Shown: positions 1 through 64,000 of the stretch, piece by piece
Position numbering within the stretch: the first letter of the stretch is position 1
Layout: each line of letters opens with the position of its first letter
Assembly: GCF_001700965.1 (NCBI RefSeq)
Contig: NZ_CP016756.1
Location: forward strand, 1,178,001-1,242,000
Direction: 5' to 3'
DNA length: 64,000 nucleotides
DNA from: Stenotrophomonas nitritireducens
GTDB lineage: Bacteria > Pseudomonadota > Gammaproteobacteria > Xanthomonadales > Xanthomonadaceae
The notes under the pieces: generated by a model
The model's database searches: none
What the model saw: only the letters and a program-made list of their open reading frames with translations
Told to the model about the DNA's origin: nothing
Made by a program: the position numbers and the translations under genes

Positions 1-1523
1 TGCAGCCGCCCGGCATACGCCGATACCCAGGCATCGAGCTTTTCACCGCGAAACTGCAGACCCAGATCGAGCTGGGTGGTTTTCTCCGGCTTGACCCCGG
101 TAAAGGCATTGACGCTACCCGCCGGGCCCGCATTGGCCGAGAACAATTCCCAGTAGTCGGGCATGCGTTCGCTGTGACCGACACCGGCATACCACGTCCA
201 TGCCTGGCCATGATCCCGCTCGTAGCGCAGGAAGCCGCTGCCAAGATTCTCCTTGCGCTTCTGCCCGGCGATGGGATTGGGCATGTTCATCATGCCGGTG
301 GTGGCGCGCCTGTCCTTGGCCTGCGCCTTGTCCACACGCAGACCGCCGATCCAACGCTGCGCGGTGCCTTCACCCAGGGTCAGCTCGCTGAAAAGCCCCT
401 GGCTGCTGAAGTCGGCATCACGCTTCCACGGCGATTGCCGCCAGGTATTGCGTCCCATGCCGTTACGGCTGCGGTGGCGGCTGTCCTGCGCATCCACACC
501 GGCAACGATGGCCACATCCTGCCAACGCCACTCGCTGCTGACGCGGCCGCCAGTGGTACGCCGCTCCACGTTCGACGCCATCGGCATCGGCATGCTGCTG
601 GCCGGGTTGGGCGTGCGCAGCGTGTAGTTGTCCATCAGGTGATCGGCGTTGTTGTAGTACAGATTGGCCTGCAGCTTGTCCCACGCACCGGGCAGGTTGT
701 CGCGTTCGAAACGCAGCCCATAGCTGTCACGCTTGAACGCGGCACCATCCATGCCACGGCCGGCATAACGGGCGATGGCGTCGCCGCGGCCGGCGCTGAG
801 CTCAACCACCGTATCCGCGTCCGGCGTCCAGCCAATGGCGGCATCGGCATTCCACTTGCGCCAGCGCGAGGGCACCACATCGCCATTGCCATCGCGGTAG
901 TCGTCGGACTCGGAGCGGTTGCCATTGACCCGCACATAGCCAGGCGTGCTGCCGAAGCTGGCATCCAGCATCTGATCGTTGCGGTTGTTGGAGCCGCCCA
1001 GCGCACTGGCTTTCAGCTCCATGCCGGGGCTGTCGAAACGCGGTTTCTCGCGCTCGAAACGTACCGTACCGGCAGACGCACCTGGCCCCCAACGTACGCT
1101 CTGCGGGCCCTTGATGATGGTCAGGCGGTCATAGGTTTCCGGTGCGATATACGACAGCGGATTATCCATCCGCGACGGGCAGGCGCCGATCAGGTTGCCA
1201 TCGTTGCTGAGAATGTTCAGCCGTGACCCGGACAGGCCGCGCAGCACCGGATCGCCATTGGTGCCACCGTTGCGTATGGCCGAGAAGCCGGGCACGGTTT
1301 TCAGGTAATCGGCGCCATCACTGGCCGGCACCGGTTGCCGCGGCAGACGCGGATCGGTCACCCATTGCAGCGGCGAGGACGGGGCTGCGGCGGTGACCAC
1401 CAGGGTATCCAGAGTTCTGGTCAGATCACGCTCGGCAGCTTGCGCCAGCTGAGGAAACAACGCGATACAGACACAGACAGACAGGCATGCCGGTGCACCC
1501 GGCATACGGGAAAGGGATTTCAT
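1..1523 (-). CDS. TonB-dependent copper receptor (OprC/TonB-copper type), 3' end outside the window
   Basis: Outer-membrane, TonB-energised receptor expected to bind and import copper. The reading frame starts at an ATG with a GGAGA site 6 bases upstream and stays open to the window edge (507 codons), so the last beta-strands are missing. A signal peptide (residues about 1-28, ending LAQAA) is followed by a plug domain with PVLRGLSGSRLNILSNDG and then GACPSRMDNPLSYI; a GACPxRMD motif with its plug cysteine is characteristic of the copper-receptor subfamily. The barrel part has aromatic-rich strands such as WAGVGHSERMPDYWELF-like text near the edge. It lies 67 bp downstream of a DUF2946 gene in the same direction, a pairing common in Pseudomonas and xanthomonads. 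Substrate is inferred from family; a general siderophore receptor is the less likely alternative. Confidence 0.9.
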   Translation of the reverse strand, partial: MKSLSRMPGAPACLSVCVCIALFPQLAQAAERDLTRTLDTLVVTAAAPSSPLQWVTDPRLPRQPVPASDGADYLKTVPGFSAIRNGGTNGDPVLRGLSGSRLNILSNDGNLIGACPSRMDNPLSYIAPETYDRLTIIKGPQSVRWGPGASAGTVRFEREKPRFDSPGMELKASALGGSNNRNDQMLDASFGSTPGYVRVNGNRSESDDYRDGNGDVVPSRWRKWNADAAIGWTPDADTVVELSAGRGDAIARYAGRGMDGAAFKRDSYGLRFERDNLPGAWDKLQANLYYNNADHLMDNYTLRTPNPASSMPMPMASNVERRTTGGRVSSEWRWQDVAIVAGVDAQDSRHRSRNGMGRNTWRQSPWKRDADFSSQGLFSELTLGEGTAQRWIGGLRVDKAQAKDRRATTGMMNMPNPIAGQKRKENLGSGFLRYERDHGQAWTWYAGVGHSERMPDYWELFSANAGPAGSVNAFTGVKPEKTTQLDLGLQFRGEKLDAWVSAYAGRL

Positions 1524-1590
1524 GCAGTTCTCCAATACGACACGACCACGCGCTGCCCAAGGCTGCGCGCGGCAAACAGGAAAGGTGGCG

Positions 1591-2043
1591 TTAGCTGGAG
1601 AGCGCCGGCGGACCGCGCGGCGGATGCGCTGGCCAGCGCAGGCTGGCAGCGTGATGGGTTTTACGCGGTGATTGTGGGGCAAGCCGATACAGCAGCGGTG
1701 CCAGCACCAGCATCACCGCCAGCCATGGCAATAGACGCGAGGCCATGCTGCAGTAATCGCAGGCCTCGCAGTGGGCGGCATGTGGATCGGCCGGTGCAGG
1801 TGCTGGCTTTTCGCCTGCCGCTACTGCCTCATGCCCTGCGTGCGGCATGTGTTGCATGTCGTGATGCTCCGCATGCCCGTCCGCAGGCATCTGCATCGCG
1901 ATTTCATGCACCGCATGATCCATGCCCTGGATTGGCAGCTGCTGCGATTGCAACCAGCGACTGACCACCGGTGCCACTGCCATCAACAGGGCAGCGGCAA
2001 AGGCCAGCAGAAGTGCAAAGGATTGGAAGCGGAGCGAACGCAT
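1591..2043 (-). CDS. DUF2946 membrane protein with His/Met-rich loop, probable copper handling
   Basis: Small protein (150 aa) with an N-terminal hydrophobic segment (about residues 6-28), a periplasm-type loop extremely rich in His and Met (HAEHHDMQHMPHAGHE about residues 57-72), the motif HCEACDYCS that marks DUF2946, and a second hydrophobic segment (PWLAVMLVLAPLLYRL). The CxxCxxC arrangement plus His/Met clusters suggests Cu(I) binding; this is inference. ATG at 2043 is preferred over an in-frame GTG nine bases upstream; neither has a strong ribosome site. It precedes the copper receptor by 67 bp in the same direction, so co-transcription is likely. The exact biochemical role of DUF2946 is not established. 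Confidence 0.8.
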   Translation of the reverse strand: MRSLRFQSFALLLAFAAALLMAVAPVVSRWLQSQQLPIQGMDHAVHEIAMQMPADGHAEHHDMQHMPHAGHEAVAAGEKPAPAPADPHAAHCEACDYCSMASRLLPWLAVMLVLAPLLYRLAPQSPRKTHHAASLRWPAHPPRGPPALSS

Positions 2044-2132
2044 GAGCAGCACAGTTTATCGGCAGGGCAAACGCAGAAGCCGCCGCGCAACTGCGACCGT
2101 TTGCCGCACACCCCATTCACACCACGCAGACC

Positions 2133-2790
2133 GTAGTGCCGAGCCAAGCTCGGCAGGGGCTTGCCCGACAAACCATCAACCACAGGCTGTTGTAGGAGCG
2201 GCGTAAGCCGCGAAGCTGGGATCAATGAAACTGCAAAAATTCGTGTGCCCCGATGGACCATCAGCTTCGCGGCTTATGCCGCTCCTACAAGATCGGTGAG
2301 CATTTCTCGGCAACGCCCCGTGGAGCACAGCCATGCTTCAGCAGCCACCAGACGCACGCAAACTCAAGACCCTGTAGTGCCGAGCCATGCTCGGCAGGGG
2401 CTTGCCCGGCAAACCATCAACCCCTGGGCTGTTGTAGGAGCGGCATAAGCCGCGAAGCTGGCTTCAATGAAACTGCAAAAATTCGTGTGCCCCGATGGAC
2501 CATCAGCTTCGCGGCTTATGCCGCTCCCACAAGATCAGTGAGCATTTCTCGGCAACGCCCCGTGGAGCACAGCCATGCTTCAGTAGCCATCAGACGCACG
2601 CAAACTCAAGACCTGTAGTGCCGAGCCATGCTCGGCAGAGGCCATACCGGCACAGCATCAGCGCCCACGGTTTGTGGGAGCGGCGTAAGCCGCGAAACTG
2701 GGACCAATGAAACTGCAGAAATTTCTATGCCCCGATGGAGCATCAGCTTCGCGGCTTACGCCGCTCCTACAAGATCGGTGTGCATCTATC
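2133..2790. repeat. Three tandem 241-bp composite repeats (SMAG palindrome plus paired GTAGGAGCGGC REPs)
   Basis: The 800-bp gap between two genes holds a tandem array. Single SMAG-like palindromes (GTAGTGCCGAGCC-A-T-GCTCGGCA) start at 2133, 2374 and 2615, exactly 241 bp apart. Each is followed by a REP at 2192, 2434 or 2674 and by its inverted partner at 2262-2288, 2504-2530 or 2744-2770, which can pair into a long hairpin. The unique spacer (for example GAGCATTTCTCGGCAACGCC) is also repeated, so the whole unit was duplicated, not just the palindromes. The third unit has drifted most. No coding potential is supported. The hairpins probably also shield or terminate transcripts of the flanking genes. 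Confidence 0.9.
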
Positions 2791-2840
2791 GGTAACGCCC
2801 CCGCAGAGCATGGCTCCGTTCTACCGGTGATCTGCTGCGC

Positions 2841-3824
2841 TTAGACCGTAATCGTCTGTGTCAACGATTCCCAGCTCGGCGGCACCGGCCAATCGGCCTG
2901 CTGGTTGCCGTCGAGCACGCGGCGCAAATCGCGCTTGTCGATCTGCGGTGCAAGCACGTGCACCAGTTCCAGTGCGTAATCACGCAGTACGCGATCTCGC
3001 GGCAGCACCGCCCAGGCAACGCATTCCGGGATGGATGGCGGGGCCGGCCAGGCGCGCAGGTCGGTATCGTTGGCGCTCACCGCCATTTCCGCCAACAGGC
3101 CGACGCCCAGGCCGGTACGCACATAGGTCTTGATCAGGTCCGCGTCCAGCGCGGTCAGGGTCAGGTCCGGCTCCAGATCCAGTGCGGCAAACGCACGCCG
3201 CAACGACGAACTCATGCGCGTGGAGGACTCGTAACTGATCAGCGGATGGCTGGCCAGTGCGGCCATGTCCGGCGCCACACCGGCGCGGTCCAGCGGGTGC
3301 CCCTTGGGCACCAGCACCAGCCGGCGCCAGCGGTACAGCGGCACCGCGATGCCAGTGCTGGGCTCGCCACCGGCGGTACTGATGATGGCGATGTCCGCAT
3401 CGCCCTGGCTCAGCAGATCCAGTGCATCGCTTTCAGCAGCCTGCTGCAGATGCACGCTGACCTGCGGATAGGCCAGCTTGATGCGCGCCACCGCCGGCGG
3501 CAGCACGAAGCGCGCCTGCGTGTGGGTGGTGGTCAGGATCAGCTGGCCATGGCTTTCACGGCGCTGGTTGGCGGCGTACGTGCGGATGTTGTTGGCTTCG
3601 GCCAGTACCGAGCGCGCGCGGCTGATGACTTCCTCACCTGCCGGCGTCACCGATTCAAGGCTGCGCCCTTTTCGCACGAACAACAGGAAACCCAACTCGT
3701 CTTCAAGCTGTTTGAGCTGTTTGGACAACCCCGGCTGGGTGGCATGCACCCGTGTCGCGGCGAGCGTGATGTTCAGCTCGGCATCGGCAATAGCAACGAG
3801 GTAACGCAGTTGGGTAAGTGTCAT
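2841..3824 (-). CDS. cysB: CysB-family LysR-type regulator of sulfur assimilation
   Basis: A 327-aa LysR-type regulator. The N-terminal winged helix-turn-helix reads MTLTQLRYLVAIADAELNIT then ATQPGLSKQLKQLEDELG (about residues 30-47), where the SKQ form is typical of CysB/Cbl rather than the SRQ/SAA of most LysR proteins. The effector domain follows, with TTTHTQARFVLP (residues about 97-108), the CysB sulfate/O-acetylserine pocket signature. Length matches CysB (about 324 aa). It is divergent from cysG-cysK, with a dyad fitting a LysR box in between, so it very probably controls that operon and itself. CysB activates assimilation genes in response to N-acetylserine; the ligand here is inferred. 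Confidence 0.92.
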   Translation of the reverse strand: MTLTQLRYLVAIADAELNITLAATRVHATQPGLSKQLKQLEDELGFLLFVRKGRSLESVTPAGEEVISRARSVLAEANNIRTYAANQRRESHGQLILTTTHTQARFVLPPAVARIKLAYPQVSVHLQQAAESDALDLLSQGDADIAIISTAGGEPSTGIAVPLYRWRRLVLVPKGHPLDRAGVAPDMAALASHPLISYESSTRMSSSLRRAFAALDLEPDLTLTALDADLIKTYVRTGLGVGLLAEMAVSANDTDLRAWPAPPSIPECVAWAVLPRDRVLRDYALELVHVLAPQIDKRDLRRVLDGNQQADWPVPPSWESLTQTITV

Positions 3825-3892
3825 CGCAGTGGTGAGCAGAGATCTTCAGTAAGGAACTGTGAAGAATGTAGGCCAAAACGCTGTGAATACTT

Positions 3893-3907
3893 ATAACCTA
3901 AAGTTAT
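3893..3907. promoter_or_regulatory. Perfect inverted repeat ATAAC-N5-GTTAT, probable CysB operator
   Basis: Between the divergent cysB and cysG starts lies ATAACCTAAAGTTAT, a perfect 5-bp dyad that contains the LysR T-N11-A pattern (T at 3894, A at 3906). It is 68 bp from the cysB start and 84 bp from the cysG start, a usual position for a regulator that represses itself and activates the divergent gene. Direct sequence observation; the assignment to CysB is inferred from position. Confidence 0.65.
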
Positions 3908-3991
3908 CTGACCCGGGGTGCTTTTCATTTCCGGGCGTGAAGGGCGGGCGCTACGGTCATCGTCCTTATTCCGACCGCCGCCGCCATCGCC

Positions 3992-5455
3992 TTGGACAGC
4001 TCCTTGTTCCCCCTATTTGCCGACCTCAAGGGTCGGGCTGTGCTGGTTGTCGGTGGGGGCGCGGTGGCCGAACGCAAAACCGAGGCGCTGCTGCGTGCCG
4101 GCGCCCTGCCCCGGGTGGGGGCGCCTGCGCTGAGCCCCGGCCTGCAACAGCTGGCCGATGCCGGCCAGGTGCGTTGGCTCAATGGCCGGTTCGACCCGGC
4201 CTGGCTGGACCAGGCGATCTGGCTGGTGATCGCGGCCACCGACGACGCCGCCATCAACCATGCCGTCGCCGAGGCCGCCGAAGCGCGGCGCCTGTTCGTC
4301 AACGTGGTGGACGATGCAGCGCTGTCCGGCTTCCATGTGCCGGCGGTGGTGGAACGTGGCCCGCTGCAGATCGCCATTTCCAGCGGCGGCGGCGCGCCGA
4401 TGGTGGCCCGTCACGTGCGTCGGCAGATTGAAGAACTGTTCGACCAGGCCTGGGGACAACTGGCCCAACTGGTCAGCCGCAAGCGCGGGGTGATACGTGA
4501 ACGTTTCCCCGAACTGGCTGCACGCCGCCGTTTCTTCGACCGTTTGATCGAAGGCCCGCTGCTCGGGCTGTTGCGCGCGCGCCAGTCGATCGCGGCCGAA
4601 ACCCAGTTGCTACTGGACATGGCGGCCGAAGCACCGGCGCATGCCGGTTCGGTGGTGCTGGTGGGCGCCGGCTCCGGCGACCCGGGCCTGCTCACCCTCA
4701 ACGCCTTGCGCGCGCTCAACCAGGCCGATGTGATCCTGCATGACCGCCTGGTCAGCGCTGATGTGCTGCAGCTTGCGCGCCGCGATGCGGACTTCATCGA
4801 GGTCGGCAAATCCGCGCGCGGGCACAGCACCGCGCAGGAACATATTCATGCACTGATGCTCGAGCACGCGCGTGCGGGCAAGCGCGTGGTGCGGCTCAAG
4901 GGTGGCGATGCCTTCGTATTCGGCCGCGGCGGCGAGGAACTGCAGTTCCTGCGCGCCCACGGCATTGCCTTCGAGGTGGTGCCCGGCATCACCGCGGCGC
5001 TGGCCTGCGCCGCCTACGCCGGCATTCCGTTGACCCACCGCGATCATGCCCAGCAACTGCGCCTGGTCACCGCGCACTGCCGGGATTCGCTGGATACGCT
5101 GGATTGGCCGGCGCTGGCGCAACCACGGCAGACCCTGGTGTTCTACATGGGGGTGGCCGCGCTGGCGCAGATCCGCAGCCACCTGCTGGGCGCCGGGCTG
5201 CCCGCCAGCACGCCATTTGCACTGATCGAAAACGGCTCGCGCGCCAACCAGCGCGTGGTCAGCGGCCAGCTCAGGCAGCTGCCCGATGCCGCTTCGCAGC
5301 ACCAGGTGCAGTCACCGGCACTGCTGATCCTCGGCGAGGTGGCGGCATTGGCCGACGAACTGAACTGGTTCGGCGCCACGCCGCTGCACGCAACGCCCAC
5401 TGTTTCCTCACTTTCCGCAAAGACGACAACGCCCACACTGGCCGACGCCGCCTGA
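3992..5455 (+). CDS. cysG: Siroheme synthase CysG (trifunctional)
   Basis: Makes siroheme for sulfite and nitrite reductases from uroporphyrinogen III. The N-terminal third is the precorrin-2 dehydrogenase/ferrochelatase ([13 protein letters not shown], residues about 17-29; [14 protein letters not shown] around 129-142). The rest is the SUMT methyltransferase: [55 protein letters not shown] and [23 protein letters not shown]. The 487-aa length fits. The start is uncertain: the frame opens after a TGA at 3938 and the first plausible codon is TTG at 3992 with no visible Shine-Dalgarno. cysK follows 20 bp downstream, so the two form an operon. The short C-terminal tail after about residue 460 is unlike the conserved core. 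Confidence 0.95.
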
Positions 5456-5475
5456 CCACCTCCCCGGAGACTTCA

Positions 5476-6435
5476 ATGGCCCTGTACAACAGCATTCTGG
5501 ACACCATCGGCAATACCCCGGTGGTCAAGCTCAACCGGCTTGCGCCGGCCGGCGTGGACATCTACGTCAAGGTCGAGTCGTTCAACCCGGCCGGCTCGGT
5601 CAAGGACCGGCTGGCCCTGGCCATCATCCTCGACGCCGAGAAAAAGGGCCTGATCAAGCCCGGCGATACCATCGTGGAAGCCACCTCGGGCAATACCGGC
5701 GTCGCTCTGGCAATGGTGGCTGCCGCACGCGGCTACAAGTTCGTCGCGACCATGGTGGAAACCTTCTCCATCGAACGCCGCAAGCTGATGCGTGCCTACG
5801 GCGCCAAGGTGATCCTGACCCCGGCCGCCGAGCGCGGCACCGGCATGGTGCGCAAGGCCAAGGAGCTGGCCCAGCAGCACGGCTGGTTCCTGGCCAGCCA
5901 GTTCGCCAACCCGGCCAACCCGGCGTATCACCGCCAGACCACCGCCGCCGAGATCCTGCGCGACTTCGCCGGCAAGCGCCTGGACTACTTTGTCAGCGGC
6001 TGGGGTACAGGTGGCACATTGACCGGCGTCGGCGAGGTACTCAAGCTGGCCCGGCCCGACACCCGCATCATCGCAACCGAACCAGCTGGCGCCGCATTGC
6101 TGGCCGGCAAGGATTTCAGCCCGCACAAGATCCAGGGCTGGACCCCGGATTTCATCCCGGAAGTGCTCAACCGCAACGTCTACGACCAGCTGCTGTCGAT
6201 CCAGGACGAACGCGCGATTGAAACCTCGCGGCGGCTGGCTGCCGAGGAAGGCATCTTCGTCGGCATTTCCTCCGGCGCCACTGTCGCCAGTGCGCTGGAT
6301 GTGGCCGCCAGCGCCGAGGCCGGCTCTGTGATCCTGGCGATGCTGCCCGACACCGGCGAGCGCTACTTCTCCACCCCGCTGTTCGCCGACGTCAACGATG
6401 GCTCTGACGACGACTGGCTGGCCGGTCTTCCGTAA
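5476..6435 (+). CDS. cysK: Cysteine synthase A (O-acetylserine sulfhydrylase)
   Basis: PLP enzyme that makes L-cysteine from O-acetylserine and sulfide, the last step of the pathway served by cysG. Starts at ATG 5476 with GGAGA 6 bases upstream; the frame is open further upstream inside cysG but that part is not conserved. The PLP lysine is K43 in NPAGSVKDR, the substrate loop is TSGNTG (70-75), and GWGTGGTLTGVG (about 175-186) binds the phosphate. EEGIFVGISSGA near the C-terminus is the second PLP signature. Length 319 aa is standard. Co-transcribed with cysG and followed by a terminator hairpin at 6463. Confidence 0.96.
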   Translation: MALYNSILDTIGNTPVVKLNRLAPAGVDIYVKVESFNPAGSVKDRLALAIILDAEKKGLIKPGDTIVEATSGNTGVALAMVAAARGYKFVATMVETFSIERRKLMRAYGAKVILTPAAERGTGMVRKAKELAQQHGWFLASQFANPANPAYHRQTTAAEILRDFAGKRLDYFVSGWGTGGTLTGVGEVLKLARPDTRIIATEPAGAALLAGKDFSPHKIQGWTPDFIPEVLNRNVYDQLLSIQDERAIETSRRLAAEEGIFVGISSGATVASALDVAASAEAGSVILAMLPDTGERYFSTPLFADVNDGSDDDWLAGLP

Positions 6436-6462
6436 CCCGCGTTACTTAACCCGTCAGCAACG

Positions 6463-6493
6463 CGAAGGCCGCCTGTGCGGCCTTCGTGCTTTT
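6463..6493 (+). terminator. Rho-independent terminator after cysK
   Basis: Stem CGAAGGCCGC / GCGGCCTTCG (6463-6472 and 6477-6486) with loop CTGT, followed by TGCTTTT. It lies 28 bp after the cysK stop. Confidence 0.8.
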
Positions 6494-6604
6494 CCGCGCC
6501 AGTGAATCGCGCCAGGTGAGACCACATGAGCGCAGACTGCAGCTGTGGCGGCGCGGCAGCAGCCGTCACATTTTTCTCATGCATCGCAACGGAAGATCAC
6601 GGCC

Positions 6605-7195
6605 ATGAACATTGAAGTTTGGCAGGGCGACATCACCGAACTGGCGGTTGACGTCATCGTCAACGCAGCCAACGAAACCCTGCTCGGCGGCGGCGGCGTG
6701 GACGGCGCCATCCATCGAGCCGCAGGCCCCGGGCTGTTGCGCGAATGCGAGCAGCTGCCCGAGCTGCGACCCGGCGTGCGCTGCCCCACTGGCGAGGTGC
6801 GCGCCACCGGCGGCCACGATCTGCCGGCACGGCATGTCTTCCATACCGTCGGCCCGGTCTGGCGCGATGGTCGCCACGATGAAGCTGCGTTGCTGGCCAA
6901 TTGCTATTGGCAATCGCTGCGACTGGCCGAGCAGATGGGTCTTGAATCGATTGCTTTCCCGGCAATCAGTTGCGGCGTGTACGGCTACCCGCTGCATCAG
7001 GCGGCAGTGATTGCCGCCACCGAAACCTTGACCTGGCAGAAGAGCCATGCGCGGCCATCGCGCATCGTGCTGGTGGCCTACAACGCCGCGGCGTTCAAGA
7101 TCTACCAGCAGGCCTTGGCCAGCGCAGCCCCTGCGCCGGAGCAGGCTGCACCGGTGCTGGCGTCATTTGCAGGTGGGTTTGCGGCTGCGCATTGA
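6605..7195 (+). CDS. Macro-domain protein, probable O-acetyl-ADP-ribose deacetylase (YmdB/MacroD type)
   Basis: Single macro domain (196 aa) predicted to remove acetyl from O-acetyl-ADP-ribose and possibly ADP-ribose from proteins. [34 protein letters not shown] (written in parts: GDITEL at 9-14, NAANE at about 20-24, [10 protein letters not shown] at about 27-36) carries the Asn and Asp used by YmdB-type enzymes. FHTVGPVW and [12 protein letters not shown] are the other ADP-ribose loops. The ATG at 6605 has GGAAGA about 9 bases upstream; an in-frame start further up lacks conserved sequence. The last ~30 residues are Ala-rich and lie outside the domain. No operon partner; a paired repeat downstream separates it from the convergent peptidase gene. 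Confidence 0.9.
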
Positions 7196-7242
7196 GGTTT
7201 CTTCTGCGCGCTTGTGCTTGAGCCTAGAGCAGGGCAAAAATT

Positions 7243-7371
7243 TACCCCTCCCCAACCCTCCCCTTCGCTACGCGAAAGAGAGGGAGCCGATCATGCAGGT
7301 CGAGTAGATCGCAAGCCGCCGCTTCTGCCCCCTCCCTTTGCCGCAGGCAAGCGGAGGGTTGGGGGAGGAGT
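7243..7371. repeat. Inverted pair of CT-rich repeats (CCCCTCCCCAACCCTCCC family)
   Basis: Arm 7243-7288 (CCCCTCCCCAACCCTCCCC, then a short TTCGC..GCGAA hairpin and AGAGAGGGAG) and arm 7328-7371 are inverted copies around about 40 bp. They lie between two convergent genes, so the pair may act as a two-way transcription stop. Related copies occur near 21179, 32476, 49617, 49737 and 55112. Confidence 0.7.
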
Positions 7372-7394
7372 AGCGCTTCGCAGCAGCAAGCCCA

Positions 7395-8714
7395 TCACCC
7401 CAGCTCACCGCCTACGCCATAAACCCAGCTATCAAAGAACGCCTGCAGCGAGCGCCCTGCCGCCGCTTCCATTGCCTTCTGGAAGTCCGCTGTCACCACC
7501 GACTTCCCATCGTTTGCCTGTGTGTACTGGCGCAGCCCGCGCCAGAACATCTCCTCACCCAGCTCCAGGCGAAGCCGGTGCAGCACGTAAGCGCCCTTCT
7601 TGTAGACCACCGCACGATCATCAGCGCTGGGCTTGTTCCAGTCCGGGTACTGCAATGGCCGATCGGCACCCTTCTCACGCAGCGCCCGCAAGCGCTGCTC
7701 CCAGCCCTGCACCATCGCCTGGTAGGCCGCCTCGCCCTGGCTGTGCTGCAGCCATGCAGCCGTCATGAAGTTGGCGAAACCTTCGTTGAGCCAGAAGTGT
7801 TCCCAACCCGCGCAGGTGACACGGTTACCCCACCATTGATGTGCAGCCTCGTGCGCGATCAAGCCGGTCTGGCTGGCATCGGCAAGCACCTGTTTTCCAT
7901 AGGCCTCCGACATCAAGGACAGCCCCGCCATCTCCTGGCCGATGGTGCGCTCCACCAGTGCCTGGTGATAGTCGCCTTGGTAGGCCAGCCCCGCCCGTTC
8001 GGCGAAGAAGTCGAGCATCTCGCCGGTGGCGGTAAACAGCTGGCTCAGCTCTGCCTCGGAACGATCCAGCGCGTAGTAATGCAGCATGCCGGTGCCATGC
8101 GACTGCTGCACATGCCGATAAGGCGCGGCTGCGAAGCCGTAAACATAGCCAGGCATGGGCGTGCGCAGCTGCCAGCGGTGCTCGATACGGCCATCGGGCA
8201 ACTGCCGTGACGGCAAGGCATCACCGACGGCCGCGGTCTGCAGCCCCTTGGGCAGGCGCAGCGCAAGCAGCAAGGTGGCGCGCTCGTCCGGCGCATTGAT
8301 CGATGGCATCCACTGGTCGGTGGAAAAGACGGTGTACACCTCGTTGCGCGCCGGCGCGAACTCCAGGCCGAAGCGCGGCTTGCCGTGGTAACGCAGCTGC
8401 ACGCTGGCGTGCTCACCAGCAGCCAGGGGCTGCGCGAGGTCGACGGTCAGCTTTCCATCGGCTTGCTGAAAGCGCAGCGGCTCGCCCGCGTGCATGGCCG
8501 CGTCAATGACCAGCTCACCGCTATCGAGAACCAGCTGGCTCAGCGGCGCCGTTGCATTGAAGTGAACCAGGGTTTCGCCGCGCAGCTGAGTGGCTGCGAT
8601 ATCCAGATCCAGGGTGGTTGCGTAGTGCTGTACATCAAAGCCGCGTGGTTCCGCAGCAAGAGCGGACACCGCCATCATCGATGCAAACAGCCCCAGCGTG
8701 ATCCTGCGATGCAT
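7395..8714 (-). CDS. Secreted M1-family metallopeptidase
   Basis: Zinc aminopeptidase-like protein, 439 aa, with a signal peptide (MHRRITLGLFASMMAVSALA) so probably periplasmic or secreted. The M1 zinc site is complete: HEAAH at 288-292 followed by 18 residues and E311 in WLNEGFANF. The exopeptidase motif normally written GAMEN reads GQEMAGLS here, as in a divergent M1 branch, so aminopeptidase specificity is uncertain. The N-terminal half is the beta-saddle domain; the C-terminal helical domain is short compared with PepN (about 870 aa). ATG 8714 is chosen because GGGAG lies 7-8 bases upstream and the signal peptide begins there; the frame is open into the upstream REP region but that is repeat-derived. 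Monocistronic. Confidence 0.88.
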   Translation of the reverse strand: MHRRITLGLFASMMAVSALAAEPRGFDVQHYATTLDLDIAATQLRGETLVHFNATAPLSQLVLDSGELVIDAAMHAGEPLRFQQADGKLTVDLAQPLAAGEHASVQLRYHGKPRFGLEFAPARNEVYTVFSTDQWMPSINAPDERATLLLALRLPKGLQTAAVGDALPSRQLPDGRIEHRWQLRTPMPGYVYGFAAAPYRHVQQSHGTGMLHYYALDRSEAELSQLFTATGEMLDFFAERAGLAYQGDYHQALVERTIGQEMAGLSLMSEAYGKQVLADASQTGLIAHEAAHQWWGNRVTCAGWEHFWLNEGFANFMTAAWLQHSQGEAAYQAMVQGWEQRLRALREKGADRPLQYPDWNKPSADDRAVVYKKGAYVLHRLRLELGEEMFWRGLRQYTQANDGKSVVTADFQKAMEAAAGRSLQAFFDSWVYGVGGELG

Positions 8715-8770
8715 GCGCTCACTCCCAGACACAAATGCCGATTGTAGGGGGAGTGCTGGGCTTGGTTGTT

Positions 8771-8884
8771 GTGGGAGCGATGTGAGCCGGGAAGCTGGCA
8801 ATGCAACAGCCGCCAGCAGCTGTGCAGTTGCAGCCATGCTGGCGGTTTGTTTACCACCAGCTTCGCGGCTGATGCCGCTCCTAC
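8771..8884. repeat. Paired GTAGGAGCGGC-type REPs
   Basis: REP at 8771-8796 (GTGGGAGCGATGTGAGCCG, degenerate) with its inverted partner at 8858-8884 (CAGCTTCGCGGCTGATGCCG ...). The pair lies between the peptidase start and the terminator of the aldolase gene. Confidence 0.8.
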
Positions 8885-8934
8885 AAAAAAACAAAAAAAA
8901 ACAAAAACAAAAACGCCGGCTGTTGGCCGGCGTT
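8885..8934 (-). terminator. Strong rho-independent terminator of the aldolase gene
   Basis: Read on the minus strand: stem ACGCCGGC / GCCGGCGT (8913-8932) followed by a long T-rich tail of T4-9 runs broken by single G residues. It lies about 30 bp past the aldolase stop. Confidence 0.9.
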
Positions 8935-8960
8935 TCGTTCAACTCACGCGGGGTGGCTTA

Positions 8961-9965
8961 TCAGCCTTCCCACTTGCCCTGTGCAGCCTGGCCGTTTTCC
9001 TTGGCGCGCTCGAACACGGTCTTCTGTGCGGCAGCGTAGTTGCCCTTCATGTCCTTGGCCCACAGCTTCAGTGCGGCCTGCTGCATGGCGCGGCCGTAGG
9101 AGAAGCTCAGCGGCCACGGCAGGTTGCCCATCTGGTTCATGGCGTTGAGGTGAGCGGTGGACTGCTCATCGCTCTGGCCGCCAGACAGGAACACCACGCC
9201 CGGCAGGATTGCCGGCACGGTGGACTTCAGGCACATCACGGTGGACTCAGCCACTTCCTCGACATCCACCTGCTCGTCGCAGGTCTTGCCCGGGATGACC
9301 ATCGAGGCTTTCAGGATGGTGCCTTCCAGCACCACGTTCTGCTGGTACAGCGCATCGAACAGCGAACGCAGGGTGGCTTCGGTGACTTCGTAGCAGGTCT
9401 CGATGTCGTGGTCGCCGTCCATGATCACTTCCGGCTCGACCATCGGCACCAGGCCGCATTCCTGGCACAGCGCGGCATAGCGGGCCAGCGCATGGGCGTT
9501 GGACTCGATGCAGGTACCCGACGGCATGTTGTCGCCGATGTTGATCACCGCACGCCACTTGGCGAAACGTGCACCCAGCTTGTAATACTCCTGCAGGCGC
9601 TCGCGCAGGCCGTCCAGGCCTTCGGTCACCAGCTCACCGGGGCAGCCGGCCAGCGGGTGTGCACCCTTGTCGACCTTGATGCCCGGGATCATGCCGTTGT
9701 CGGCCATGTACTTGGCGAACGGCACGCCGTCCTTGGTCGACTGGCGGATGGTTTCGTCGTACAGGATCGCACCGGAGATGTGCTCGTTCAGACGCGGCGT
9801 GGTCAGCAGCAGTTCGCGGTAGGCACGACGGTTTTCTTCCGTGTTCTCGATGCCGACGCTTGCGAAGCGCTTGGCGATCGTACCGGTGGATTCGTCAATG
9901 GCGATGATGCCCTTACCCGGGGCGACCATGGCCTGGGCGGTTTCAGCCAGCAGTTCGATGCTCAT
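8961..9965 (-). CDS. fba: Fructose-bisphosphate aldolase, class I
   Basis: Cleaves or forms fructose-1,6-bisphosphate through a lysine Schiff base, so no metal is needed. 334 aa, the eukaryote-like (glycolytic) class I family: GIIAIDESTGTIAKRF (about residues 17-32), GIKVDKGAHPL, FAKWRAVINIGD, MVEPEVIMDGDHD and EGTILKASMVIPG, whose Lys is the Schiff-base residue; FLSGGQSDEQST binds phosphate. ATG 9965 follows AGGAA; the frame continues upstream but without conserved sequence. Located downstream of pyk, pgk and gap in the same direction. Many bacteria use a class II zinc enzyme, so class I here is a feature of this lineage. A strong terminator follows. Confidence 0.95.
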   Translation of the reverse strand: MSIELLAETAQAMVAPGKGIIAIDESTGTIAKRFASVGIENTEENRRAYRELLLTTPRLNEHISGAILYDETIRQSTKDGVPFAKYMADNGMIPGIKVDKGAHPLAGCPGELVTEGLDGLRERLQEYYKLGARFAKWRAVINIGDNMPSGTCIESNAHALARYAALCQECGLVPMVEPEVIMDGDHDIETCYEVTEATLRSLFDALYQQNVVLEGTILKASMVIPGKTCDEQVDVEEVAESTVMCLKSTVPAILPGVVFLSGGQSDEQSTAHLNAMNQMGNLPWPLSFSYGRAMQQAALKLWAKDMKGNYAAAQKTVFERAKENGQAAQGKWEG

Positions 9966-10129
9966 GAGGTTCCTGTGACAGCGTGCGGGAAAACCCGGAT
10001 TATAGCCCGGCACGCTCACCGGCTGGCTGCCCGCAAGGTCTGGAACCGGTTTCAGGCTGTCATGTCAGGACAAAGCCTGTCCGTCCCGATCAGTTCATGA
10101 CCGGAGCGGTGGCTTGCCGCTGGCGCTGC

Positions 10130-11596
10130 TTAGAGGTCGCCCAGACCGCTGGCGCGGCCGTCGTTGCCCACTTCCAGCAGACGCAGGGTATTGGTGGCGC
10201 CATGGGTTTCCATGTGCTCACCGCTGGTGAACACCACGCGATCACCGGCTTCCAGCAGATTGGACTCGACCAGCAGACGGATGCTGCCGCGCGCGGCTTC
10301 ACGCGGGGTGAAGCCCCGGCTGTCGAAGTTGATCGGGAACACATCGCGCATCAGTGCCATCTGCCGGCGCGCGCCGTCATGGCGGGTGACCGCATAGATC
10401 GGCGATTTGGCGCGGAAGCGCGACAGGTAACGGGCGGTACCACCGGATTCGGTCATCGCCACGATGGCGCGCACACCCACGTGCTGGGCCAGGAACATGG
10501 TGGCCATGGCGATGGCCTGGTCAGCACGCTCCAAGTTACGCGGCGAGGCGTTGAAATCGGTCTCGGTCTGGAACTGGCGCTCGGCACCCAGGCAGATGCG
10601 GGCCATCGCCTCGACCGCCTTGACCGGATACATGCCGGCCGCGGTTTCAGCCGACAGCATCACCGCGTCGGTACCGTCGATGACCGAGTTGGCCACGTCC
10701 AGCACTTCAGCGCGGGTCGGGATCGGGCTTTCGACCATGGACTGCAGCATCTGCGTGGCGGTGATCACCACCTTGTTCTGCGCCAGCGAGGCCTTGATGA
10801 TCTTCTTCTGCAGGCCCGGCAGTTCGGCATCGCCGATTTCCACGCCCAGGTCGCCACGCGCCACCATCACCACATCGCTGGCGTCAACGATCTCTTCCAG
10901 GTTCTCGATGGCTTCGGTGCGTTCGATCTTGGACACCAGCGCGGCGTAGCAGCCATGCGACTCGGCGATTTCGCGCGCGTCGTTCATGTCCTGCGCGTTG
11001 CGGCAGAACGAGACGGCAATGAAGTCGACGCCGATCTTGGCGACGATGCCGATCAGTTCCTTGTCGCGCTCGGTCAACGCACCCAGCGACAGACCACCGC
11101 CCTGCTTGTTCAAACCCTTGCGGTCGGACAGCACGCCGTCGTTGAGCACGGTGTTGATGATGCGCTCGCCCTGCACTTCCACAACCTGCAACTGCATCAG
11201 GCCGTCGTCGAGCAGCAGCACGTCACCGGGTGCCACGTCCTGCGGCAGGCCCAGGTAGCTCACGCCCACCTGGTTGGTATCACCAGCCGGCGCCGAGGTG
11301 CTGGCGATCAGGTCGAAACGATCACCGGCCTTGAGCTTGATCTTGCCTTCGGCAAAGCGCTCGATGCGGATCTTCGGGCCCGGCAGGTCGGCCAGGATGC
11401 CCACTTCCACACCGACACGCTGCGCGGCGGCGCGTACATCGGCAGCGCGCTTGGCCTGGCCGGACGGATCACCGTGGGAGAAGTTCAAACGCACAACATT
11501 GACGCCGGCGCGGAACAGATCGTCCAGCACGCCCGGCGCGTCGGTTGCCGGCCCGAGGGTGGCGAGGATCTTGGTGCGGCGCTGACGTTCAATCAT
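10130..11596 (-). CDS. pyk: Pyruvate kinase
   Basis: Converts phosphoenolpyruvate and ADP to pyruvate and ATP. 488 aa, normal for type II bacterial enzymes: RRTKILATLGPATD (6-19), VVRLNFSHGD, LADLPGPKIRI, the active-site Lys/Glu segment VSKIERTEAIENL followed by MVARGDLGVEI, TATQMLQSMVESPIPTRAE, VIDGTDAVMLSAETAAG and a C-terminal allosteric domain with MTESGGTARYLSRFR. ATG 11596 has GGGAGA about 9 bases upstream. An imperfect palindrome 58 bp before the start may be an operator. It is separated from the downstream aldolase gene by 164 bp. Confidence 0.95.
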   Translation of the reverse strand: MIERQRRTKILATLGPATDAPGVLDDLFRAGVNVVRLNFSHGDPSGQAKRAADVRAAAQRVGVEVGILADLPGPKIRIERFAEGKIKLKAGDRFDLIASTSAPAGDTNQVGVSYLGLPQDVAPGDVLLLDDGLMQLQVVEVQGERIINTVLNDGVLSDRKGLNKQGGGLSLGALTERDKELIGIVAKIGVDFIAVSFCRNAQDMNDAREIAESHGCYAALVSKIERTEAIENLEEIVDASDVVMVARGDLGVEIGDAELPGLQKKIIKASLAQNKVVITATQMLQSMVESPIPTRAEVLDVANSVIDGTDAVMLSAETAAGMYPVKAVEAMARICLGAERQFQTETDFNASPRNLERADQAIAMATMFLAQHVGVRAIVAMTESGGTARYLSRFRAKSPIYAVTRHDGARRQMALMRDVFPINFDSRGFTPREAARGSIRLLVESNLLEAGDRVVFTSGEHMETHGATNTLRLLEVGNDGRASGLGDL

Positions 11597-11653
11597 TGTG
11601 CGTGGTCTCCCTGATAGACCGCCGAAAGTAGCACATCCATTGCATGACAACGA

Positions 11654-11677
11654 TGTCGCATACGATTTCATACGACA
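11654..11677. promoter_or_regulatory. Imperfect palindrome upstream of pyk
   Basis: TGTCG (11654-11658) and CGACA (11673-11677) are perfect outer half-sites of a 24-bp dyad; eight of twelve base pairs match. It lies 58 bp before the pyk start, a suitable place for a repressor or activator of central carbon genes. No regulator can be named from sequence alone. Confidence 0.35.
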
Positions 11678-11995
11678 CTTTCTGCACTGTCCCAAAGACA
11701 GGCAAGACAGGCGGTCCAGACATGCCGTACGGTATGACAACGCAAGACCTGCAACTGACCTGCAGTGATCATCAAGCAGCGCAGACAGTGCAACACCGGC
11801 GTGTTGCAGTTGCATGTTGAGCCAAGGGCAGCTTGTGCTGCTTCGCAGCAATCAACGCTGGCAGTAGAGACATGCCGAGGACATCGGACGACAAGGGCCT
11901 GGCACAGCGATCAGACCCGGTGTGCTGCCTGCATCTCTTTCAGATCGCAGCTCCCGCACGCACGGGAATGACGCAGCGGCTTTTTCAAGGCCTGC

Positions 11996-12032
11996 CTGGA
12001 TCATGGCCCCGGCCAGCGGAACCATGATCCAG
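11996..12032 (-). terminator. Inverted repeat after the HAD phosphatase gene
   Basis: CTGGATCATGG (11996-12006) and CCATGATCCAG (12022-12032) are perfect 11-bp arms around a GC-rich 15-base loop, ending 14 bp past the phosphatase stop. No T-run follows, so it may be a stabilising hairpin rather than a terminator. The rest of 11597-11995 shows no gene: only the pyk leader and the palindrome at 11654. Confidence 0.4.
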
Positions 12033-12046
12033 CAGAACACCTTCAA

Positions 12047-12691
12047 TCACGCACGCAGCAGCGCCGCCAGTTCGGCCGGCGTCGCTGCCAAGGCACCCGC
12101 GCCGGCAGCCTGCAGCTCTTCGCGGCCACCAAAGCCCCACAGCACGCCGACATTGCGCATGCCGTGGTGGCGAGCCCCCTCGATATCCATGCGCCGGTCA
12201 CCGATCATCCAGCACTGCGATGGCTGCAGCGACAAGCGCTGCAAGGCCTCGGCGATCAGCTCCGGCTTGTGGCTACGCGATCCATCCGGGGTTGCGCCGA
12301 TGATGTCCTCGAAGCATTCGCCAAACGGCAGATGGGCAACGATGCGCCGCGCATGTGGCTCGTTCTTGGCGGTGACCACCGCCAGACGATGGCCGGCCGC
12401 ACGCAGGCCCTGCACGACCTCGCCAATGCCGGCATAGATCTCGTGCTCCTGCCAGCCCAGCACGTCGAAACGTTCGCGGTACAGCTCCACCGCCTGCTCG
12501 ACCCGCTGCGCGTCGCCGAATACCGGGGCGAAGCTGGTACGCAGCGCCGGGCCGATCCACTTGCGCAGCTCGGCATCACCCGGCACCGGCTGATCCATCT
12601 TTTCCAGCGCGTGGGCCACGCAGCGGGTGATGCCGACGGCCGAATCAATCAACGTGCCGTCGAGATCGAAGAAGAAGACATCGCGGCTCAT
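12047..12691 (-). CDS. HAD-superfamily phosphatase (phosphoglycolate phosphatase-like)
   Basis: 214-aa HAD hydrolase. Motif I is FFFDLDGTLIDS (residues 6-17, with both catalytic Asp), motif II VVTAKN (Thr), motif III lysine in SHKPELI and motif IV IGDRRMDIEGAR. A small alpha-helical cap lies between motifs I and II, as in Gph and GmhB-like phosphatases. The substrate cannot be told from sequence; phosphoglycolate, pyridoxal phosphate or a sugar phosphate are all possible. It sits between pgk and pyk in the same direction, 142 bp after pgk, which hints at a metabolite-repair or sugar-phosphate role. Confidence 0.85.
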   Translation of the reverse strand: MSRDVFFFDLDGTLIDSAVGITRCVAHALEKMDQPVPGDAELRKWIGPALRTSFAPVFGDAQRVEQAVELYRERFDVLGWQEHEIYAGIGEVVQGLRAAGHRLAVVTAKNEPHARRIVAHLPFGECFEDIIGATPDGSRSHKPELIAEALQRLSLQPSQCWMIGDRRMDIEGARHHGMRNVGVLWGFGGREELQAAGAGALAATPAELAALLRA

Positions 12692-12833
12692 ACAACGTCC
12701 TCACGATCCGTCGTGAGCGATGCGCTGTGCCCCGTGGTGGAGCGGAGCAAGCGCAACGCATGTTGAATACGTGAACATTGCGAGCACCGCACGCGGGGCA
12801 CAGATCGAACGCAACAGGTTCGTGAGGGCGCCC

Positions 12834-14012
12834 TCACTTGCCGCGAGCCTCCAGCGCTGCCACCGCCGGCAAGGTCTTGCCTTCCAGGAACTCCAGGAAC
12901 GCACCGCCGCCGGTGGAGATGTAGCTCACCTGCTTGGCGATGCCGTACTTGTCGACTGCGGCCAGGGTGTCACCACCACCGGCGATGGAGAATGCATTGG
13001 AGCTTGCAATGGCCTTGGCCAGCGCTTCGGTGCCCTTGCCGAAGGCGTCGAACTCGAACACGCCGACCGGGCCGTTCCACACCACGGTGCCGGCCTTGGC
13101 GATCAGTTCGGCGTACTGGGCAGCTGTCTGCGGGCCGATATCGAGGATCATGTCGTCGGCAGTTACCGCGTCCACCGCCTTGACCGTGGCCGGTGCATCG
13201 GCGGCAAAGGCCGGGGCCACGACCACGTCGGTCGGCAGCGGGATTTCGGCGCCGCGCGCCTTGGCATCGGCATCGATCTTGCGGGCGGTATCGAGCAGAT
13301 CGTTCTCGACCAGCGACTTGCCCACGCCATGCCCTTCGGCAGCGATGAAGGTATTGGCGATGCCGCCGCCGACGATCAACTGATCCACCTTGCTGACCAG
13401 GCTGGACAGCAGCTCCAGCTTGGTGGAGACCTTGGAACCGGCAACGATGGCCAGCAGCGGCCGCGCCGGGTTGGCCAGCGCCTTGTCCAGCGCATCCAGC
13501 TCGGCCATCAGCAGCGGACCACCCGCGGCGACCGGGGCGAAGCGGATCACGCCATGAGTGGAGGCCTGGGCGCGGTGCGCGGTGCCGAAGGCATCCATCA
13601 CGAACACATCGCACAGCGCCGCGTACTTCTTCGACAGCGCCTCGTCGTCCTTGCCCTCGCCCACGTTCATGCGGCAGTTTTCCAGCAGCACGATCTGGCC
13701 CAGGGCCAGGTCCACGCCGTCCACCCAATCCTTGACCAGCGGCACATCCACGCCCAGCAGCTCGGACAGGCGCTTGGCCACCGGTGCCAGCGAATCGGCC
13801 TCGGTCCACACGCCTTCCTTGGGGCGGCCCAGGTGCGAGGTGACCAGCACGGCCGCACCGGCCTCAAGCGCCAGCTTCAGGGTCGGCAGCGACGCGGTGA
13901 TGCGCTGCTCGGAGGTGATCTTGCCGCTCTCATCGATCGGCACGTTCAGATCCTGGCGGATCAGTACGCGCTTGCCGGAAAGGTCGAGGTCGGTCATGCG
14001 AACGATGGACAT
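12834..14012 (-). CDS. pgk: Phosphoglycerate kinase
   Basis: Glycolytic/gluconeogenic enzyme (1,3-bisphosphoglycerate plus ADP to 3-phosphoglycerate plus ATP). 392 aa, two Rossmann-like lobes: [13 protein letters not shown] (15-27), [10 protein letters not shown] (about 59-68), [33 protein letters not shown] and the nucleotide loop [13 protein letters not shown] near the C-terminus. Start ATG 14012 with GGAG upstream; an in-frame ATG at residue 6 is an alternative. It is divergent from a GNAT gene and heads the pgk-HAD-pyk-fba series. An inverted repeat (CTGTGCCCCG at 12725 and CGGGGCACAG at 12794) follows it and may attenuate read-through. Confidence 0.96.
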
Positions 14013-14091
14013 GGCAGGATCAGCTCCGCAGTATGGGGAAACCGCAATTCTCGCCCGCCCTGCCTAGCGGGGCAAACCCAAGGTGAAATGG

Positions 14092-14646
14092 ATGTCGCCA
14101 CGCCTGCCACAACCCGAGCTGTCCAGTCCCCGCCTGCACCTGCGCGAAGTCCGTGCTGACGACGCCCCGGCGCTGTTTGCCATCCACAGCGACCCACAGG
14201 TAATGCGCTACTGGAGCTACCCGGCCTGGACCGAATTGCAGCAGGCTGAGCAGAAGATTGCCGATATCCAGCGCCAGCGTCGCGAGCTGGACATCCTGAT
14301 CTGGGCCATTGCCGATGCCAGCACCGACCTGCTGATCGGCAGCGGTGTGCTGTTCGCCATCGACCTCCCACAGGGCCGCGCGGAAATTGGTTACAGCCTG
14401 CATCCCGACTGGCAGGGCCGCGGCCTGGCCAGCGAAGCCCTGCGGCTGATCCTAGCTTACGCGTTCAACCAACTGCGGCTGCGCCGCATCGAAGCCGACA
14501 TCGATCCACGCAACCAGCCCTCCCGCCGTCTGGTGGAAGGGCTGGGCTTCATCCACGAAGGCGTGTTCCGCGAACGTTGGAACGTGAACGACGAAATCTG
14601 CGACAGCGCCATGTACGGCCTGCTGAGCAAGGACTTCAAACCGTAG
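14092..14646 (+). CDS. GNAT-family N-acetyltransferase (RimJ/RimL-like)
   Basis: 184-aa single GNAT domain that would transfer acetyl from acetyl-CoA. SPRLHLREVRADDAPALFAI is the usual RimJ/RimL beginning; AEIGYSLHPDWQGRGLASEA (about residues 99-118) holds the acetyl-CoA loop QGRGLA; NQPSRRLVEGLGFIHEG is the closing motif. ATG 14092 is chosen over GTG 14083 because AAGG sits 8 bases before it. The TAG stop codon is formed by the GTAG of a SMAG palindrome that starts at 14643, and the final 17 codons are duplicated 404 bp downstream. Protein N-terminus, antibiotic or small-molecule substrates are possible. Confidence 0.88.
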   Translation: MSPRLPQPELSSPRLHLREVRADDAPALFAIHSDPQVMRYWSYPAWTELQQAEQKIADIQRQRRELDILIWAIADASTDLLIGSGVLFAIDLPQGRAEIGYSLHPDWQGRGLASEALRLILAYAFNQLRLRRIEADIDPRNQPSRRLVEGLGFIHEGVFRERWNVNDEICDSAMYGLLSKDFKP

Positions 14647-15258
14647 AGCCGAGCCATGCTCGGCTGAGGCCTTACCTGTAAACCAAGCGTGTAGGAGCGG
14701 CGTAAGCCGCGAAGCAAGCAGTGCCCCAGCGGCCTTACCCAATTGCAATTGCACACGCCTTTCCCAATTTACTCGCATCAGCTTCGCGGCTGACGCCGCT
14801 CCTACATGCGGATTTTTGGGCAAGCCCCCTGCCGAGCATGGCTCGGCACTACATTGAGGTTCCCTGCTATTCGAATTCCTCGTTCAATCCGACTTCCCGA
14901 ACGATGATCGATAACTGCGCAGGATTTTCATCGGCGCATTGACGAAAGCTCCATAGCATTTGAAGTAGGCGTCGTTCGCCCCCACCCGCGTCTGTCCAAA
15001 TCTGCGACAGCACCATGTACGGCCTACTGAGCAAGGATTTCAATCTGTAGAGCCAAGCCATGCTCGGCTGAGGCTTTACCAGCAAACCCAAGCGTGTAGG
15101 AGCGGCGTAAGCCGCGAAACAAGCAGTGCCCCAGCAGCCTGACCCGATTGCAATTGCACACACCTTGCCCGGCTTCTTCGCATCAGCTTCGCGGCTTACG
15201 CCGCTCCTACATGCGGATTTTTGGGCAAGCCCCTGCCGAGCATGGCTCGGCACTACAT
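14594..15258. repeat. 404-bp offset duplication: GNAT 3' end plus SMAG/REP block
   Basis: 14594-14854 is repeated at 14998-15258 with constant offset 404. Each copy holds the end of the GNAT gene, a SMAG (14643-14665; 15047-15069), a REP pair (14691-14714 with 14779-14805; 15096-15120 with 15184-15210) and an inverted SMAG (14830-14852; 15234-15256). About 143 bp of non-repeated DNA (14855-14997) separates the copies; on the minus strand it could encode a 45-residue tail ending NEEFE, perhaps a gene remnant, but no family is recognised. Confidence 0.9.
14998..15050 (+). pseudogene. Duplicated 3' fragment of the GNAT gene
   Basis: Encodes the last residues of the upstream acetyltransferase (ICDSTMYGLLSKDFNL then TAG) with a few substitutions. 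No start or domain precedes it, so it is a leftover of the local duplication. Confidence 0.85.
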
Positions 15259-16643
15259 CATGGTTCGCTTTTGTCCGTGCGGCTGCTTCGAATCAAGCTG
15301 AAAGCAAAACCCGCCACCGCTGCTGCACCCAACACCAGCACCAGCCACAACACCACGTTCTTCCAGTCGCGCGGCGCTTCGGGCTGCTGGTAGGCCGCAT
15401 CGCCGGCGCGCTGCGCACCGGCGCCCAGGCTTGCCGCGGCCGGCTGCCACTGCGCACCGTTGTGTGTACGCAATGCCGCCAGCATCGGCTCGAGCGCGGC
15501 CTGCGCCTTGCCTTCATCCGCGCTGCCGGCAACCAGCAGGTAAGGCGGCTTGCCCTGTGCAAGAAACACCACGCTGCCCGGGCGATAGCCCAGCCGCAGC
15601 ACAGGCGCAGCGGCAGGTACCGCACCCGGTTCGGCCTGCAGGCGCCATTGCCGATCATCGATGATGCCCGAGGTTTCCAGCGGCGCTGAACGCTGCTGCC
15701 GACCGGCCTGTGTCAGGTTCCACGCATTCCAGCCGCTGGTCAGGGTCTGCCAGACAGGTTCGCCGTCGGCGGCCCGGGCCCGATCCTCATCGCGGCTGGA
15801 GACCGTCCAGCTCACCGCGCTGTTGGCCGGCATCAACACATCCAGCCGCTGCACCGGGAACCGCCCCTGCAGGCGATACAGGTAACCATCCTTGCCATTG
15901 CCGCCTGCCGCGGCCTGTAATTCCTGCCACTGCCAGTCGCCGGCTTCAACCACGTCGGCGAACTCACCGCGCAAGCCCTGCAACGGCGGCGCACCGCTAC
16001 GCTGCAGCGGCACCAGACGGAGATAGCGCAGGCTCGATTCAACCGGAATGCTGTTGCTGCGCAGCTCATTGCCCTGGTTGCGCAGCTGCACCAGCCGCAC
16101 CTGTGGGTCCAGCACCTGCCAGCCGCGCAGGTCATCGCTGCCTTCCAACCGGTAGCCCAGATCCAGCGAGGCCGCCGTGTCGCTCCAGTCCACCAGCAGC
16201 TTGTGCAGCTTGCCTGCTTCATCGCCCAGATCGATCAGCCATACCGGGTCGGCTGCGGTTGCCGCAGGCGCCGTGCCTACCAGGTTGCGGATGGAGATCA
16301 CCTTGCCGGCGGTATCGCGCTGCACCACCACGCTCAGGTCATCGTCGCCCGCCGCGCTGGCCGCTGGCAATGCAAACCATTGCAACGGCGCGGTGCGCAC
16401 TGCGCCGCCCAGCGGTGTCGCTGCGGCATATACCGCGCTTGCCACCGGCTTGCCATCGGCATCGATCACCAGTACATCGCGCAGGTCGCGCCAATGCACC
16501 GCCGCGTACACCGTTGAATCCAGCGGCACGCGATAGGCACCGGCCTCGGGCTGCGACAACTGCAGCGGCCATTGCCGGGCAAAGTCGTCGGCCGCGTGGG
16601 CACTGAGCGGCAGCAGGGCCATTACCAGCAGGCGTTTGATCAT
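15258..16643 (-). CDS. DUF3999 family exported membrane-anchored protein
   Basis: 461-aa protein with a signal peptide (MIKRLLVMALLPLSAHA), a long periplasmic region of beta-rich sequence and one C-terminal transmembrane segment (NVVLWLVLVLGAAAVAGFAF) followed by a short basic tail. The middle contains DLRGWQVLDPQVRLVQLRN, resembling carbohydrate-binding-like folds of the family, but no enzymatic motif is visible. ATG 16643 overlaps the stop of the upstream DUF2339 gene by 4 bases (ATGA), so the two are translationally coupled. The stop codon abuts an inverted SMAG. Family function is unknown; the pairing with DUF2339 is recurrent and implies a shared envelope job. Confidence 0.85.
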   Translation of the reverse strand: MIKRLLVMALLPLSAHAADDFARQWPLQLSQPEAGAYRVPLDSTVYAAVHWRDLRDVLVIDADGKPVASAVYAAATPLGGAVRTAPLQWFALPAASAAGDDDLSVVVQRDTAGKVISIRNLVGTAPAATAADPVWLIDLGDEAGKLHKLLVDWSDTAASLDLGYRLEGSDDLRGWQVLDPQVRLVQLRNQGNELRSNSIPVESSLRYLRLVPLQRSGAPPLQGLRGEFADVVEAGDWQWQELQAAAGGNGKDGYLYRLQGRFPVQRLDVLMPANSAVSWTVSSRDEDRARAADGEPVWQTLTSGWNAWNLTQAGRQQRSAPLETSGIIDDRQWRLQAEPGAVPAAAPVLRLGYRPGSVVFLAQGKPPYLLVAGSADEGKAQAALEPMLAALRTHNGAQWQPAAASLGAGAQRAGDAAYQQPEAPRDWKNVVLWLVLVLGAAAVAGFAFSLIRSSRTDKSEP

Positions 16644-19387
16644 GCGGATGTTTCCTTGTTGTCTGTTGCCGCTGTTGCACGCCGCGGTGGCGCCGGCGCC
16701 AACCAGCCCACCAGGGTGCACAGCAAACCATAGGCGATGAAGGCGCCGATACCGAGCAGATCGCCCAGGTTGCCTCGATCGATCAGCAGCAGTTTGGCGA
16801 GCACCACGCTCATCAGGATGGCGCCGGCCAGCCACAGCCCCCATTGCCCGCGCCGCGAGCCACTGATCCAGCCCATAACACCGAGCAGGCTCCAGACCAC
16901 GGTCAGGCTGGTCTGTGCCAACTTGCTGTCGAGCAGGTTGCCGTTCCACCACACATCACCCCAGTGGTGCACGCCGCGCAGTGTCATCACCGTCACCAGC
17001 ACGAATGCGGCCAGCGCCGTCGCCACCAGCTGCATTGGCAGCACCGCTGCAGCGCCGTTCTGGCGCAGACGCATGACCAGCAGCACCAGCGCTGCGATCT
17101 CGGCCAGCTCCAACGGGTTGAACACCACGATCCACGGCAGCGGCGCGGCCGTGCCCGCACTGGCCAGCGATGCCAGCCACCACAGCCCAAGTACCCCGAA
17201 CACGGCCATCTGCAAGGCGAGGCGATAGCGCGCAAAAGCATCACCCAAGGGCTGCGACAGCCAGGCCCAGCGATACATCGACAGCACCGCCAACAGCAGC
17301 CACGGCAATGCCAGCAGCATGCCTACCCAGCCTTCGGCCAGGTCGAAGCGCGCGCCGACATGCCAGGCCAGCAACGACAATACCGTCGGCCACAGCAGCC
17401 ACCAGGCAAGCTGCGCCAATCCCGCCACCGTGCCGCTGCCTGCACGCAGGCACATCAGGCTGCGCACACCCAGTGCGGCAAACAGCGCCCATGCCCATGC
17501 CCCATGGCCGGCGAACGGCTGGCCGTACTCGGACACCTGCAGGAAGGCGATTGGAAAGGCCATGACAAAGCCGCCCAGCGTCGTCAACGAAAGCGCCAAG
17601 GCCGGTGCACGGCGCTGCACTTCGGCGGCCACCCACGCGGTGACGCCCAGCAACAGCAACACTGCATGCAGGCGGCTGCCGACTTCAACGAAATCACCTA
17701 TCTCCATGATCACGTTGCCCAGCCACCAGGCCAGCGCCCACAGGTAAGCCACGGTCGCAAGCTGCTGGTTGCCCGCGGCGCGGTACCACCAGGCGGTTGC
17801 AAAGCCAGCCACGGCAATCAACAAGGCGCCCATGAAGGCAGCGTTGGCAATGGCGGTTGTTGCGCTGAAATGGCTGCCCGATACGCCGAACGCCAGCGCC
17901 GCAGCAGCCGCCAGCTGCAGGCCAATGCCGGTCCAGCGGGCCAGGCGGCGGTCCTGGGTCAGGCCCAGCCATACCAGGCCGGCACCTTCCAGCGCGAACA
18001 CCGATGCCGTTGCCTTGGCCGACAAGGCCAACGGTACCGCCAGGGTGGCGAAACCCACCGCGAGAATGGCGTAGCCGCGCGCCAGCACATTCATGCGTTC
18101 GTTGTTGATCAGTGCGCGCGCCAGCACGGCGTACAGCACCGCCACACCCAGCGCACACAGGGCCAGCGGCATGCGATCGCCCTGCAACAGCGCCGCCTGC
18201 AGTGAGAACGCGATCAACGGCGTGCCGAACAGCAGGCAGCCATCGATCCGCGCGCTGCCCGTGGTCGGAGCCTTGCGTGCATACAGCAACGGCAACAGCA
18301 GATAGAACGCGAAGAACAGCACCAGGAAGGGCTCGGTGCTGTTGAACTTGGCCGGCGCGTAGTCCAGCACGCCCCAGCCGGTACCAATGCCCCAGGTAAA
18401 GACGAAGCCCAGCAGGTTGAGGATGCGCCACGGCCGCACCCAGGCAATGGCGAAGATGCCGACGTTGAGCAGGGCGTAGTACGAGAACAGGGCGACATGG
18501 TTGCCGCTGCCGTCCGACAACCAGATCGGTGCCATGAAGCCGGCCAGCACGCCGAGGATGGCCAGGGTCCGGCTCTCCTGCAGCACCGCCATCACCGACA
18601 GGCCGGCAATCAGCACCACACTCAGCGCGAACGCCGGCGCGACGCCGATCATTCCGTAATTTTTGCAGGCCGAAAACACCACCAGCAACAGGATGCCGAT
18701 CATGCCGCCCTGCGTCGCCAAGGCGAAGCTGCGGTGGCTCTCGCGCTTGCGCCAGGCGAACACCAGGCCGGCCAGCGCGGCGGCGCTGATGCCGGCCAGA
18801 CGCAGGCTCGGCGGCACCACGAACCAGCCTTGGTCGCTGGCGTACTTCAGCAGGGCGGCGACACCGGCCAGCAGCACCAACATGCCGACCTTGACCGGCA
18901 CATTGCCGCTGGTCAGCCATTGCTTGGCATAGGCAAGCGCCCGTTCGATGACATTGGGTTCGGCCGGTGGCGCAGGCGTCCAGGTCTGTTCGGGGGCTGG
19001 CTCACGGCGCGCCGGAAGCGGGGAGCGCGGCGCGACCGCCAAGGGATCCAGCGGATCGAGCGGCGCTGGCCGGGGCGGGAGTGGCGGCGGGGCGGCTGCA
19101 GCGGCGACCGGCGCGACGTCAGCCGGTGAGACCGGCGCAGCGGCCTCCGCCACGGCAACGGAATCGTCCGGATTCTGCTCCGGCTCCCGCCAGGCGTAGG
19201 GTTGGACGGGTTCGGCGCGCGGCGCGCGCGGTACGGCTTCGGTGTCGCCAGCATCCAGACGCGCTTCCAGCACGGCCACGCGGCGCTTCAGCGAGGACAC
19301 CGATACCAACGCTGCCACCAGCAATACCGGTACTGCCAACGCAGCCAGCACCAACAGGACTATCAACAACACCCAACTGTCGTCCAT
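16640..19387 (-). CDS. DUF2339 polytopic membrane protein
   Basis: 915 aa. Begins with one transmembrane segment (WVLLIVLLVLAALAVPVLLVAAL region), a short coiled coil (SLKRRVAVLEARLD), a Pro/Ala-rich cytosolic or periplasmic linker (about residues 50-145) and then about 20-25 hydrophobic segments to the C-terminus, including SGNVPVKVGMLVLLAGVAALLK that marks DUF2339. It resembles a transporter or flippase in layout but no transport motif is recognised. Overlaps DUF3999 by 4 bases, forming a two-gene operon. The start at 19387 fits the first hydrophobic segment. Function unknown. Confidence 0.87.
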   Translation of the reverse strand: MDDSWVLLIVLLVLAALAVPVLLVAALVSVSSLKRRVAVLEARLDAGDTEAVPRAPRAEPVQPYAWREPEQNPDDSVAVAEAAAPVSPADVAPVAAAAAPPPLPPRPAPLDPLDPLAVAPRSPLPARREPAPEQTWTPAPPAEPNVIERALAYAKQWLTSGNVPVKVGMLVLLAGVAALLKYASDQGWFVVPPSLRLAGISAAALAGLVFAWRKRESHRSFALATQGGMIGILLLVVFSACKNYGMIGVAPAFALSVVLIAGLSVMAVLQESRTLAILGVLAGFMAPIWLSDGSGNHVALFSYYALLNVGIFAIAWVRPWRILNLLGFVFTWGIGTGWGVLDYAPAKFNSTEPFLVLFFAFYLLLPLLYARKAPTTGSARIDGCLLFGTPLIAFSLQAALLQGDRMPLALCALGVAVLYAVLARALINNERMNVLARGYAILAVGFATLAVPLALSAKATASVFALEGAGLVWLGLTQDRRLARWTGIGLQLAAAAALAFGVSGSHFSATTAIANAAFMGALLIAVAGFATAWWYRAAGNQQLATVAYLWALAWWLGNVIMEIGDFVEVGSRLHAVLLLLGVTAWVAAEVQRRAPALALSLTTLGGFVMAFPIAFLQVSEYGQPFAGHGAWAWALFAALGVRSLMCLRAGSGTVAGLAQLAWWLLWPTVLSLLAWHVGARFDLAEGWVGMLLALPWLLLAVLSMYRWAWLSQPLGDAFARYRLALQMAVFGVLGLWWLASLASAGTAAPLPWIVVFNPLELAEIAALVLLVMRLRQNGAAAVLPMQLVATALAAFVLVTVMTLRGVHHWGDVWWNGNLLDSKLAQTSLTVVWSLLGVMGWISGSRRGQWGLWLAGAILMSVVLAKLLLIDRGNLGDLLGIGAFIAYGLLCTLVGWLAPAPPRRATAATDNKETSA

Positions 19388-19470
19388 CCGTCATCCTTGT
19401 GCACCTGAACGTGCTGCATCACCTTATCGGCGTCCCCTGAAAACGCAAGGTCAGCCCGGCCCAATCCCCG

Positions 19471-19884
19471 CTACGGCAGCGCGTCATCCGGGTCCTGCTG
19501 GTGCGCATCGAAATCGGAACGCGCCTGGTCCATCTGCGGCTGGTGCGCCCACGCCCATTCCAGCAGGGCGTCCACCGGCTGCAGCAGCGACTGGCCAAGC
19601 GCGGTCAAGGCGTAGTCCACCTGCGGCGGCACGGTCGGGTACACCTGCCGGCTGACCAGCCCATCGCGCTCCAGCCCCCGCAGCGACCGCGCCAGCATGC
19701 GTGGCGAGACCCCACTCAGCTCGCGCCGCAGCTGGTTGAAACGGCGCGATTGGCCACGCAGCGCAATCACCGCCAGCAGGCTCCATTTCTCGCCCACACG
19801 GTCCAGCAACGAGCGGACCTGCCTGCAATACGCCGCGTCTTCACCTTCGTTCGGCCCAGTATCACCGGTGTGAGTTGCTGCCAT
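19471..19884 (-). CDS. HxlR-family winged-helix transcriptional regulator
   Basis: 137-aa regulator. AAYCRQVRSLLDRVGEKWSL (about residues 15-34) contains the conserved N-terminal Cys and the xGxKW signature of HxlR/YtfH/QorR proteins; FNQLRRELSGVSPRMLARSL is the recognition helix and the wing reads GLVSRQVYPTVPPQVDYALT. Several family members sense quinones or electrophiles through the cysteine. ATG 19884 has a perfect AAGGAGG. Divergent from the pirin gene with 109 bp between, so it probably regulates pirin, which in other bacteria is linked to quercetinase-like activity and redox stress. Confidence 0.9.
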   Translation of the reverse strand: MAATHTGDTGPNEGEDAAYCRQVRSLLDRVGEKWSLLAVIALRGQSRRFNQLRRELSGVSPRMLARSLRGLERDGLVSRQVYPTVPPQVDYALTALGQSLLQPVDALLEWAWAHQPQMDQARSDFDAHQQDPDDALP

Positions 19885-19993
19885 CGGCGTGCCTCCTTGT
19901 GGCGTAGAACCGCGCACCCATCAATAGAGCATGTCCACGCAGCCGGGCGCCAGCCCGCTGGCGCGCCGCCCCACCCAGGCCAAGGAGTCACCG

Positions 19994-21055
19994 ATGTCCG
20001 ACCTGATCCTCCGCAACGAACCGCTGGGCCACCCGTGGCCGGGCACCGATCCGTTCCTGTTCTGCGCCTACCATCTGGACCAGTTCCCGCCGGCCACCGC
20101 CGACCAGGCAGTGGACATGCGCCTGCTCGGCGGCCGCGAGCTGGGCTCGGATTTCAGTGGCAAGGACGGTTTCAGCATGTACCACGGCGTCAACGTGCCC
20201 GGTTTCCCGGCGCATCCGCACCGTGGCTTTGAAACCATCACCATCGTGCCGCAGGGCGTGGTAGACCACGCCGATTCGCTCGGTGCCACGGCCCGCTACG
20301 GCGAAGGTGACGTGCAATGGCTCACCGCCGGCCGCGGCATCCAGCATTCGGAGATGTTCCCGCTGCGCTCGCGCGAGCAGGCCAATCCGCTGGAGCTGTA
20401 CCAGATATGGCTGAACCTGCCGGCGCGCAGCAAGATGGCCGATCCGGAATTCGTGATGCTGTGGGCGCAGAACATTCCCAAGTACCGCAGCGACGGCGCC
20501 GAAGTGAATGTGATTGCCGGCCGCTACCGGCCACAGGAAGACGCGCAGGCCGAGATCGCTCCGCTGGCACCGGCCCGCAACTCGTGGGCAGCCGACCCGG
20601 ATGCCGACCTGGCGGTGTGGCAGATCACCCTGCAGCCAGGCGCTTCCTTGACCTTGCCGGCGGCCAGCAGGCCGGGCGCACGGCGCACGCTGTACTTCCA
20701 CGATGGCAGGCAGTTGCAGGTGGACGGCACCGCCATCGCCCAACCCCGCCTGTTGGAAGTGGCAGCGAGCAGTACCCTGCCCCTGCACAACGGCGGCGAC
20801 GGGGTGGTGCGGATCCTACTGCTGCAGGGCGTGCCGATTGCCGAGCCGGTCGTGGCCTATGGCCCGTTCGTGATGAACAGCGCCGAGGAGATCGAGCAGG
20901 CGCGCCGCGATTATGGGCGCACCCAGTTTGGTGGCTGGCCCTGGTCCGGCCATGGGCCGGTGCATCCGGCCACGCAGGGGCGCTTTGCCAGGCACCCGGG
21001 TAGTGAGGTGATCGACGAGCCGCCGTCGCAGCAGGGATCCGCATCGGCAGGATGA
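19994..21055 (+). CDS. Pirin family protein
   Basis: 353-aa bicupin. The metal-binding motif HPHRGFET (about residues 75-82) and IQHSEMFP (His and Glu ligands, about 117-124) are intact, so an iron-binding cupin is expected; quercetin dioxygenase activity has been shown for some pirins. The second cupin (residues about 220-300) lacks those ligands. ATG 19994 has AAGGAG upstream; a longer frame beginning in the leader lacks conserved sequence. Divergent from an HxlR regulator. The C-terminal 30 residues (RRDYGRTQFGGWPW...) are typical of long pirins. Confidence 0.9.
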   Translation: MSDLILRNEPLGHPWPGTDPFLFCAYHLDQFPPATADQAVDMRLLGGRELGSDFSGKDGFSMYHGVNVPGFPAHPHRGFETITIVPQGVVDHADSLGATARYGEGDVQWLTAGRGIQHSEMFPLRSREQANPLELYQIWLNLPARSKMADPEFVMLWAQNIPKYRSDGAEVNVIAGRYRPQEDAQAEIAPLAPARNSWAADPDADLAVWQITLQPGASLTLPAASRPGARRTLYFHDGRQLQVDGTAIAQPRLLEVAASSTLPLHNGGDGVVRILLLQGVPIAEPVVAYGPFVMNSAEEIEQARRDYGRTQFGGWPWSGHGPVHPATQGRFARHPGSEVIDEPPSQQGSASAG

Positions 21056-21059
21056 CCGG

Positions 21060-21164
21060 GTAGCCCGGGTAAGCGCAGCGCACCCGGGATTTCCTGCTGC
21101 TTGGAGAGCTTACGGCAATGATCTTCGTGCGATGCCCCGGATGCGCTGCGCTTACCCGGGCTAC
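21060..21164. repeat. Inverted GTAGCCCGGGTAAGCGCAGCG repeat pair
   Basis: Arm 21060-21089 (GTAGCCCGGGTAAGCGCAGC...) and inverted arm 21135-21164 (ending GCTTACCCGGGCTAC) can fold together. This is a different GTAG-bounded repeat family from SMAG. It follows the pirin stop by 5 bp. Confidence 0.8.
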
Positions 21165-21178
21165 CAAACTGCTGAAAG

Positions 21179-21263
21179 CACCCCTCCCAACCCTCCCCTT
21201 CGCCTGCGGCGAAAGGGAGGGCTTCAAACGCAGAAAGGGCGCCTCGCGGCGCCCTTTTTGTTT
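21179..21263 (+). terminator. CT-rich repeat followed by hairpin terminator between pirin and gap
   Basis: A CT-rich repeat (ACCCCTCCCAACCCTCCCC with a CGCCTGCGGCG mini-hairpin) at 21179-21225 precedes a perfect hairpin AAAGGGCGCC / GGCGCCCTTT with loop TCGC at about 21234-21257, with TTTTTGTTT on the plus strand. It ends just before the convergent gap stop and can serve both genes. Confidence 0.8.
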
Positions 21264-21280
21264 GCTACTTACCGCGTGGA

Positions 21281-22486
<1,206 letters not shown>

Positions 22487-22492
22487 TCACAC

Positions 22493-23140
22493 ATGCGCAA
22501 GACCTCCGCCCTGCTGCTCTCCGGTATGGCCGCCGCCGTGGCACTGGCTGCCGCCGCCCCCGCCGTGGCCCAATCCAAGGGCGACTGGACCTTGGGCGTC
22601 GGCGTCCATGCCGTTGACCCGAAGTCCGATGCCGGCGATCTGAACGGTGCCCCGCTGGGCCTGGGCAAGCTGCCCACCAAGGTCGACAGCGACGTCAAGC
22701 CGACCGTCACCTTCGAATACTTCGTCGCCGACAACATTGGTATCGAAGTGCTGGCAGCGCTGCCGTTCAAGCACGACATCAGCATCAACGGTGTCGGCAA
22801 GGTCGGCGAAACCAAGCAGCTGCCGCCGGTGGTCTCGCTGCAGTACCACTTCACCAACAGCAGCAAGGTCACCCCGTTCGTCGGCCTGGGCGTGAACTAC
22901 ACCAAGTTCTTCAGCACCGACAGCACGGGCGCGCTGGCTGGCACCAAGCTGAAGCTGGAAGACTCCTGGGGCCTGGCCGCGCATGCAGGCCTGGATTTCG
23001 CGGTCAGTGACAAGGGCGCGCTGCGCGTTGACATGCGCTGGGCCGATATCGACACCAAGGTGAAGGTCAACGGCAATTCGCTCGGCACCGCCAAGATCGA
23101 TCCGCTGGTGTACGGCGTGGCGTACGTCTTCAAGTTCTGA
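22493..23140 (+). CDS. ompW: OmpW-family outer-membrane channel
   Basis: 215-aa eight-stranded beta-barrel precursor. Signal peptide MRKTSALLLSGMAAAVALAAAAPAVAQ; the mature part starts SKGDWTLGVGVHAVDPKSD, has FEYFVADNIGIEVLAALPFKHDI, the typical OmpW centre, LPPVVSLQYHF and ends with GVAYVFKF, whose terminal Phe is the assembly signal. ATG 22493 is preferred to ATG 22481 because GGA lies 8 bases upstream and the signal peptide then begins MRK. OmpW passes small hydrophobic molecules across the outer membrane. An FNR-type box upstream suggests induction at low oxygen. Confidence 0.92.
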   Translation: MRKTSALLLSGMAAAVALAAAAPAVAQSKGDWTLGVGVHAVDPKSDAGDLNGAPLGLGKLPTKVDSDVKPTVTFEYFVADNIGIEVLAALPFKHDISINGVGKVGETKQLPPVVSLQYHFTNSSKVTPFVGLGVNYTKFFSTDSTGALAGTKLKLEDSWGLAAHAGLDFAVSDKGALRVDMRWADIDTKVKVNGNSLGTAKIDPLVYGVAYVFKF

Positions 23141-23193
23141 GCCCTGCGGCCATTGCCGGGAAGGCAGGCATTCCCCTCCCCCAGCGCGCACGT

Positions 23194-23217
23194 CCCCGGC
23201 TACAGCCGGGGGCGTGT
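23194..23217 (+). terminator. Probable terminator after ompW
   Basis: Stem CCCCGGC / GCCGGGG with loop TACA (23194-23211), followed by GCGTGTTT. The T-run is short, so efficiency is uncertain. Confidence 0.5.
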
Positions 23218-23269
23218 TTCGCCTTGTGCGGCACGCAGCTGAGCGCGTTGCAGCCGTTAGAATGGCGGC

Positions 23270-24094
23270 ATGAACAAGCTCCACCGCCTCCTGTTGCCCG
23301 CCGTTGGCATCACCCTCGCTGTTTCCGCATTGATCCCCGCCCAGGCCCTGGCATGGGGTGCACAAGGCCACCGCCTGGTCGCGCGCATTGCCGAACCCAA
23401 CCTTCACCCTGCCACCAAGGCCGAGATTGACCGCCTGCTGGCCGCCGAACCCGGTGCCAGCCTCAGCAGCATCGCGCCCTGGGCTGACCAGCTGCGCAGC
23501 AACGACCCCGACCTGGGCAAGCGTTCGGCCGGCTGGCACTACGTCAACATGGCCGAGGATGACTGCGCGTTTTCACCGCCAAAGCACTGCACCGACGGCA
23601 ACTGCGTGGTGGGCGCCCTGCAGCAGCAAAGCACGCTGCTGGCCAACCGCGAGCTCAGCGACGGCGAACGCCTGCAGGCGCTCAAGTTCGTGGTCCATCT
23701 GGTCGGTGATCTGCATCAGCCGCTGCACGCCGGCTACGGCCATGACCGTGGCGGCAACACCTACCAGCTGCAGTTCAACGGCCGCGGCACCAACCTGCAT
23801 TCGGTCTGGGACAGCGGCATGTTCTACACGCTGCAGTTGAACGACGACCAGTTCCTGCAACGCCTGCAGGCACTGCCGTCGCCGGGCCGCCTGCGCGCAC
23901 CGGACCTGCAGCGCGCCCCGGCCGCATGGGCCGAGCAGAGCTGCCGCATCGCCATGCGCACCGGTTTGTACCCGAGCGGTCACAAGATCGACGAACGCTA
24001 TACCGCCACCTGGGAGCCGGTTGCCGAGACCCAGCTGCGGCTCGGCGGTGAACAGCTGGCGGCGTTGTTGAACCAGCTGCTCGACACGCCCTGA
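23270..24094 (+). CDS. Secreted S1/P1-type nuclease
   Basis: 274-aa three-zinc nuclease that cuts single-stranded DNA and RNA. Signal peptide MNKLHRLLLPAVGITLAVSALIPAQ...ALA is followed directly by WGAQGH, so the mature N-terminal Trp29 and His34 are placed as in P1 nuclease, where the free N-terminus binds zinc. Other ligands are visible: APWADQ (Asp), GWHYVN (His), VHLVGDLHQPLHAGYGHDRG (His, Asp, His, His) and LHSVWDSGM (His, Asp). Cys pairs (DDCAF, KHCTDGNC, QSCRIA) probably form disulfides. A P1-like nuclease of this kind, SmNuc1, is known from S. maltophilia. Monocistronic; likely a nutrient-scavenging exoenzyme. Confidence 0.93.
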   Translation: MNKLHRLLLPAVGITLAVSALIPAQALAWGAQGHRLVARIAEPNLHPATKAEIDRLLAAEPGASLSSIAPWADQLRSNDPDLGKRSAGWHYVNMAEDDCAFSPPKHCTDGNCVVGALQQQSTLLANRELSDGERLQALKFVVHLVGDLHQPLHAGYGHDRGGNTYQLQFNGRGTNLHSVWDSGMFYTLQLNDDQFLQRLQALPSPGRLRAPDLQRAPAAWAEQSCRIAMRTGLYPSGHKIDERYTATWEPVAETQLRLGGEQLAALLNQLLDTP

Positions 24095-24134
24095 GCGCTC
24101 AACGCGCCTGCTACCGAGCAGGCGTGTACTCAGT

Positions 24135-24701
24135 TCAAGCTGTCCTCGCGGCGAACCACTGCCCTGCCCTCACCACTTCGAAGGTGAAGGCATAGGGCAG
24201 GGTTACCGGCACCAGCTCGATGCGTGCGGCATGTGTGCAATCCCCGTTCAACGGCGCCTGCACACCGGCAGGGTAATGACAGACCGCAGCCGGTTCGAAC
24301 AACCACCCGGAGGTGGCTGTCAGCGCAGCTTGTAGCAGACCCTCGTTAGCCGCATCGCTTCCCGCGCCGCAGGCCGAGTGCGCCAACAGTGGCGTGCTAC
24401 GTTCCACCCGCCCCTGCGCATCTAGGATGACGTTTACACACACCGTGATGGCAGCCAACGAACGCTTGGCGTACGCCGACGGCAACACCGGATCAGCATC
24501 CCTTATCGCAACCGGCATGCGGAAGCTTTCCGTGGCGGCCAACTGATAGGGCTGTATTTCGCCCGCACCACCGAAAGACTCGGGCGCCAGCACCTGCCGG
24601 TGCTGGTTGAGGTTGAAACTGCTGCCCACCTGCTCTTTCGCCGTCTGTGTCGCACAGCCGGCAAGCATCAGTGCGCTGAGCACCACGACCTGCCTGCGCA
24701 T
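24135..24701 (-). CDS. Lipoprotein with TonB-C-like domain
   Basis: 188-aa predicted lipoprotein: MRRQVVVLSALMLAGC gives lipid attachment at Cys16. The stretch SLAAITVCVNVILDAQGRVERSTPLL (in parts: VCVNVILDAQGRVE at about residues 86-99) resembles the beta-strand core of TonB C-terminal domains, and the remainder (GWLFEPA...) matches the WRFEPA position of those domains, interrupted by a Cys-containing insertion. ATG 24701 overlaps the end of the M56 protease gene region (its stop is at 24703), so it is the third gene of the BlaI operon. Not recognised beyond this; could be a periplasmic partner of the M56 protein, whose tail is of the same fold. Confidence 0.7.
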   Translation of the reverse strand: MRRQVVVLSALMLAGCATQTAKEQVGSSFNLNQHRQVLAPESFGGAGEIQPYQLAATESFRMPVAIRDADPVLPSAYAKRSLAAITVCVNVILDAQGRVERSTPLLAHSACGAGSDAANEGLLQAALTATSGWLFEPAAVCHYPAGVQAPLNGDCTHAARIELVPVTLPYAFTFEVVRAGQWFAARTA

Positions 24702-24702
24702 C

Positions 24703-26328
24703 TCAGCCCCTGCTCGGGGTTTCGGAGTAACGCATTTCTTCATCATCCATATCAAACGAGATCGGTACTTTGATGACGCCGGCAACCGGTTTGCCGTCCT
24801 TCATCGCCGGTGTGAACCGCCACTGCCTTGCAGCGGCAATCGAGGTCGCCTCGAAAACACCTTTGGGATACGCCTCGGTAACGACCACGTCGGTCGCTCG
24901 GCCTTCGGCGTCCACCGCGATACGCAACACCACCTTGCCGGTGGTGCGACTGTCCACCGCATCGCGCGGATAGCTGGGCGGTGGCATCCGCCCGGCATCC
25001 GGCAAGGCAAGCTGCCCTGCGTTGCCGGATGCTGCCGATACGATGGCCGGATCGCCGCCGGCCAGGGCGACCGACCGCAGCTCCAGCACCCAGGTCGAGC
25101 GCCCGTCAGCAGTGGACACTTCGATGCCTGCCGCCGCATCGGGCTTGATCAGCAGGGTCGGCGACGAGATCAGATCCCCATTCGCCTTCAACGTGCCTTT
25201 GAGCGTAAGCATGCCGTCGGCGGCAGGCTGCAGGGTGAACTCTGCGGCCCACTGCACGCCCTTGTCCGAGCTGGCGCTGAAAGAGAACGGCGTGCCTGCC
25301 GATTGCTGCAACTCGAAGCGCTGCTTGGTGCCTTCCAGCGTTGCCTCCACGAAGGTTGCATACACCGTGCCCTTGCCGGTCGTTGTGGACGTGGATGAAG
25401 CAGAAGACGATGTCGACGTGGAGGTGGACACCGCCTTTCCCGGCTGCGCGGCCCAGGCGGTATAGCCAACGCCAGTCGTCAAGCCCAAGGACAGCACCAA
25501 CATGGCACACCACTGCTTCCTGCCCGGTACGGGACGCTTCAACATGGCAATACGCTCCTTCAATGGATGATGGTTCTGCCAGTGACACCCCACCGGCAGA
25601 GGGGACGCGGCCAGCCCGGTCTTGAGCATGGCCTCGCCGTAACTGCGGCGTGCACCCGAGACCCGGGCAATCACACGTTCATCGCAGGACAATTCCTGGT
25701 CTTCGCGGCAACAACGCAACGCGTACAACAACAGCGGGTTGAACCAGTACAGGCACTGCAGCAGCGCCAACAAGGCGTTGATCGCGATGTCGCCGCGCTG
25801 CAGATGCACGCGCTCATGCAGCAGCACCAACTGCTGCTCGATCGGCAGGTAGCGCGCTTCGAAACCGGCCGGCAGCACGATCCGCGGGCGCAGCAAGCCC
25901 ATCGCCGCAGGCAACCCCGCCACCGTCTGCGCCTGCCACAGACCATCATCGCGCTGGCTGAGCTGCCCCAATCCGCGCTGGAAATTCCGCTGCTGCCGAT
26001 ACAAACGCAATGCCATCAGCAGTACTCCGCTCAACCATGCGCAGCACAGCCACAGCGGCCAATGCGCTATCACCGCGGGACCGGCAACCACTGCTTGCCC
26101 GACCTGCACCGCCACCTCGCTGACCCGCATCGGCACCGCCGCGACCTGCGGCGCAGGCAGCAACACCGCCAGCAGCACTACCGGCAACAACACCCAAAGC
26201 AGATACGCAGCGCTTGCGCCGAGCCAGTACCGCAGCGGCTGGCGCAGGATAAGCACCAACGCAACCGCGGCACTGCTGGCCAAGGTTGTCTTGAGCAGCA
26301 GTGCCAGGATCTCAGTGCTGGTCATCAT
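24703..26328 (-). CDS. BlaR1/MecR1-like M56 membrane metalloprotease fused to a TonB C-terminal domain
   Basis: 541 aa. Four N-terminal hydrophobic segments surround a cytosolic M56 protease domain with HERVH (171-175, the HExxH zinc site) and EDQELSCDE (about 209-217, third ligand region). A last transmembrane segment (MLVLSLGLTTGVGYTAWA) leads to a Ser/Thr-rich linker (STSTSTSSSASSTSTTT), a beta-rich periplasmic region and a TonB_C domain (PPPSYPRDAVDSRTTGKVVL ... ARQWRFTPAMKDGKPVAG) at residues about 455-541. The beta-lactam-sensing penicillin-binding domain of true BlaR1 is absent. It overlaps blaI by 17 bases. In BlaR1 the protease clears the repressor after a signal; here the signal is presumably something sensed by the periplasmic part. 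ATG at 26325 is an alternative start. Confidence 0.88.
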   Translation of the reverse strand: MMTSTEILALLLKTTLASSAAVALVLILRQPLRYWLGASAAYLLWVLLPVVLLAVLLPAPQVAAVPMRVSEVAVQVGQAVVAGPAVIAHWPLWLCCAWLSGVLLMALRLYRQQRNFQRGLGQLSQRDDGLWQAQTVAGLPAAMGLLRPRIVLPAGFEARYLPIEQQLVLLHERVHLQRGDIAINALLALLQCLYWFNPLLLYALRCCREDQELSCDERVIARVSGARRSYGEAMLKTGLAASPLPVGCHWQNHHPLKERIAMLKRPVPGRKQWCAMLVLSLGLTTGVGYTAWAAQPGKAVSTSTSTSSSASSTSTTTGKGTVYATFVEATLEGTKQRFELQQSAGTPFSFSASSDKGVQWAAEFTLQPAADGMLTLKGTLKANGDLISSPTLLIKPDAAAGIEVSTADGRSTWVLELRSVALAGGDPAIVSAASGNAGQLALPDAGRMPPPSYPRDAVDSRTTGKVVLRIAVDAEGRATDVVVTEAYPKGVFEATSIAAARQWRFTPAMKDGKPVAGVIKVPISFDMDDEEMRYSETPSRG

Positions 26329-26686
26329 CAAGCCCCTCCAGCAGTTTGCGCAGCTCGGCCACGTCGTCACGGCTGAGCCGTTGGTTCTGGCTGAAATGCG
26401 CTACCAAAGGCGCGACCCGGCCGTCGAACAAGCGTTCGATCAGGCTGCTGCTTTCCTCCAGTACCCAAGCCTCGCGCTGCACCAGCGGCGCATACAGAAA
26501 ACGCCGGCCGTCCTTGCTGGCACTGATGGCACCCTTGTTGAGCAGGCGGTTGAGCAGGGTCTTGACCGTGGCCTCGGCCCATTCATTGCCATCGGGCAGG
26601 CGCGCGATCACCTCCTCTGCAGACAGCGGGTGCTGCCCCCACAACACCTCCATCACCACGGCCTCGGCTTCGCTTATCCTGACCAT
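26312..26686 (-). CDS. BlaI/MecI-family repressor
   Basis: 124-aa winged-helix repressor: ISEAEAVVMEVLWGQHPLSA (about residues 4-23) starts the DNA-binding domain; WAEATVKTLLNRLLNKGAIS (36-55) is the recognition helix with the family pattern TVKTLLNRL. KDGRRFLYAPLV follows, then the C-terminal dimerisation helices, with the site normally cleaved by BlaR1/MecR1 expected in between. It is first in the operon and a long dyad directly precedes its start codon, pointing to autorepression. Partner protease overlaps its 3' end. Confidence 0.92.
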   Translation of the reverse strand: MVRISEAEAVVMEVLWGQHPLSAEEVIARLPDGNEWAEATVKTLLNRLLNKGAISASKDGRRFLYAPLVQREAWVLEESSSLIERLFDGRVAPLVAHFSQNQRLSRDDVAELRKLLEGLDDDQH

Positions 26687-26726
26687 CGTTTACGCCTGTA
26701 ATTTTTTTCGATTACACGAGTAAACG
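26687..26726. promoter_or_regulatory. Nested dyad operator of the BlaI operon
   Basis: CGTTTAC (26687-26693) pairs with GTAAACG (26720-26726), and inside it TGTAAT (26697-26702) pairs with ATTACA (26711-26716), all in one 40-bp symmetrical block touching the blaI start codon. An inner TGTAAT..ATTACA dyad resembles BlaI-type operators (TACA..TGTA). Its place at the start would block both promoter and translation start. Confidence 0.7.
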
Positions 26727-26804
26727 AACAGCCTGTCAAGACCCCTTCAGGTGATTCAGCAGCACCATGGTGTAATGCCGTCACCCCCGCAAACACCGGA
26801 CACC

Positions 26805-28763
26805 ATGCCCCATCACGTGACCGACCTCGATGCCGCCGTGGATTGGCTGCTGAACAACATCCAGGGCCCCCTGCGCATCGGCGCCCCACTGGCGCTGGGC
26901 AAACCACACCGTTTGCTCAATGCCTTGTACGCGCGCATCGAGCATGACCCCGCGCGACCACTGCAGCTGTACACCGCGCTGTCGCTGAACCCGCCACAGG
27001 CCAAAGGCGATGGCCTGGAAGCGCGCTTCATGCGCCCGTTCGTGGAACGCCACTTCGGCAACGACTTTCCGCGCCTGGCCTATTCCGACGCGATCGCCCG
27101 CGATGCCCTGCCGGACCACGTGCAGGTGGAAGAGTTCTACATGCAGTCCGGCGCGCTGCTGCGTTCGACGCAGGCGCAGCGCTACTACACCAGCCTGAAC
27201 TACACGCATGCCGCCGATGCGGTGGCCCAGCGCGCGCCCAATGCCATCGTGCAGAAAGTCGCCTGGCGCGAAGGCAGCAACCAGCTGTCGCTGTCGTGCA
27301 ACAACGACATCACCCAGGACACGCTGGATGCCATCGCCGCACGCGGCCTGCCCAAGCCCCTGCTGATTGCCGAGATTGACCCACAACTGCCGTGGCTGGG
27401 TGGAACCGCTGCGGTCGATCCGGATTTCTTCGATCTGGTCATCACCCCGCCCGGCCCCTATCCGCAGCTGTTCGGCCTGCCACGGCAGCCGGTCAGCGAT
27501 GCCGACTACGCCATCGGCCTGTATGCCAGCACCCTGGTGCGCGATGGCGGCACCCTGCAGATCGGCATCGGCACCCTGGCCGATGCGCTCAGCCACGCAT
27601 TGGTGCTGCGACATACCGACAACGCACGTTATCGGCAGATTCTGCATGCGCTGGATCCACAGCTTGCCGAACACCCGCTGGTGCGCGAAGCCGGCGGCCT
27701 GGGGCCGTTTGAAATCGGCCTGTACGGCTGCAGCGAAATGCTCAACGAAGGTTTCCGCAAGCTGGTGCAGACCGGCGTGATCTGGCGCAAGGTGCATGAC
27801 GACCTGGGCCTGATGCAGCGCCTTGCCGACGGCACCGCCAGCAACGGCGACCGGGCCCGCCTCGCGCGCGAAGGCGAATACCTGCACGGCGCCTTCTACC
27901 TGGGCTCACCCGAGTTCTACGACTGGCTGTGCAAGCTGCTCGAGGCCGAACGCAGCGCCATCGGCATGCGCCGCATCAGCGAGATCAACCAGCTGTACGG
28001 CGGCAACGAAGCGCTGGAGCGACTGCAGCGCCGCGATGCCCGCTTCTTCAACTCCTGCATGATTGCCAGCGCACTCGGCGCAGCCGCCTCCGATGCGCTG
28101 GAAGACGGCCGCGTGGTGTCCGGCGTTGGTGGCCAGTACAACTTCGTGGCGATGGCGCACGCCCTGCCCGATGCGCGCAGCATCCTGATGTTCCGTGCGC
28201 TGCGCGAAGATGATGGAAAAGCGCAATCCAATGTGCGTTGGAACTATGGCCACACCACCATCCCGCGCCATCTGCGCGATGTGTTCGTCAACGAATATGG
28301 CATCGCCGACCTGCGCGGCAAGACCGATGAGGACTGCGTCACCGCCATGGCCGCCATCACCGATTCGGCATTCCAGCCGGCGCTGCTGGACCAGGCCAAG
28401 GCCTCGAAGAAGCTCGCGCCCAACTTCGTTGCGCCCGCGCAGTGGCAACAGAACCGCGCCGAGGTGCTGCGTGCGGCCTTGGCCCCGTTCCGTGCGGATG
28501 GCAGCTTGCCCGACTACCCGCTGGGCAGCGATTTCGACGCCGTCGAGCAGGATCTTCTGCGCGCCTTGGGTTGGCTGAAATCGGCGACGGCCACGCCGAT
28601 GGGCAAACTGCGCACGGTGCTGGCAGCACTGCGCCAACCGGCGGCCGACAACGATGCGATGTACCTGCAGCGGATGGGACTGGAACACCCCGCCACGTTT
28701 GGTGATCGGATCAACGCCGGCCTGCTGCGCCTGGGGTTGGCGCGCAGCGCACGCGGCAGCTGA
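26805..28763 (+). CDS. Acetyl-CoA hydrolase/transferase family protein
   Basis: 652 aa from ATG 26805 (ATG 26775 or GTG 26751 are possible). The C-terminal half has the family motifs: ISEINQLYGG, the glycine loop GVGGQYNFVAMAHALPDARS (about residues 443-462) and RDVFVNEYGIADLRGKTDED, whose Glu is the usual CoA-thioester acceptor. The N-terminal half is longer than in acetyl-CoA hydrolase or 4-hydroxybutyrate CoA-transferase (about 430-500 aa) and carries PQLFGLPRQPVSDADYAIGL. Likely moves CoA between short carboxylic acids or hydrolyses acetyl-CoA; the exact substrate is not visible. Monocistronic, divergent from the BlaI operon. Confidence 0.85.
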   Translation: MPHHVTDLDAAVDWLLNNIQGPLRIGAPLALGKPHRLLNALYARIEHDPARPLQLYTALSLNPPQAKGDGLEARFMRPFVERHFGNDFPRLAYSDAIARDALPDHVQVEEFYMQSGALLRSTQAQRYYTSLNYTHAADAVAQRAPNAIVQKVAWREGSNQLSLSCNNDITQDTLDAIAARGLPKPLLIAEIDPQLPWLGGTAAVDPDFFDLVITPPGPYPQLFGLPRQPVSDADYAIGLYASTLVRDGGTLQIGIGTLADALSHALVLRHTDNARYRQILHALDPQLAEHPLVREAGGLGPFEIGLYGCSEMLNEGFRKLVQTGVIWRKVHDDLGLMQRLADGTASNGDRARLAREGEYLHGAFYLGSPEFYDWLCKLLEAERSAIGMRRISEINQLYGGNEALERLQRRDARFFNSCMIASALGAAASDALEDGRVVSGVGGQYNFVAMAHALPDARSILMFRALREDDGKAQSNVRWNYGHTTIPRHLRDVFVNEYGIADLRGKTDEDCVTAMAAITDSAFQPALLDQAKASKKLAPNFVAPAQWQQNRAEVLRAALAPFRADGSLPDYPLGSDFDAVEQDLLRALGWLKSATATPMGKLRTVLAALRQPAADNDAMYLQRMGLEHPATFGDRINAGLLRLGLARSARGS

Positions 28764-28941
28764 GGCTCTGCCCGGTCTTGGCAGCATCCATGCGGGGCCA
28801 CGAAGGTACGTGGCCCCGTCGCGGTACGGCCACAGGCATCCGTCGCCGTATCCGTTGGGCTATGTCGAGGAGCCGTCAACGCCGGCCAACCCGCGTTTGC
28901 TATAACGCAGGCCTCACCCTTGCTATAGCAGGCTGCAGTCC

Positions 28942-29481
28942 ATGTACCAGCCCAAGCTCCTGTCGATCATCGTGTGCGCGGCCGCGCTGCTGTCCGCCTG
29001 CAAGAAGGAACAGCCTGCACCCACCGCTGTTGCGACCCCCACCACGGCACCAACCGTCGTGCCCGCGGCAGCGCCTCCTGCCACGCCTGCCGAAAGCACG
29101 ATCATTGCCAGCCAGCCCGGCTATGGCGGCAGCAACTGGGCGCTGAACCGCGCACAGGTGACCGGCAACATTCTCACGCTGCAATTCACGGTGTCGCCGC
29201 CAACCGATAAATCCCTGTTCGACTACAGCCGTTTCAAGATCGACCAGATCGCCCTGATCGACGACACCAGCGCGCAGCGCTACAGCGTGCTCAAGGACGA
29301 TACCGGCCGGCCGATGGCCTCGCCCATCGACGACAAGGCCGAAGCCCTGCGCATCGCCATCGCCGCCAACTCCAGTGGCGTGGTATGGCTGAAATTCCCG
29401 GCGCCACCGGTGACTTCACAAAGTGTGTCGATAACGCTACCCGAAGTAGGCCCCTTCGACGGCATCAAGGTCAGCCGATGA
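28942..29481 (+). CDS. Uncharacterised lipoprotein
   Basis: 179 aa. MYQPKLLSIIVCAAALLSAC gives a lipobox with Cys20, then KK and an Ala/Pro/Thr linker (about residues 26-50) and a beta-rich domain with GGSNWALNRAQVTGNILTLQ and FDYSRFKIDQIALIDDTSAQ. It overlaps the next gene by 4 bases (ATGA), so the two lipoproteins are made together. No family is recognised. A GC hairpin with arms GGGGCCACG / CGTGGCCCC lies in the leader at 28793-28816. Confidence 0.75.
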   Translation: MYQPKLLSIIVCAAALLSACKKEQPAPTAVATPTTAPTVVPAAAPPATPAESTIIASQPGYGGSNWALNRAQVTGNILTLQFTVSPPTDKSLFDYSRFKIDQIALIDDTSAQRYSVLKDDTGRPMASPIDDKAEALRIAIAANSSGVVWLKFPAPPVTSQSVSITLPEVGPFDGIKVSR

Positions 29482-30110
29482 AACGCGCGATGCCAGTGCT
29501 GTGCGTGCTGGTGCTGGCGACCGCTGCCTGCAACCGCCAGGCACCCGTGCCAAGCGCGGCGCCAACCGGGCATTCCGACGCGGTGGATGCCGCTGCCGTT
29601 GCCGCTGCCGCGCCGCCGGCACCGACACCGACCAATGCAGCGCAGATGCAGGGCTCCGGCTTGAGTGGAACTGTCAGCGGGCTCAACGCGGAGGTGTCCG
29701 ACCTCAAGGGCCTGATCGGCGCGCTGGGTGGCGAAGTCCGTGACCGGCAGATCCATCTGGCGCTTCCGGCCGACACCTTGTTCGCCTTCGACAGCTCCGA
29801 TATCCAACCCGCAGCTGCCGCCGAACTGGGTACATTGCTGGCGTTGCTCCAACAGACCACCGGCCCGATCAAGCTGCTGGGCTATACCGATGACAAAGGC
29901 GAAGAGGCCTACAACCTCAACCTGTCGCAGCGCCGCGCCGACGCGGTAGCGGTGTGGCTCAGCGCGCGCGGCATCGCGGTGAGCCGGCTGCTGCCCGAAG
30001 GGCGTGGCGAGAGCGACCCCGTTGCGGCCAACACCCGACCGGACGGAAGCGACGATCCCCAAGCCCGTCAACGCAACCGCCGCGTCGAGGTGGTGGTGCC
30101 TTTGCCCTAG
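29478..30110 (+). CDS. OmpA-family peptidoglycan-binding lipoprotein
   Basis: 210 aa. [18 protein letters not shown] makes a lipobox (Cys18 by this count), followed by an Ala/Pro linker, a short predicted coiled-coil ([20 protein letters not shown]) and an OmpA C-terminal domain: [42 protein letters not shown] (the Asp binds diaminopimelate) and [11 protein letters not shown] with the matching Arg. It would tether the outer membrane to peptidoglycan. Translationally coupled to the upstream lipoprotein. Resembles the OmpA-like lipoproteins of the Pal/YiaD group but the N-terminal part is unlike Pal. Confidence 0.88.
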
Positions 30111-30220
30111 CGCATCGCTATGTGCCGAGCCGCTCAAACCCTGGCCGTCGGCGTCATCCGATGAAGATCTTGCGACGCGGTTTATGCCGCTTCTACAACG
30201 GTTGCTAGTGGGAAAGCCCC

Positions 30221-30243
30221 TGCCGAGCACGGCTCGGCACTAC
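30221..30243. repeat. SMAG palindrome with nearby decayed REP
   Basis: TGCCGAGCACGGCTCGGCAC plus TAC, an inverted SMAG. A decayed REP half (GACGCGGTTTATGCCGCTTC) lies at about 30174-30194. Both lie between two convergent genes. Confidence 0.8.
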
Positions 30244-30273
30244 ACCTTCGCTCTCTTTCGCTTAGCTAACCCA

Positions 30274-30303
30274 CAAAAACAAAGGCCGGGTTTCCCCGGC
30301 CTC
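30274..30303 (-). terminator. Rho-independent terminator of tkt
   Basis: On the minus strand: stem AGGCCGGG / CCCGGCCT with loop GAAA, followed by TTGTTTTTG. It lies 27 bp past the tkt stop. Confidence 0.85.
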
Positions 30304-30329
30304 TGTTCAAGACTCGCGTTGGAAGGCGA

Positions 30330-32336
30330 TCAGTTCGCGGTCAACGCCTTGGCTGCTGCCACAACCGCTTCGGTGGTGATGCCGAAGTGCTTGTACAGCT
30401 TGTCGGCCGGGGCCGATGCGCCGAAGGTGTCCAGGCCGATAACCGCACCGTCCAGGCCCACGTACTGGCGCCAGAAACCGGTGACACCGGCTTCGACCGC
30501 AACGCGCTTGCGCACGGCGTTCGGAAGCACGGATTCGCGGTACGCCGCGTCCTGGCGATCGAACACGTCGGTGCACGGCATCGACACCACACGGGTCTTG
30601 ATGCCGGCAGCGTCCAGCTCGGCCTTGGCGGCCACGGCCAGACCAATTTCCGAACCGGTGCCGATCAGGATCACGTCCGGGGTACCGGCGGCATCAGCCA
30701 GCACGTAACCACCGCGCTCGATCTGCTGCACCTGCTCGGCCGTACGCGGCTGCGGGGCCAGGTTCTGGCGGCTGAAGATCAGGCAGCTCGGCCCATCCTT
30801 GCGGACGATGGCAGCCTTCCAGCTGACCGCCGATTCGGCCGCATCGCAGGGACGCCAGACATCGTTGTTGGGGATGTAGCGCAGCGAGGACACGTGCTCC
30901 ACCGGCTGATGGGTGGGGCCGTCTTCGCCCAGACCGATCGAGTCGTGGGTGAACACGTGGATGACGTGCGCCGGGATCAGCGCACTCATGCGCAGTGCAT
31001 TGCGGGCGTAGTCGCTGAATACCAGGAAGGTGGCGTCGAACGGCAGGAAGCCGCCGTGCAGGGCCAGGCCATTGGCGATGGCGCTCATGCCAAACTCACG
31101 CACGCCGTAGTGCACGTAGTTGGCATGCGGGTCTTCGCCGACCACGGTCTGCGCACCCTTCCACAGGGTCAGGTTGGAACCGGCCAGGTCGGCCGAGCCA
31201 CCGATTATTTCCGGCAGCAGCGGTGCAAAAGCCTGGATGGCGTTCTGCGAGGCCTTGCGCGAGGCGATGTTCGGCGCTTCGGCCTGCACCTGGGCGATGT
31301 AGGCATCGGCCTGGGCAATGAAGTCGGCCGGCAGTTCGCCGTGCGAACGACGGGTCAGCTCATCGGCGTCGGCCGGGAACTGCGCGGCGTACTTGTCAAA
31401 CAACTGCTCCCACTCTGCCTGACGCAGGGTGCCGGTGCCGCCAGCGCGCCAGCCGCCGTAGACTTCTTCCGGAATCTCGAACGGGCCGTACGGCCAGTTC
31501 AGTGCCTTGCGGGTGGCTTCCAGTTCGTCCTTGCCCAGCGGTGCGCCGTGGCTGGATTCCTGGCCGGCCTTGTTCGGCGAACCAAAACCAATGGTGGTCT
31601 TGCAGCAGATGAGGGTCGGCTTGTCGAACTGCGACAGCGCCTGCTCGATGCCGGCCTTGATGCTTTCCGGGTCGTGGCCGTCAACGTCGCGCACCACGTT
31701 CCAGCCATAGGCCTCGAAGCGCTCCGGAGTGTTGTCGGTGAACCAGCCTTCCACTTCACCGTCGATGGAGATGTTGTTGTTGTCCCAGAAGCAGACCAGC
31801 TTGCTCAGGCCCCAGGTGCCGGCCAGCGAGGCGGCTTCGTGGGAAATGCCTTCCATCAGGCAGCCGTCGCCCATGAACACCCAGGTGCGATGATCGACGA
31901 TTTCGAACTCGGGGCGGTTGTAGCGCTGCGACAGCAGCTTTTCCGCCAGCGCGAAGCCGACCGCATTAGCCAGGCCCTGGCCGAGCGGGCCGGTGGTGGT
32001 TTCAATGCCGGGGGTTTCGTGGTGCTCCGGGTGGCCGGCGGTCTTGCTGCCCAGCTGACGGAAGGCCTTCAGTTCTTCGATCGGCAGGTCATAGCCGCTC
32101 AGGTGCAGCAGCGCGTAGTGCAGCATCGAGCCGTGGCCGTTGGACAGCACGAAACGGTCGCGGTTGAACCACTTCGGGTTGTTCGGGTTGTGACGGAGAT
32201 AGTCGTTCCAGAGCACTTCGGCGATATCGGCCATGCCCATCGGCATGCCGGGATGGCCGGACTTGGCGGCTTCGACCGCATCAGCGGCTAGGAAACGGAT
32301 GGCGTTCGCCAACTGGCGGCGGGTAGGCTGCGTCAT
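30330..32336 (-). CDS. tkt: Transketolase
   Basis: ThDP enzyme of the pentose phosphate pathway moving two-carbon units between sugars. 668 aa, normal: [20 protein letters not shown] (26-45), [31 protein letters not shown], the ThDP/Mg motif [15 protein letters not shown]...DNNNISIDG (GDGx~28NN), and the pyrimidine-domain catalytic Glu in [34 protein letters not shown] closes the active site. Start ATG 32336. It is the first of the co-directional carbon-metabolism genes (tkt, gap, pgk, pyk, fba) in the window, each with its own leader. Confidence 0.97.
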
Positions 32337-32475
32337 GGTTCGTCGGAATCGGGAGGCTCCCGCGGAACTGCGGGCGGCCTATTGTCCCACAAGCCACCGC
32401 CGGGATCAGTCCGTAAAAACTGATGCCAGTTTACGTAGGGTCCGGTCGAGGCCGGGGCGGCTCCGCTCGAAAGCC

Positions 32476-32517
32476 CCCTCTCCCCAGCCCCTCTCCCGCA
32501 GGGGGAGAGGGGCTTGA
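32476..32517. repeat. CT-rich inverted repeat in the tkt-DAACS gap
   Basis: CCCCTCTCCCCAGCCCCTCT with CCCGCAGGGGGAGAGGGGCTT forms a hairpin. The whole gap 32337-32745 (409 bp) holds this repeat, the tkt leader and a hairpin at 32691; no gene is seen. Confidence 0.7.
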
Positions 32518-32690
32518 AGCTGCGATGGCCGGCAGCGTTTCGGCCTGGACCGATGCGAGCCTCCCTCCCCTTGCCGGCTGAAAGGAGCCGGCTGATGAAT
32601 CACAGGTTCGTGGCCCATTGAATGGCCTTGCGCTGGCGCAAGGGCCGGGACGCGGGGCCGGGAGTTGGGGAGAGGAAGAAGGCCTCAAGC

Positions 32691-32726
32691 AGAACGGCCA
32701 CCCTGAACAGGGCGGCCGTTCTTTAT
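32691..32726. terminator. Hairpin after the DAACS symporter gene
   Basis: Stem AGAACGGCC (32691-32699) / GGCCGTTCT (32714-32722) closing a second short stem CCCTG..CAGGG. The T-run (CTTTATT) is better on the plus strand, so its use by the minus-strand gene is less certain. Confidence 0.55.
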
Positions 32727-32745
32727 TGAAGCACCGTCGGCACAC

Positions 32746-34053
32746 TCATTCCTGCGGGTGATGCCTTCCCAGGCTGTCATCGCTCTCGCCCCGCGCCACC
32801 AAGGTGGTCAAGGCCAGGTCGCCGGTCACGTTCAGCGCGGTGCGGCACATGTCCAAGAAGTGGTTCACTCCCAGGATCAGGCCGATGCCGGCCGGGTTGA
32901 CCCCGACCATGGCGCAGATCAGCGCCACCACCGGCAGCGACCCGGAGGGCACACCGGCAGTACCGATGCCGCCGAGAATGCATACCACCATGACCATGAA
33001 CTGCTGGCCGATGCTCAGGTCCACGCCGAAGAACTGGGCCAGGAAGATCACCGTAACGCCCTCGAACAGGGCGGTGCCGTTCTGGTTGGCGGTGGCACCC
33101 ACCGTCAGAACAAAGCGCGAAACCTTGTGCGGGAAACCCATCTGGTCGGCCACGCGCAGCGCGGTCGGCAAGGTGGCATTGGACGAGGCGGTGGAAAACG
33201 CCATCACCGTGGCTTCCTGCGTCTGCCGGAAGAACTGGATCGGTGAGCGCCCAGCCAGCTTCACCGCGATGCCGTAGCTGACAAACATGTGCGTGGCCAA
33301 CGCCAGCACCACCACGCCCACATAGGCGCCAAGCTTGATCAGCAGGTCAAAGCCGAAGATGGCCGCCAGATTGAACATGAAGCAGGCCACTGCGTACGGC
33401 GCCAGGCGGATGACCAGGTTGATCAACGTCATCGAGACCTCGAACAGGCCTTCGATCGCCTTACGCAGCGTGGCCACCTTCTCGGCTGGCGACAGCACCA
33501 TGCCGATGCCCAGCATCAATGCGAAGAACATCAGCGAAAGGATCTTGCCGTTGTCCGAAGCCGCGTCGATGACGTTGTCGGGCACGATCGACAGCAGCAT
33601 GTCCAGGCCCTTGGGCGCGGTACCTGCCCCGGCCACGATCGCCTTGCTGCGTTCGGCATTCTCGGCCAGCAGCTTGGCCGCCACCGCCGGATCAACGCCC
33701 GCACCCGGCTGGAACAGATTGACCAGTACCAGGCCGATCAATACCGCCACGCCGGACAGCACGATGGTATAGGCCAGCGACTTCCAGCCGATCCGCCCCA
33801 GCGAGCGGATGTCGCCCATCTCCGACACGCCCATCACCAGCGCCGAGAAGATCAACGGCACGATCAGCATGAAGATCAGGCTCAGGAACAGCCCGGACAC
33901 TGGAGTGGTCAGATAGGTGGTGACCGTGTGCACCCAGGGCGCATCCGGGCTGACGAGGTGCACGATCAGACCCAGCAGCAGGCCGACGCCGAAGCCGATC
34001 CCTATCTTCCAGTGGAACGGCATTTTGGCTGTGGTCTTGGCTGCATTGGCCAT
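32746..34053 (-). CDS. Dicarboxylate/amino acid:cation symporter (DAACS family)
   Basis: 435-aa inner-membrane transporter of the glutamate/aspartate/dicarboxylate family. Eight helices and two hairpins are apparent; STASSNATLPTALR is the serine-rich HP1 loop, GGIGTAGVPSGSLPV is HP2 and DMCRTALNVTGDLALT in helix 8 retains the Arg that binds the side-chain carboxylate plus Asp and Asn ligands. The helix 7 sodium motif, usually NMDGT or NLDGT, reads NQNGT here, losing the acidic residue. Start ATG 34053 with GGAGGGAAG upstream. Substrate probably glutamate, aspartate or C4-dicarboxylate. Its own unit between tkt and the bat operon. Confidence 0.9.
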   Translation of the reverse strand: MANAAKTTAKMPFHWKIGIGFGVGLLLGLIVHLVSPDAPWVHTVTTYLTTPVSGLFLSLIFMLIVPLIFSALVMGVSEMGDIRSLGRIGWKSLAYTIVLSGVAVLIGLVLVNLFQPGAGVDPAVAAKLLAENAERSKAIVAGAGTAPKGLDMLLSIVPDNVIDAASDNGKILSLMFFALMLGIGMVLSPAEKVATLRKAIEGLFEVSMTLINLVIRLAPYAVACFMFNLAAIFGFDLLIKLGAYVGVVVLALATHMFVSYGIAVKLAGRSPIQFFRQTQEATVMAFSTASSNATLPTALRVADQMGFPHKVSRFVLTVGATANQNGTALFEGVTVIFLAQFFGVDLSIGQQFMVMVVCILGGIGTAGVPSGSLPVVALICAMVGVNPAGIGLILGVNHFLDMCRTALNVTGDLALTTLVARGESDDSLGRHHPQE

Positions 34054-34110
34054 TGGTTGCTTCCCTCCGGTGAATGGATCAGCTTAACAGACGGTGTACA
34101 GCCGCCTTTT

Positions 34111-35787
34111 TCAGCCTTGTCCAGGATAGAGAGGGTCCAGCAGCGGTTTTTCCACCACCGTGGTTTGCCGCCAACGCGGGCCGGCCTTGAACACCTCGCG
34201 CAAACGCGCGCGGGCAGCGCTCACATCGCCCTCGCCGCCCCAACGCGCCCGCTGCATGCGCTGCAAGGCCTCGCGCTGTGCCGGGTCATCCAGTTTCTCC
34301 ATTACCGCGTCCAGGCCATCCACCCCGGCCATCGCCGCCAGCACCTGCGCGACCTCGTCGAGGCTGCCGGCATCCAGCGCACGCCGCAGATCGGCCGTGC
34401 CATACGCTGACCCCGGTGGAGTGGTCTTGGTGACGGGTGCGCCAGCCACGCGCAGCGGCGTACGCCGGCGCGACAGGCCCCAGATCAGGGTGGCCAGCCA
34501 CAACAGCGCAAATCCCGCCGCCAAGGCAGGCCACCACCAGCTGTTGGCCGGATTGCCAGCGGCAGGCAAGGCCGTAGCCGACAGTGCCGGCGACCCCGCC
34601 GCTGCCGGCTGCGCCAAGGGCGGCGGCACCATGCCGTTGTTGCTACCTTGGGCAACCTGCAGATTCAGCGCCGGCAACGCGGTGGTGCGCGCCTGCCCGG
34701 CAGCCACATCCCACCACGCCATCTGGATGCCGGGCACGGTCAACGCGCCGGTCTGCTGCGGCACGATCGAATAGCGTCGGGTCAGCTTCAACTGCGGGCT
34801 GGCACCGACGAAGGTCTCATCGTATTGCGGCGGCTCGGCGAACACCTGCGCGCCGTCACCCAACGAAGGGACCGGCAGTTCCGGGAACTGCGCCTTGGTC
34901 GCACCGCTGGCGATGGCTTCCACTTCGATGGCGATAGCCTCGCCGGTGCGTCCACTGCTGGGCGCGGCGGTATAGCGCAGCTGCAGGTTCTTCAGCGGCA
35001 GCCAGGGTTGTGGCGCATTGGCGGGCGTAGCCCGTATCTGCAGGGTCTGGTCCGCGCCGCGCGCACTGAGCTGGCCATTGTCGCGGCCAAAGAAGTCGTC
35101 GAAGAAGCCCCCCGCTCCCTGACCGCTGAAACGTGCACCGGCCAGCTGCAACGGCCCGCTGCGTTCAGGGATCAACAAAAAGCGCCGCTCCACCACGTTG
35201 TAACGGCGTCCGTTGACTTCGCGTACGGAAGTACTGTCATCGCCAATCCGCTGCAGCGAGGCCGCTGCCGGTGTATCCAGCACCAGTTCGCCCGAGGCCA
35301 GCTGGGTGGCGAAGTACAGCCGTACCACCACGCCCACGCTCTGCTGCACATACGGTTGTTTGTCATCGACCTCGGTTTCGATGAAGGCCAGCGCATTGCT
35401 GTCTCGGCTGGCCATCGGCGCCGCTTCCACCTTCACCAGCAAGGGCGTGGTGCTGGCGTTGCCAACCCGCAGGGCGGGAATATCCAGCATGCCGGTGCGC
35501 CGCGGCGTAAGCGTCACCGCGTACTGCGCGCTGTTGCGGGTGGCGCCGCCGCCCATCTGCAACTGGCGGCTGCTGCTCTGCGCACTCAACGTGAAATCCG
35601 CCTGCAGCGGCGTGTAATCCGGCGCGCCGGACTGGTCGGTCTCGATGGTGAGGGTGACGCTCTCTGCCTGGTTGATGCTGTCGCGGTCCAGCCAGGCGCG
35701 GGTCTGTGCCTGCAGCAGGCCGCTGAAGACCAACAGGCTCAGCAACAGCCATCGCTGCAGAGAGAGGGATGGGTGATTGCTTGTCAT
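34111..35787 (-). CDS. batD: BatD family protein
   Basis: 558 aa, last gene of the moxR-bat operon. A signal peptide (LQRWLLLSLLVFSGLLQAQ) is followed by several beta-sandwich repeats (AESVTLTIETD, PYVQQSVGVVVRLYF, LKNLQLRYTAAPSSGRTGEA, LTRRYSIVPQQTGALTVPGI) and a transmembrane segment (WWWPALAAGFALLWLATLIW), then a cytosolic tail with an alpha-helical region. This is the BatD arrangement. It overlaps the batB/C stop by 4 bases (ATGA). Bat proteins are implicated in stress tolerance in Bacteroides and Leptospira; the mechanism is unknown. Confidence 0.9.
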   Translation of the reverse strand: MTSNHPSLSLQRWLLLSLLVFSGLLQAQTRAWLDRDSINQAESVTLTIETDQSGAPDYTPLQADFTLSAQSSSRQLQMGGGATRNSAQYAVTLTPRRTGMLDIPALRVGNASTTPLLVKVEAAPMASRDSNALAFIETEVDDKQPYVQQSVGVVVRLYFATQLASGELVLDTPAAASLQRIGDDSTSVREVNGRRYNVVERRFLLIPERSGPLQLAGARFSGQGAGGFFDDFFGRDNGQLSARGADQTLQIRATPANAPQPWLPLKNLQLRYTAAPSSGRTGEAIAIEVEAIASGATKAQFPELPVPSLGDGAQVFAEPPQYDETFVGASPQLKLTRRYSIVPQQTGALTVPGIQMAWWDVAAGQARTTALPALNLQVAQGSNNGMVPPPLAQPAAAGSPALSATALPAAGNPANSWWWPALAAGFALLWLATLIWGLSRRRTPLRVAGAPVTKTTPPGSAYGTADLRRALDAGSLDEVAQVLAAMAGVDGLDAVMEKLDDPAQREALQRMQRARWGGEGDVSAARARLREVFKAGPRWRQTTVVEKPLLDPLYPGQG

Positions 35788-37592
35788 CGTTTTTCCCGCA
35801 TCCGTCGCTCGTACTCGAGCTGGAATTTTGCCTTCAACAAATCGCCGGGCTCGTCTGGCACCCGCTGCATCCAGGCTTCAACGGCCTGCTGCTGTTCGCG
35901 CTGGGCGGGCGTCATCGCCGCACGCGCGGCAGCGCTCTGTTGCTCGCCTTCGCCGGCCTGCTGCTGGCGCATCGCCTCGGCCATGCGCTGGCGCTGGGCC
36001 TGGTCTGCCTGCTGCTGCCTGCCGGCATCTTCGCTCTGCGGCGCCTGATCGCCCTTCTCGGGCGAGCGGCTGCCGTCCTGCGACGGGTTCTGCTCGGCGG
36101 GCCGCTGGCCCTGGTGCGACGGGTTCGACGGCTGGCCCGGTTGCCCATTCTGCGGCTGACCCTGCTGCCCTGGCTGCTGGCCCTGCTGGCCCTGCTGCGA
36201 GGGGTTGTGCTGCTGGCCCTGTTGCCCGGGCTGATCCTTGCCCTGCTGCGGCTTGGACGGATTGGACTGCTTGCCCTGCTGCCCCTGCTGCGACTTGCGC
36301 TTGCGCGCGGCATCCACCGCTGCACGGTTCGCCACCGCATCCTGCATGCCGGGATGCGCTTTCAAGGCGCGGTCGTAGGCCTCGATGGCTTCGTCGTACT
36401 TGCCTTGGCGAGCCAGCGCATTGCCGAGGTTGTACCAGCCCTGATCGCTGTCGATGCCCTCGAACTTCTTCTGCGCGGTGGCGAAATCACCAAGCCGGTA
36501 GGCGTCAACGCCTTCGCCCAGGCGCTGATGCTGGCGCTGATCGGCGCGTTGCCACCAACCGCCCTGCTCGGCCGCCTGCGCCGGTTGCAGCATCGGCAAC
36601 AACAGGCACAGCGCAAGCACCGGCATTACCCGGCGCGGGCGGCGGAAGGCGAACAGTGCCAACAACAGCAGCGGCGGCAACAGCCAATAGCCTTCGTCCT
36701 GCCATTGCTTGCCACTGCTGGCCTGCAGCTCGCGATCCTGCGCGCCGGCCTGCGGTTCGAGTACACCCAGGGCCTGCAGGTCCGCCGACGTGTTGGCAAT
36801 ACGCTGATAGCCGCCACCACCGGCCGTGGCCAGTGCCCGCAACGAGGTTTCATCCAGATGCGCCTGCTCGATCGCCCCGCGTGGATCGCGGTAAGACGCG
36901 CCTTGCAGGCTACCCAGACCAATCGCCGACACCCGATAGCCCGCAACACGCAACCTGGCAGCCTCGGCCAGGGCCGCTGCGTCGGCATGATCGGTCAACA
37001 ACAGGATCTCGCCATTGCGCGCGCCGGACTGTTTGAGCAGCTCACCGGCCCACTGCAACGCCTTGTCCGGGCGTTGACCATCGACCGGCATCACTTCCGG
37101 TGCCAGTGCATCGAGAAACAAGGCAACATTGGCCGCGTCATCGGTCAACGGCGCCACGGTAAAGGGCTCCCAGGCGAAAGCGACCAGCGCCACTTCGCCG
37201 CCTTTGCGCTCACGCAGCAGGCTGGCCAGCTTGGCCCGGGCCTGCAGCAGCCGCGATGGCGGCAGATCGGTCGCGCGGATGCTGCTGGACAGATCCAGCA
37301 CGATCACCAGCGGCGTCTTCGATTCCCACAAGGGCTGCTCCAGTTGCCGCCAACTCGGCCCCGCCAGCGCCAGTGCAGCGAGCGTCAAGCCAAGCGCCAC
37401 AACAACGCTGCCCCAGCAACCGCGCTTGCGGCCATCGCTGATCACATGCGCGAGCAGATGCGGATCCACCGCATCGTGCCAACGTGCGCTGCGATGACGA
37501 CGCCACCAGCCGCCGAGCACGGCAGCCGGTACCAGCAACAAGGCCCACAACCACTCCGGGCGCAGAAAATGCAGATCCTGCCAGTTGATCAT
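35784..37592 (-). CDS. batB: BatB/BatC fusion: von Willebrand A domain plus TPR repeats
   Basis: 602 aa from ATG 37592, chosen because it overlaps the batA stop by 4 bases. Two N-terminal hydrophobic segments, then a VWA domain with the metal site DLSSS (Asp100, Ser102, Ser104) and LLLTDHADA, a third membrane segment (LLPPLLLLALFAFRRPRR), a second one cleaved or anchored (LALCLLLPMLQPAQA), TPR repeats (GVDAYRLGDFATAQKKFEGI and YNLGNALARQGKYDEAIEAY at about 375-430) and a Gln/Gly/Pro low-complexity stretch (440-540) ending in a charged helix. In Bacteroides batB and batC are separate genes, so this is a natural fusion, frequent in proteobacteria. Confidence 0.9.
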   Translation of the reverse strand: MINWQDLHFLRPEWLWALLLVPAAVLGGWWRRHRSARWHDAVDPHLLAHVISDGRKRGCWGSVVVALGLTLAALALAGPSWRQLEQPLWESKTPLVIVLDLSSSIRATDLPPSRLLQARAKLASLLRERKGGEVALVAFAWEPFTVAPLTDDAANVALFLDALAPEVMPVDGQRPDKALQWAGELLKQSGARNGEILLLTDHADAAALAEAARLRVAGYRVSAIGLGSLQGASYRDPRGAIEQAHLDETSLRALATAGGGGYQRIANTSADLQALGVLEPQAGAQDRELQASSGKQWQDEGYWLLPPLLLLALFAFRRPRRVMPVLALCLLLPMLQPAQAAEQGGWWQRADQRQHQRLGEGVDAYRLGDFATAQKKFEGIDSDQGWYNLGNALARQGKYDEAIEAYDRALKAHPGMQDAVANRAAVDAARKRKSQQGQQGKQSNPSKPQQGKDQPGQQGQQHNPSQQGQQGQQPGQQGQPQNGQPGQPSNPSHQGQRPAEQNPSQDGSRSPEKGDQAPQSEDAGRQQQADQAQRQRMAEAMRQQQAGEGEQQSAAARAAMTPAQREQQQAVEAWMQRVPDEPGDLLKAKFQLEYERRMREKR

Positions 37593-38587
37593 GACCGCAA
37601 CCCCCGCCACGCCAGTGCAAGCACGCCCAGGATCAAGGCCAACGCCAAGGGCCAGGGATAGCGCTCGATACGCGGACGAACCGCCGGCCCGGCATCTTTT
37701 ACCGGCTCCAGCCGGTCCAGTTCGGCATAGATCTTGACCAGCTCTTCGGTATCGCGGGCACGGAAGAAACGCCCGCCGGTTTCGCTGGCGACCTTGGTCA
37801 AGGTGGCTTCGTCGACCTGGTCATCGGCACCCGGCAGCTGTACGCCGAACAGCGACATGCCGCCGCTGCCACCGAATGCAATGGTGTAAACCCGCACGCC
37901 CTCGGCCTTGGCCAGTTCGGCAGCCTTCAACGGTTCAAGTACACCTGCGGTATTGACGCCGTCGGTCAGCACGATCACCACGCGCTGGCCTTGTGGCTGC
38001 TCGCGCAGGCGCTTTACCGACAACGCAATCGCATCGCCCAACGCGGTTTCGCGCCCCGCCAGCCCGACCACGCTGTCGCGCAGCTGATCACGCACGGTGG
38101 CGCGGTCGGCTGTGAGTGGCGTCAAGGCATAGGCGCGCTGGCCAAACACCAGCAGACCAATACGATCGCCTTCGCGGCGTTCGAGGAAATCCGCCAGCAC
38201 CGCCTTGGCGGCGGTAAGCCGGTCCACAACCTGGCCGCCGAGCTGCATGTCGGGCTCGCTCATGCTGCCGGACAGGTCAACTGCCAGCATCATCTGCCGC
38301 GCCTGCCGTGGCGGTTCGATCGGTTCACCCAGATGCTGCGGTCGCGCCGCGGCCGCACACAGGCACAGCCATGCCAACCACAACAGCAACATCTGCAGCA
38401 CCGCCGCAGTGCGCGAGGAGGCCTGCAGTTGCAGGCGCGCTGGCTCATAGGGCACGCGCAGGGCGGCGCCGTTTTCTTCGCGCAGCGGCCACAACAACAT
38501 CAACAACGGCAATGGCAAAGCCAGCCAGGCCCACGGCCAGGCAAAGTTTGGCAACAAGCTCAATCCGCTTGCGAGAATGTCCTGCAT
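37589..38587 (-). CDS. batA: BatA: von Willebrand A domain membrane protein
   Basis: 332 aa. Two N-terminal transmembrane segments (LALPLPLLMLLWPL and LLLWLAWLCLCAAAA), a VWA domain with a perfect MIDAS DLSGSMS (Asp104, Ser106, Ser108), TALGDAIALSVKRL and VLTDGVNTAG, and a C-terminal transmembrane segment (WPLALALILGVLALAW). The MIDAS should bind Mg and a protein partner. Its start overlaps DUF4381 by one base and its stop overlaps batB/C by 4 bases, making a tightly coupled operon. Confidence 0.92.
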   Translation of the reverse strand: MQDILASGLSLLPNFAWPWAWLALPLPLLMLLWPLREENGAALRVPYEPARLQLQASSRTAAVLQMLLLWLAWLCLCAAAARPQHLGEPIEPPRQARQMMLAVDLSGSMSEPDMQLGGQVVDRLTAAKAVLADFLERREGDRIGLLVFGQRAYALTPLTADRATVRDQLRDSVVGLAGRETALGDAIALSVKRLREQPQGQRVVIVLTDGVNTAGVLEPLKAAELAKAEGVRVYTIAFGGSGGMSLFGVQLPGADDQVDEATLTKVASETGGRFFRARDTEELVKIYAELDRLEPVKDAGPAVRPRIERYPWPLALALILGVLALAWRGLRS

Positions 38588-39039
38588 CAGCGCCGCCCAG
38601 CCATCAATTCCAGAAAGCGGGCACGCGCCAGCTGACAGACGTGTTCGACCTGCTCGCCCTCAAGCTGGGGACGGAAACCGCCGTCCAGCAATAGCCGGCC
38701 TGCGCCGCTGCTGAAATCCCTGCGTTTGCCGCCGTCGAGAAAACGCAGCCACGCCTCGCCCTGCAGATGTACCGCCTGCGGATCCAGCTGGCGCGCAGCG
38801 CGCCGCAGCAATTCCGAGGCCGCTGCCAGCTGCGCCGGGCCTTGCGCAGCGGCCTGCAGCTGCCGATCAAACAAGGCCATCCAACGCTGCACTCTGCGCC
38901 TGCGGAAAAAATAAATGGCCAGCACGACCAGCACGATCAGCAGCACGGCGCCGATCAGCAGCCACCAGCCCGGCGCCAGCGGCCACCAACCTGGCGCGGC
39001 CGGCAGGTGCACATCACGCAGCGGCAATTGCGCGGCCAT
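38587..39039 (-). CDS. DUF4381 family protein
   Basis: 150 aa. One transmembrane segment (WWLLIGAVLLIVLVVLAIYFFRRRR) near the N-terminus preceded by PLRDVHLPAAPGWWPLAPGW, a family hallmark, then an amphipathic cytosolic helical region (LLRRAARQLDPQAVHLQGEAWLRFLDG). Sits between DUF58 and batA with one-base overlaps on both sides, the standard place of DUF4381 in proteobacterial bat operons. Function unknown. Confidence 0.88.
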   Translation of the reverse strand: MAAQLPLRDVHLPAAPGWWPLAPGWWLLIGAVLLIVLVVLAIYFFRRRRVQRWMALFDRQLQAAAQGPAQLAAASELLRRAARQLDPQAVHLQGEAWLRFLDGGKRRDFSSGAGRLLLDGGFRPQLEGEQVEHVCQLARARFLELMAGRR

Positions 39040-39971
39040 CAGCCCGCACTCCTGTTCGGCGCCATGCCCAACCAGGCATCACTCGCATCATCGGTCGACA
39101 GCGTGCTGACGCGGATGCGACGGCCGGGCAACTGCCGGCACAGTTCCTCCACCGGGCCAACAAGCGCATCGTGCCAAGCCTCGCGCACACGGGACGCGGT
39201 GAGGTCCAACTGCACCCGGCCCGACGGCGTGGCCAATGGCAGCACGCAGTGCGGTGGCGAAACTTCGAGGGGATCTAGCAACAACACCAACTCCACTTCC
39301 ACATGCATCGCCAGCGCCGACCAGGTCGCGGCTGGCACCGCCTGCGCGCTGATCGGATCGGCCAATACCACCGCACGCGCGCCCGGATGCAGCACCCGCG
39401 CCGCCTGCTCCAATGCCAGTTGCAAGCCGCCGTCATCGGCCGGGCGTTCGCCATACCAACGCACCAGCGCATCCAGAGCGCGCAATACCCCGCGCGTGCC
39501 ACCGGCAGGCGGCACCAGGGCCTGCTGCGGAGAACCGCGCAGGGCTGCGATGCGATCGCCATCGCGCAAGGCTGACCAGGCCGCCACCGCGCCTGCACGC
39601 GCCGCCTGCACCGATTTGAAGCGGACCCGCGTGCCGAAGTACAGGGCCGGCGCGGTATCGGCGATCAACAAGGTGACCCGCTCGCGTTCGGTCTGGAAGG
39701 TTTTGGTATGCGTGGCATCGGTACGCGCGGTCAATTTCCAGTCGATATGCCGCGCATCATCGCCGGCCACGTATTCGCGCGACTCGGCGTATTCCATCCC
39801 GCGACCACGCAGCATGGATGCCGCGCGGCCGCTTACAGCGTAATGCCCGCGTCTGGCTTTTCTGCCGCCATTGGCCGCGCCACGCAACGCGATCAGCTCG
39901 GCCAGTTGCGGACGGATGCCGTCTTCGGCTGCCGCCGTCGCCGGCAACTGCTTGGCCACCGGCGCTGTCAT
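39039..39971 (-). CDS. DUF58 domain protein (bat operon)
   Basis: 310 aa, soluble in appearance. Contains GRAASMLRGRGMEYAESREYVAGDDARHIDW (key part: ESREYVAGDDARHIDWKLTAR at about residues 63-83), the DUF58 signature R.Y..GDD.R.IDW, and a degenerate VWA-like fold after it (LLIADTAPALYFG). DUF58 proteins nearly always follow moxR. Start ATG 39971, 67 bp after moxR. Probable partner of the MoxR ATPase. Confidence 0.92.
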   Translation of the reverse strand: MTAPVAKQLPATAAAEDGIRPQLAELIALRGAANGGRKARRGHYAVSGRAASMLRGRGMEYAESREYVAGDDARHIDWKLTARTDATHTKTFQTERERVTLLIADTAPALYFGTRVRFKSVQAARAGAVAAWSALRDGDRIAALRGSPQQALVPPAGGTRGVLRALDALVRWYGERPADDGGLQLALEQAARVLHPGARAVVLADPISAQAVPAATWSALAMHVEVELVLLLDPLEVSPPHCVLPLATPSGRVQLDLTASRVREAWHDALVGPVEELCRQLPGRRIRVSTLSTDDASDAWLGMAPNRSAG

Positions 39972-40038
39972 CGCAGGCCCGCCTGCGGGCGCGAACCACG
40001 TGTCATTTCAATTGCGGAGAACGTCATCATACCCAGCC

Positions 40039-41058
40039 TCAAGGCAGGGGCACGCATTCAAGCAGGGCTGCCACCAGGCGCTCGCCATCCCAACCTTCGG
40101 CCGCAGCCTCATAACTGGGCAGCACACGATGGCGCAGCACGTCCGCGGCAACGCCGCGGATGTCGTCCGGGGTCACGTAGTCGCGGTTGGCCAACCAGGC
40201 ACGGGCACGCGCGCAGCGCTCCAGCGCGATCGAACCACGCGGGCTTGCACCCCAGGCGATGCGTTTGGCGAGCTTGGCGTCATAGGCGCTGGCGTCACGC
40301 GATGCCAGCACCAGCGCAACCAGATAGCGTTCCAGCTGCGGTGCCATATGCAGTTCCAGCACCTCGCGGCGCGCCTGTTCGATCTTCTGCAGCGATATCT
40401 TCTCGATCGTCGAGGACTGCGGCCGCATTGCGCGCAGGGCGCGCTCACGTGCCAGCCGCAGAATTTCGGTTTCGGCACTGGCATCCGGGTAGCCGATGCG
40501 CACATGCATCAGGAAGCGATCCAGCTGCGCCTCGGGCAGCGGGAAGGTGCCTTCCTGCTCGATCGGGTTCTGCGTTGCCATTACCAGGAACACATCCGGC
40601 AAGGGATAGGTGTTGCGGCCCACCGTTACCTGGCGCTCGCCCATCGCTTCGAGCAGTGCCGACTGTACCTTGGCCGGGGCGCGATTGATTTCGTCGGCCA
40701 GCAGGATCGGATGGAAGATGGGGCCGGCTTGGAACTCGAAACGGCCTTCCTGGGAGCGCCAGATATCGGTACCGGTGAGGTCGGCAGGCAGCAGGTCCGG
40801 AGTGAACTGGATGCGCGCGAAGCTGGCATCGATCCGCGAGGCCAGCGCCCGGATGGCGGTGGTCTTGGCCAGCCCGGGCGCGCCTTCCACCAGTAGGTGG
40901 CCATCGGCCAGCAAGGCGGTCAGCAACCGGTCGACCAGCAACGACTGACCAACGATTTCGCTGGCCAAGGCGTCGCGCAATGCAGTGAATTCCTGGTGCA
41001 GGCCGCTGTCGCGGACCGGGGCATCAGCGTGGTTGGGCAGTTGGGGAGGCAGGTTCAT
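40039..41058 (-). CDS. moxR: MoxR-family AAA+ ATPase
   Basis: 339 aa. Walker A GAPGLAKTT (59-67), Walker B LLADEINRAP (119-128), sensor 1 VFLVMATQNPIEQEGTFPLP and the C-terminal lid with the MoxR motif RIAWGASPRGSIALERCARA. First gene of the operon and a chaperone-like ATPase that in other MoxR-VWA systems remodels or activates metal-binding VWA partners. The target here is unknown. Downstream genes DUF58, DUF4381, batA, batB/C and batD follow in the same direction. Confidence 0.93.
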   Translation of the reverse strand: MNLPPQLPNHADAPVRDSGLHQEFTALRDALASEIVGQSLLVDRLLTALLADGHLLVEGAPGLAKTTAIRALASRIDASFARIQFTPDLLPADLTGTDIWRSQEGRFEFQAGPIFHPILLADEINRAPAKVQSALLEAMGERQVTVGRNTYPLPDVFLVMATQNPIEQEGTFPLPEAQLDRFLMHVRIGYPDASAETEILRLARERALRAMRPQSSTIEKISLQKIEQARREVLELHMAPQLERYLVALVLASRDASAYDAKLAKRIAWGASPRGSIALERCARARAWLANRDYVTPDDIRGVAADVLRHRVLPSYEAAAEGWDGERLVAALLECVPLP

Positions 41059-41112
41059 AGGCGCAGTTTGACTGATCTACGATGAAATGGTTCCAAACAC
41101 CGGCCAGTAAAC

Positions 41113-41143
41113 GGAAAAGGGCCGCGATACGCGGCCCTTTTCC
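41113..41143 (-). terminator. Rho-independent terminator of pilQ
   Basis: Perfect 14-bp stem GGAAAAGGGCCGCG / CGCGGCCCTTTTCC around a three-base loop, 18 bp past the pilQ stop. It also insulates the moxR promoter. Confidence 0.85.
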
Positions 41144-41160
41144 TTAACGGTAACAAGTGC

Positions 41161-43059
41161 TTACTGGGCGGCCTTGGCCACGCGCAGGATCTTCGGGGTC
41201 ACGAAGACCAGCAGTTCGGCCTTGTCCTTGCTGCGACCACGTTGCTTGAACAGATTGCCAAGGAACGGGATATCGCCGAGGAACGGCACCTTGCTGACGC
41301 TTTCCTTGTCGGTGAACTCATACACACCACCGATCACTACGGTCTGACCATCATCCACCAGAACCGCGGTATTGATTTCGCGGCGATTGATGATTGGAAC
41401 CACGCCGAAGTTGGTGACCGGCAGGTAACGATCAACCTCGTCCTTCTTCACGTTCATATTGAGGAAGACGCGGTTGTCCTGGGTGATGGTCGGGGTGACC
41501 TTCAGTTCCAGCAGCACTTCCTTGAACTGAACGTTGGGCGTAGCAGCAGCGCCAGAACTACCGCCGGTAATGGTGACATAACCGATTTCCTTACCCTGCT
41601 TGATCACGCCTTCACGCTGGTTGGCGGTGACGATACGCGGGTTGGAAATAACTTCGCCCCGCCCTTCTTCCTGCAGTGCCGACAACTCCAGATCCAGATT
41701 GAAGTTCGCACCCAGCAAGGTGTACGCAAGGCTCGGCCCCAGACCATTGGCCGAGGTAAAGGTACCTGCCGGCAGATTGACGTTGAGCCCACGATTGGCG
41801 TTACCCACACCGTTGGTGGTGCTGCCGATCGTTGCCTCGTTGTCACCCTGGTTGTAGGTGCGTTTGCCACCAATACCGAACTTCGCACCCAGGTCGCGGG
41901 CGAAGGTGTCGTTGGCAATCACGATGCGGCCTTCAATCAGCACCTGGTCGACCGGGCGATCGATCACCGCGATCAGCTCACGCATCTGCGCGACCTTCTT
42001 CGGGATATCACTGATCATCAAGGTATTGGTGCGCTCGTCGGCAACCAGGCGACCGCGCGGCGAAAGGAAGCCATTCTCATTCTGGCTACCGCCACCACCG
42101 CCACCCTCACCGCCGCCACTGCCACCACCACCGATGCCCTTGGCTTCGGTAAGTGCTTTGAAAATGGCGGTAGCGCTGTGGTAGTTGATCTGCACGTAAT
42201 CGGTGATCAGATCCGAGCGGTTATCGATTGCGATGCGCGCATCTTCCTTGTCCTGCTCGAACTTGGCCAGTTCCGGCTGCGGCGCCACCCAAACCACGCC
42301 ACCATCACGACGCTTGTCCAGGCCCTTGGCACGCAGCACGATGTCCAGTGCCTGGTCCCACGGCACATTGACCAGGCGCAGGGTCACATTGCCCTGCACC
42401 GTGTCGGAGGCGACCACGTTGAGGTTGGACTCCTCGGCAATCAACTGCAGCACGGTGCGCACCGGCACGTCCTGGAAGTTGAAGGTCACCGGGCGCCCGC
42501 TGTAGCCACGTGCTGCAACCGTAGCCGCAGCCTGGGCAACAGTCTTGGAGGTCACCGCACCGGTGGCCACATCGGCCTTGCGCGGGGTGATCTCGACCAC
42601 GTACTCATTGCCGGTCTGATAGGCCAGCGAGTCGAATGCACCATTGGTGCTGAGCACCAGCTGCGAACCCTGCCCGGACGGCTTGGCGTCAATGCGCTGC
42701 ACCGGTGTGGCGAAATCCACCACATTGAGCGGCCGCTGCAGTTCGGCCGGCAACACGGCATTGCCAACGTCGATCACGACATTGTTGCCCTGGTTGCGCA
42801 GGTCCGGGCTTGCGCCCTGACCATCGAACTGCATGATCAACCGTCCGGTGCCGTCATCGCCACGCTTGAAGTCGATCTTGGTAACGGAAACCGCCTTCAC
42901 TGCCTGCTGGGTGGCGGCAGCAGCGTCGCCGACTCCCGTAACAGGCGGTGCTGCGAAGGAAGAGCCGCACACCGCTGCCAACGCCACTCCCAGGGCGCAG
43001 ACGCGGACCAGTGCATGGCGCCGGATGGGACGCAGGCTCAGGGCTTTGGTAAAAGTCAT
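41161..43059 (-). CDS. pilQ: Type IV pilus secretin PilQ
   Basis: 632-aa outer-membrane secretin through which the pilus exits. Signal peptide to about residue 36 (SSFAAPP), one AMIN domain (KIDFKRGDDGTGRLIMQFDG, about 61-80), N0/STN domain (VTFNFQDVPVRTVLQLIAEE), N1 domain with VADERTNTLMISDIPKKVAQ, and the secretin barrel (GEVISNPRIVTANQREGVIK, VVPIINRREINTAVLVDDGQ, VPFLGDIPFLGNLFK). A glycine-rich insert (GGGGSGGGEGGGGGGS, around residues 308-323) interrupts the N-domain region. Pseudomonas PilQ carries two AMIN domains; only one is seen here. Last gene of pilMNOPQ. Confidence 0.95.
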   Translation of the reverse strand: MTFTKALSLRPIRRHALVRVCALGVALAAVCGSSFAAPPVTGVGDAAAATQQAVKAVSVTKIDFKRGDDGTGRLIMQFDGQGASPDLRNQGNNVVIDVGNAVLPAELQRPLNVVDFATPVQRIDAKPSGQGSQLVLSTNGAFDSLAYQTGNEYVVEITPRKADVATGAVTSKTVAQAAATVAARGYSGRPVTFNFQDVPVRTVLQLIAEESNLNVVASDTVQGNVTLRLVNVPWDQALDIVLRAKGLDKRRDGGVVWVAPQPELAKFEQDKEDARIAIDNRSDLITDYVQINYHSATAIFKALTEAKGIGGGGSGGGEGGGGGGSQNENGFLSPRGRLVADERTNTLMISDIPKKVAQMRELIAVIDRPVDQVLIEGRIVIANDTFARDLGAKFGIGGKRTYNQGDNEATIGSTTNGVGNANRGLNVNLPAGTFTSANGLGPSLAYTLLGANFNLDLELSALQEEGRGEVISNPRIVTANQREGVIKQGKEIGYVTITGGSSGAAATPNVQFKEVLLELKVTPTITQDNRVFLNMNVKKDEVDRYLPVTNFGVVPIINRREINTAVLVDDGQTVVIGGVYEFTDKESVSKVPFLGDIPFLGNLFKQRGRSKDKAELLVFVTPKILRVAKAAQ

Positions 43060-43078
43060 CGTGCTATCCCCTAATCAA

Positions 43079-43609
43079 TCAACGATCGTCCAGTGCAAGC
43101 GAGGCTGGGCGTTCCAGCCAGCCACCTGCACCGTCCGGCACTAGTTCAATCAACTCGATCCCGTCCTCGCGTACGCCGGTGACACGGCCATCGCTCTGGC
43201 CCATGTACACCCCAGGACGCACGCGGTAAGTGACCTTGTCCGGCCCCATCACCAGGGCCACGGCGCCTGCGCCGTTGCCGATCGTGCCCACCATGTCCAG
43301 GCTGTCGAGCGGGAACGCTTCAAGCGGTTCCTTGCGACGGTTCGGATCAGGCCGCAGCTGGTTGTTGCCGTCGTCGGACACCCAGGCGTCACTGAACGGA
43401 TCACGCAGGCCTTGGGCCGAGTACTCGAACGTCTCGAACTGCTGCATCACCGGCAACGGTGGCAGCGGCTCGGCCGGACGTGCGCGCACGTCGGCAGTCC
43501 ATTTTTCAAGATTTGGCGCATCGCCGGGGGTGCTGGTGATGCCGCGGGCGCAACCGCCCAGCAGTACCACGCACACCAGGCCCAGTGCCAAGGAGGAAGT
43601 TCTATGCAT
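43079..43609 (-). CDS. pilP: Type IV pilus lipoprotein PilP
   Basis: 176-aa inner-membrane lipoprotein linking PilNO to the secretin. MHRTSSLALGLVCVVLLGGC sets the lipidated Cys at about residue 20; the flexible part LEKWTADVRARPAEPLPPLP and the beta-domain LDSLDMVGTIGNGAGAVALV and YRVRPGVYMGQSDGRVTGV are typical. ATG 43609 is used because GGGAGGG sits about 9 bases upstream; a GTG at 43615 overlaps the pilO stop and is an alternative. Confidence 0.94.
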   Translation of the reverse strand: MHRTSSLALGLVCVVLLGGCARGITSTPGDAPNLEKWTADVRARPAEPLPPLPVMQQFETFEYSAQGLRDPFSDAWVSDDGNNQLRPDPNRRKEPLEAFPLDSLDMVGTIGNGAGAVALVMGPDKVTYRVRPGVYMGQSDGRVTGVREDGIELIELVPDGAGGWLERPASLALDDR

Positions 43610-43611
43610 GA

Positions 43612-44277
43612 TCACTGCCCTCCCTTCTTCTTGGCATCGGCGGCAGCCGCCTTTTCCTGGTCAGCCAATTCGGTGTCATCCAGATAGCGGTAAGTCTTGA
43701 CCGTGCCGGACAGTTCCAGCGCGCCACCCGGAGTGATCACGCCCTGCCCGCCCTTGGGCTTGAGGTTGATGTCGTGCATGGTCAGGATGACCACGCGCGG
43801 CAACGAGGCCACACCGCTGACGAACGCGCCGAACTGGTGGTAGCTGCCCACCAGACGCAGGGCGATCGGCTTCTCGGCGTAGAACTCCTTGAGGGTTTCA
43901 TCGCCCGGCTTGAACAGTTCGTTGTTCAGGCCGCTGGACAGCGCGGTCTGCGAAACATCGATGATCAGGTCCGGCATTTCGGTCTTGCTGGGCAGCTGCC
44001 GCAGCATCTGCTGCAGTACCTGCTCCATCTGTGCCAGCTGCAGTTTCAGCGGTTCCAGGTTGGCAGCGCGCTTCTGTTCTTTCTCGAACTCATCACGCAG
44101 CGAAGCCTCCTTGCTGACCAGGCCTTCCAGCTCTTCGCGCTGGCCGCTGATGACCAGCAGGTACGACAAACCGATGATCAGCAGCGACAGCAGCACGCAG
44201 AACACGATCTTCGCGTTGCGTGGCCAAGCGCCGATGTTGTTGAAATCCAGCTCTTTGGCGTTGAATTTCTTGCTCAC
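43612..44277 (-). CDS. pilO: Type IV pilus alignment protein PilO
   Basis: 221-aa bitopic inner-membrane protein: NIGAWPRNAKIVFCVLLSLL contains the conserved N-terminal peptide and membrane helix, then a coiled coil (REELEGLVSKEASLRDEFEK, residues about 47-66) and a ferredoxin-like domain (FKPGDETLKEFYAEKPIALR, GSYHQFGAFVSGVASLPRVV). Overlaps pilN by 4 bases. Lys/Ala-rich tail. Works as heterodimer with PilN. Confidence 0.95.
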   Translation of the reverse strand: MSKKFNAKELDFNNIGAWPRNAKIVFCVLLSLLIIGLSYLLVISGQREELEGLVSKEASLRDEFEKEQKRAANLEPLKLQLAQMEQVLQQMLRQLPSKTEMPDLIIDVSQTALSSGLNNELFKPGDETLKEFYAEKPIALRLVGSYHQFGAFVSGVASLPRVVILTMHDINLKPKGGQGVITPGGALELSGTVKTYRYLDDTELADQEKAAAADAKKKGGQ

Positions 44278-45055
44278 GAACGCGCCTCCTTCTGCGCCGG
44301 CGCTGCCGGTGCGGTCTCGCCCTTGGGCTGCTCGGCCCCACCTGCCGGAGCCGCAGGAGCGGCGGGCGTCGTGGTTGCCGGAGCGACAGGTGCTGCCGCG
44401 CCCGGTGCCGCCGGGGTAGCCGACGCAGCTGCCTGCCCGGCCGGAGCTGCGTCGGTAACGACAACATCACCCACGTCGGACTCACCTTCACCCGGCGTAG
44501 GCAACTTCACCTTGAGGGTGAACACATACGGCAAGGACTTGATGTCGACAACGCTGCCGGTCTTTTCCTGCGCGCGCGCTTCGATGATGGTGAGCTCCGG
44601 GCTGGTCATCCAGCCGGACGTCTCAAGGTTGCGCATATAGGTACTGACGCGGGCATTGGACTGCGTACGGCCTTCCAGGGTCAGCGTGTCGCCCTCCTGC
44701 TGGAGTGCGGTCAGCACCACGCCATCGGGAATGGTGCGCACCAGCGAATCGAACAGGTGCACCATCTGCGAACGCTTGCCCTGCAGTTCCTCGATCACCT
44801 TCTTGCGGTCGAGCAGACGCTTCTTCTGCACGTCCAGGCGGTCGATTTCCTTGTTCTGCTCCTTGACCTTTGCGATTTCCGTATCAAGGTAAGAATTGCG
44901 CTCGTTCTGCCCGCTGATCTGCTGGCTGAAGTAAAACCACAGCAAGCCCGACAGCACCACGCCACTGAGCGCGGCAAAGCCCAGCATCCCGTAGAACTCA
45001 CGTTGACGCTGTTTGCGACGCTCCTCGCGCCACGGCAATAGGTTTATCCGTGCCA

Positions 45056-45056
<1 letters not shown>
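44274..45056 (-). CDS. pilN: Type IV pilus assembly protein PilN
   Basis: 260 aa. ARINLLPWREERRKQRQREF (2-21) is the PilM-binding N-terminal peptide; a membrane helix (LGFAALSGVVLSGLLWFYF), a coiled coil and a ferredoxin-like fold (LFDSLVRTIPDGVVLTALQQ, VSTYMRNLETSGWM) follow. From about residue 200 there is an Ala/Pro-rich tail of some 60 residues not needed for the core fold. One-base overlap with pilM (TGATG) and 4-base overlap with pilO. Confidence 0.95.
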
Positions 45057-46288
<1,232 letters not shown>

Positions 46289-46329
46289 CTATACTCTGCG
46301 GCTACAAAAACCGCAATCGGGACTTCTGG

Positions 46330-48762
46330 ATGCCACGTTTTCGTCGCTGGCTGCGTTGGCTGCTGGCCCTCATTGTCGCCTTCTCCCTGGTGGGCGCAAT
46401 CGCCATCGGCTCGCTCTATTACGTTGTCTCTTCCAAGCTGCCGGACGTGCAGGCGCTGCGCAATGTCGAATTGCAGGAGCCAATGTATGTCTATGATAAT
46501 GAAGGGAAATTGATGGCGGTTTTCGGCGAGACCCGCCGCTACCCGGTGCAGATGAAGGACGTCCCGGAGCGCCTGAAGCAGGCGTTCCTCGCCACCGAAG
46601 ATGCCCGTTTCTATCAGCATGACGGCATCGATTACAAAGGTATTGCCCGCGCTGTGTGGCTGATCGCACGTACCGGCTCCAAGGACGGTGTACCCGGCGG
46701 ATCGACCATCACCCAGCAGGTTGCGCGGCAATTCTTCCTCAGCAGCGAAGTCAGCTACACCCGCAAGTTCGCCGAAATCCTGCTTGCCCGCAAAATCGAG
46801 AGCGAGCTCAGCAAGGACGAGATCTTCGAGCTGTACCTGAACAAGAGCTTCTTCGGCAACCGCGCTTACGGCATCGGCGCCGCCGCCGAGTACTACTACG
46901 GCAAGAAGCTGGCCGAGCTGGACCTGGATGAAATGGCCTCGCTGGCCGGCATTCCCAAGTTCCCGTCCAGCGGCAACCCGCTGAGCAACCCTGAACGTGC
47001 CCGCCAGCGCCGCGACAACTACGTGCTGCAGCGCATGGCCGACTTGGGCTACGTGACCCAAGCCGAGGCTGACGCCGCCAAGGCGGTGGCGATGCATGCC
47101 AGCCCGCATGAACCGCCGGTGCAGGTCTATGCCCCGTACGTGGCCGAGCTGGTGCGCCAGGAAATGATCGCCAAGTACGGCGGCGACGTGCTCAACAAGG
47201 GCTACCACGTCACCACCACCATCAACGGCCAGCTGCAGGAGGCCGCCACCACGGCAGTCCGCGATGGCCTGATGACCTACGACCACCGCCACGGCTGGCA
47301 TGGCGTCGAGCAGCATTTCGACGTTGCCGCCGATGCCGACAACACCGCGCTGGCCCGGCATATCGCCGCCATCCCGGCACAGTCGGGCCTGCTGCCCGCG
47401 GTGGTTTCGGCCATCCATGCCGATGGCGGCATCACCGTTGTGCTGGCCGACCGCAGCGAGCTGGTGTTGCCGGTGGCCGCAAGCCGCTGGACCAACCGCA
47501 GCCCGGCCAAGCTGGTCACCCGCGGCGACATGATCCGTGTGCGCGCCGGTAGCAAGGAAGGCGAATGGCTGATCGACCAGATTCCGCGCGGCCAGAGCGC
47601 ACTGGTATCGGTTGACGCTGAAAGCGGTGCATTGCGCGCCCTGGTCGGTGGCTTCAGCTTTGCCGGCAACAAGTTCAACCGTGCCACCCAGGCCCGCCGT
47701 CAGCCCGGCTCCAGCTTCAAGCCGTTCATCTATGCGGCCGCGTTCGACAAGGGCTTCAATCCCGCCTCGATCGTGCTGGATGCGCCGGTGGTGTTCCGCG
47801 ACCGCCGCGGCAAGACCTGGCAGCCACAAAACGATGGCGGCGGCTTCCGCGGCCCGATGCGCCTGCGCGAGGCGCTGGTGCAGTCTCGCAACCTAGTCTC
47901 GGTGCGCCTGCTCGACAGCATGGGAGTGGACTATGCGCGCAAGTACATCAGCGAGTTCGGCTTCCAGGAGGCCGAGCTGCCGCCGAACCTGTCGATGTCG
48001 CTGGGCACCGCCTCGCTGACCCCGCTGTCGGTGGCGCGCGGCTATGCAGTGTTCGCCAACGGTGGCTCGCGCGTGGATACCTGGATCGTCGATGAGATCA
48101 AGGACCGCGACGGCAACGTGATCTTCAAGGAAAACCCGGCCATGGCCTGCCGCGGCTGCGGCGGCACCTCGACCGCCGGCGCGGCGCCCGCCAGCCAGGT
48201 GGTGGATGGCTTTAATTTCGGTGCCGAGGCAGCACCGGTTGCCGCCAAACCGGCCGAAGCCAAGCCCGAGGCCATCGAACCCCCGAAACCGGTGAACCCC
48301 AATGCCCGCACCGCGCCGCGCGCCATTGATGAACGCACCGCCTACCAGCTGGTGTCGATGATGCGGGATGTGGTCCAGCGCGGCACCGGCACCGCGGCCA
48401 AGGTATTGGGCCGCGAAGACGTGGGCGGCAAGACCGGCTCCACCAACGACCACCGCGACGCCTGGTTCTCAGGCTTCGGCGGCCCGCTGGCAACCACGGT
48501 GTGGGTCGGCCGCGACGACTTCCGTTCGCTGGGCTACCGCGAGTACGGCGGCAAGGCGGCACTGCCGATCTGGATCGACTACATGCGCGTGGCGTTGAAA
48601 GACGCTCCCATCGCCAAGAACGATCCGCCCTCGGGCATGGTCCAGGCAACGCTCAACGGCGCCACCGAATGGGTCAAGACCGAAGATCTGGACCGCGTCC
48701 AGGACTTCGACTTCGGCCAGCAGGACCACGCCACCGACGACGCGGCCTTCGACATCTTCTGA
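46330..48762 (+). CDS. mrcA: Penicillin-binding protein 1A (glycosyltransferase/transpeptidase)
   Basis: 810-aa class A PBP that polymerises and cross-links peptidoglycan. N-terminal anchor [20 protein letters not shown]; glycosyltransferase GT51 with catalytic Glu90 ([14 protein letters not shown]), [14 protein letters not shown] and [20 protein letters not shown]; an OB-like insert (about 300-420); transpeptidase with SxxK at Ser461 (QPGSSFKPF), SRN and KTG at 701-703 ([15 protein letters not shown]). An Ala/Pro linker with CRGCGG (about residues 612-660) lies in the transpeptidase domain. Divergent from pilM, a conserved neighbourhood in Pseudomonas and xanthomonads. Confidence 0.96.
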
Positions 48763-48835
48763 GCCACCACAGGCGGCGGGACGCAAGCCCCGCCGCCTGC
48801 CTACAATCGGGCCAGCAGCCACCAGGTACCGCCCG

Positions 48836-49462
48836 ATGCCCTCATCGTCACCGCACTCCCTCCCACGCAACGCCCGCGAACGGCAGCTGATTGCGCAGGA
48901 GGCCGCACGCCTGATCGCCGAAAGCGGCATCCATGATCTCGAACATGCCCGCCGCAAGGCCGCTGCCAAGCTCGGCATCAGCAGCGAAGCGGCGTGGCCG
49001 CGCCTGAGCGAGATCGAGCAGGCGTTGCGCGAGCACCAGCTGCTGTTCGCATCGGACAGCCAACCCGGCGCATTGCGACTGCGGCGTGAATCGGCGCTGC
49101 AGGCCATGCAGTTCCTGCAGGCCTTCCAGCCCCGCCTCACCGGCGCGGTACTGAGCGGCGTTGCCGTTGGCGACAGCCCGGTGGTCCTGCACCTGCACTG
49201 CGATGACCCCGATGCGGTACAGCGCTTCCTGCACGAACAGCGCATTCCTGCCGAGGCACGTACCTGGTCTTTGCGCCTGGCCGGGCATTCCTCAAAGCAG
49301 CTTTACCCAGGCTGTGAGTTCGCCGCCGATGGCATCGCCTTCGAACTGGTGGTGTTGCCGGAAGATGGCCTGCGGCAGCCACCGGTATCGGCGGATGATG
49401 GCAAGCCACTGCCGCGCGCGACATTGGTGCAGCTCAAGCAGTTGCTGGCGCTGGAATCCTAG
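48836..49462 (+). CDS. Conserved protein of unknown function, possible nucleotidyltransferase-like fold
   Basis: 208 aa, no signal or membrane segment. N-terminal helices (ERQLIAQEAARLIAESGIHD, ARRKAAAKLGISSEAAWPRL) resemble a small helical DNA- or protein-binding region; the middle LTGAVLSGVAVGDSPVVLHL and DDPDAVQRFLHEQRIPAE could be a nucleotidyltransferase-like alpha/beta fold, but the GS..D.D catalytic pattern is not clear. Follows mrcA by 73 bp in the same direction and may be co-transcribed. No function is assigned. Confidence 0.8.
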   Translation: MPSSSPHSLPRNARERQLIAQEAARLIAESGIHDLEHARRKAAAKLGISSEAAWPRLSEIEQALREHQLLFASDSQPGALRLRRESALQAMQFLQAFQPRLTGAVLSGVAVGDSPVVLHLHCDDPDAVQRFLHEQRIPAEARTWSLRLAGHSSKQLYPGCEFAADGIAFELVVLPEDGLRQPPVSADDGKPLPRATLVQLKQLLALES

Positions 49463-49470
49463 AAGCACCG

Positions 49471-49850
49471 GTAGTGCCGAGCCATGCTCGGCAGAGGCCT
49501 CTCCAGGAACGCATGCAGTACCTGCTTGCGGCAAAGAGAGGGAGCAGAACGGCGGCCGCAGGCTTTTTGTGGGAGCGACGTAAGCCGCGAAGCTGGCACT
49601 GCGCGAAAGACTAAAAGCCACCCCCTCCCCAGCCCTCCCCTTGCCTACGGCAAAGCGAGGGAGCAGAACGGCGGCCGCAGGCTTGTTGTGGGAGCGGCGT
49701 AAACCGCGAAGCTGGCATTGCGCGAAAGACTAAAACCAACCCCTCCCCAGCCCTCCCCTTGCCTACGGCAAAGCGAGGAAACGTAGTGCCGAGCCATGCT
49801 CGGCAGAGGCCTTAACGGCAAAGCTCCTGCCGAGCATGGCTCGGCACTAC
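49471..49850. repeat. Repeat cluster: SMAGs, two tandem 119-bp units, CT-rich repeats
   Basis: The 493-bp gap 49463-49955 holds a SMAG (49471-49493), then a unit beginning GGAGCAGAACGGCGGCCGCA at 49541 repeated at 49660 (offset 119) and containing a single REP (49569-49596; 49688-49713) plus a CT-rich repeat (CCCCTCCCCAGCCCTCCCC), a further partial CT-rich copy at about 49740-49779, and an inverted SMAG pair (49783-49805 and 49828-49850). No gene is seen. Confidence 0.88.
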
Positions 49851-49885
49851 AGAGCTACCAGTCTGCGTTTGTGGGAGAGAAACAC

Positions 49886-49918
49886 AAACAAAAAAGCCCC
49901 GCCGAAGCGGGGCCTTTT
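49886..49918 (-). terminator. Rho-independent terminator of gltA
   Basis: On the minus strand: GGCCCCGC / GCGGGGCT around TTCGGC... then TTTTTTGTTTGTG. It lies about 40 bp past the gltA stop. Confidence 0.88.
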
Positions 49919-49955
49919 GCGGTGATGGTAGCGGCGCATCACTGCGCCACGGCCA

Positions 49956-51230
49956 TTACTTGTAGTCGCGCACGTCGTGGCCGGTGTAGACCTGGCGCGG
50001 ACGGCCGATCTTCATTTCCGGGTCGACCTGCTGTTCCAGCCAATGCGACACCCAACCCGCGGTGCGGCCCAGCGCGAACATGACGGTGAACATCTCGGTC
50101 GGGATGTTCAGTGCCTTGTAGATGATGCCGCTGTAGAAATCGACATTCGGGTACAGCTTGCGGGCGACGAAGTACTCGTCCTGCAGCGCAGCCTGTTCCA
50201 GCTTGATTGCCACGTCGAGCAGCGGATCCTGCACGCCGAGCTGGCCGAGCACCTGCTTGGTCATTTCACCGATGACCTTGGCGCGCGGATCGAAGTTCTT
50301 GTACACGCGGTGGCCGAAGCCCATCAGACGGAAGCCCGAGGTCTTGTCCTTGGCCTTGACCACGGCGGACTCGACATTGTCGGCCGAACCGATCTCTTCC
50401 AGCATCTTCAGCACGGCTTCGTTGGCGCCGCCGTGTGCCGGGCCCCACAGCGCGGTCACGCCAGCGGCGACCGACGCGTACGGGTTGGCGCCGGTGGAAC
50501 CGACCAGACGCACGGTCGAGGTCGAGGCGTTCTGCTCGTGGTCGGCATGCAGGATGAACAGCAGATCCAGCGCCTTGACCACGTCCTTGTTCAGATCGTA
50601 CTTGCCGTCGGCCGACTCGAAGGTCTGCTTCAGGAAGCGGCTGACATAGTCCAGCGAGGTGTCCGGCTTGTTGGCCGGCAGGCCTGCACCGTGACGGTAG
50701 ATCAGGGCCGACAGGGTCGGCACCTTGGCGATCAGGCGCACGGCAGCCTGGCGGCGCTGTTCGGTGTCATCCAGGTCCAGCGAGGCATGGTACTTGGCCG
50801 ACAGCTGCGCGATCGAGGCAGCCAGGATCGCCATCGGATGCGCGTCCTTGGCAAAGCTGCCGATCAGCGTGTTGATCGAATCATCGACGCCGGCTTCGGC
50901 GCTTAGTTCGGCTTCGAAAGCCTTCAGCTGATCGGCGCTCGGACGGTCGCCATTGATCAGCAGGTAAGCCACTTCGACGAAGCTGGACTTGTCGGCCAGC
51001 TGCTCGATCGGATAGCCGCGATACAGCAGCACGCCCTTGTCACCATCGATGTAGGTGATGGCCGACTTGCAGCTGGCGGTAGCGGTGTAGCCAGAGTCGT
51101 AGGTGAAGAGACCGGTTTCCTTGGTCAGCTTCGAGATATCGACACAGTTATTGCCCAGGACGGGTTTGACGACAGGCAGAACGACCGACTTTTCGCCGGC
51201 GTTGAGCGTGACCTGATCAAGATCGGACAC
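49956..51230 (-). CDS. gltA: Citrate synthase, type II
   Basis: Condenses oxaloacetate and acetyl-CoA. 424 aa, hexameric-type: ITYIDGDKGVLLYRGYPIEQ (about 58-77), LHADHEQNASTSTVRLVGST with the first catalytic His, GPAHGGANEAVLKMLEEIG with the second and FGHRVYKNFDPRAKVI with the third His/Arg; the Asp is in the VDFYSGIIYKALNIP region. The start codon is GTG 51230 (protein MSDLDQ), with GAGGAG 8 bases upstream. Own transcription unit. Confidence 0.96.
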   Translation of the reverse strand: MSDLDQVTLNAGEKSVVLPVVKPVLGNNCVDISKLTKETGLFTYDSGYTATASCKSAITYIDGDKGVLLYRGYPIEQLADKSSFVEVAYLLINGDRPSADQLKAFEAELSAEAGVDDSINTLIGSFAKDAHPMAILAASIAQLSAKYHASLDLDDTEQRRQAAVRLIAKVPTLSALIYRHGAGLPANKPDTSLDYVSRFLKQTFESADGKYDLNKDVVKALDLLFILHADHEQNASTSTVRLVGSTGANPYASVAAGVTALWGPAHGGANEAVLKMLEEIGSADNVESAVVKAKDKTSGFRLMGFGHRVYKNFDPRAKVIGEMTKQVLGQLGVQDPLLDVAIKLEQAALQDEYFVARKLYPNVDFYSGIIYKALNIPTEMFTVMFALGRTAGWVSHWLEQQVDPEMKIGRPRQVYTGHDVRDYK

Positions 51231-51451
51231 AGTGTGCGCTCCTCAAGTGGAAGGCGCCTGTCCTGACGAATGGGGTGCGGGCAGGCGCGTGAAGGAATTC
51301 CGCAGTTTTGCACTGCGGTTCCGACGATTATCGCACAGCAGCATTTGCAGATTGCGAAGACAAAAGTCTTATAGCCGGCGTTTCAGCGCGACACAGCGTC
51401 ACGCTGGCAAACCCGCCACATTCTGCAAGGATTCAGCCGTACGACAGGCAA

Positions 51452-51486
51452 GACAAAACAACGGCCGCGCAGGGCGCGGCCGTTGT
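51452..51486 (-). terminator. Rho-independent terminator of rpmE2
   Basis: Stem AACGGCCGCGC / GCGCGGCCGTT with loop AGG; on the minus strand the tail is GTTTTGTCTTG. It lies 25 bp past the rpmE2 stop and in front of the gltA leader. Confidence 0.85.
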
Positions 51487-51510
51487 CTGTGCAGCAACAA
51501 CCTGTACCAA

Positions 51511-51753
51511 TCAGCGCGCGTAGCGCTTCTGGAACTTGTCGATGCGGCCGCTGGTATCGATAACCTTGTGCTTGCCCGTGTAGAACGGATGCGAAGCCGA
51601 GGAAATTTCAACCTTGACGAGCGGATACTCTTCGCCGTCTTCCCACTTGACCGTTTCCTTGGAGGACATGGTCGAACGGGTCAGGAACTTGAAATCGGAG
51701 GTCACGTCGTGGAAAACGACGTTGTGGTAATCGGGATGGATATCGGCCTTCAT
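51511..51753 (-). CDS. rpmE2: 50S ribosomal protein L31 type B
   Basis: 80 aa: [40 protein letters not shown] and [20 protein letters not shown] are the type B signature; the zinc-binding CxxC of type A L31 is absent. ATG 51753 is the family start; the frame is open for 20 more codons upstream without similarity. In other bacteria type B replaces the zinc form at zinc shortage, but several xanthomonads rely on it alone. Confidence 0.95.
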
Positions 51754-51803
51754 GGGGCTCACACCGTATAGGCTGGTGGTCAAGACCGCCATTATAGGCA
51801 GGG

Positions 51804-51825
51804 CTTGCCGCAATTGGCAAGCCAG
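51804..51825. terminator. Short hairpin between the nucleoside hydrolase and rpmE2
   Basis: GGCTTGCC / GGCAAGCC around GCAATT. No T-run, so it may be a weak terminator for the nucleoside hydrolase gene or a leader structure of rpmE2. Confidence 0.4.
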
Positions 51826-51852
51826 CCTTCCACCCCGCTGTTTAACCGGCCG

Positions 51853-52788
51853 TTACAGGCCCAGCGCCCGCTGCACCTGCGCTTCGAAGCGGGCCTGATC
51901 ATAGCCGATCAACAGGGCGGTATTGTCCGGCGCGCCGGTTTGGCGGTTCCAGTCGACGATGGTGGCGCCACGGCTGCGGCTACCCGTCAGTTCGATCGAC
52001 AGCGGCCGCTGCTCGACCACCTTGCCGCCTTCCGGCTGCAGCGCCCAGGCCATCGCCAGGGCATCGGCGGCGTACCAGCGTTCACCACGGCTGTCTTCCG
52101 ACCACAGCCGGGTCTTGCGCGAGATCAGTTCGTAGAAACGGGCCTTGGCGGTATCGGCGGCCAGCCACTGCTCCACATCGCGGTGCATCAGTCCGTGGGC
52201 AAGCGTGGCTTCCCAGTCGGCCACTTCGATGAACGGAAAACCGCTGAACACGATATGCGCCGCTTCCGGATCGAAGGCGATATTGAATTCGGCAGCCGGG
52301 GTGATGTTGCCGTGACCGGTGATCGCGCCGCCCATCACCACGAAGCGCTTCACGCGTTGCGGCAGGCTCGGATCCAGCTTCAGCGCCAAGGCGATATTGG
52401 TCAGCGGGCCGAGTGCGACCAGCAGCAGCTCGCCAGCGTATTGGTGCGAAAGCCGCAGGATTGCCAGGGCGGCATGCTCAGCGTCCTGCGTGCGTGCGGT
52501 CAGCGGCAGGTCGACGTCGCCGAAGCCGTCGCGGCCATGCACGTGCGCGGCGTCCTCAGCCGGGTAGACCAGCGGATCGGCGGTACCGGCGAACACCGGC
52601 ACGTCGTCGCGGCCAGCCACTTCGCACAGCTTCAACGCATTGCGCACGGTGTATTCCAGACCGACGTTACCCGCTGCCACCGTCAACGCGACCACCTCGT
52701 GCTGCGCATCGGCAAAGGCCATCAGCAGTGCGAGTGCGTCGTCCACGCCCGGGTCAGTATCAATCAGCAACGGTATCTTCTTGCTCAT
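51853..52788 (-). CDS. Nucleoside hydrolase (IUNH superfamily)
   Basis: 311 aa. KIPLLIDTDPGVDDALALLM (3-22) is the calcium/ribose-binding signature; GPLTNIALALKLDP, VVMGGAITGHGNITPAAEFN (catalytic Asn/Asp region) and NIAFDPEAAHIVF are present. The usual C-terminal His (HDP or HDAL) is replaced by Ala in RWYAADALAMAWAL, as in group III enzymes that use other residues. It would split purine or pyrimidine ribonucleosides into base and ribose for salvage. ATG 52788 follows GAAG; GTG 52800 is an alternative. Downstream of recG by 65 bp, same direction. Confidence 0.9.
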   Translation of the reverse strand: MSKKIPLLIDTDPGVDDALALLMAFADAQHEVVALTVAAGNVGLEYTVRNALKLCEVAGRDDVPVFAGTADPLVYPAEDAAHVHGRDGFGDVDLPLTARTQDAEHAALAILRLSHQYAGELLLVALGPLTNIALALKLDPSLPQRVKRFVVMGGAITGHGNITPAAEFNIAFDPEAAHIVFSGFPFIEVADWEATLAHGLMHRDVEQWLAADTAKARFYELISRKTRLWSEDSRGERWYAADALAMAWALQPEGGKVVEQRPLSIELTGSRSRGATIVDWNRQTGAPDNTALLIGYDQARFEAQVQRALGL

Positions 52789-52853
52789 CTTCTGCTTCAC
52801 TTCTGGTTGGCCATGGAGTCTGTCACCTCCTCCATGACAGTGGAAGCATGCAA

Positions 52854-54983
52854 TCAGGCCGATGCGTAGCGCACCGCGCCACCGATCCAGCGGCGCACGA
52901 TCCGGTCGGCCAGATCCGGCGCATCGTTGAGCAGACGTTCGGCCAGATCGTGCACGGTCGGCAACAGGCCCGCATCACGCGCCAGATCGGCGACCCGGAA
53001 TGCCGCCAGTCCGGTCTGCCGGGTGCCGAGCAGTTCGCCGGGACCGCGCAGTTCCAGATCCTTTTCCGCGATGAGGAAGCCATCATTGGTGAGCCGCATG
53101 GTCTCCAGCCGCTCACGCGCCATCGCCGACAGCGGCGCCTGATACATCAACACACAGCTGGAGGCAGTGGCACCACGGCCAACCCGGCCGCGCAGCTGAT
53201 GCAGCTGGGCCAGGCCGAGGCGCTCGGCGTTCTCGATGATCATCAACGAGGCGTTGGGCACATCCACGCCCACTTCAATCACCGTGGTAGCGACCAGCAG
53301 ATCGGTTTCGGCCTGTTTGAATGCGCGCATCGCCGCCTGCTTTTCGGCAGCCTTCATGCGCCCATGCACCAGCCCGATGCGCAGCTCCGGCAACTGCGCC
53401 GACAATGTCTCAAAGGTAGTCTGCGCAGCCTGCGCATCCATGCGCGCATTGCCGGGCCCCGCATCTTCCTCACTTTCCTCGATCAGCGTGCATACCCAAT
53501 ACACCTGCCGGCCCTGCTGGCAGGCCACGCGGATGCGTTCGACCAGTTCCGGGCGGCGCTCGGCGCTGATGGCGATGGTCTGCACCGGCGTACGCCCGGG
53601 CGGCAGTTCGTCGATGGCTGATACATCCAGATCCGAATACGCCGCCATCGCCAAGGTGCGCGGGATGGGCGTGGCGGTCATCACCAGCTGATGCGGCACC
53701 ACCCCGGCCGTTGCCCCCTTGTCACGCAATGCCAGCCGCTGGTGTACGCCGAAGCGGTGCTGCTCATCGACGATGGCCAGGGCAAGATCGTTGAACACCA
53801 CGGTTTCCTGCATCAGCGCGTGTGTGCCCACCACCACCTGCGCATGGCCACTGGCCACGTCGTCCAGCACCTTGGCACGGGCCTTGCCGGTAACCTTGCC
53901 GGCCAGCCACGCAACGCGCACGTCCAAGGGTTCCAGCCAGCTGCGCAGATTGTTCAGATGCTGCTCGGCCAGCAGTTCGGTCGGCGCGGCCAGGGCCACC
54001 TGCTTGCCGCGCTCCACGGCCAGCATCGCCGCCAGCGCCGCGACCACGGTCTTGCCGGAGCCCACGTCGCCCTGCACCAGCCGCAGCATGGGATGCGCGC
54101 GCGCCAGGTCCTTGCGGATCTCATCGAACACGCGCTGCTGCGCGCCGGTCAGGTGGAATGGCAGCGACTCGCGCAAGGCCTTGACCAGGCCATCGCGGCC
54201 GCGCAATGAAGGTGCGCGATGCTGCTGCAACGCGATGCGTTGCCGGCGCAGGCTCAGGTGATGGGCCAGCAGTTCTTCCATCGCCAGCCGCCTTTGAGCC
54301 GGATGCGTGCCCGCGCCCAAGGCAGCGATATCCGCATCGGCCGGCGGCCGGTGCATGGTCAGCAAAGCATCGCGCAGCGACGGCAGGCCCATGCCGGCAA
54401 GGAAGGCCGGCGGCAACAATTCCAGCGCGGCGGCAGCCGGCAGGCGGTCCAATGCCTGCCCGATCAGCTTGCGCAGGCTGGCCGGGCCAATCCCCTCCAC
54501 CGCCGGGTACACCGGGTCCAGCAGTTCACCCAGCAGCGCATCTTCGCCATCACCGAGCATGTGATAACTGGGATGCACGATCTCCAGACCCAGCTGCCCC
54601 GCGCGCGGCGTGCCATAGGCGCGCAGGCGCCGGCCGACGGCGAATTGCGCTACCTGTGCGGCGCGAAAATGAAAGAAACGCAGCACCAGGGTGGCGCCGG
54701 AATCGTCGCTGATCGCCACCCGCAGCACCGGCCGGTAACGGAAGCCCCGTTCCACGGCCTCCACCCTGCCCTCCACCTGCGCGGCCATGCCTGCTTTCAG
54801 CGCGCGGATCGGCAGCAACGTGGTGCGGTCTTCGTAACGCAGCGGCAGGTGCAACCACAGGTCCTGCAAGGTGCTCAGGCCCCGCGCTTCCAGCTTGGCT
54901 GCCACCCGTGGCCCAACCCCGGCCAGATGGCTCAGTGGTTCGGTGGATAGATCGAGGGTGGCGAGGTCACGGCGTGCAGACAT
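52854..54983 (-). CDS. recG: ATP-dependent DNA helicase RecG
   Basis: 709-aa branch-migrating helicase for stalled forks and recombination intermediates. Wedge/OB domain (GVGPRVAAKLEARGLSTLQD, LHLPLRYEDRTTLLPI), then SF2 motifs: LTGAQQRVFDEIRKDLA, Walker A GDVGSGKT, DEQH box in ALAIVDEQHRFGVHQR, MTATPIPRTLAMAAYSDLD, LVHGRMKAAEKQAAMRAF, ATTVIEVGVDVPNASLMIIE and QLRGRVGRGATASSCVL. Standard length is about 690-710. ATG 54983 has no strong ribosome site. In many gammaproteobacteria recG lies just after spoT; here ridA and a four-gene cluster lie between. Confidence 0.95.
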   Translation of the reverse strand: MSARRDLATLDLSTEPLSHLAGVGPRVAAKLEARGLSTLQDLWLHLPLRYEDRTTLLPIRALKAGMAAQVEGRVEAVERGFRYRPVLRVAISDDSGATLVLRFFHFRAAQVAQFAVGRRLRAYGTPRAGQLGLEIVHPSYHMLGDGEDALLGELLDPVYPAVEGIGPASLRKLIGQALDRLPAAAALELLPPAFLAGMGLPSLRDALLTMHRPPADADIAALGAGTHPAQRRLAMEELLAHHLSLRRQRIALQQHRAPSLRGRDGLVKALRESLPFHLTGAQQRVFDEIRKDLARAHPMLRLVQGDVGSGKTVVAALAAMLAVERGKQVALAAPTELLAEQHLNNLRSWLEPLDVRVAWLAGKVTGKARAKVLDDVASGHAQVVVGTHALMQETVVFNDLALAIVDEQHRFGVHQRLALRDKGATAGVVPHQLVMTATPIPRTLAMAAYSDLDVSAIDELPPGRTPVQTIAISAERRPELVERIRVACQQGRQVYWVCTLIEESEEDAGPGNARMDAQAAQTTFETLSAQLPELRIGLVHGRMKAAEKQAAMRAFKQAETDLLVATTVIEVGVDVPNASLMIIENAERLGLAQLHQLRGRVGRGATASSCVLMYQAPLSAMARERLETMRLTNDGFLIAEKDLELRGPGELLGTRQTGLAAFRVADLARDAGLLPTVHDLAERLLNDAPDLADRIVRRWIGGAVRYASA

Positions 54984-55014
54984 TGCATAAGGATGCCGTC
55001 ATGCGCCGCAAACA

Positions 55015-55046
55015 GAAACCCCGGCGTGGTGGGACGCCGGGGTTTC
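55015..55046 (-). terminator. Hairpin terminator downstream of the TonB receptor operon
   Basis: GAAACCCCGGCGT / ACGCCGGGGTTTC with a GGTGGG loop; on the minus strand TTTCTGTTTG follows. It lies between the receptor stop and the recG start. Confidence 0.75.
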
Positions 55047-55111
55047 CTACTCCCCAACTGCTGATTTGCTGTGTCGATTGGCGCCTTGGTGCGGTAAATG
55101 TACGTGGCTAA

Positions 55112-55163
55112 TAGGCCCTCACCCCCAACCCCTCTCCCGCAAGCGGGAGAGGGGAGCCTTTTT
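55112..55163. repeat. CT-rich repeat with internal hairpin
   Basis: CCCTCACCCCCAACCCCTCT, then CCCGCAAGCGGG and AGAGGGGAGCCTTTTT. It begins 14 bp past the TonB receptor stop and may be its first transcription stop. Confidence 0.7.
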
Positions 55164-55177
55164 CGCAGGCAACATTT

Positions 55178-57628
55178 TTAGAACTTCACGGTCATCTCCA
55201 GCCCGTAGGTGCGCGGGTCGGTGATGGTTGCGCCGACTACGCCCAGTGGGTCGTGGCCATAGGTGTTCAGGCCGCGCACGTACTGCTTGTCGAATACGTT
55301 GTTGGCGTACACCGCCCAGTTCCAATGCTTCAGCGGTGAGGTCCAGCCCACGCGTACATCGGTGCGCTGCTGTGATTCACCGATGTTGAGCACCTTGCTG
55401 ATGCCGCAATCCCCCTGCAGGTCGGAGCCTGCATTGCAGCGGGTGGCGCCACGGTAGGCATGACGCAGCGAGAAGCGCAGCTGACCGTTGCCGCCCAGAT
55501 CAGCGAGGTATACCGCGCCGGCCGATGCGCTGAAGCGCGGTTCGCCGGTCGGTGCCCCGTCCAGGTCAACGCCTTCCGGCGTCACGTAGTTCTTGTACTT
55601 GGAATCTATCCATTCCGCCGCCGCATCCAGGGTGAGGCCGTCGGTGACCTTCCAGCGCATGTCGAAGTCCACGCCGGTGGCCTCCAGGTCGCTGGTGTCG
55701 AACACATAGACGGGGATATCGACCGGATTGTTGGGGTCCGGGTCGATCAGGCGGATCGCCTGGCGGTTGTCGTACTGGTAATGGAACACGGACACGTTGT
55801 AGGAGAAGCGGTCGAAGCTCTGCTTCAGGCCGATTTCCAGGTTCCACACGTCCTCGTTCTCGAACGCCGGGCCGATCTGCAGCGCGTTGAAACCGCCGGC
55901 CTTGTAGCCCTTGGCCAGCGAGCCGAACACCATGGTGTCGTCGTTGAGGTGGTAGTCGACGACGAAGCGCGGGCTCCAGTCGCTCCAGCTCTTCTTGTCC
56001 CGCACCAGCTTGCCCTTGTTGGCCATGGCCGGCGGATCGATGAAGGCCATGTCGAAGGTCAACAGTTCACGGGTGATCGGGATACCCATCAGCGCCAGCG
56101 CCTGGAAGAAGCCCACTGCCTCCAGCGTGCCCAGCTTGGCCTCCAGCCCCGGCGCGTTGCGTGGCGTATTGAGCCAGCTGAAGTCCTTCTCGTCGCGGGT
56201 GTAACGCAGGCCGAAGGTCAGGTTGAGGCGATCGGTGGCCTTCCAGATGACGTCGCCGAAGGCGGCGTAGGACGTGGTGTCCAGCGTGTTGTTGAAGCGT
56301 TCGTTCCACTTTTCGCCAACCAGCGAAATCGGAATGCCGTTCATCTGTGCCAGCATCGAGGTGAAGTTGAACAGGCTGCCATCGGGTATGCCCAGCTGAT
56401 ACGCCACACCCATGTTGCGGATGATGTTGTCCACCGCCTCGGTGTTGGTATTGACCTCGCTGGTCTGGCGCGCGTCCTCGTTGAAGTAGCTGGCGCCGGC
56501 CACCCAGTCGAAGCGCTCGTTGCTGCCGGAGAACTTGAACTCCTGGTAGAAGGTTTCATTGTTCTCGGTGTTCTTCGAGTCCACGTACAGGTCGAAGCGA
56601 TTGGTACCGTCTTCCTCGGTGTGGTTGGTGGAGTCGTACTGGCGCCAGGAACTGGTGGAGGTGAAGTTGCCCCACGACAAGGCATGATCGACGATCAGGC
56701 TGACGCCATCGAAGGTGCGCCATTCGGCGTTGTCGGCATCGCTATAGGTCTTGATCTTGCGCGGGTCGAGATAGTCGTCCGGGTCCACCGGCACCGGCGG
56801 CCGCTGCGGATACGCCGGCAACGGCACGATGCCGGTGGTGACACGGCCGTTCTGGTCCAGGCTTTCATGGTCCCAGCTCACATAGGCGGTGGTGTTGTCG
56901 CCGAAGCGGGTCTGCCAGGCCGCACGCGTGGCCCAGACATTCTCGCCGCCCAGGTCCTTGCCGGTGGCACCGTCCTGGAACCAGCCGTCACTGGTGTTGA
57001 TCAGCGCATTGAAGCGCAGCGCGGAATTGTCGCCGGTGGGAATGTTCCACATCGCATCGGCGTATTTCTTGCCGTAGTTGCCCACGCGTACCGTGGCGCG
57101 CGCTTCGGTTTCGGATTGCGGCCGGCGGGTGATCAGCGAGATCGCGCCGGCTGCGGTATTGCGGCCGAACAAGGTACCCTGCGGGCCCTTCAGCACCTCG
57201 ATGCGTTCCACATCGACGAACGGCAGCAGCACGCCACCACCGCGCCCGCCGTAGACGCCATCGACGAAGATGCCCACCGCCGGATCGGTACCAATGCCGA
57301 AATCATCGGTTTCAACACCACGCAGCTTGAACGAGGGTTGGGTCGGCTGCACCGCACTGATCACCAGGCCCGGCACCAGGCTGTCGATGTCGCCCAGGTT
57401 CTCCGCCGCCACGTCATTGAGCAGGTTCTGATCGACCACCTGCAGGGCGATCGGCACATCCTGTATTTCCTGCTGCCGGCTCTGCGCGGTGACGGTGATG
57501 CGGTCAAGCGTGGTGGCAGCATCCTCCGTCGCCGACTGGGCCATTGCCGGGGCCGTTGCCCCCAACACCATCAGCCCGGCCATGGCCCGCTGCAAACCGA
57601 CTACCAGATTCCGTTGCTTCACTCGCAT
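55178..57628 (-). CDS. TonB-dependent receptor of unknown substrate
   Basis: 816-aa outer-membrane active transporter. Signal peptide MRVKQRNLVVGLQRAMAGLM...APAMAQ; TonB-box-like DRITVTAQSRQQEIQDVPIA (about residues 44-63); plug with PSFKLRGVETDDFGIGTDPA, VDVERIEVLKGPQGTLFGRN and TAAGAISLITRRP; 22-strand barrel ending EMTVKF with terminal Phe. ATG 57628 has GGAGAG upstream. It is third in an operon after a beta-helix lipoprotein and a diheme cytochrome, 34 bp downstream of the latter. The barrel is of the group often found with hydrophobic or aromatic substrates, but the substrate cannot be read from sequence. Confidence 0.92.
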   Translation of the reverse strand: MRVKQRNLVVGLQRAMAGLMVLGATAPAMAQSATEDAATTLDRITVTAQSRQQEIQDVPIALQVVDQNLLNDVAAENLGDIDSLVPGLVISAVQPTQPSFKLRGVETDDFGIGTDPAVGIFVDGVYGGRGGGVLLPFVDVERIEVLKGPQGTLFGRNTAAGAISLITRRPQSETEARATVRVGNYGKKYADAMWNIPTGDNSALRFNALINTSDGWFQDGATGKDLGGENVWATRAAWQTRFGDNTTAYVSWDHESLDQNGRVTTGIVPLPAYPQRPPVPVDPDDYLDPRKIKTYSDADNAEWRTFDGVSLIVDHALSWGNFTSTSSWRQYDSTNHTEEDGTNRFDLYVDSKNTENNETFYQEFKFSGSNERFDWVAGASYFNEDARQTSEVNTNTEAVDNIIRNMGVAYQLGIPDGSLFNFTSMLAQMNGIPISLVGEKWNERFNNTLDTTSYAAFGDVIWKATDRLNLTFGLRYTRDEKDFSWLNTPRNAPGLEAKLGTLEAVGFFQALALMGIPITRELLTFDMAFIDPPAMANKGKLVRDKKSWSDWSPRFVVDYHLNDDTMVFGSLAKGYKAGGFNALQIGPAFENEDVWNLEIGLKQSFDRFSYNVSVFHYQYDNRQAIRLIDPDPNNPVDIPVYVFDTSDLEATGVDFDMRWKVTDGLTLDAAAEWIDSKYKNYVTPEGVDLDGAPTGEPRFSASAGAVYLADLGGNGQLRFSLRHAYRGATRCNAGSDLQGDCGISKVLNIGESQQRTDVRVGWTSPLKHWNWAVYANNVFDKQYVRGLNTYGHDPLGVVGATITDPRTYGLEMTVKF

Positions 57629-57662
57629 CGCGTTCTCTCCCACGCAGTGAGGTATACCGGCG

Positions 57663-58850
57663 TCAGACCGCCGGCGGGCCCGTGTTGCCCGGCTGGCCTT
57701 CGCCCGCCGTATCGCAGTTTGTCTGCAGCGCATCGATCCATTGCCGGATCAGCGCTACGCCTTCGGTGTGCACGACCGCGCGCCCGACCTCGGGCATCAT
57801 CACCGCCGGGTCATCGCTGTCCATGCGGTAGGCGATGATCGAAGCGTCGGCATCGCCAGGCTGGATGTCGTAGCGGCGGTTGCCGGTGCCCTTGCCGGCG
57901 GCGATGGGCTGCTTGCACATGCCCAACTTCAGGTGGTCCTGGGTGGACGCATCCAGCCACAGGCCGGAGGTGATGGCCGGGCCGGTGCGGCTGTGGCAAT
58001 GCCCGCAGTTCACGTCCAGGTAGGCACGGGCACGCGCCTCCAGCGGCGCCTGCGGATTGGTGGCATCGGCCATGCGCGGCAGCTGCTCCGGCGCTGGCAG
58101 GTCTTTCAGATAGCCGAGTTTGACCAGATGCGCGAGCTGGTTGTCGCGGCCACCGGCATAGTCGAAATCGCGGTTGAGATGACGGGCCTTGGGGCCTATC
58201 GGCAGCAGCTTGCGCGAGCGGTTGTCGGTGATATGGCAGCCGCCGCATTGGTTCTGGTCCGGCACCTGGTAGGACAACGCTTCGCGTGTGCCATCGGCGG
58301 CCACCAGTTCCAGATCGACACTGGCACCGGTGCGTTGCAGGCGGGCCTCGGTCTGCGGCTCGTTCCAAACATAGGGCAAGGCCACCCAGCCTTCCTTGCG
58401 GTGGACCAGCAGCCGCGTCTCGATCAGGCGCACCTTCGACAGGTCCAGGGTTTCGCCCTGCAGCACCGATTGCGCCGGTGGCGTACGCGCCACCGATTTG
58501 CCGTCAGCCGCGCCAGCCGTGGGCAGCGGGTAATAGAAGGTCTTGCTGAGGATGGTGCCGACCGGGAAATCAAACGCATGCTCGGGCTGGTAACCCGCCG
58601 CTTGCCGCTTGGGCATCCACAGCGTGCGCAGCTTGTGCGCGTAATCACTGAACAGCGGTGTGTTCAGGTCATACGGCACCACGCCGTCGTTGAGTGACAG
58701 CCGGCCATCGCGAATGCGCAGCACATGCCACTCATCCAGCGTCGCCGGCTGGCCCTGCTCGAAAAAGTGCACCGCTTCCGGCTTGCCGCACCCGGCCAGC
58801 ACCAGCAAGGCAGCCACCAACACCATTCCCCGCACCATCAGCTTGCGCAT
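57663..58850 (-). CDS. Diheme c-type cytochrome lipoprotein (TIGR03806/SO2930-like family)
   Basis: 395 aa. Lipobox MRKLMVRGMVLVAALLVLAGC (Cys21). Domain 1 is a beta-rich region with YDLNTPLFSDYAHKLRTLWM and FDFPVGTILSKTFYYPLP; it leads to two c-type heme sites, CGGCH (202-206) and CGHCH (282-286). VMMPEVGRAV (near residue 355-364) could supply an axial Met. This layout matches a family known mostly as conserved hypothetical, usually next to a parallel beta-helix protein, exactly as here (9 bp downstream of one). Likely a periplasmic or outer-membrane electron carrier or oxidase/peroxidase. Enzymatic role unknown. Confidence 0.9.
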   Translation of the reverse strand: MRKLMVRGMVLVAALLVLAGCGKPEAVHFFEQGQPATLDEWHVLRIRDGRLSLNDGVVPYDLNTPLFSDYAHKLRTLWMPKRQAAGYQPEHAFDFPVGTILSKTFYYPLPTAGAADGKSVARTPPAQSVLQGETLDLSKVRLIETRLLVHRKEGWVALPYVWNEPQTEARLQRTGASVDLELVAADGTREALSYQVPDQNQCGGCHITDNRSRKLLPIGPKARHLNRDFDYAGGRDNQLAHLVKLGYLKDLPAPEQLPRMADATNPQAPLEARARAYLDVNCGHCHSRTGPAITSGLWLDASTQDHLKLGMCKQPIAAGKGTGNRRYDIQPGDADASIIAYRMDSDDPAVMMPEVGRAVVHTEGVALIRQWIDALQTNCDTAGEGQPGNTGPPAV

Positions 58851-58859
58851 GCCCAGGCC

Positions 58860-60098
58860 TCAACCACGCTTCAGGTCGATGGCCGGCAAGCGCGGCAGAT
58901 CGCATTCGAATGGCTTGGCGTCCTTGCTCGGGTTCTTGTAACCGCCCGGGCCATCGGCGTTGATCACGCCACTGACGTTGCGCAGGCAGATCTGCGGGCC
59001 GACCTTGACCCCGTCCACCACCCGCGCCTTGTTGTAATAGCCATCCCACAGCACGTCCGGAAAGTTGCCGGTCAGGCCGTACATCGCCAGCTTCAGCGCC
59101 TTCAGGTCCAAACCATCGGGCGAGTCGCCACCACCGGACAAGGTGTTGTTGTGAATGTAGATGCGCTCCGGGTACGGATCGAAGTTGGGCGAGGCGCTGC
59201 TGTCCTTGTAGCCGGTGGAATACACGCTGGAAACGATGATGTTGGTGGTGGCGTTGTCGCGCACCTCGTTGTCGAACACCTCGATGTCATCGTTGGAATT
59301 GATGACGATGCCCGAGCCAGCAGGCACGCTGGCCACCGGCGTGCCCTTGGCGCCGAAGTTTTCGTAGTTGTTGGCGATGACCTTGTTGTTGAACACGCGG
59401 ATGTTGCCACCCTGCTGCGACAGGCCCGGCATGTTGAACACCAGGATGCCGCCGGTATTGCCGGTGGCCACGTTGTCGTACACATCCGCATTGCGGGTGT
59501 TCTCGACCTCGATGCCGGCCACGTTCTGCTCGGCGCGGCTGTTGCGCACGATCACCCCATCAGACTGGCCGACATAGATGCCCGCATCGGAGGCACCGAT
59601 GGAGATGGTGTTCTCGATCAGCACGTTCTTGGTCAGCACGGGGTAGATGCCATAGGCGCCGTTCTTGGTGCTGGGGCCGCCGGTCCACTGCACCTTGACG
59701 CCACGGATGGTTATGTTTTCCGACTCGCTGATCTTCAGTCCGTCGCCCTTCGAGTCCTCGATGGTGAGGTTCTCGATGGTGAAGTTGTCGCCATTGACCA
59801 GCAGCCCCTCGGCGCCGGCTTTCTGCCCCTTGAAGCTGAGCACGGTCTGGTCCATGCCGGCGCCGCGCAGGGTAACCCCGTCGGCACGCAAGCTCAGGCT
59901 GCGCTCGAACTGGTGGCGGCCGGCCGGGATGTCGATCACATCGCCGGGCTTGGCATCGAGCAGGCGCTCCTGCAGCGTGGCTGCGAATGCCCCATCCGCA
60001 GCAGCGACAGCCGGCGTCTGCTGTTGCGGCTGCTTCTGGCAGCCGGACGCCAGCACGGCCAAGGTGGTGGCAACTGCCCAGGGAATGCTGCGCTGCAT
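58860..60098 (-). CDS. Parallel beta-helix repeat lipoprotein (TIGR03805-like)
   Basis: 412 aa from ATG 60098 with GGAG nine bases before; signal and lipobox MQRSIPWAVATTLAVLASGC (Cys20). Right-handed beta-helix rungs are seen throughout: LRADGVTLRGAGMDQTVLSF, FTIENLTIEDSKGDGLKISE, SENITIRGVKVQWTGG, NVLIENTISIGASDAGIYVG, SDGVIVRNSRAEQNVAGIEV, DVYDNVATGNTGGILVFNMP, IEVFDNEVRDNATTNIIVSS. Such folds are common in polysaccharide lyases and epimerases, but no catalytic set is recognised. First gene of the operon with the diheme cytochrome and TonB receptor; divergent from an AraC regulator. Confidence 0.88.
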   Translation of the reverse strand: MQRSIPWAVATTLAVLASGCQKQPQQQTPAVAAADGAFAATLQERLLDAKPGDVIDIPAGRHQFERSLSLRADGVTLRGAGMDQTVLSFKGQKAGAEGLLVNGDNFTIENLTIEDSKGDGLKISESENITIRGVKVQWTGGPSTKNGAYGIYPVLTKNVLIENTISIGASDAGIYVGQSDGVIVRNSRAEQNVAGIEVENTRNADVYDNVATGNTGGILVFNMPGLSQQGGNIRVFNNKVIANNYENFGAKGTPVASVPAGSGIVINSNDDIEVFDNEVRDNATTNIIVSSVYSTGYKDSSASPNFDPYPERIYIHNNTLSGGGDSPDGLDLKALKLAMYGLTGNFPDVLWDGYYNKARVVDGVKVGPQICLRNVSGVINADGPGGYKNPSKDAKPFECDLPRLPAIDLKRG

Positions 60099-60218
60099 GA
60101 TTCGGGACTCCATACGCCTGCCAATGTTGATTTGCAGTCTCACCTTCAGGCGGTGTTCACGCGAAGGGCAAGACCGGCATACTTGGGGGGGAAAAGCGGA
60201 CAAGCTGGAGGGGCTTGA

Positions 60219-61256
60219 ATGCAGCGCAGGAACCCGGGCGGCGACCGCCTGGCCATTGCCAATGTGCCAACCAACATGCTGTGCGGCCTGTTGCTGCTTG
60301 GCAGCGAGCTGGGCGTGGACACCGACAGCTGGCTGCTCGGGCTGCACCTGAGCCAGGACCAGCTCAACGATCCGCGCACCCGCATTTCCTACCGCCAGGC
60401 CTACGAAGTGATTCGCCGCGCCCTGCCTACCCTGCCGATGGATGCGGCCGGGCTGGCGATGGGCGGTGCGCAGAATGGCGGCAATTTCGGCCTGCTGGGG
60501 CTGGCGATGAAAACCGCGCGCACCTTTGGTGACGCCGTGCGGATCGGCCTGGACTACCAGCGCAACCTGGGCCCGTTGATGGACCTGGTTCTGGAAGAAA
60601 ACGACGCCGACACGCTGGCCGTCATTGCCACCGCGCCGGAGCAGGTGAACGATCTGCTGCCGTTCCTGTGCGAAGAGATGTTTTCCAGCATTCTGATGCT
60701 GGCCCGTGAACTGGCCGGTGATGCGTTCAGCCCGGCCGGCCTGGAGCTGAGCTACCCGGCCCCGGCCAGCATCGACCAGTATCGTGCGGTATTCCGCTGT
60801 GAACCCCGCTTCGACCAGCCGCGCAATGCGATGCTGGTGCACCGGCATTGGATGCAGCTGCCGTTCGCCAGTTACAACCCGGTGACCTCACAACAGGCGT
60901 TGTCGCTGTGCCGCGCGCAGTTGGCCACGCAGGCATCGCATGGCGAAACCACCGCGGCGCTGGAGCGCCTGCTGCGCAGCCGGCTGCGCGACAACCCGCA
61001 GATGAGCGATGCCGCACAGGCCCTGCATCTGAGCGAACGCACCCTGCGCCGGCAGCTGGCCGAGGAAGAAAGCAGCTTCAGTGAAATCCACGACCGGCTG
61101 CGCACCGAACTGGCGCTGGAGCTGCTGCAGGACGCGGAGCTGAGCATCGCCGCTGTCGGCAACCAGCTCGGCTTCAATGACGCGCGCGAGTTCCGCCGCG
61201 CGTTCAAGCGCTGGACCGGCCATACCCCCAGTGACATCCGCCGCCAACCAGGCTGA
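60219..61256 (+). CDS. AraC-family transcriptional regulator
   Basis: 345 aa. The N-terminal part (NMLCGLLLLGSELGVDTDSW to about residue 200) is the arabinose_bd-type ligand domain of the OruR/ArgR/MmsR group. The C-terminal double helix-turn-helix reads MSDAAQALHLSERTLRRQLA (about residues 264-283) and LSIAAVGNQLGFNDAREFRR ... RWTGHTPSDIRR. ATG 60219 has GGAGGGG. Divergent from the beta-helix/cytochrome/receptor operon over 120 bp, so it is the probable activator in response to the imported compound. Confidence 0.93.
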   Translation: MQRRNPGGDRLAIANVPTNMLCGLLLLGSELGVDTDSWLLGLHLSQDQLNDPRTRISYRQAYEVIRRALPTLPMDAAGLAMGGAQNGGNFGLLGLAMKTARTFGDAVRIGLDYQRNLGPLMDLVLEENDADTLAVIATAPEQVNDLLPFLCEEMFSSILMLARELAGDAFSPAGLELSYPAPASIDQYRAVFRCEPRFDQPRNAMLVHRHWMQLPFASYNPVTSQQALSLCRAQLATQASHGETTAALERLLRSRLRDNPQMSDAAQALHLSERTLRRQLAEEESSFSEIHDRLRTELALELLQDAELSIAAVGNQLGFNDAREFRRAFKRWTGHTPSDIRRQPG

Positions 61257-61262
61257 AACGCA

Positions 61263-61286
61263 GATGCCCGGCAAAGGCCGGGCATC
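61263..61286. terminator. Two-way terminator between araC-type gene and ridA
   Basis: Stem GATGCCCGGC / GCCGGGCATC with loop AAAG (61263-61286) between convergent genes; no clear T-run. Confidence 0.6.
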
Positions 61287-61312
61287 CGCATGCAGCGTTG
61301 AACGGTGCTGGA

Positions 61313-61696
61313 TCAGTCGATGATCATGATCGCATCGACTTCGAATGCGGCGCCCTTCGGCAGGCCCGACACTTCGATGGTGGAACGGGCCGGGAACGGG
61401 GCCTGGAAGTATTCCTGCATCACTGCATTGACCTTGGCGAACTCACCCAGGTCGGTCAGGTACAGGCCCAGGCGGACCATCTTGTCCAGCGAACCACCGG
61501 CTTCCTCGGCAACGGCCTTGAGGTTGTCGAAGGCGCGGCGGGCCTGTGCGGTCACGTCGACGGCGACGATCTCACCGGTAGCCGGGTCCAGCGGGATCTG
61601 CCCGGAGAAATACACGGTGTTGCCGGCGCGCACAGCCTGCGAGTACGGGCCGATGGCGGCCGGGGCGTTGGCGGTGTTGATGATCTGGCGGGACAT
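61313..61696 (-). CDS. ridA: RidA family enamine/imine deaminase
   Basis: 127 aa. Hydrolyses reactive 2-aminoacrylate from serine/threonine dehydratases. IINTANAPAAIGPYSQAVRA, VYFSGQIPLDPATGEIV, NLKAVAEEAGGSLDKMVRLG and PFPARSTIEVSGLPKGAAFE carry the family residues; the Arg in PARSTIEV binds the substrate carboxylate. ATG 61696 has GGAG; the open frame upstream is not conserved. Normally follows spoT; here 2.0 kb of repeats and one gene separate them. Confidence 0.95.
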   Translation of the reverse strand: MSRQIINTANAPAAIGPYSQAVRAGNTVYFSGQIPLDPATGEIVAVDVTAQARRAFDNLKAVAEEAGGSLDKMVRLGLYLTDLGEFAKVNAVMQEYFQAPFPARSTIEVSGLPKGAAFEVDAIMIID

Positions 61697-61828
61697 GGAC
61701 AACTCCAGTCTGGAAAAGGTGGGCCATTGTAACGTCGCCACCTTGGCGGCTGCCTGACCGCGCCGGGCGGGCGCTGGTCAAAACTTCACCACCTCCCGCA
61801 AAGCAAGGCTGCACAAGGGCTGCGAAGG

Positions 61829-62389
61829 ATTATCCACAGCTTGTGGATACAGCAGGACACAGCCTGTGTGGATAGCACAGCAAGGTAGAGCCGAGCCATG
61901 CTCGGCTGGGGCTTTCCCGCTGCATCCGATGCGGTCTTTGTTTGTGGGAGCGGCGTAAGCCGCGAAGCAGATGCTCCAACAGACTGCAGGCAACGCCATG
62001 ATTCCAACAGCCCAAGCTTCGCGGCTGACGCCGCTCCTGCAGATGGCCGGGAAAGCACCTGCCGAGCATGGCTCGGCACTACGGGAGTCATCCACAGCTC
62101 ATGGACAAAATATCACCATGTTTTGCAGAGGCCCGCCGCGCAAGGGCTGCGCGTGCTTATCCACAACTTGTGGATGCAGCAGGACACAGCCTGTGTGGAT
62201 AGCGCGGCAAGGCTCGCCCGTGGCATTCCTGGAAATCCCAACATGATTCTGTAGGAGCGGCGTAAGCCGCGAAACAGATGGTCCGGCAGATTGCAGGCAG
62301 CGCCATGATTCCAGCGATACCCGCTTCGCGGCTGACGCCGCTCCTACAACGCGTCGGCAAAGCCCTTGCCGAGCATGGCTCGGCACTAC
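61829..62389. repeat. Composite modules 1 and 2: DnaA-box cluster + SMAG + REP pair
   Basis: Module 1 contains TTATCCACA (61830-61838), inverted TGTGGATAC (61842) and TGTGGATAG (61867), a SMAG (61885-61907), a REP pair (61944-61967 and 62016-62040) and an inverted SMAG (62060-62082), then TCCACAGCTCATGGACAAAA and ATATCACCATGTTTTGCAG. Module 2 repeats the order with TTATCCACA at 62157, TGTGGATAG at 62194, REP pair 62251-62275 / 62323-62347 and inverted SMAG 62367-62389. Spacing between modules is 327 bp. TTATCCACA is an exact DnaA-box consensus. No gene is seen in 61697-62385. Confidence 0.9.
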
Positions 62390-63027
62390 ACGACAGCTGC
62401 TGCCTGCGCGGTCGGGTTCGGGGTCGGCGCGCCGATCCTGCGCAGGGTATTGCGGTCGGTATGTGCGAACGGTTCGCTGCGGTCAGGAATGATCAGCACC
62501 GTCTCCTGCTCATAGGACCAGGTTCCATCGTCATTGATGGTGACCTGAATCTCGTAGCTCTCGGTGCGGAAGGCATGCTCCAGAAAGGGATTGGAGCTGA
62601 TGCCATTGGTCGTCGAACCGCGCTCGGCACGCAGGCGGAAGGTCTTGGCATCGGCCGCCGCCTTGCCCACCGCCATCGCGGTCTGCCCGCGCGGGATGCT
62701 CAGGGTCTGGATCAACGTACCGGTGGCAGGCTCCCACAGCCAGTAACCGACCTGATCGTGAAACGTCTCCACTTCACCGGGTTTGACGATGCGCGTGTGG
62801 TAACGCAGGCCGTAGAACAACTGCGGTCCGTTGGGCTGGGCATCAATCGGCTGCAACTCGACCCGCTCGATATACGCCTGACGCTCGGGGCCATCGGCTT
62901 TCGGGTTGACGTCCATGCCGCGCTCACCGATCCAGATGCCGGCCAACGGCGCCAGCGGCCCAAGGTTGGCCAGCGTATCGGGATCGGCGCTGGGTTCGGT
63001 ATAGATGTCTTCGGGGAACGTCGTCAT
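62386..63027 (-). CDS. Nitrobindin-like heme-binding beta-barrel protein (DUF1794/THAP4-type)
   Basis: 213-aa single beta-barrel of the FABP-like/nitrobindin family. LAPLAGIWIGERGMDVNPKA (about residues 24-43) contains the G.W.G.G motif of the first strand; LFYGLRYHTRIVKPGEVETF and FHDQVGYWLWEPATGTLIQT, SIPRGQTAMAVGKA and FLEHAFRTESYEIQVTINDD follow. The His near the barrel end could bind heme iron; nitrobindins bind or convert reactive nitrogen species. ATG 63027. Its stop TAG is formed by the GTAG of an inverted SMAG. Enclosed on both sides by the same composite modules. Confidence 0.8.
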   Translation of the reverse strand: MTTFPEDIYTEPSADPDTLANLGPLAPLAGIWIGERGMDVNPKADGPERQAYIERVELQPIDAQPNGPQLFYGLRYHTRIVKPGEVETFHDQVGYWLWEPATGTLIQTLSIPRGQTAMAVGKAAADAKTFRLRAERGSTTNGISSNPFLEHAFRTESYEIQVTINDDGTWSYEQETVLIIPDRSEPFAHTDRNTLRRIGAPTPNPTAQAAAVV

Positions 63028-63086
63028 GGGGCACAGTCCTGGGGTTATGCCGCCGATGGTACGCAGAACGTGGCACAGGCTCATCC

Positions 63087-63747
63087 CTGGCTGTCCACAG
63101 CTCGTGGACAAAATATCACCATGTTTTGCAGAGGCCCATGCGCCAAGGGCTACCACGCCTTATCCACAGCTTGTGTAGGCAGCAGAACACAGCCTGTGTG
63201 GATAGCGCAGCAAGGTAGAGCCGAGCCATGCTCGGCTGGGCTTTCCGGCGCATCCAAGGCGGCTTTGCTTGTAGGAGCGGCGTCAGCCGCGAAACAGACG
63301 GTCCAACAGATTGCAGACAGCGCCATGATTCCAGCAGCCCAAGCTTCGCGGCTTACGCCGCTCCTACAGGTAGCCAGGAAGGCCCCTGCCGAGCATGGCT
63401 CGGCGCTACGGTACTCATCCACAGCTCATGGACAAAATATCACCATCTTTTGCAGAGGCCCATGCAGCAAGGGCTGCCGCGCCTTATCCACAGCTTGTGT
63501 AGGCAGCAGAACACAGCCTGTGTGGATAGCGCCAAACAGGTAGAGCCGAGCCATGCTCGGCTGGAGCTTTCCCGGCGAATCCAAGGGCTTTTTTGTAGGA
63601 GCGGCGTAAGCCGCGAAGCTGATGGAACATCCGCAGAGCAGACATGGCTGTTGAATCATTGATAGCAGCTTCGCGGCTTACGCCGCTCCCACAAAAACCA
63701 CTGTCACTACCCCGGTAGAGCCCCTGCCGAGCATGGCTCGGCACTAC
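63087..63747. repeat. Composite modules 3 and 4: DnaA-box cluster + SMAG + REP pair
   Basis: Module 3: TGTCCACAGCTCGTGGACAA at about 63092, TTATCCACA (63160-63168), TGTGGATAG (63197), SMAG (63215-63237), REP pair (63271-63295 and 63343-63367), inverted SMAG (63387-63409). Module 4: TTATCCACA (63484-63492), TGTGGATAG (63521), SMAG (63540-63562), REP pair (63595-63621 and 63666-63692), inverted SMAG (63725-63747). Offset 324-325 bp. They lie upstream of the nitrobindin-like gene and downstream of spoT. Confidence 0.9.
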
Positions 63748-63751
63748 CCTG

Positions 63752-64000
63752 CTACTGGCGGCGGACGGCCTGCACGACCTGCAGGCGACGCAGGCGGCGC
63801 ATCACTTCGGCCAGATGGTTGCGGTCGCGTACCTGGATGTTGAAACACAGTACCGCGGCGTTGAAATCGCGGTCCAGGTAGTCCACCCGCTCGATGTTGG
63901 AATGGCTCTGCGCGATGGCCGCGGCCAACTGCGCCAATACGCCGGTGCCGTTCTCCACCTCGACCACCAGGGCGGTGTCGTAATCGCCCACCACGCTGGT
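63752..64000 (-). CDS. spoT: SpoT/RelA-type bifunctional (p)ppGpp synthetase/hydrolase, C-terminal end only
   Basis: Only the last 82 residues are in the window; the gene starts beyond the right edge. They form an ACT domain: DTALVVEVENGTGVLAQLAA, IAQSHSNIERVDYLDRDFNA and IQVRDRNHLAEVMRRLRRL, ending VQAVRRQ. This is the regulatory C-terminus of RSH proteins, and ridA downstream fits the spoT-ridA order of pseudomonads. The stop TAG lies 4 bp from an inverted SMAG. Confidence 0.85.
   Translation of the reverse strand, partial: TSVVGDYDTALVVEVENGTGVLAQLAAAIAQSHSNIERVDYLDRDFNAAVLCFNIQVRDRNHLAEVMRRLRRLQVVQAVRRQ

Follow-up and report, generated by a model that had tools for sequence, protein, structure and literature searches.

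An AraC-linked four-gene cassette of Stenotrophomonas nitritireducens combining a beta-helix lipoprotein, a diheme lipoprotein with a predicted cytochrome P460-like domain, and a TonB-dependent receptor

The analysed window, a stretch of 64,000 nucleotides of the Stenotrophomonas nitritireducens genome (contig NZ_CP016756.1), contains at a single locus all four genes considered here: those for a right-handed beta-helix lipoprotein (BH), a two-heme lipoprotein (DH), a TonB-dependent receptor (TBDR) and an AraC-type regulator (AraC). The genes and associated sites are as follows.

55129–55154, plus strand: inverted repeat of 11 pairs with a T-run on this strand, directly past the receptor gene; possible terminator
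55178–57628, minus strand: TBDR, TonB-dependent outer-membrane receptor of 816 aa (PF07715, PF00593); third gene of the operon
57663–58850, minus strand: DH, two-heme lipoprotein of 395 aa (TIGR03806, "SO2930 family diheme c-type cytochrome")
58860–60098, minus strand: BH, right-handed beta-helix lipoprotein of 412 aa (TIGR03805); first gene of the operon
60113, minus strand: alternative start of BH
60175–60206, minus strand: candidate AraC operator, AGCTTGTCCGCTTTTCCCCCCCAAGTATGCCG, between AraC and BH
60219–61256, plus strand: divergent AraC-type regulator of 345 aa (PF12625, HTH_18)

The initial annotation described three co-directional genes with gaps of 9 and 34 bp and a divergent AraC gene, and the coordinates bear this out: 9 bp separate BH from DH, 34 bp DH from TBDR, and 120 bp AraC from BH. 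The listed reading frame of TBDR extends to 57733, its likely start being the ATG at 57628. Both lipoproteins named in that annotation carry lipobox-like motifs (LAGC in DH, LASGC in BH), and its family assignments were confirmed by scores above the curated cut-offs, 429.3 bits for BH against TIGR03805 (cut-off 141.5) and 396.6 bits for DH against TIGR03806 (cut-off 313.3). Likewise, the receptor matched the plug (PF07715, 59.8 bits) and barrel (PF00593, 118.5 bits) domains, and the regulator contains PF12625 plus a helix-turn-helix domain. Support for the possible terminator is weak, because six such sites occur in the region against 5.1 expected. No matches were obtained for the whole window with Rfam at gathering scores or in a tRNA scan. 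Gene order, co-inheritance, natural fusions and the conservation of the operator-like site and of residues are directly observed; the locus reads as a self-contained and apparently self-regulated cassette.

Among 99 genomes of the family, including that of the window, DH was found above the cut-off in 20. An ortholog of TBDR (E ≤ 1e-100, scoring roughly the ten top candidates of each genome) was present in exactly these 20 genomes, and AraC (E ≤ 1e-40) in the same 20 and, as one much weaker copy, in genome G092; thus, the three genes occur together more often than expected by chance. One site is shared by most cassettes, with 18 of the 20 located between recG and rid in a gap of 6.2–6.7 kb, while this gap is at most 414 bp in 72 of the 73 cassette-free genomes where both genes were found. 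A mobile-island origin was considered and set aside; the pattern is patchy. One cassette-free genome (G054) carries a recG–rid insert of 6.1 kb whose reading frames, judged by eye, resemble an Mrp antiporter.

By record titles, TIGR03806 proteins range from Pseudomonadota to Bacteroidota, with single MAGs of Leptospiraceae and Bryobacteraceae among the sources. As the initial annotation had claimed, the two families recur as neighbours: BH and DH adjoin in the window and in most relatives, and in some relatives they are fused. Linkage to the receptor and the regulator, also proposed there, holds within Xanthomonadales, the order of the window, where 50 of 51 non-redundant DH genes have BH, receptor and AraC partners (the exception, L096, lies on a contig of 3.5 kb), but not as a general rule. 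Only 11 of the 75 other DH genes have a related receptor (score ≥500) in the locus, and none has an AraC ortholog, indicating that receptor and regulator are not intrinsic to the TIGR03805/TIGR03806 pair. What sets the window's pair apart from the TIGR03805/TIGR03806 pair at large is its association with a TonB receptor, with an AraC regulator whose orthologs were seen only in this order, and with a conserved operator-like site. Two of the 11 receptor-linked loci come from MAGs without classification (L080, L107), which could themselves belong to the order.

The operator-like site retains at least 14 of its 17 core bases in all 60 regions examined, for which controls were run, and it occurs once in the genome at up to three mismatches. 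That the AraC–BH interval holds a single conserved site of this kind is consistent with regulation dedicated to the cassette. AraC aligned with the models of the regulators GliR, QhpR and CypR across most of its length, but missed all three equivalog cut-offs (142.8 of 570, 136.1 of 250 and 119.9 of 500 bits, respectively). The presence of one regulator and one operator-like site in Stenotrophomonas and its relatives provides a handle on the substrate of the system through its inducers.

The closest folds to BH are those of mannuronan epimerases and polysaccharide lyases, and the same fold is used by NosD, phage tail spikes and an adhesin. The catalytic set of the mannuronan C-5 epimerase AlgE comprises Tyr149, Asp152, His154 and Asp178, including the catalytic Asp152 and His154 (PMC7385640); residues 149–154 of BH read YGIYPV, and no tool alignment spans that site. 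If the YGxxP stretches of the two proteins correspond, Asp152 and His154 of the AlgE A-module are apparently replaced by Tyr152 and Val154 in BH. The protein also differs from NosD, the nitrous-oxide reductase maturation factor, scoring 40.4 bits against TIGR04247 (cut-off 300), and there is no nos gene among the four genes of the cassette.

The structure model of DH (pLDDT 91.5) and comparison of its relatives point to two heme domains, with the following features.

58083–58778, minus strand: predicted N-terminal cytochrome P460/c'-beta-like heme domain, residues 25–256
58542–58568, minus strand: FPVGTILSK with Lys103 (58542–58544), at the position of the P460 heme-crosslink lysine
58413–58421, minus strand: Glu144-Thr145-Arg146, candidate distal-pocket strand, invariant in 52 of 52 sequences
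58233–58247, minus strand: heme motif 1, CGGCH, residues 202–206
57723–58058, minus strand: C-terminal cytochrome c-like domain, about residues 265–376
57993–58007, minus strand: heme motif 2, CGHCH, residues 282–286, invariant
57795–57797, minus strand: Met352, invariant

The two CxxCH sites reported earlier are thus present, one in each domain. The N-terminal assignment is based on the best 15 matches listed, weak PF16694 matches in relatives and a profile alignment. PF16694, whose Pfam gathering score is 27 bits, was not among the matches of the window's DH at E ≤ 1, and its best score in ten members scanned singly was 17.6 bits; proteins with this domain are common: among 143 genomes from the class, 30 encode one. 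Foldseek returned no match to DH at E ≤ 0.001, and sequence searches of the PDB with BH or DH alone gave one weak match (E 0.072) and none, respectively. In the alignment, FPVGTILSK of DH pairs with PDGTILAK of P460, which places Lys103, invariant in 52 of 52 sequences, at the heme-crosslink position as located with the help of Table 2 of PMC11928373. The distal carboxylate of P460 (Glu96/Asp102) is aligned with Arg146, and the invariant Glu144 stands two residues earlier; the Glu-Thr-Arg motif is retained in six of eight diverged relatives. The C-terminal domain, largely helical in the model, is recognized through weak matches of family members to Cytochrom_C and PSCyt1, and Met352 is likely the second axial ligand of its heme. 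The predicted fold of DH is similar to that of P460 and may include the five-stranded beta-sheet of the P460/c'-beta superfamily, and lysine motif, GW-containing strand and CxxCH follow one another as they do there, but DH falls below the Pfam cut-off and differs by insertions, a lipid anchor and an additional cytochrome c domain. Overall, it appears to resemble a cytochrome P460 with an electron-carrying cytochrome of its own attached, and the predicted domain strengthens the oxidation role suggested by the initial annotation.

The explanation we prefer, with a little less than even confidence, is that of an AraC-controlled outer-membrane cassette whose core is the BH–DH pair, DH being a two-domain redox enzyme with a P460-like oxidation site and a cytochrome c outlet. 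Lys103 would be placed to crosslink the heme, with the invariant Glu/Arg pair on a strand expected above its distal face. The substrate would be oxidised at this site, or bound there first and then oxidised, and the electrons would leave via the C-terminal class I cytochrome c domain. BH, an AlgE/NosD-like beta-helix sometimes fused to DH, may hold or present the substrate. In Xanthomonadales, either the substrate or its product would enter through the receptor, and sensing of the compound by AraC would turn on the operon from one operator. The analogy with P460 allows the guess that the substrate is a small organic compound, N-hydroxy or similar. More tentatively, TIGR03806 could represent a novel and widely distributed branch of P460-type heme enzymes with a lysine crosslink. 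Each would have its own cytochrome c outlet and work on the cell surface next to a beta-helix protein, with an organic substrate remote from nitrification; Xanthomonadales would have added the TonB receptor and AraC, forming a regulated import-and-oxidise cassette.

No functional account of TIGR03805, TIGR03806 or SO2930 was found in searches of open-licence literature, in agreement with the earlier statement that these families have no assigned function; SO2930 or SO2931 appear in publications as Shewanella outer-membrane cytochromes. The P460-like reading offers a first testable idea of TIGR03806 function, and a P460-like active site with an invariant lysine would allow a concrete and cheap test, the crosslink being visible in its optical and mass signature and the activity in the oxidation of hydroxylamine or of N-hydroxy compounds. 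The characterised P460 enzymes covered by a review (PMC11928373) come from nitrifiers and a methanotroph; if the reading is true, P460 chemistry would also operate in ordinary heterotrophs, fused to its own electron acceptor.

DH could instead do no more than carry electrons from a quinoprotein or another alcohol or sugar dehydrogenase, with BH–DH taking part in alcohol/aldehyde oxidation and the receptor importing the alcohol or its acid. This is unlikely, although several gene neighbourhoods speak for it. An aldehyde dehydrogenase (ALDH) gene follows DH in all seven Brevundimonas-type loci, lying between DH and the receptor in the six whose contig reaches the latter, and a related one follows the receptor in MAG L107. 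A Novosphingobium plasmid groups genes for ALDH, AdhP, receptors, BH, DH, ALDH, AraC and a PQQ dehydrogenase; the recG–rid site of G008, whose cassette is located elsewhere, holds an ALDH gene; and L071 is a fusion in which a GSDH-type domain precedes a DH-like one. However, the Brevundimonas-type loci are close relatives of one another, most BH–DH loci have no related ALDH nearby, and the window's cassette has no dehydrogenase gene. Nor would a pure carrier obviously require invariant Lys, Glu and Arg residues in a fold of the P460 type.

It is rather improbable that DH serves in stress defence by binding gas or acting like a peroxidase, a role proposed for cytochromes c'-beta, within a cassette answering nitric oxide or peroxide. 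DH retains the lysine where characterised c'-beta proteins have Met or Phe (PMC11928373, Table 2), the four sequences with Phe at this place gave the weakest profile match (4.8%), and the TonB receptor would have no evident role. On the other hand, the P460 subset that matches the DH profile best is one without the lysine, which makes the c'-beta explanation slightly more likely and both the oxidising cassette and the P460-branch reading slightly less so.

It is still less probable that the cassette serves iron or xenosiderophore uptake, the receptor importing a siderophore that AraC senses and DH reduces or breaks down. AraC regulation of siderophore receptors is common, and many of the solved receptors nearest to TBDR by sequence are siderophore receptors. 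The initial annotation had asked whether the nearest characterised relative is of this kind; the answer is ambiguous, as this is so for the sequence-nearest solved structure, the pesticin receptor 4epa (60.5 bits, residues 28–229 only), but the siderophore-receptor model TIGR01783 was missed (155.7 bits, cut-off 223.5). The four-gene cassette also contains no transporter or siderophore genes, and outside the order BH–DH mostly occurs without a receptor. A pathway in which BH modifies a polysaccharide and DH then oxidises, on the cell surface, the sugar set free is very unlikely: the epimerase- and lyase-like fold of BH and the F5/8 type C and ThuA domains of the L071 fusion favour it, but the fold has the other uses noted above and the two AlgE catalytic residues appear, if the stretches match, to be replaced.

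Specificity for fatty acids or terpenes was considered and set aside; DUF1302 and DUF1329 genes follow DH in one locus (L123). Clusters with SDR and acyl-CoA ligase genes, named by eye, lie close to BH–DH and were judged generic.

The genome of Stenotrophomonas nitritireducens, a single contig of 4.54 Mb, carries within the window a four-gene cassette:

55178-57628 (-), TBDR, TonB-dependent outer-membrane receptor with plug and barrel domains
57663-58850 (-), DH, two-heme lipoprotein, TIGR03806 at 396.6 bits (curated cut-off 313.3)
58860-60098 (-), BH, right-handed beta-helix lipoprotein, TIGR03805 at 429.3 bits (curated cut-off 141.5)
60219-61256 (+), AraC, divergent AraC-type regulator with PF12625 and HTH_18 domains

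The genes are separated by 34, 9 and 120 bp. Coordinates, profile scores and domain matches thus bear out the four-gene layout and the 9- and 34-bp gaps claimed in the initial annotation, and the lipoboxes it had assigned to two genes correspond to lipobox-like motifs in BH and DH. By their profile scores, BH is a member of TIGR03805 and DH of TIGR03806. Among the matches listed, Stenotrophomonas terrae DSM 18941 is the nearest named relative by DH protein sequence, with 95% identity across the best segment. Neither tRNA genes (tRNA scan) nor Rfam families at gathering score were found within the window.

In the family set of 99 genomes, including that of the window, DH scored above the cut-off in 20, and a receptor ortholog (E<=1e-100) was present in precisely the same 20, with about ten best candidates scored per genome. 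AraC (E<=1e-40) occurred in these 20 and, with a much lower score, in G092. The set of BH, DH, TBDR and divergent AraC was complete in all 19 other cassette loci fetched. The usual site lies between recG and rid: in 18/20 cassette genomes these genes are 6.2-6.7 kb apart, which matches the cassette in size, and in 72 of the 73 cassette-free genomes in which both genes were found the gap is at most 414 bp; in the lone exception, G054, other ORFs lie in the gap. Two genomes, G010 and G008, have the cassette away from this site. At the recG-rid site of G008 (L156, 954-2378 (+)) an aldehyde dehydrogenase gene is located where relatives have the cassette; its product is 50% identical to an aldehyde dehydrogenase of the MAG locus L107 and 37-40% identical to those encoded in the BH-DH operons of Brevundimonas type.

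Immediately past rid, close to the cassette, the window encodes a THAP4/nitrobindin-like heme-binding domain protein (PF08768; 62386-63156 (-)); of the 19 cassette loci fetched from the family, that of the same-genus genome (L025) was the only one seen to share it. Repeated phrases (e.g. RSGVSRE), recognized by eye in ORF translations of both strands at 61778-63662, suggest that a cluster of short interspersed repeats surrounds this gene.

For a wider survey, DH loci were taken from 398 phylum genomes (37 above the cut-off) and from named genomes (best 80 of 193), giving 126 DH genes scoring at least 250 after removal of near-duplicates. The taxonomic order to which the window belongs, the Xanthomonadales, contributes 51 of them, mostly from Lysobacteraceae with Tahibacter, the window DH being left out of the count. 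The linkage of receptor and AraC to TIGR03805/TIGR03806 homologues proposed initially holds within this order, where BH, TBDR and AraC all accompany 50/51 DH genes (the remaining one is on a 3.5 kb contig), but not among the other 75, where a related receptor (score >=500) is present in 11 loci (6 Brevundimonas-type, 2 unclassified MAGs) and AraC (score >=200) in none. Outside the window's order, among the 74 DH genes that were fused or had sufficient upstream sequence, BH is adjacent in 62, fused in six and neither in six, a tally that includes the second DH genes located after a fusion in L035 and L036; six ORFs contain both BH and DH. The near-constant part is the BH-DH pair, to which receptor and regulator have been added.

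TetR-type regulators are located close to BH-DH pairs in L039, L045, L112 and L124, while that of L048 was below the cut-off (five such proteins scanned). In L035 (6623-11980) and L036 (7057-13255) a BH-DH fusion is followed by a second DH, with a divergent, distant AraC gene; transposase-like ORFs, recognized by eye, separate the two in L036. Some family genomes encode a second, diverged DH-like family (~28-30% identity; L031 9143-10276, L033 9289-10362, L034 8964-10049), with no BH found near these three genes; those of L033 and L034 adjoin another small CxxCH protein. In L071 (6883-12999 (+)), a 2038-residue protein has a DH-like two-heme domain joined to a GSDH-type sugar dehydrogenase domain, together with F5/8 type C domains and ThuA.

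The AraC-BH intergenic region contains an operator-like site, CTTGTCCG-N-AGTATGCCG, kept at no fewer than 14 of 17 core positions in all 60 regions compared (59 fetched loci and the window, about 50 of them non-redundant; three loci that did not have a complete AraC or BH were excluded). All 17 positions are matched in 39 regions, and the spacing is 13 in 54, 14 in five and 12 in one. The reversed pattern reached a maximum of 12 and 300 shuffles a maximum of 16; among 1800 further shuffles four reached 14 and none scored higher. Across the window genome the reversed control gave zero matches, and the pattern itself occurs once at <=3 mismatches. Since it is single in the genome, AraC, which would bind at this site, most likely controls the cassette operon only.

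The N-terminal heme domain of DH is predicted to adopt a fold similar to cytochrome P460. Lys103, ending the motif FPVGTILSK, is invariant in 52/52 sequences and in 86/86 of a second, overlapping set, and has an equivalent in all eight diverged DH relatives. A lysine occupies this position in 14/25 P460-family sequences; that of L177 (residue 110) aligned to residue 106 of PDB 6amg. Table 2 of a P460 review lists Lys106 (Lys70 in N. europaea) as the heme-crosslinking residue, and distal Glu96 or Asp102 in the two active enzymes (PMC11928373). In DH, Glu144-Thr145-Arg146 is invariant and is predicted to lie on the next long strand after the lysine, both Glu144 and Arg146 being candidates for the Glu96 place; the diverged relatives have ETR (six), ETS (one) or TTS (one). 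The second half of DH carries CxxCH (282-286) and invariant Met352-Pro353, the usual layout of class I cytochromes c. DH is P460-like, yet it fell short of the Pfam cut-off (PF16694) when tested against it and is for that reason not classed among the cytochromes P460. The words diheme, fusion and fused are absent from the main text of the review (PMC11928373), and a search of openly licensed literature found no account of a TIGR03806-P460 link.

By analogy, DH is most likely a heme enzyme of P460-like type, anchored to the membrane and equipped with a cytochrome c of its own as electron outlet, and BH would present the substrate to it; in the window's order, the receptor would import, and AraC sense, the substrate or product. 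In 7/7 Brevundimonas-type loci an aldehyde dehydrogenase gene comes after DH, in L107 one comes after the receptor, and further aldehyde or alcohol dehydrogenases are encoded on a Novosphingobium plasmid and in G008. These neighbours, found in a minority of loci and possibly lineage-specific, may be one hint to the substrate. On the Novosphingobium plasmid (L154, 3780-7572) a receptor gene beside BH-DH is annotated as two pieces flanking an IS5 transposase.
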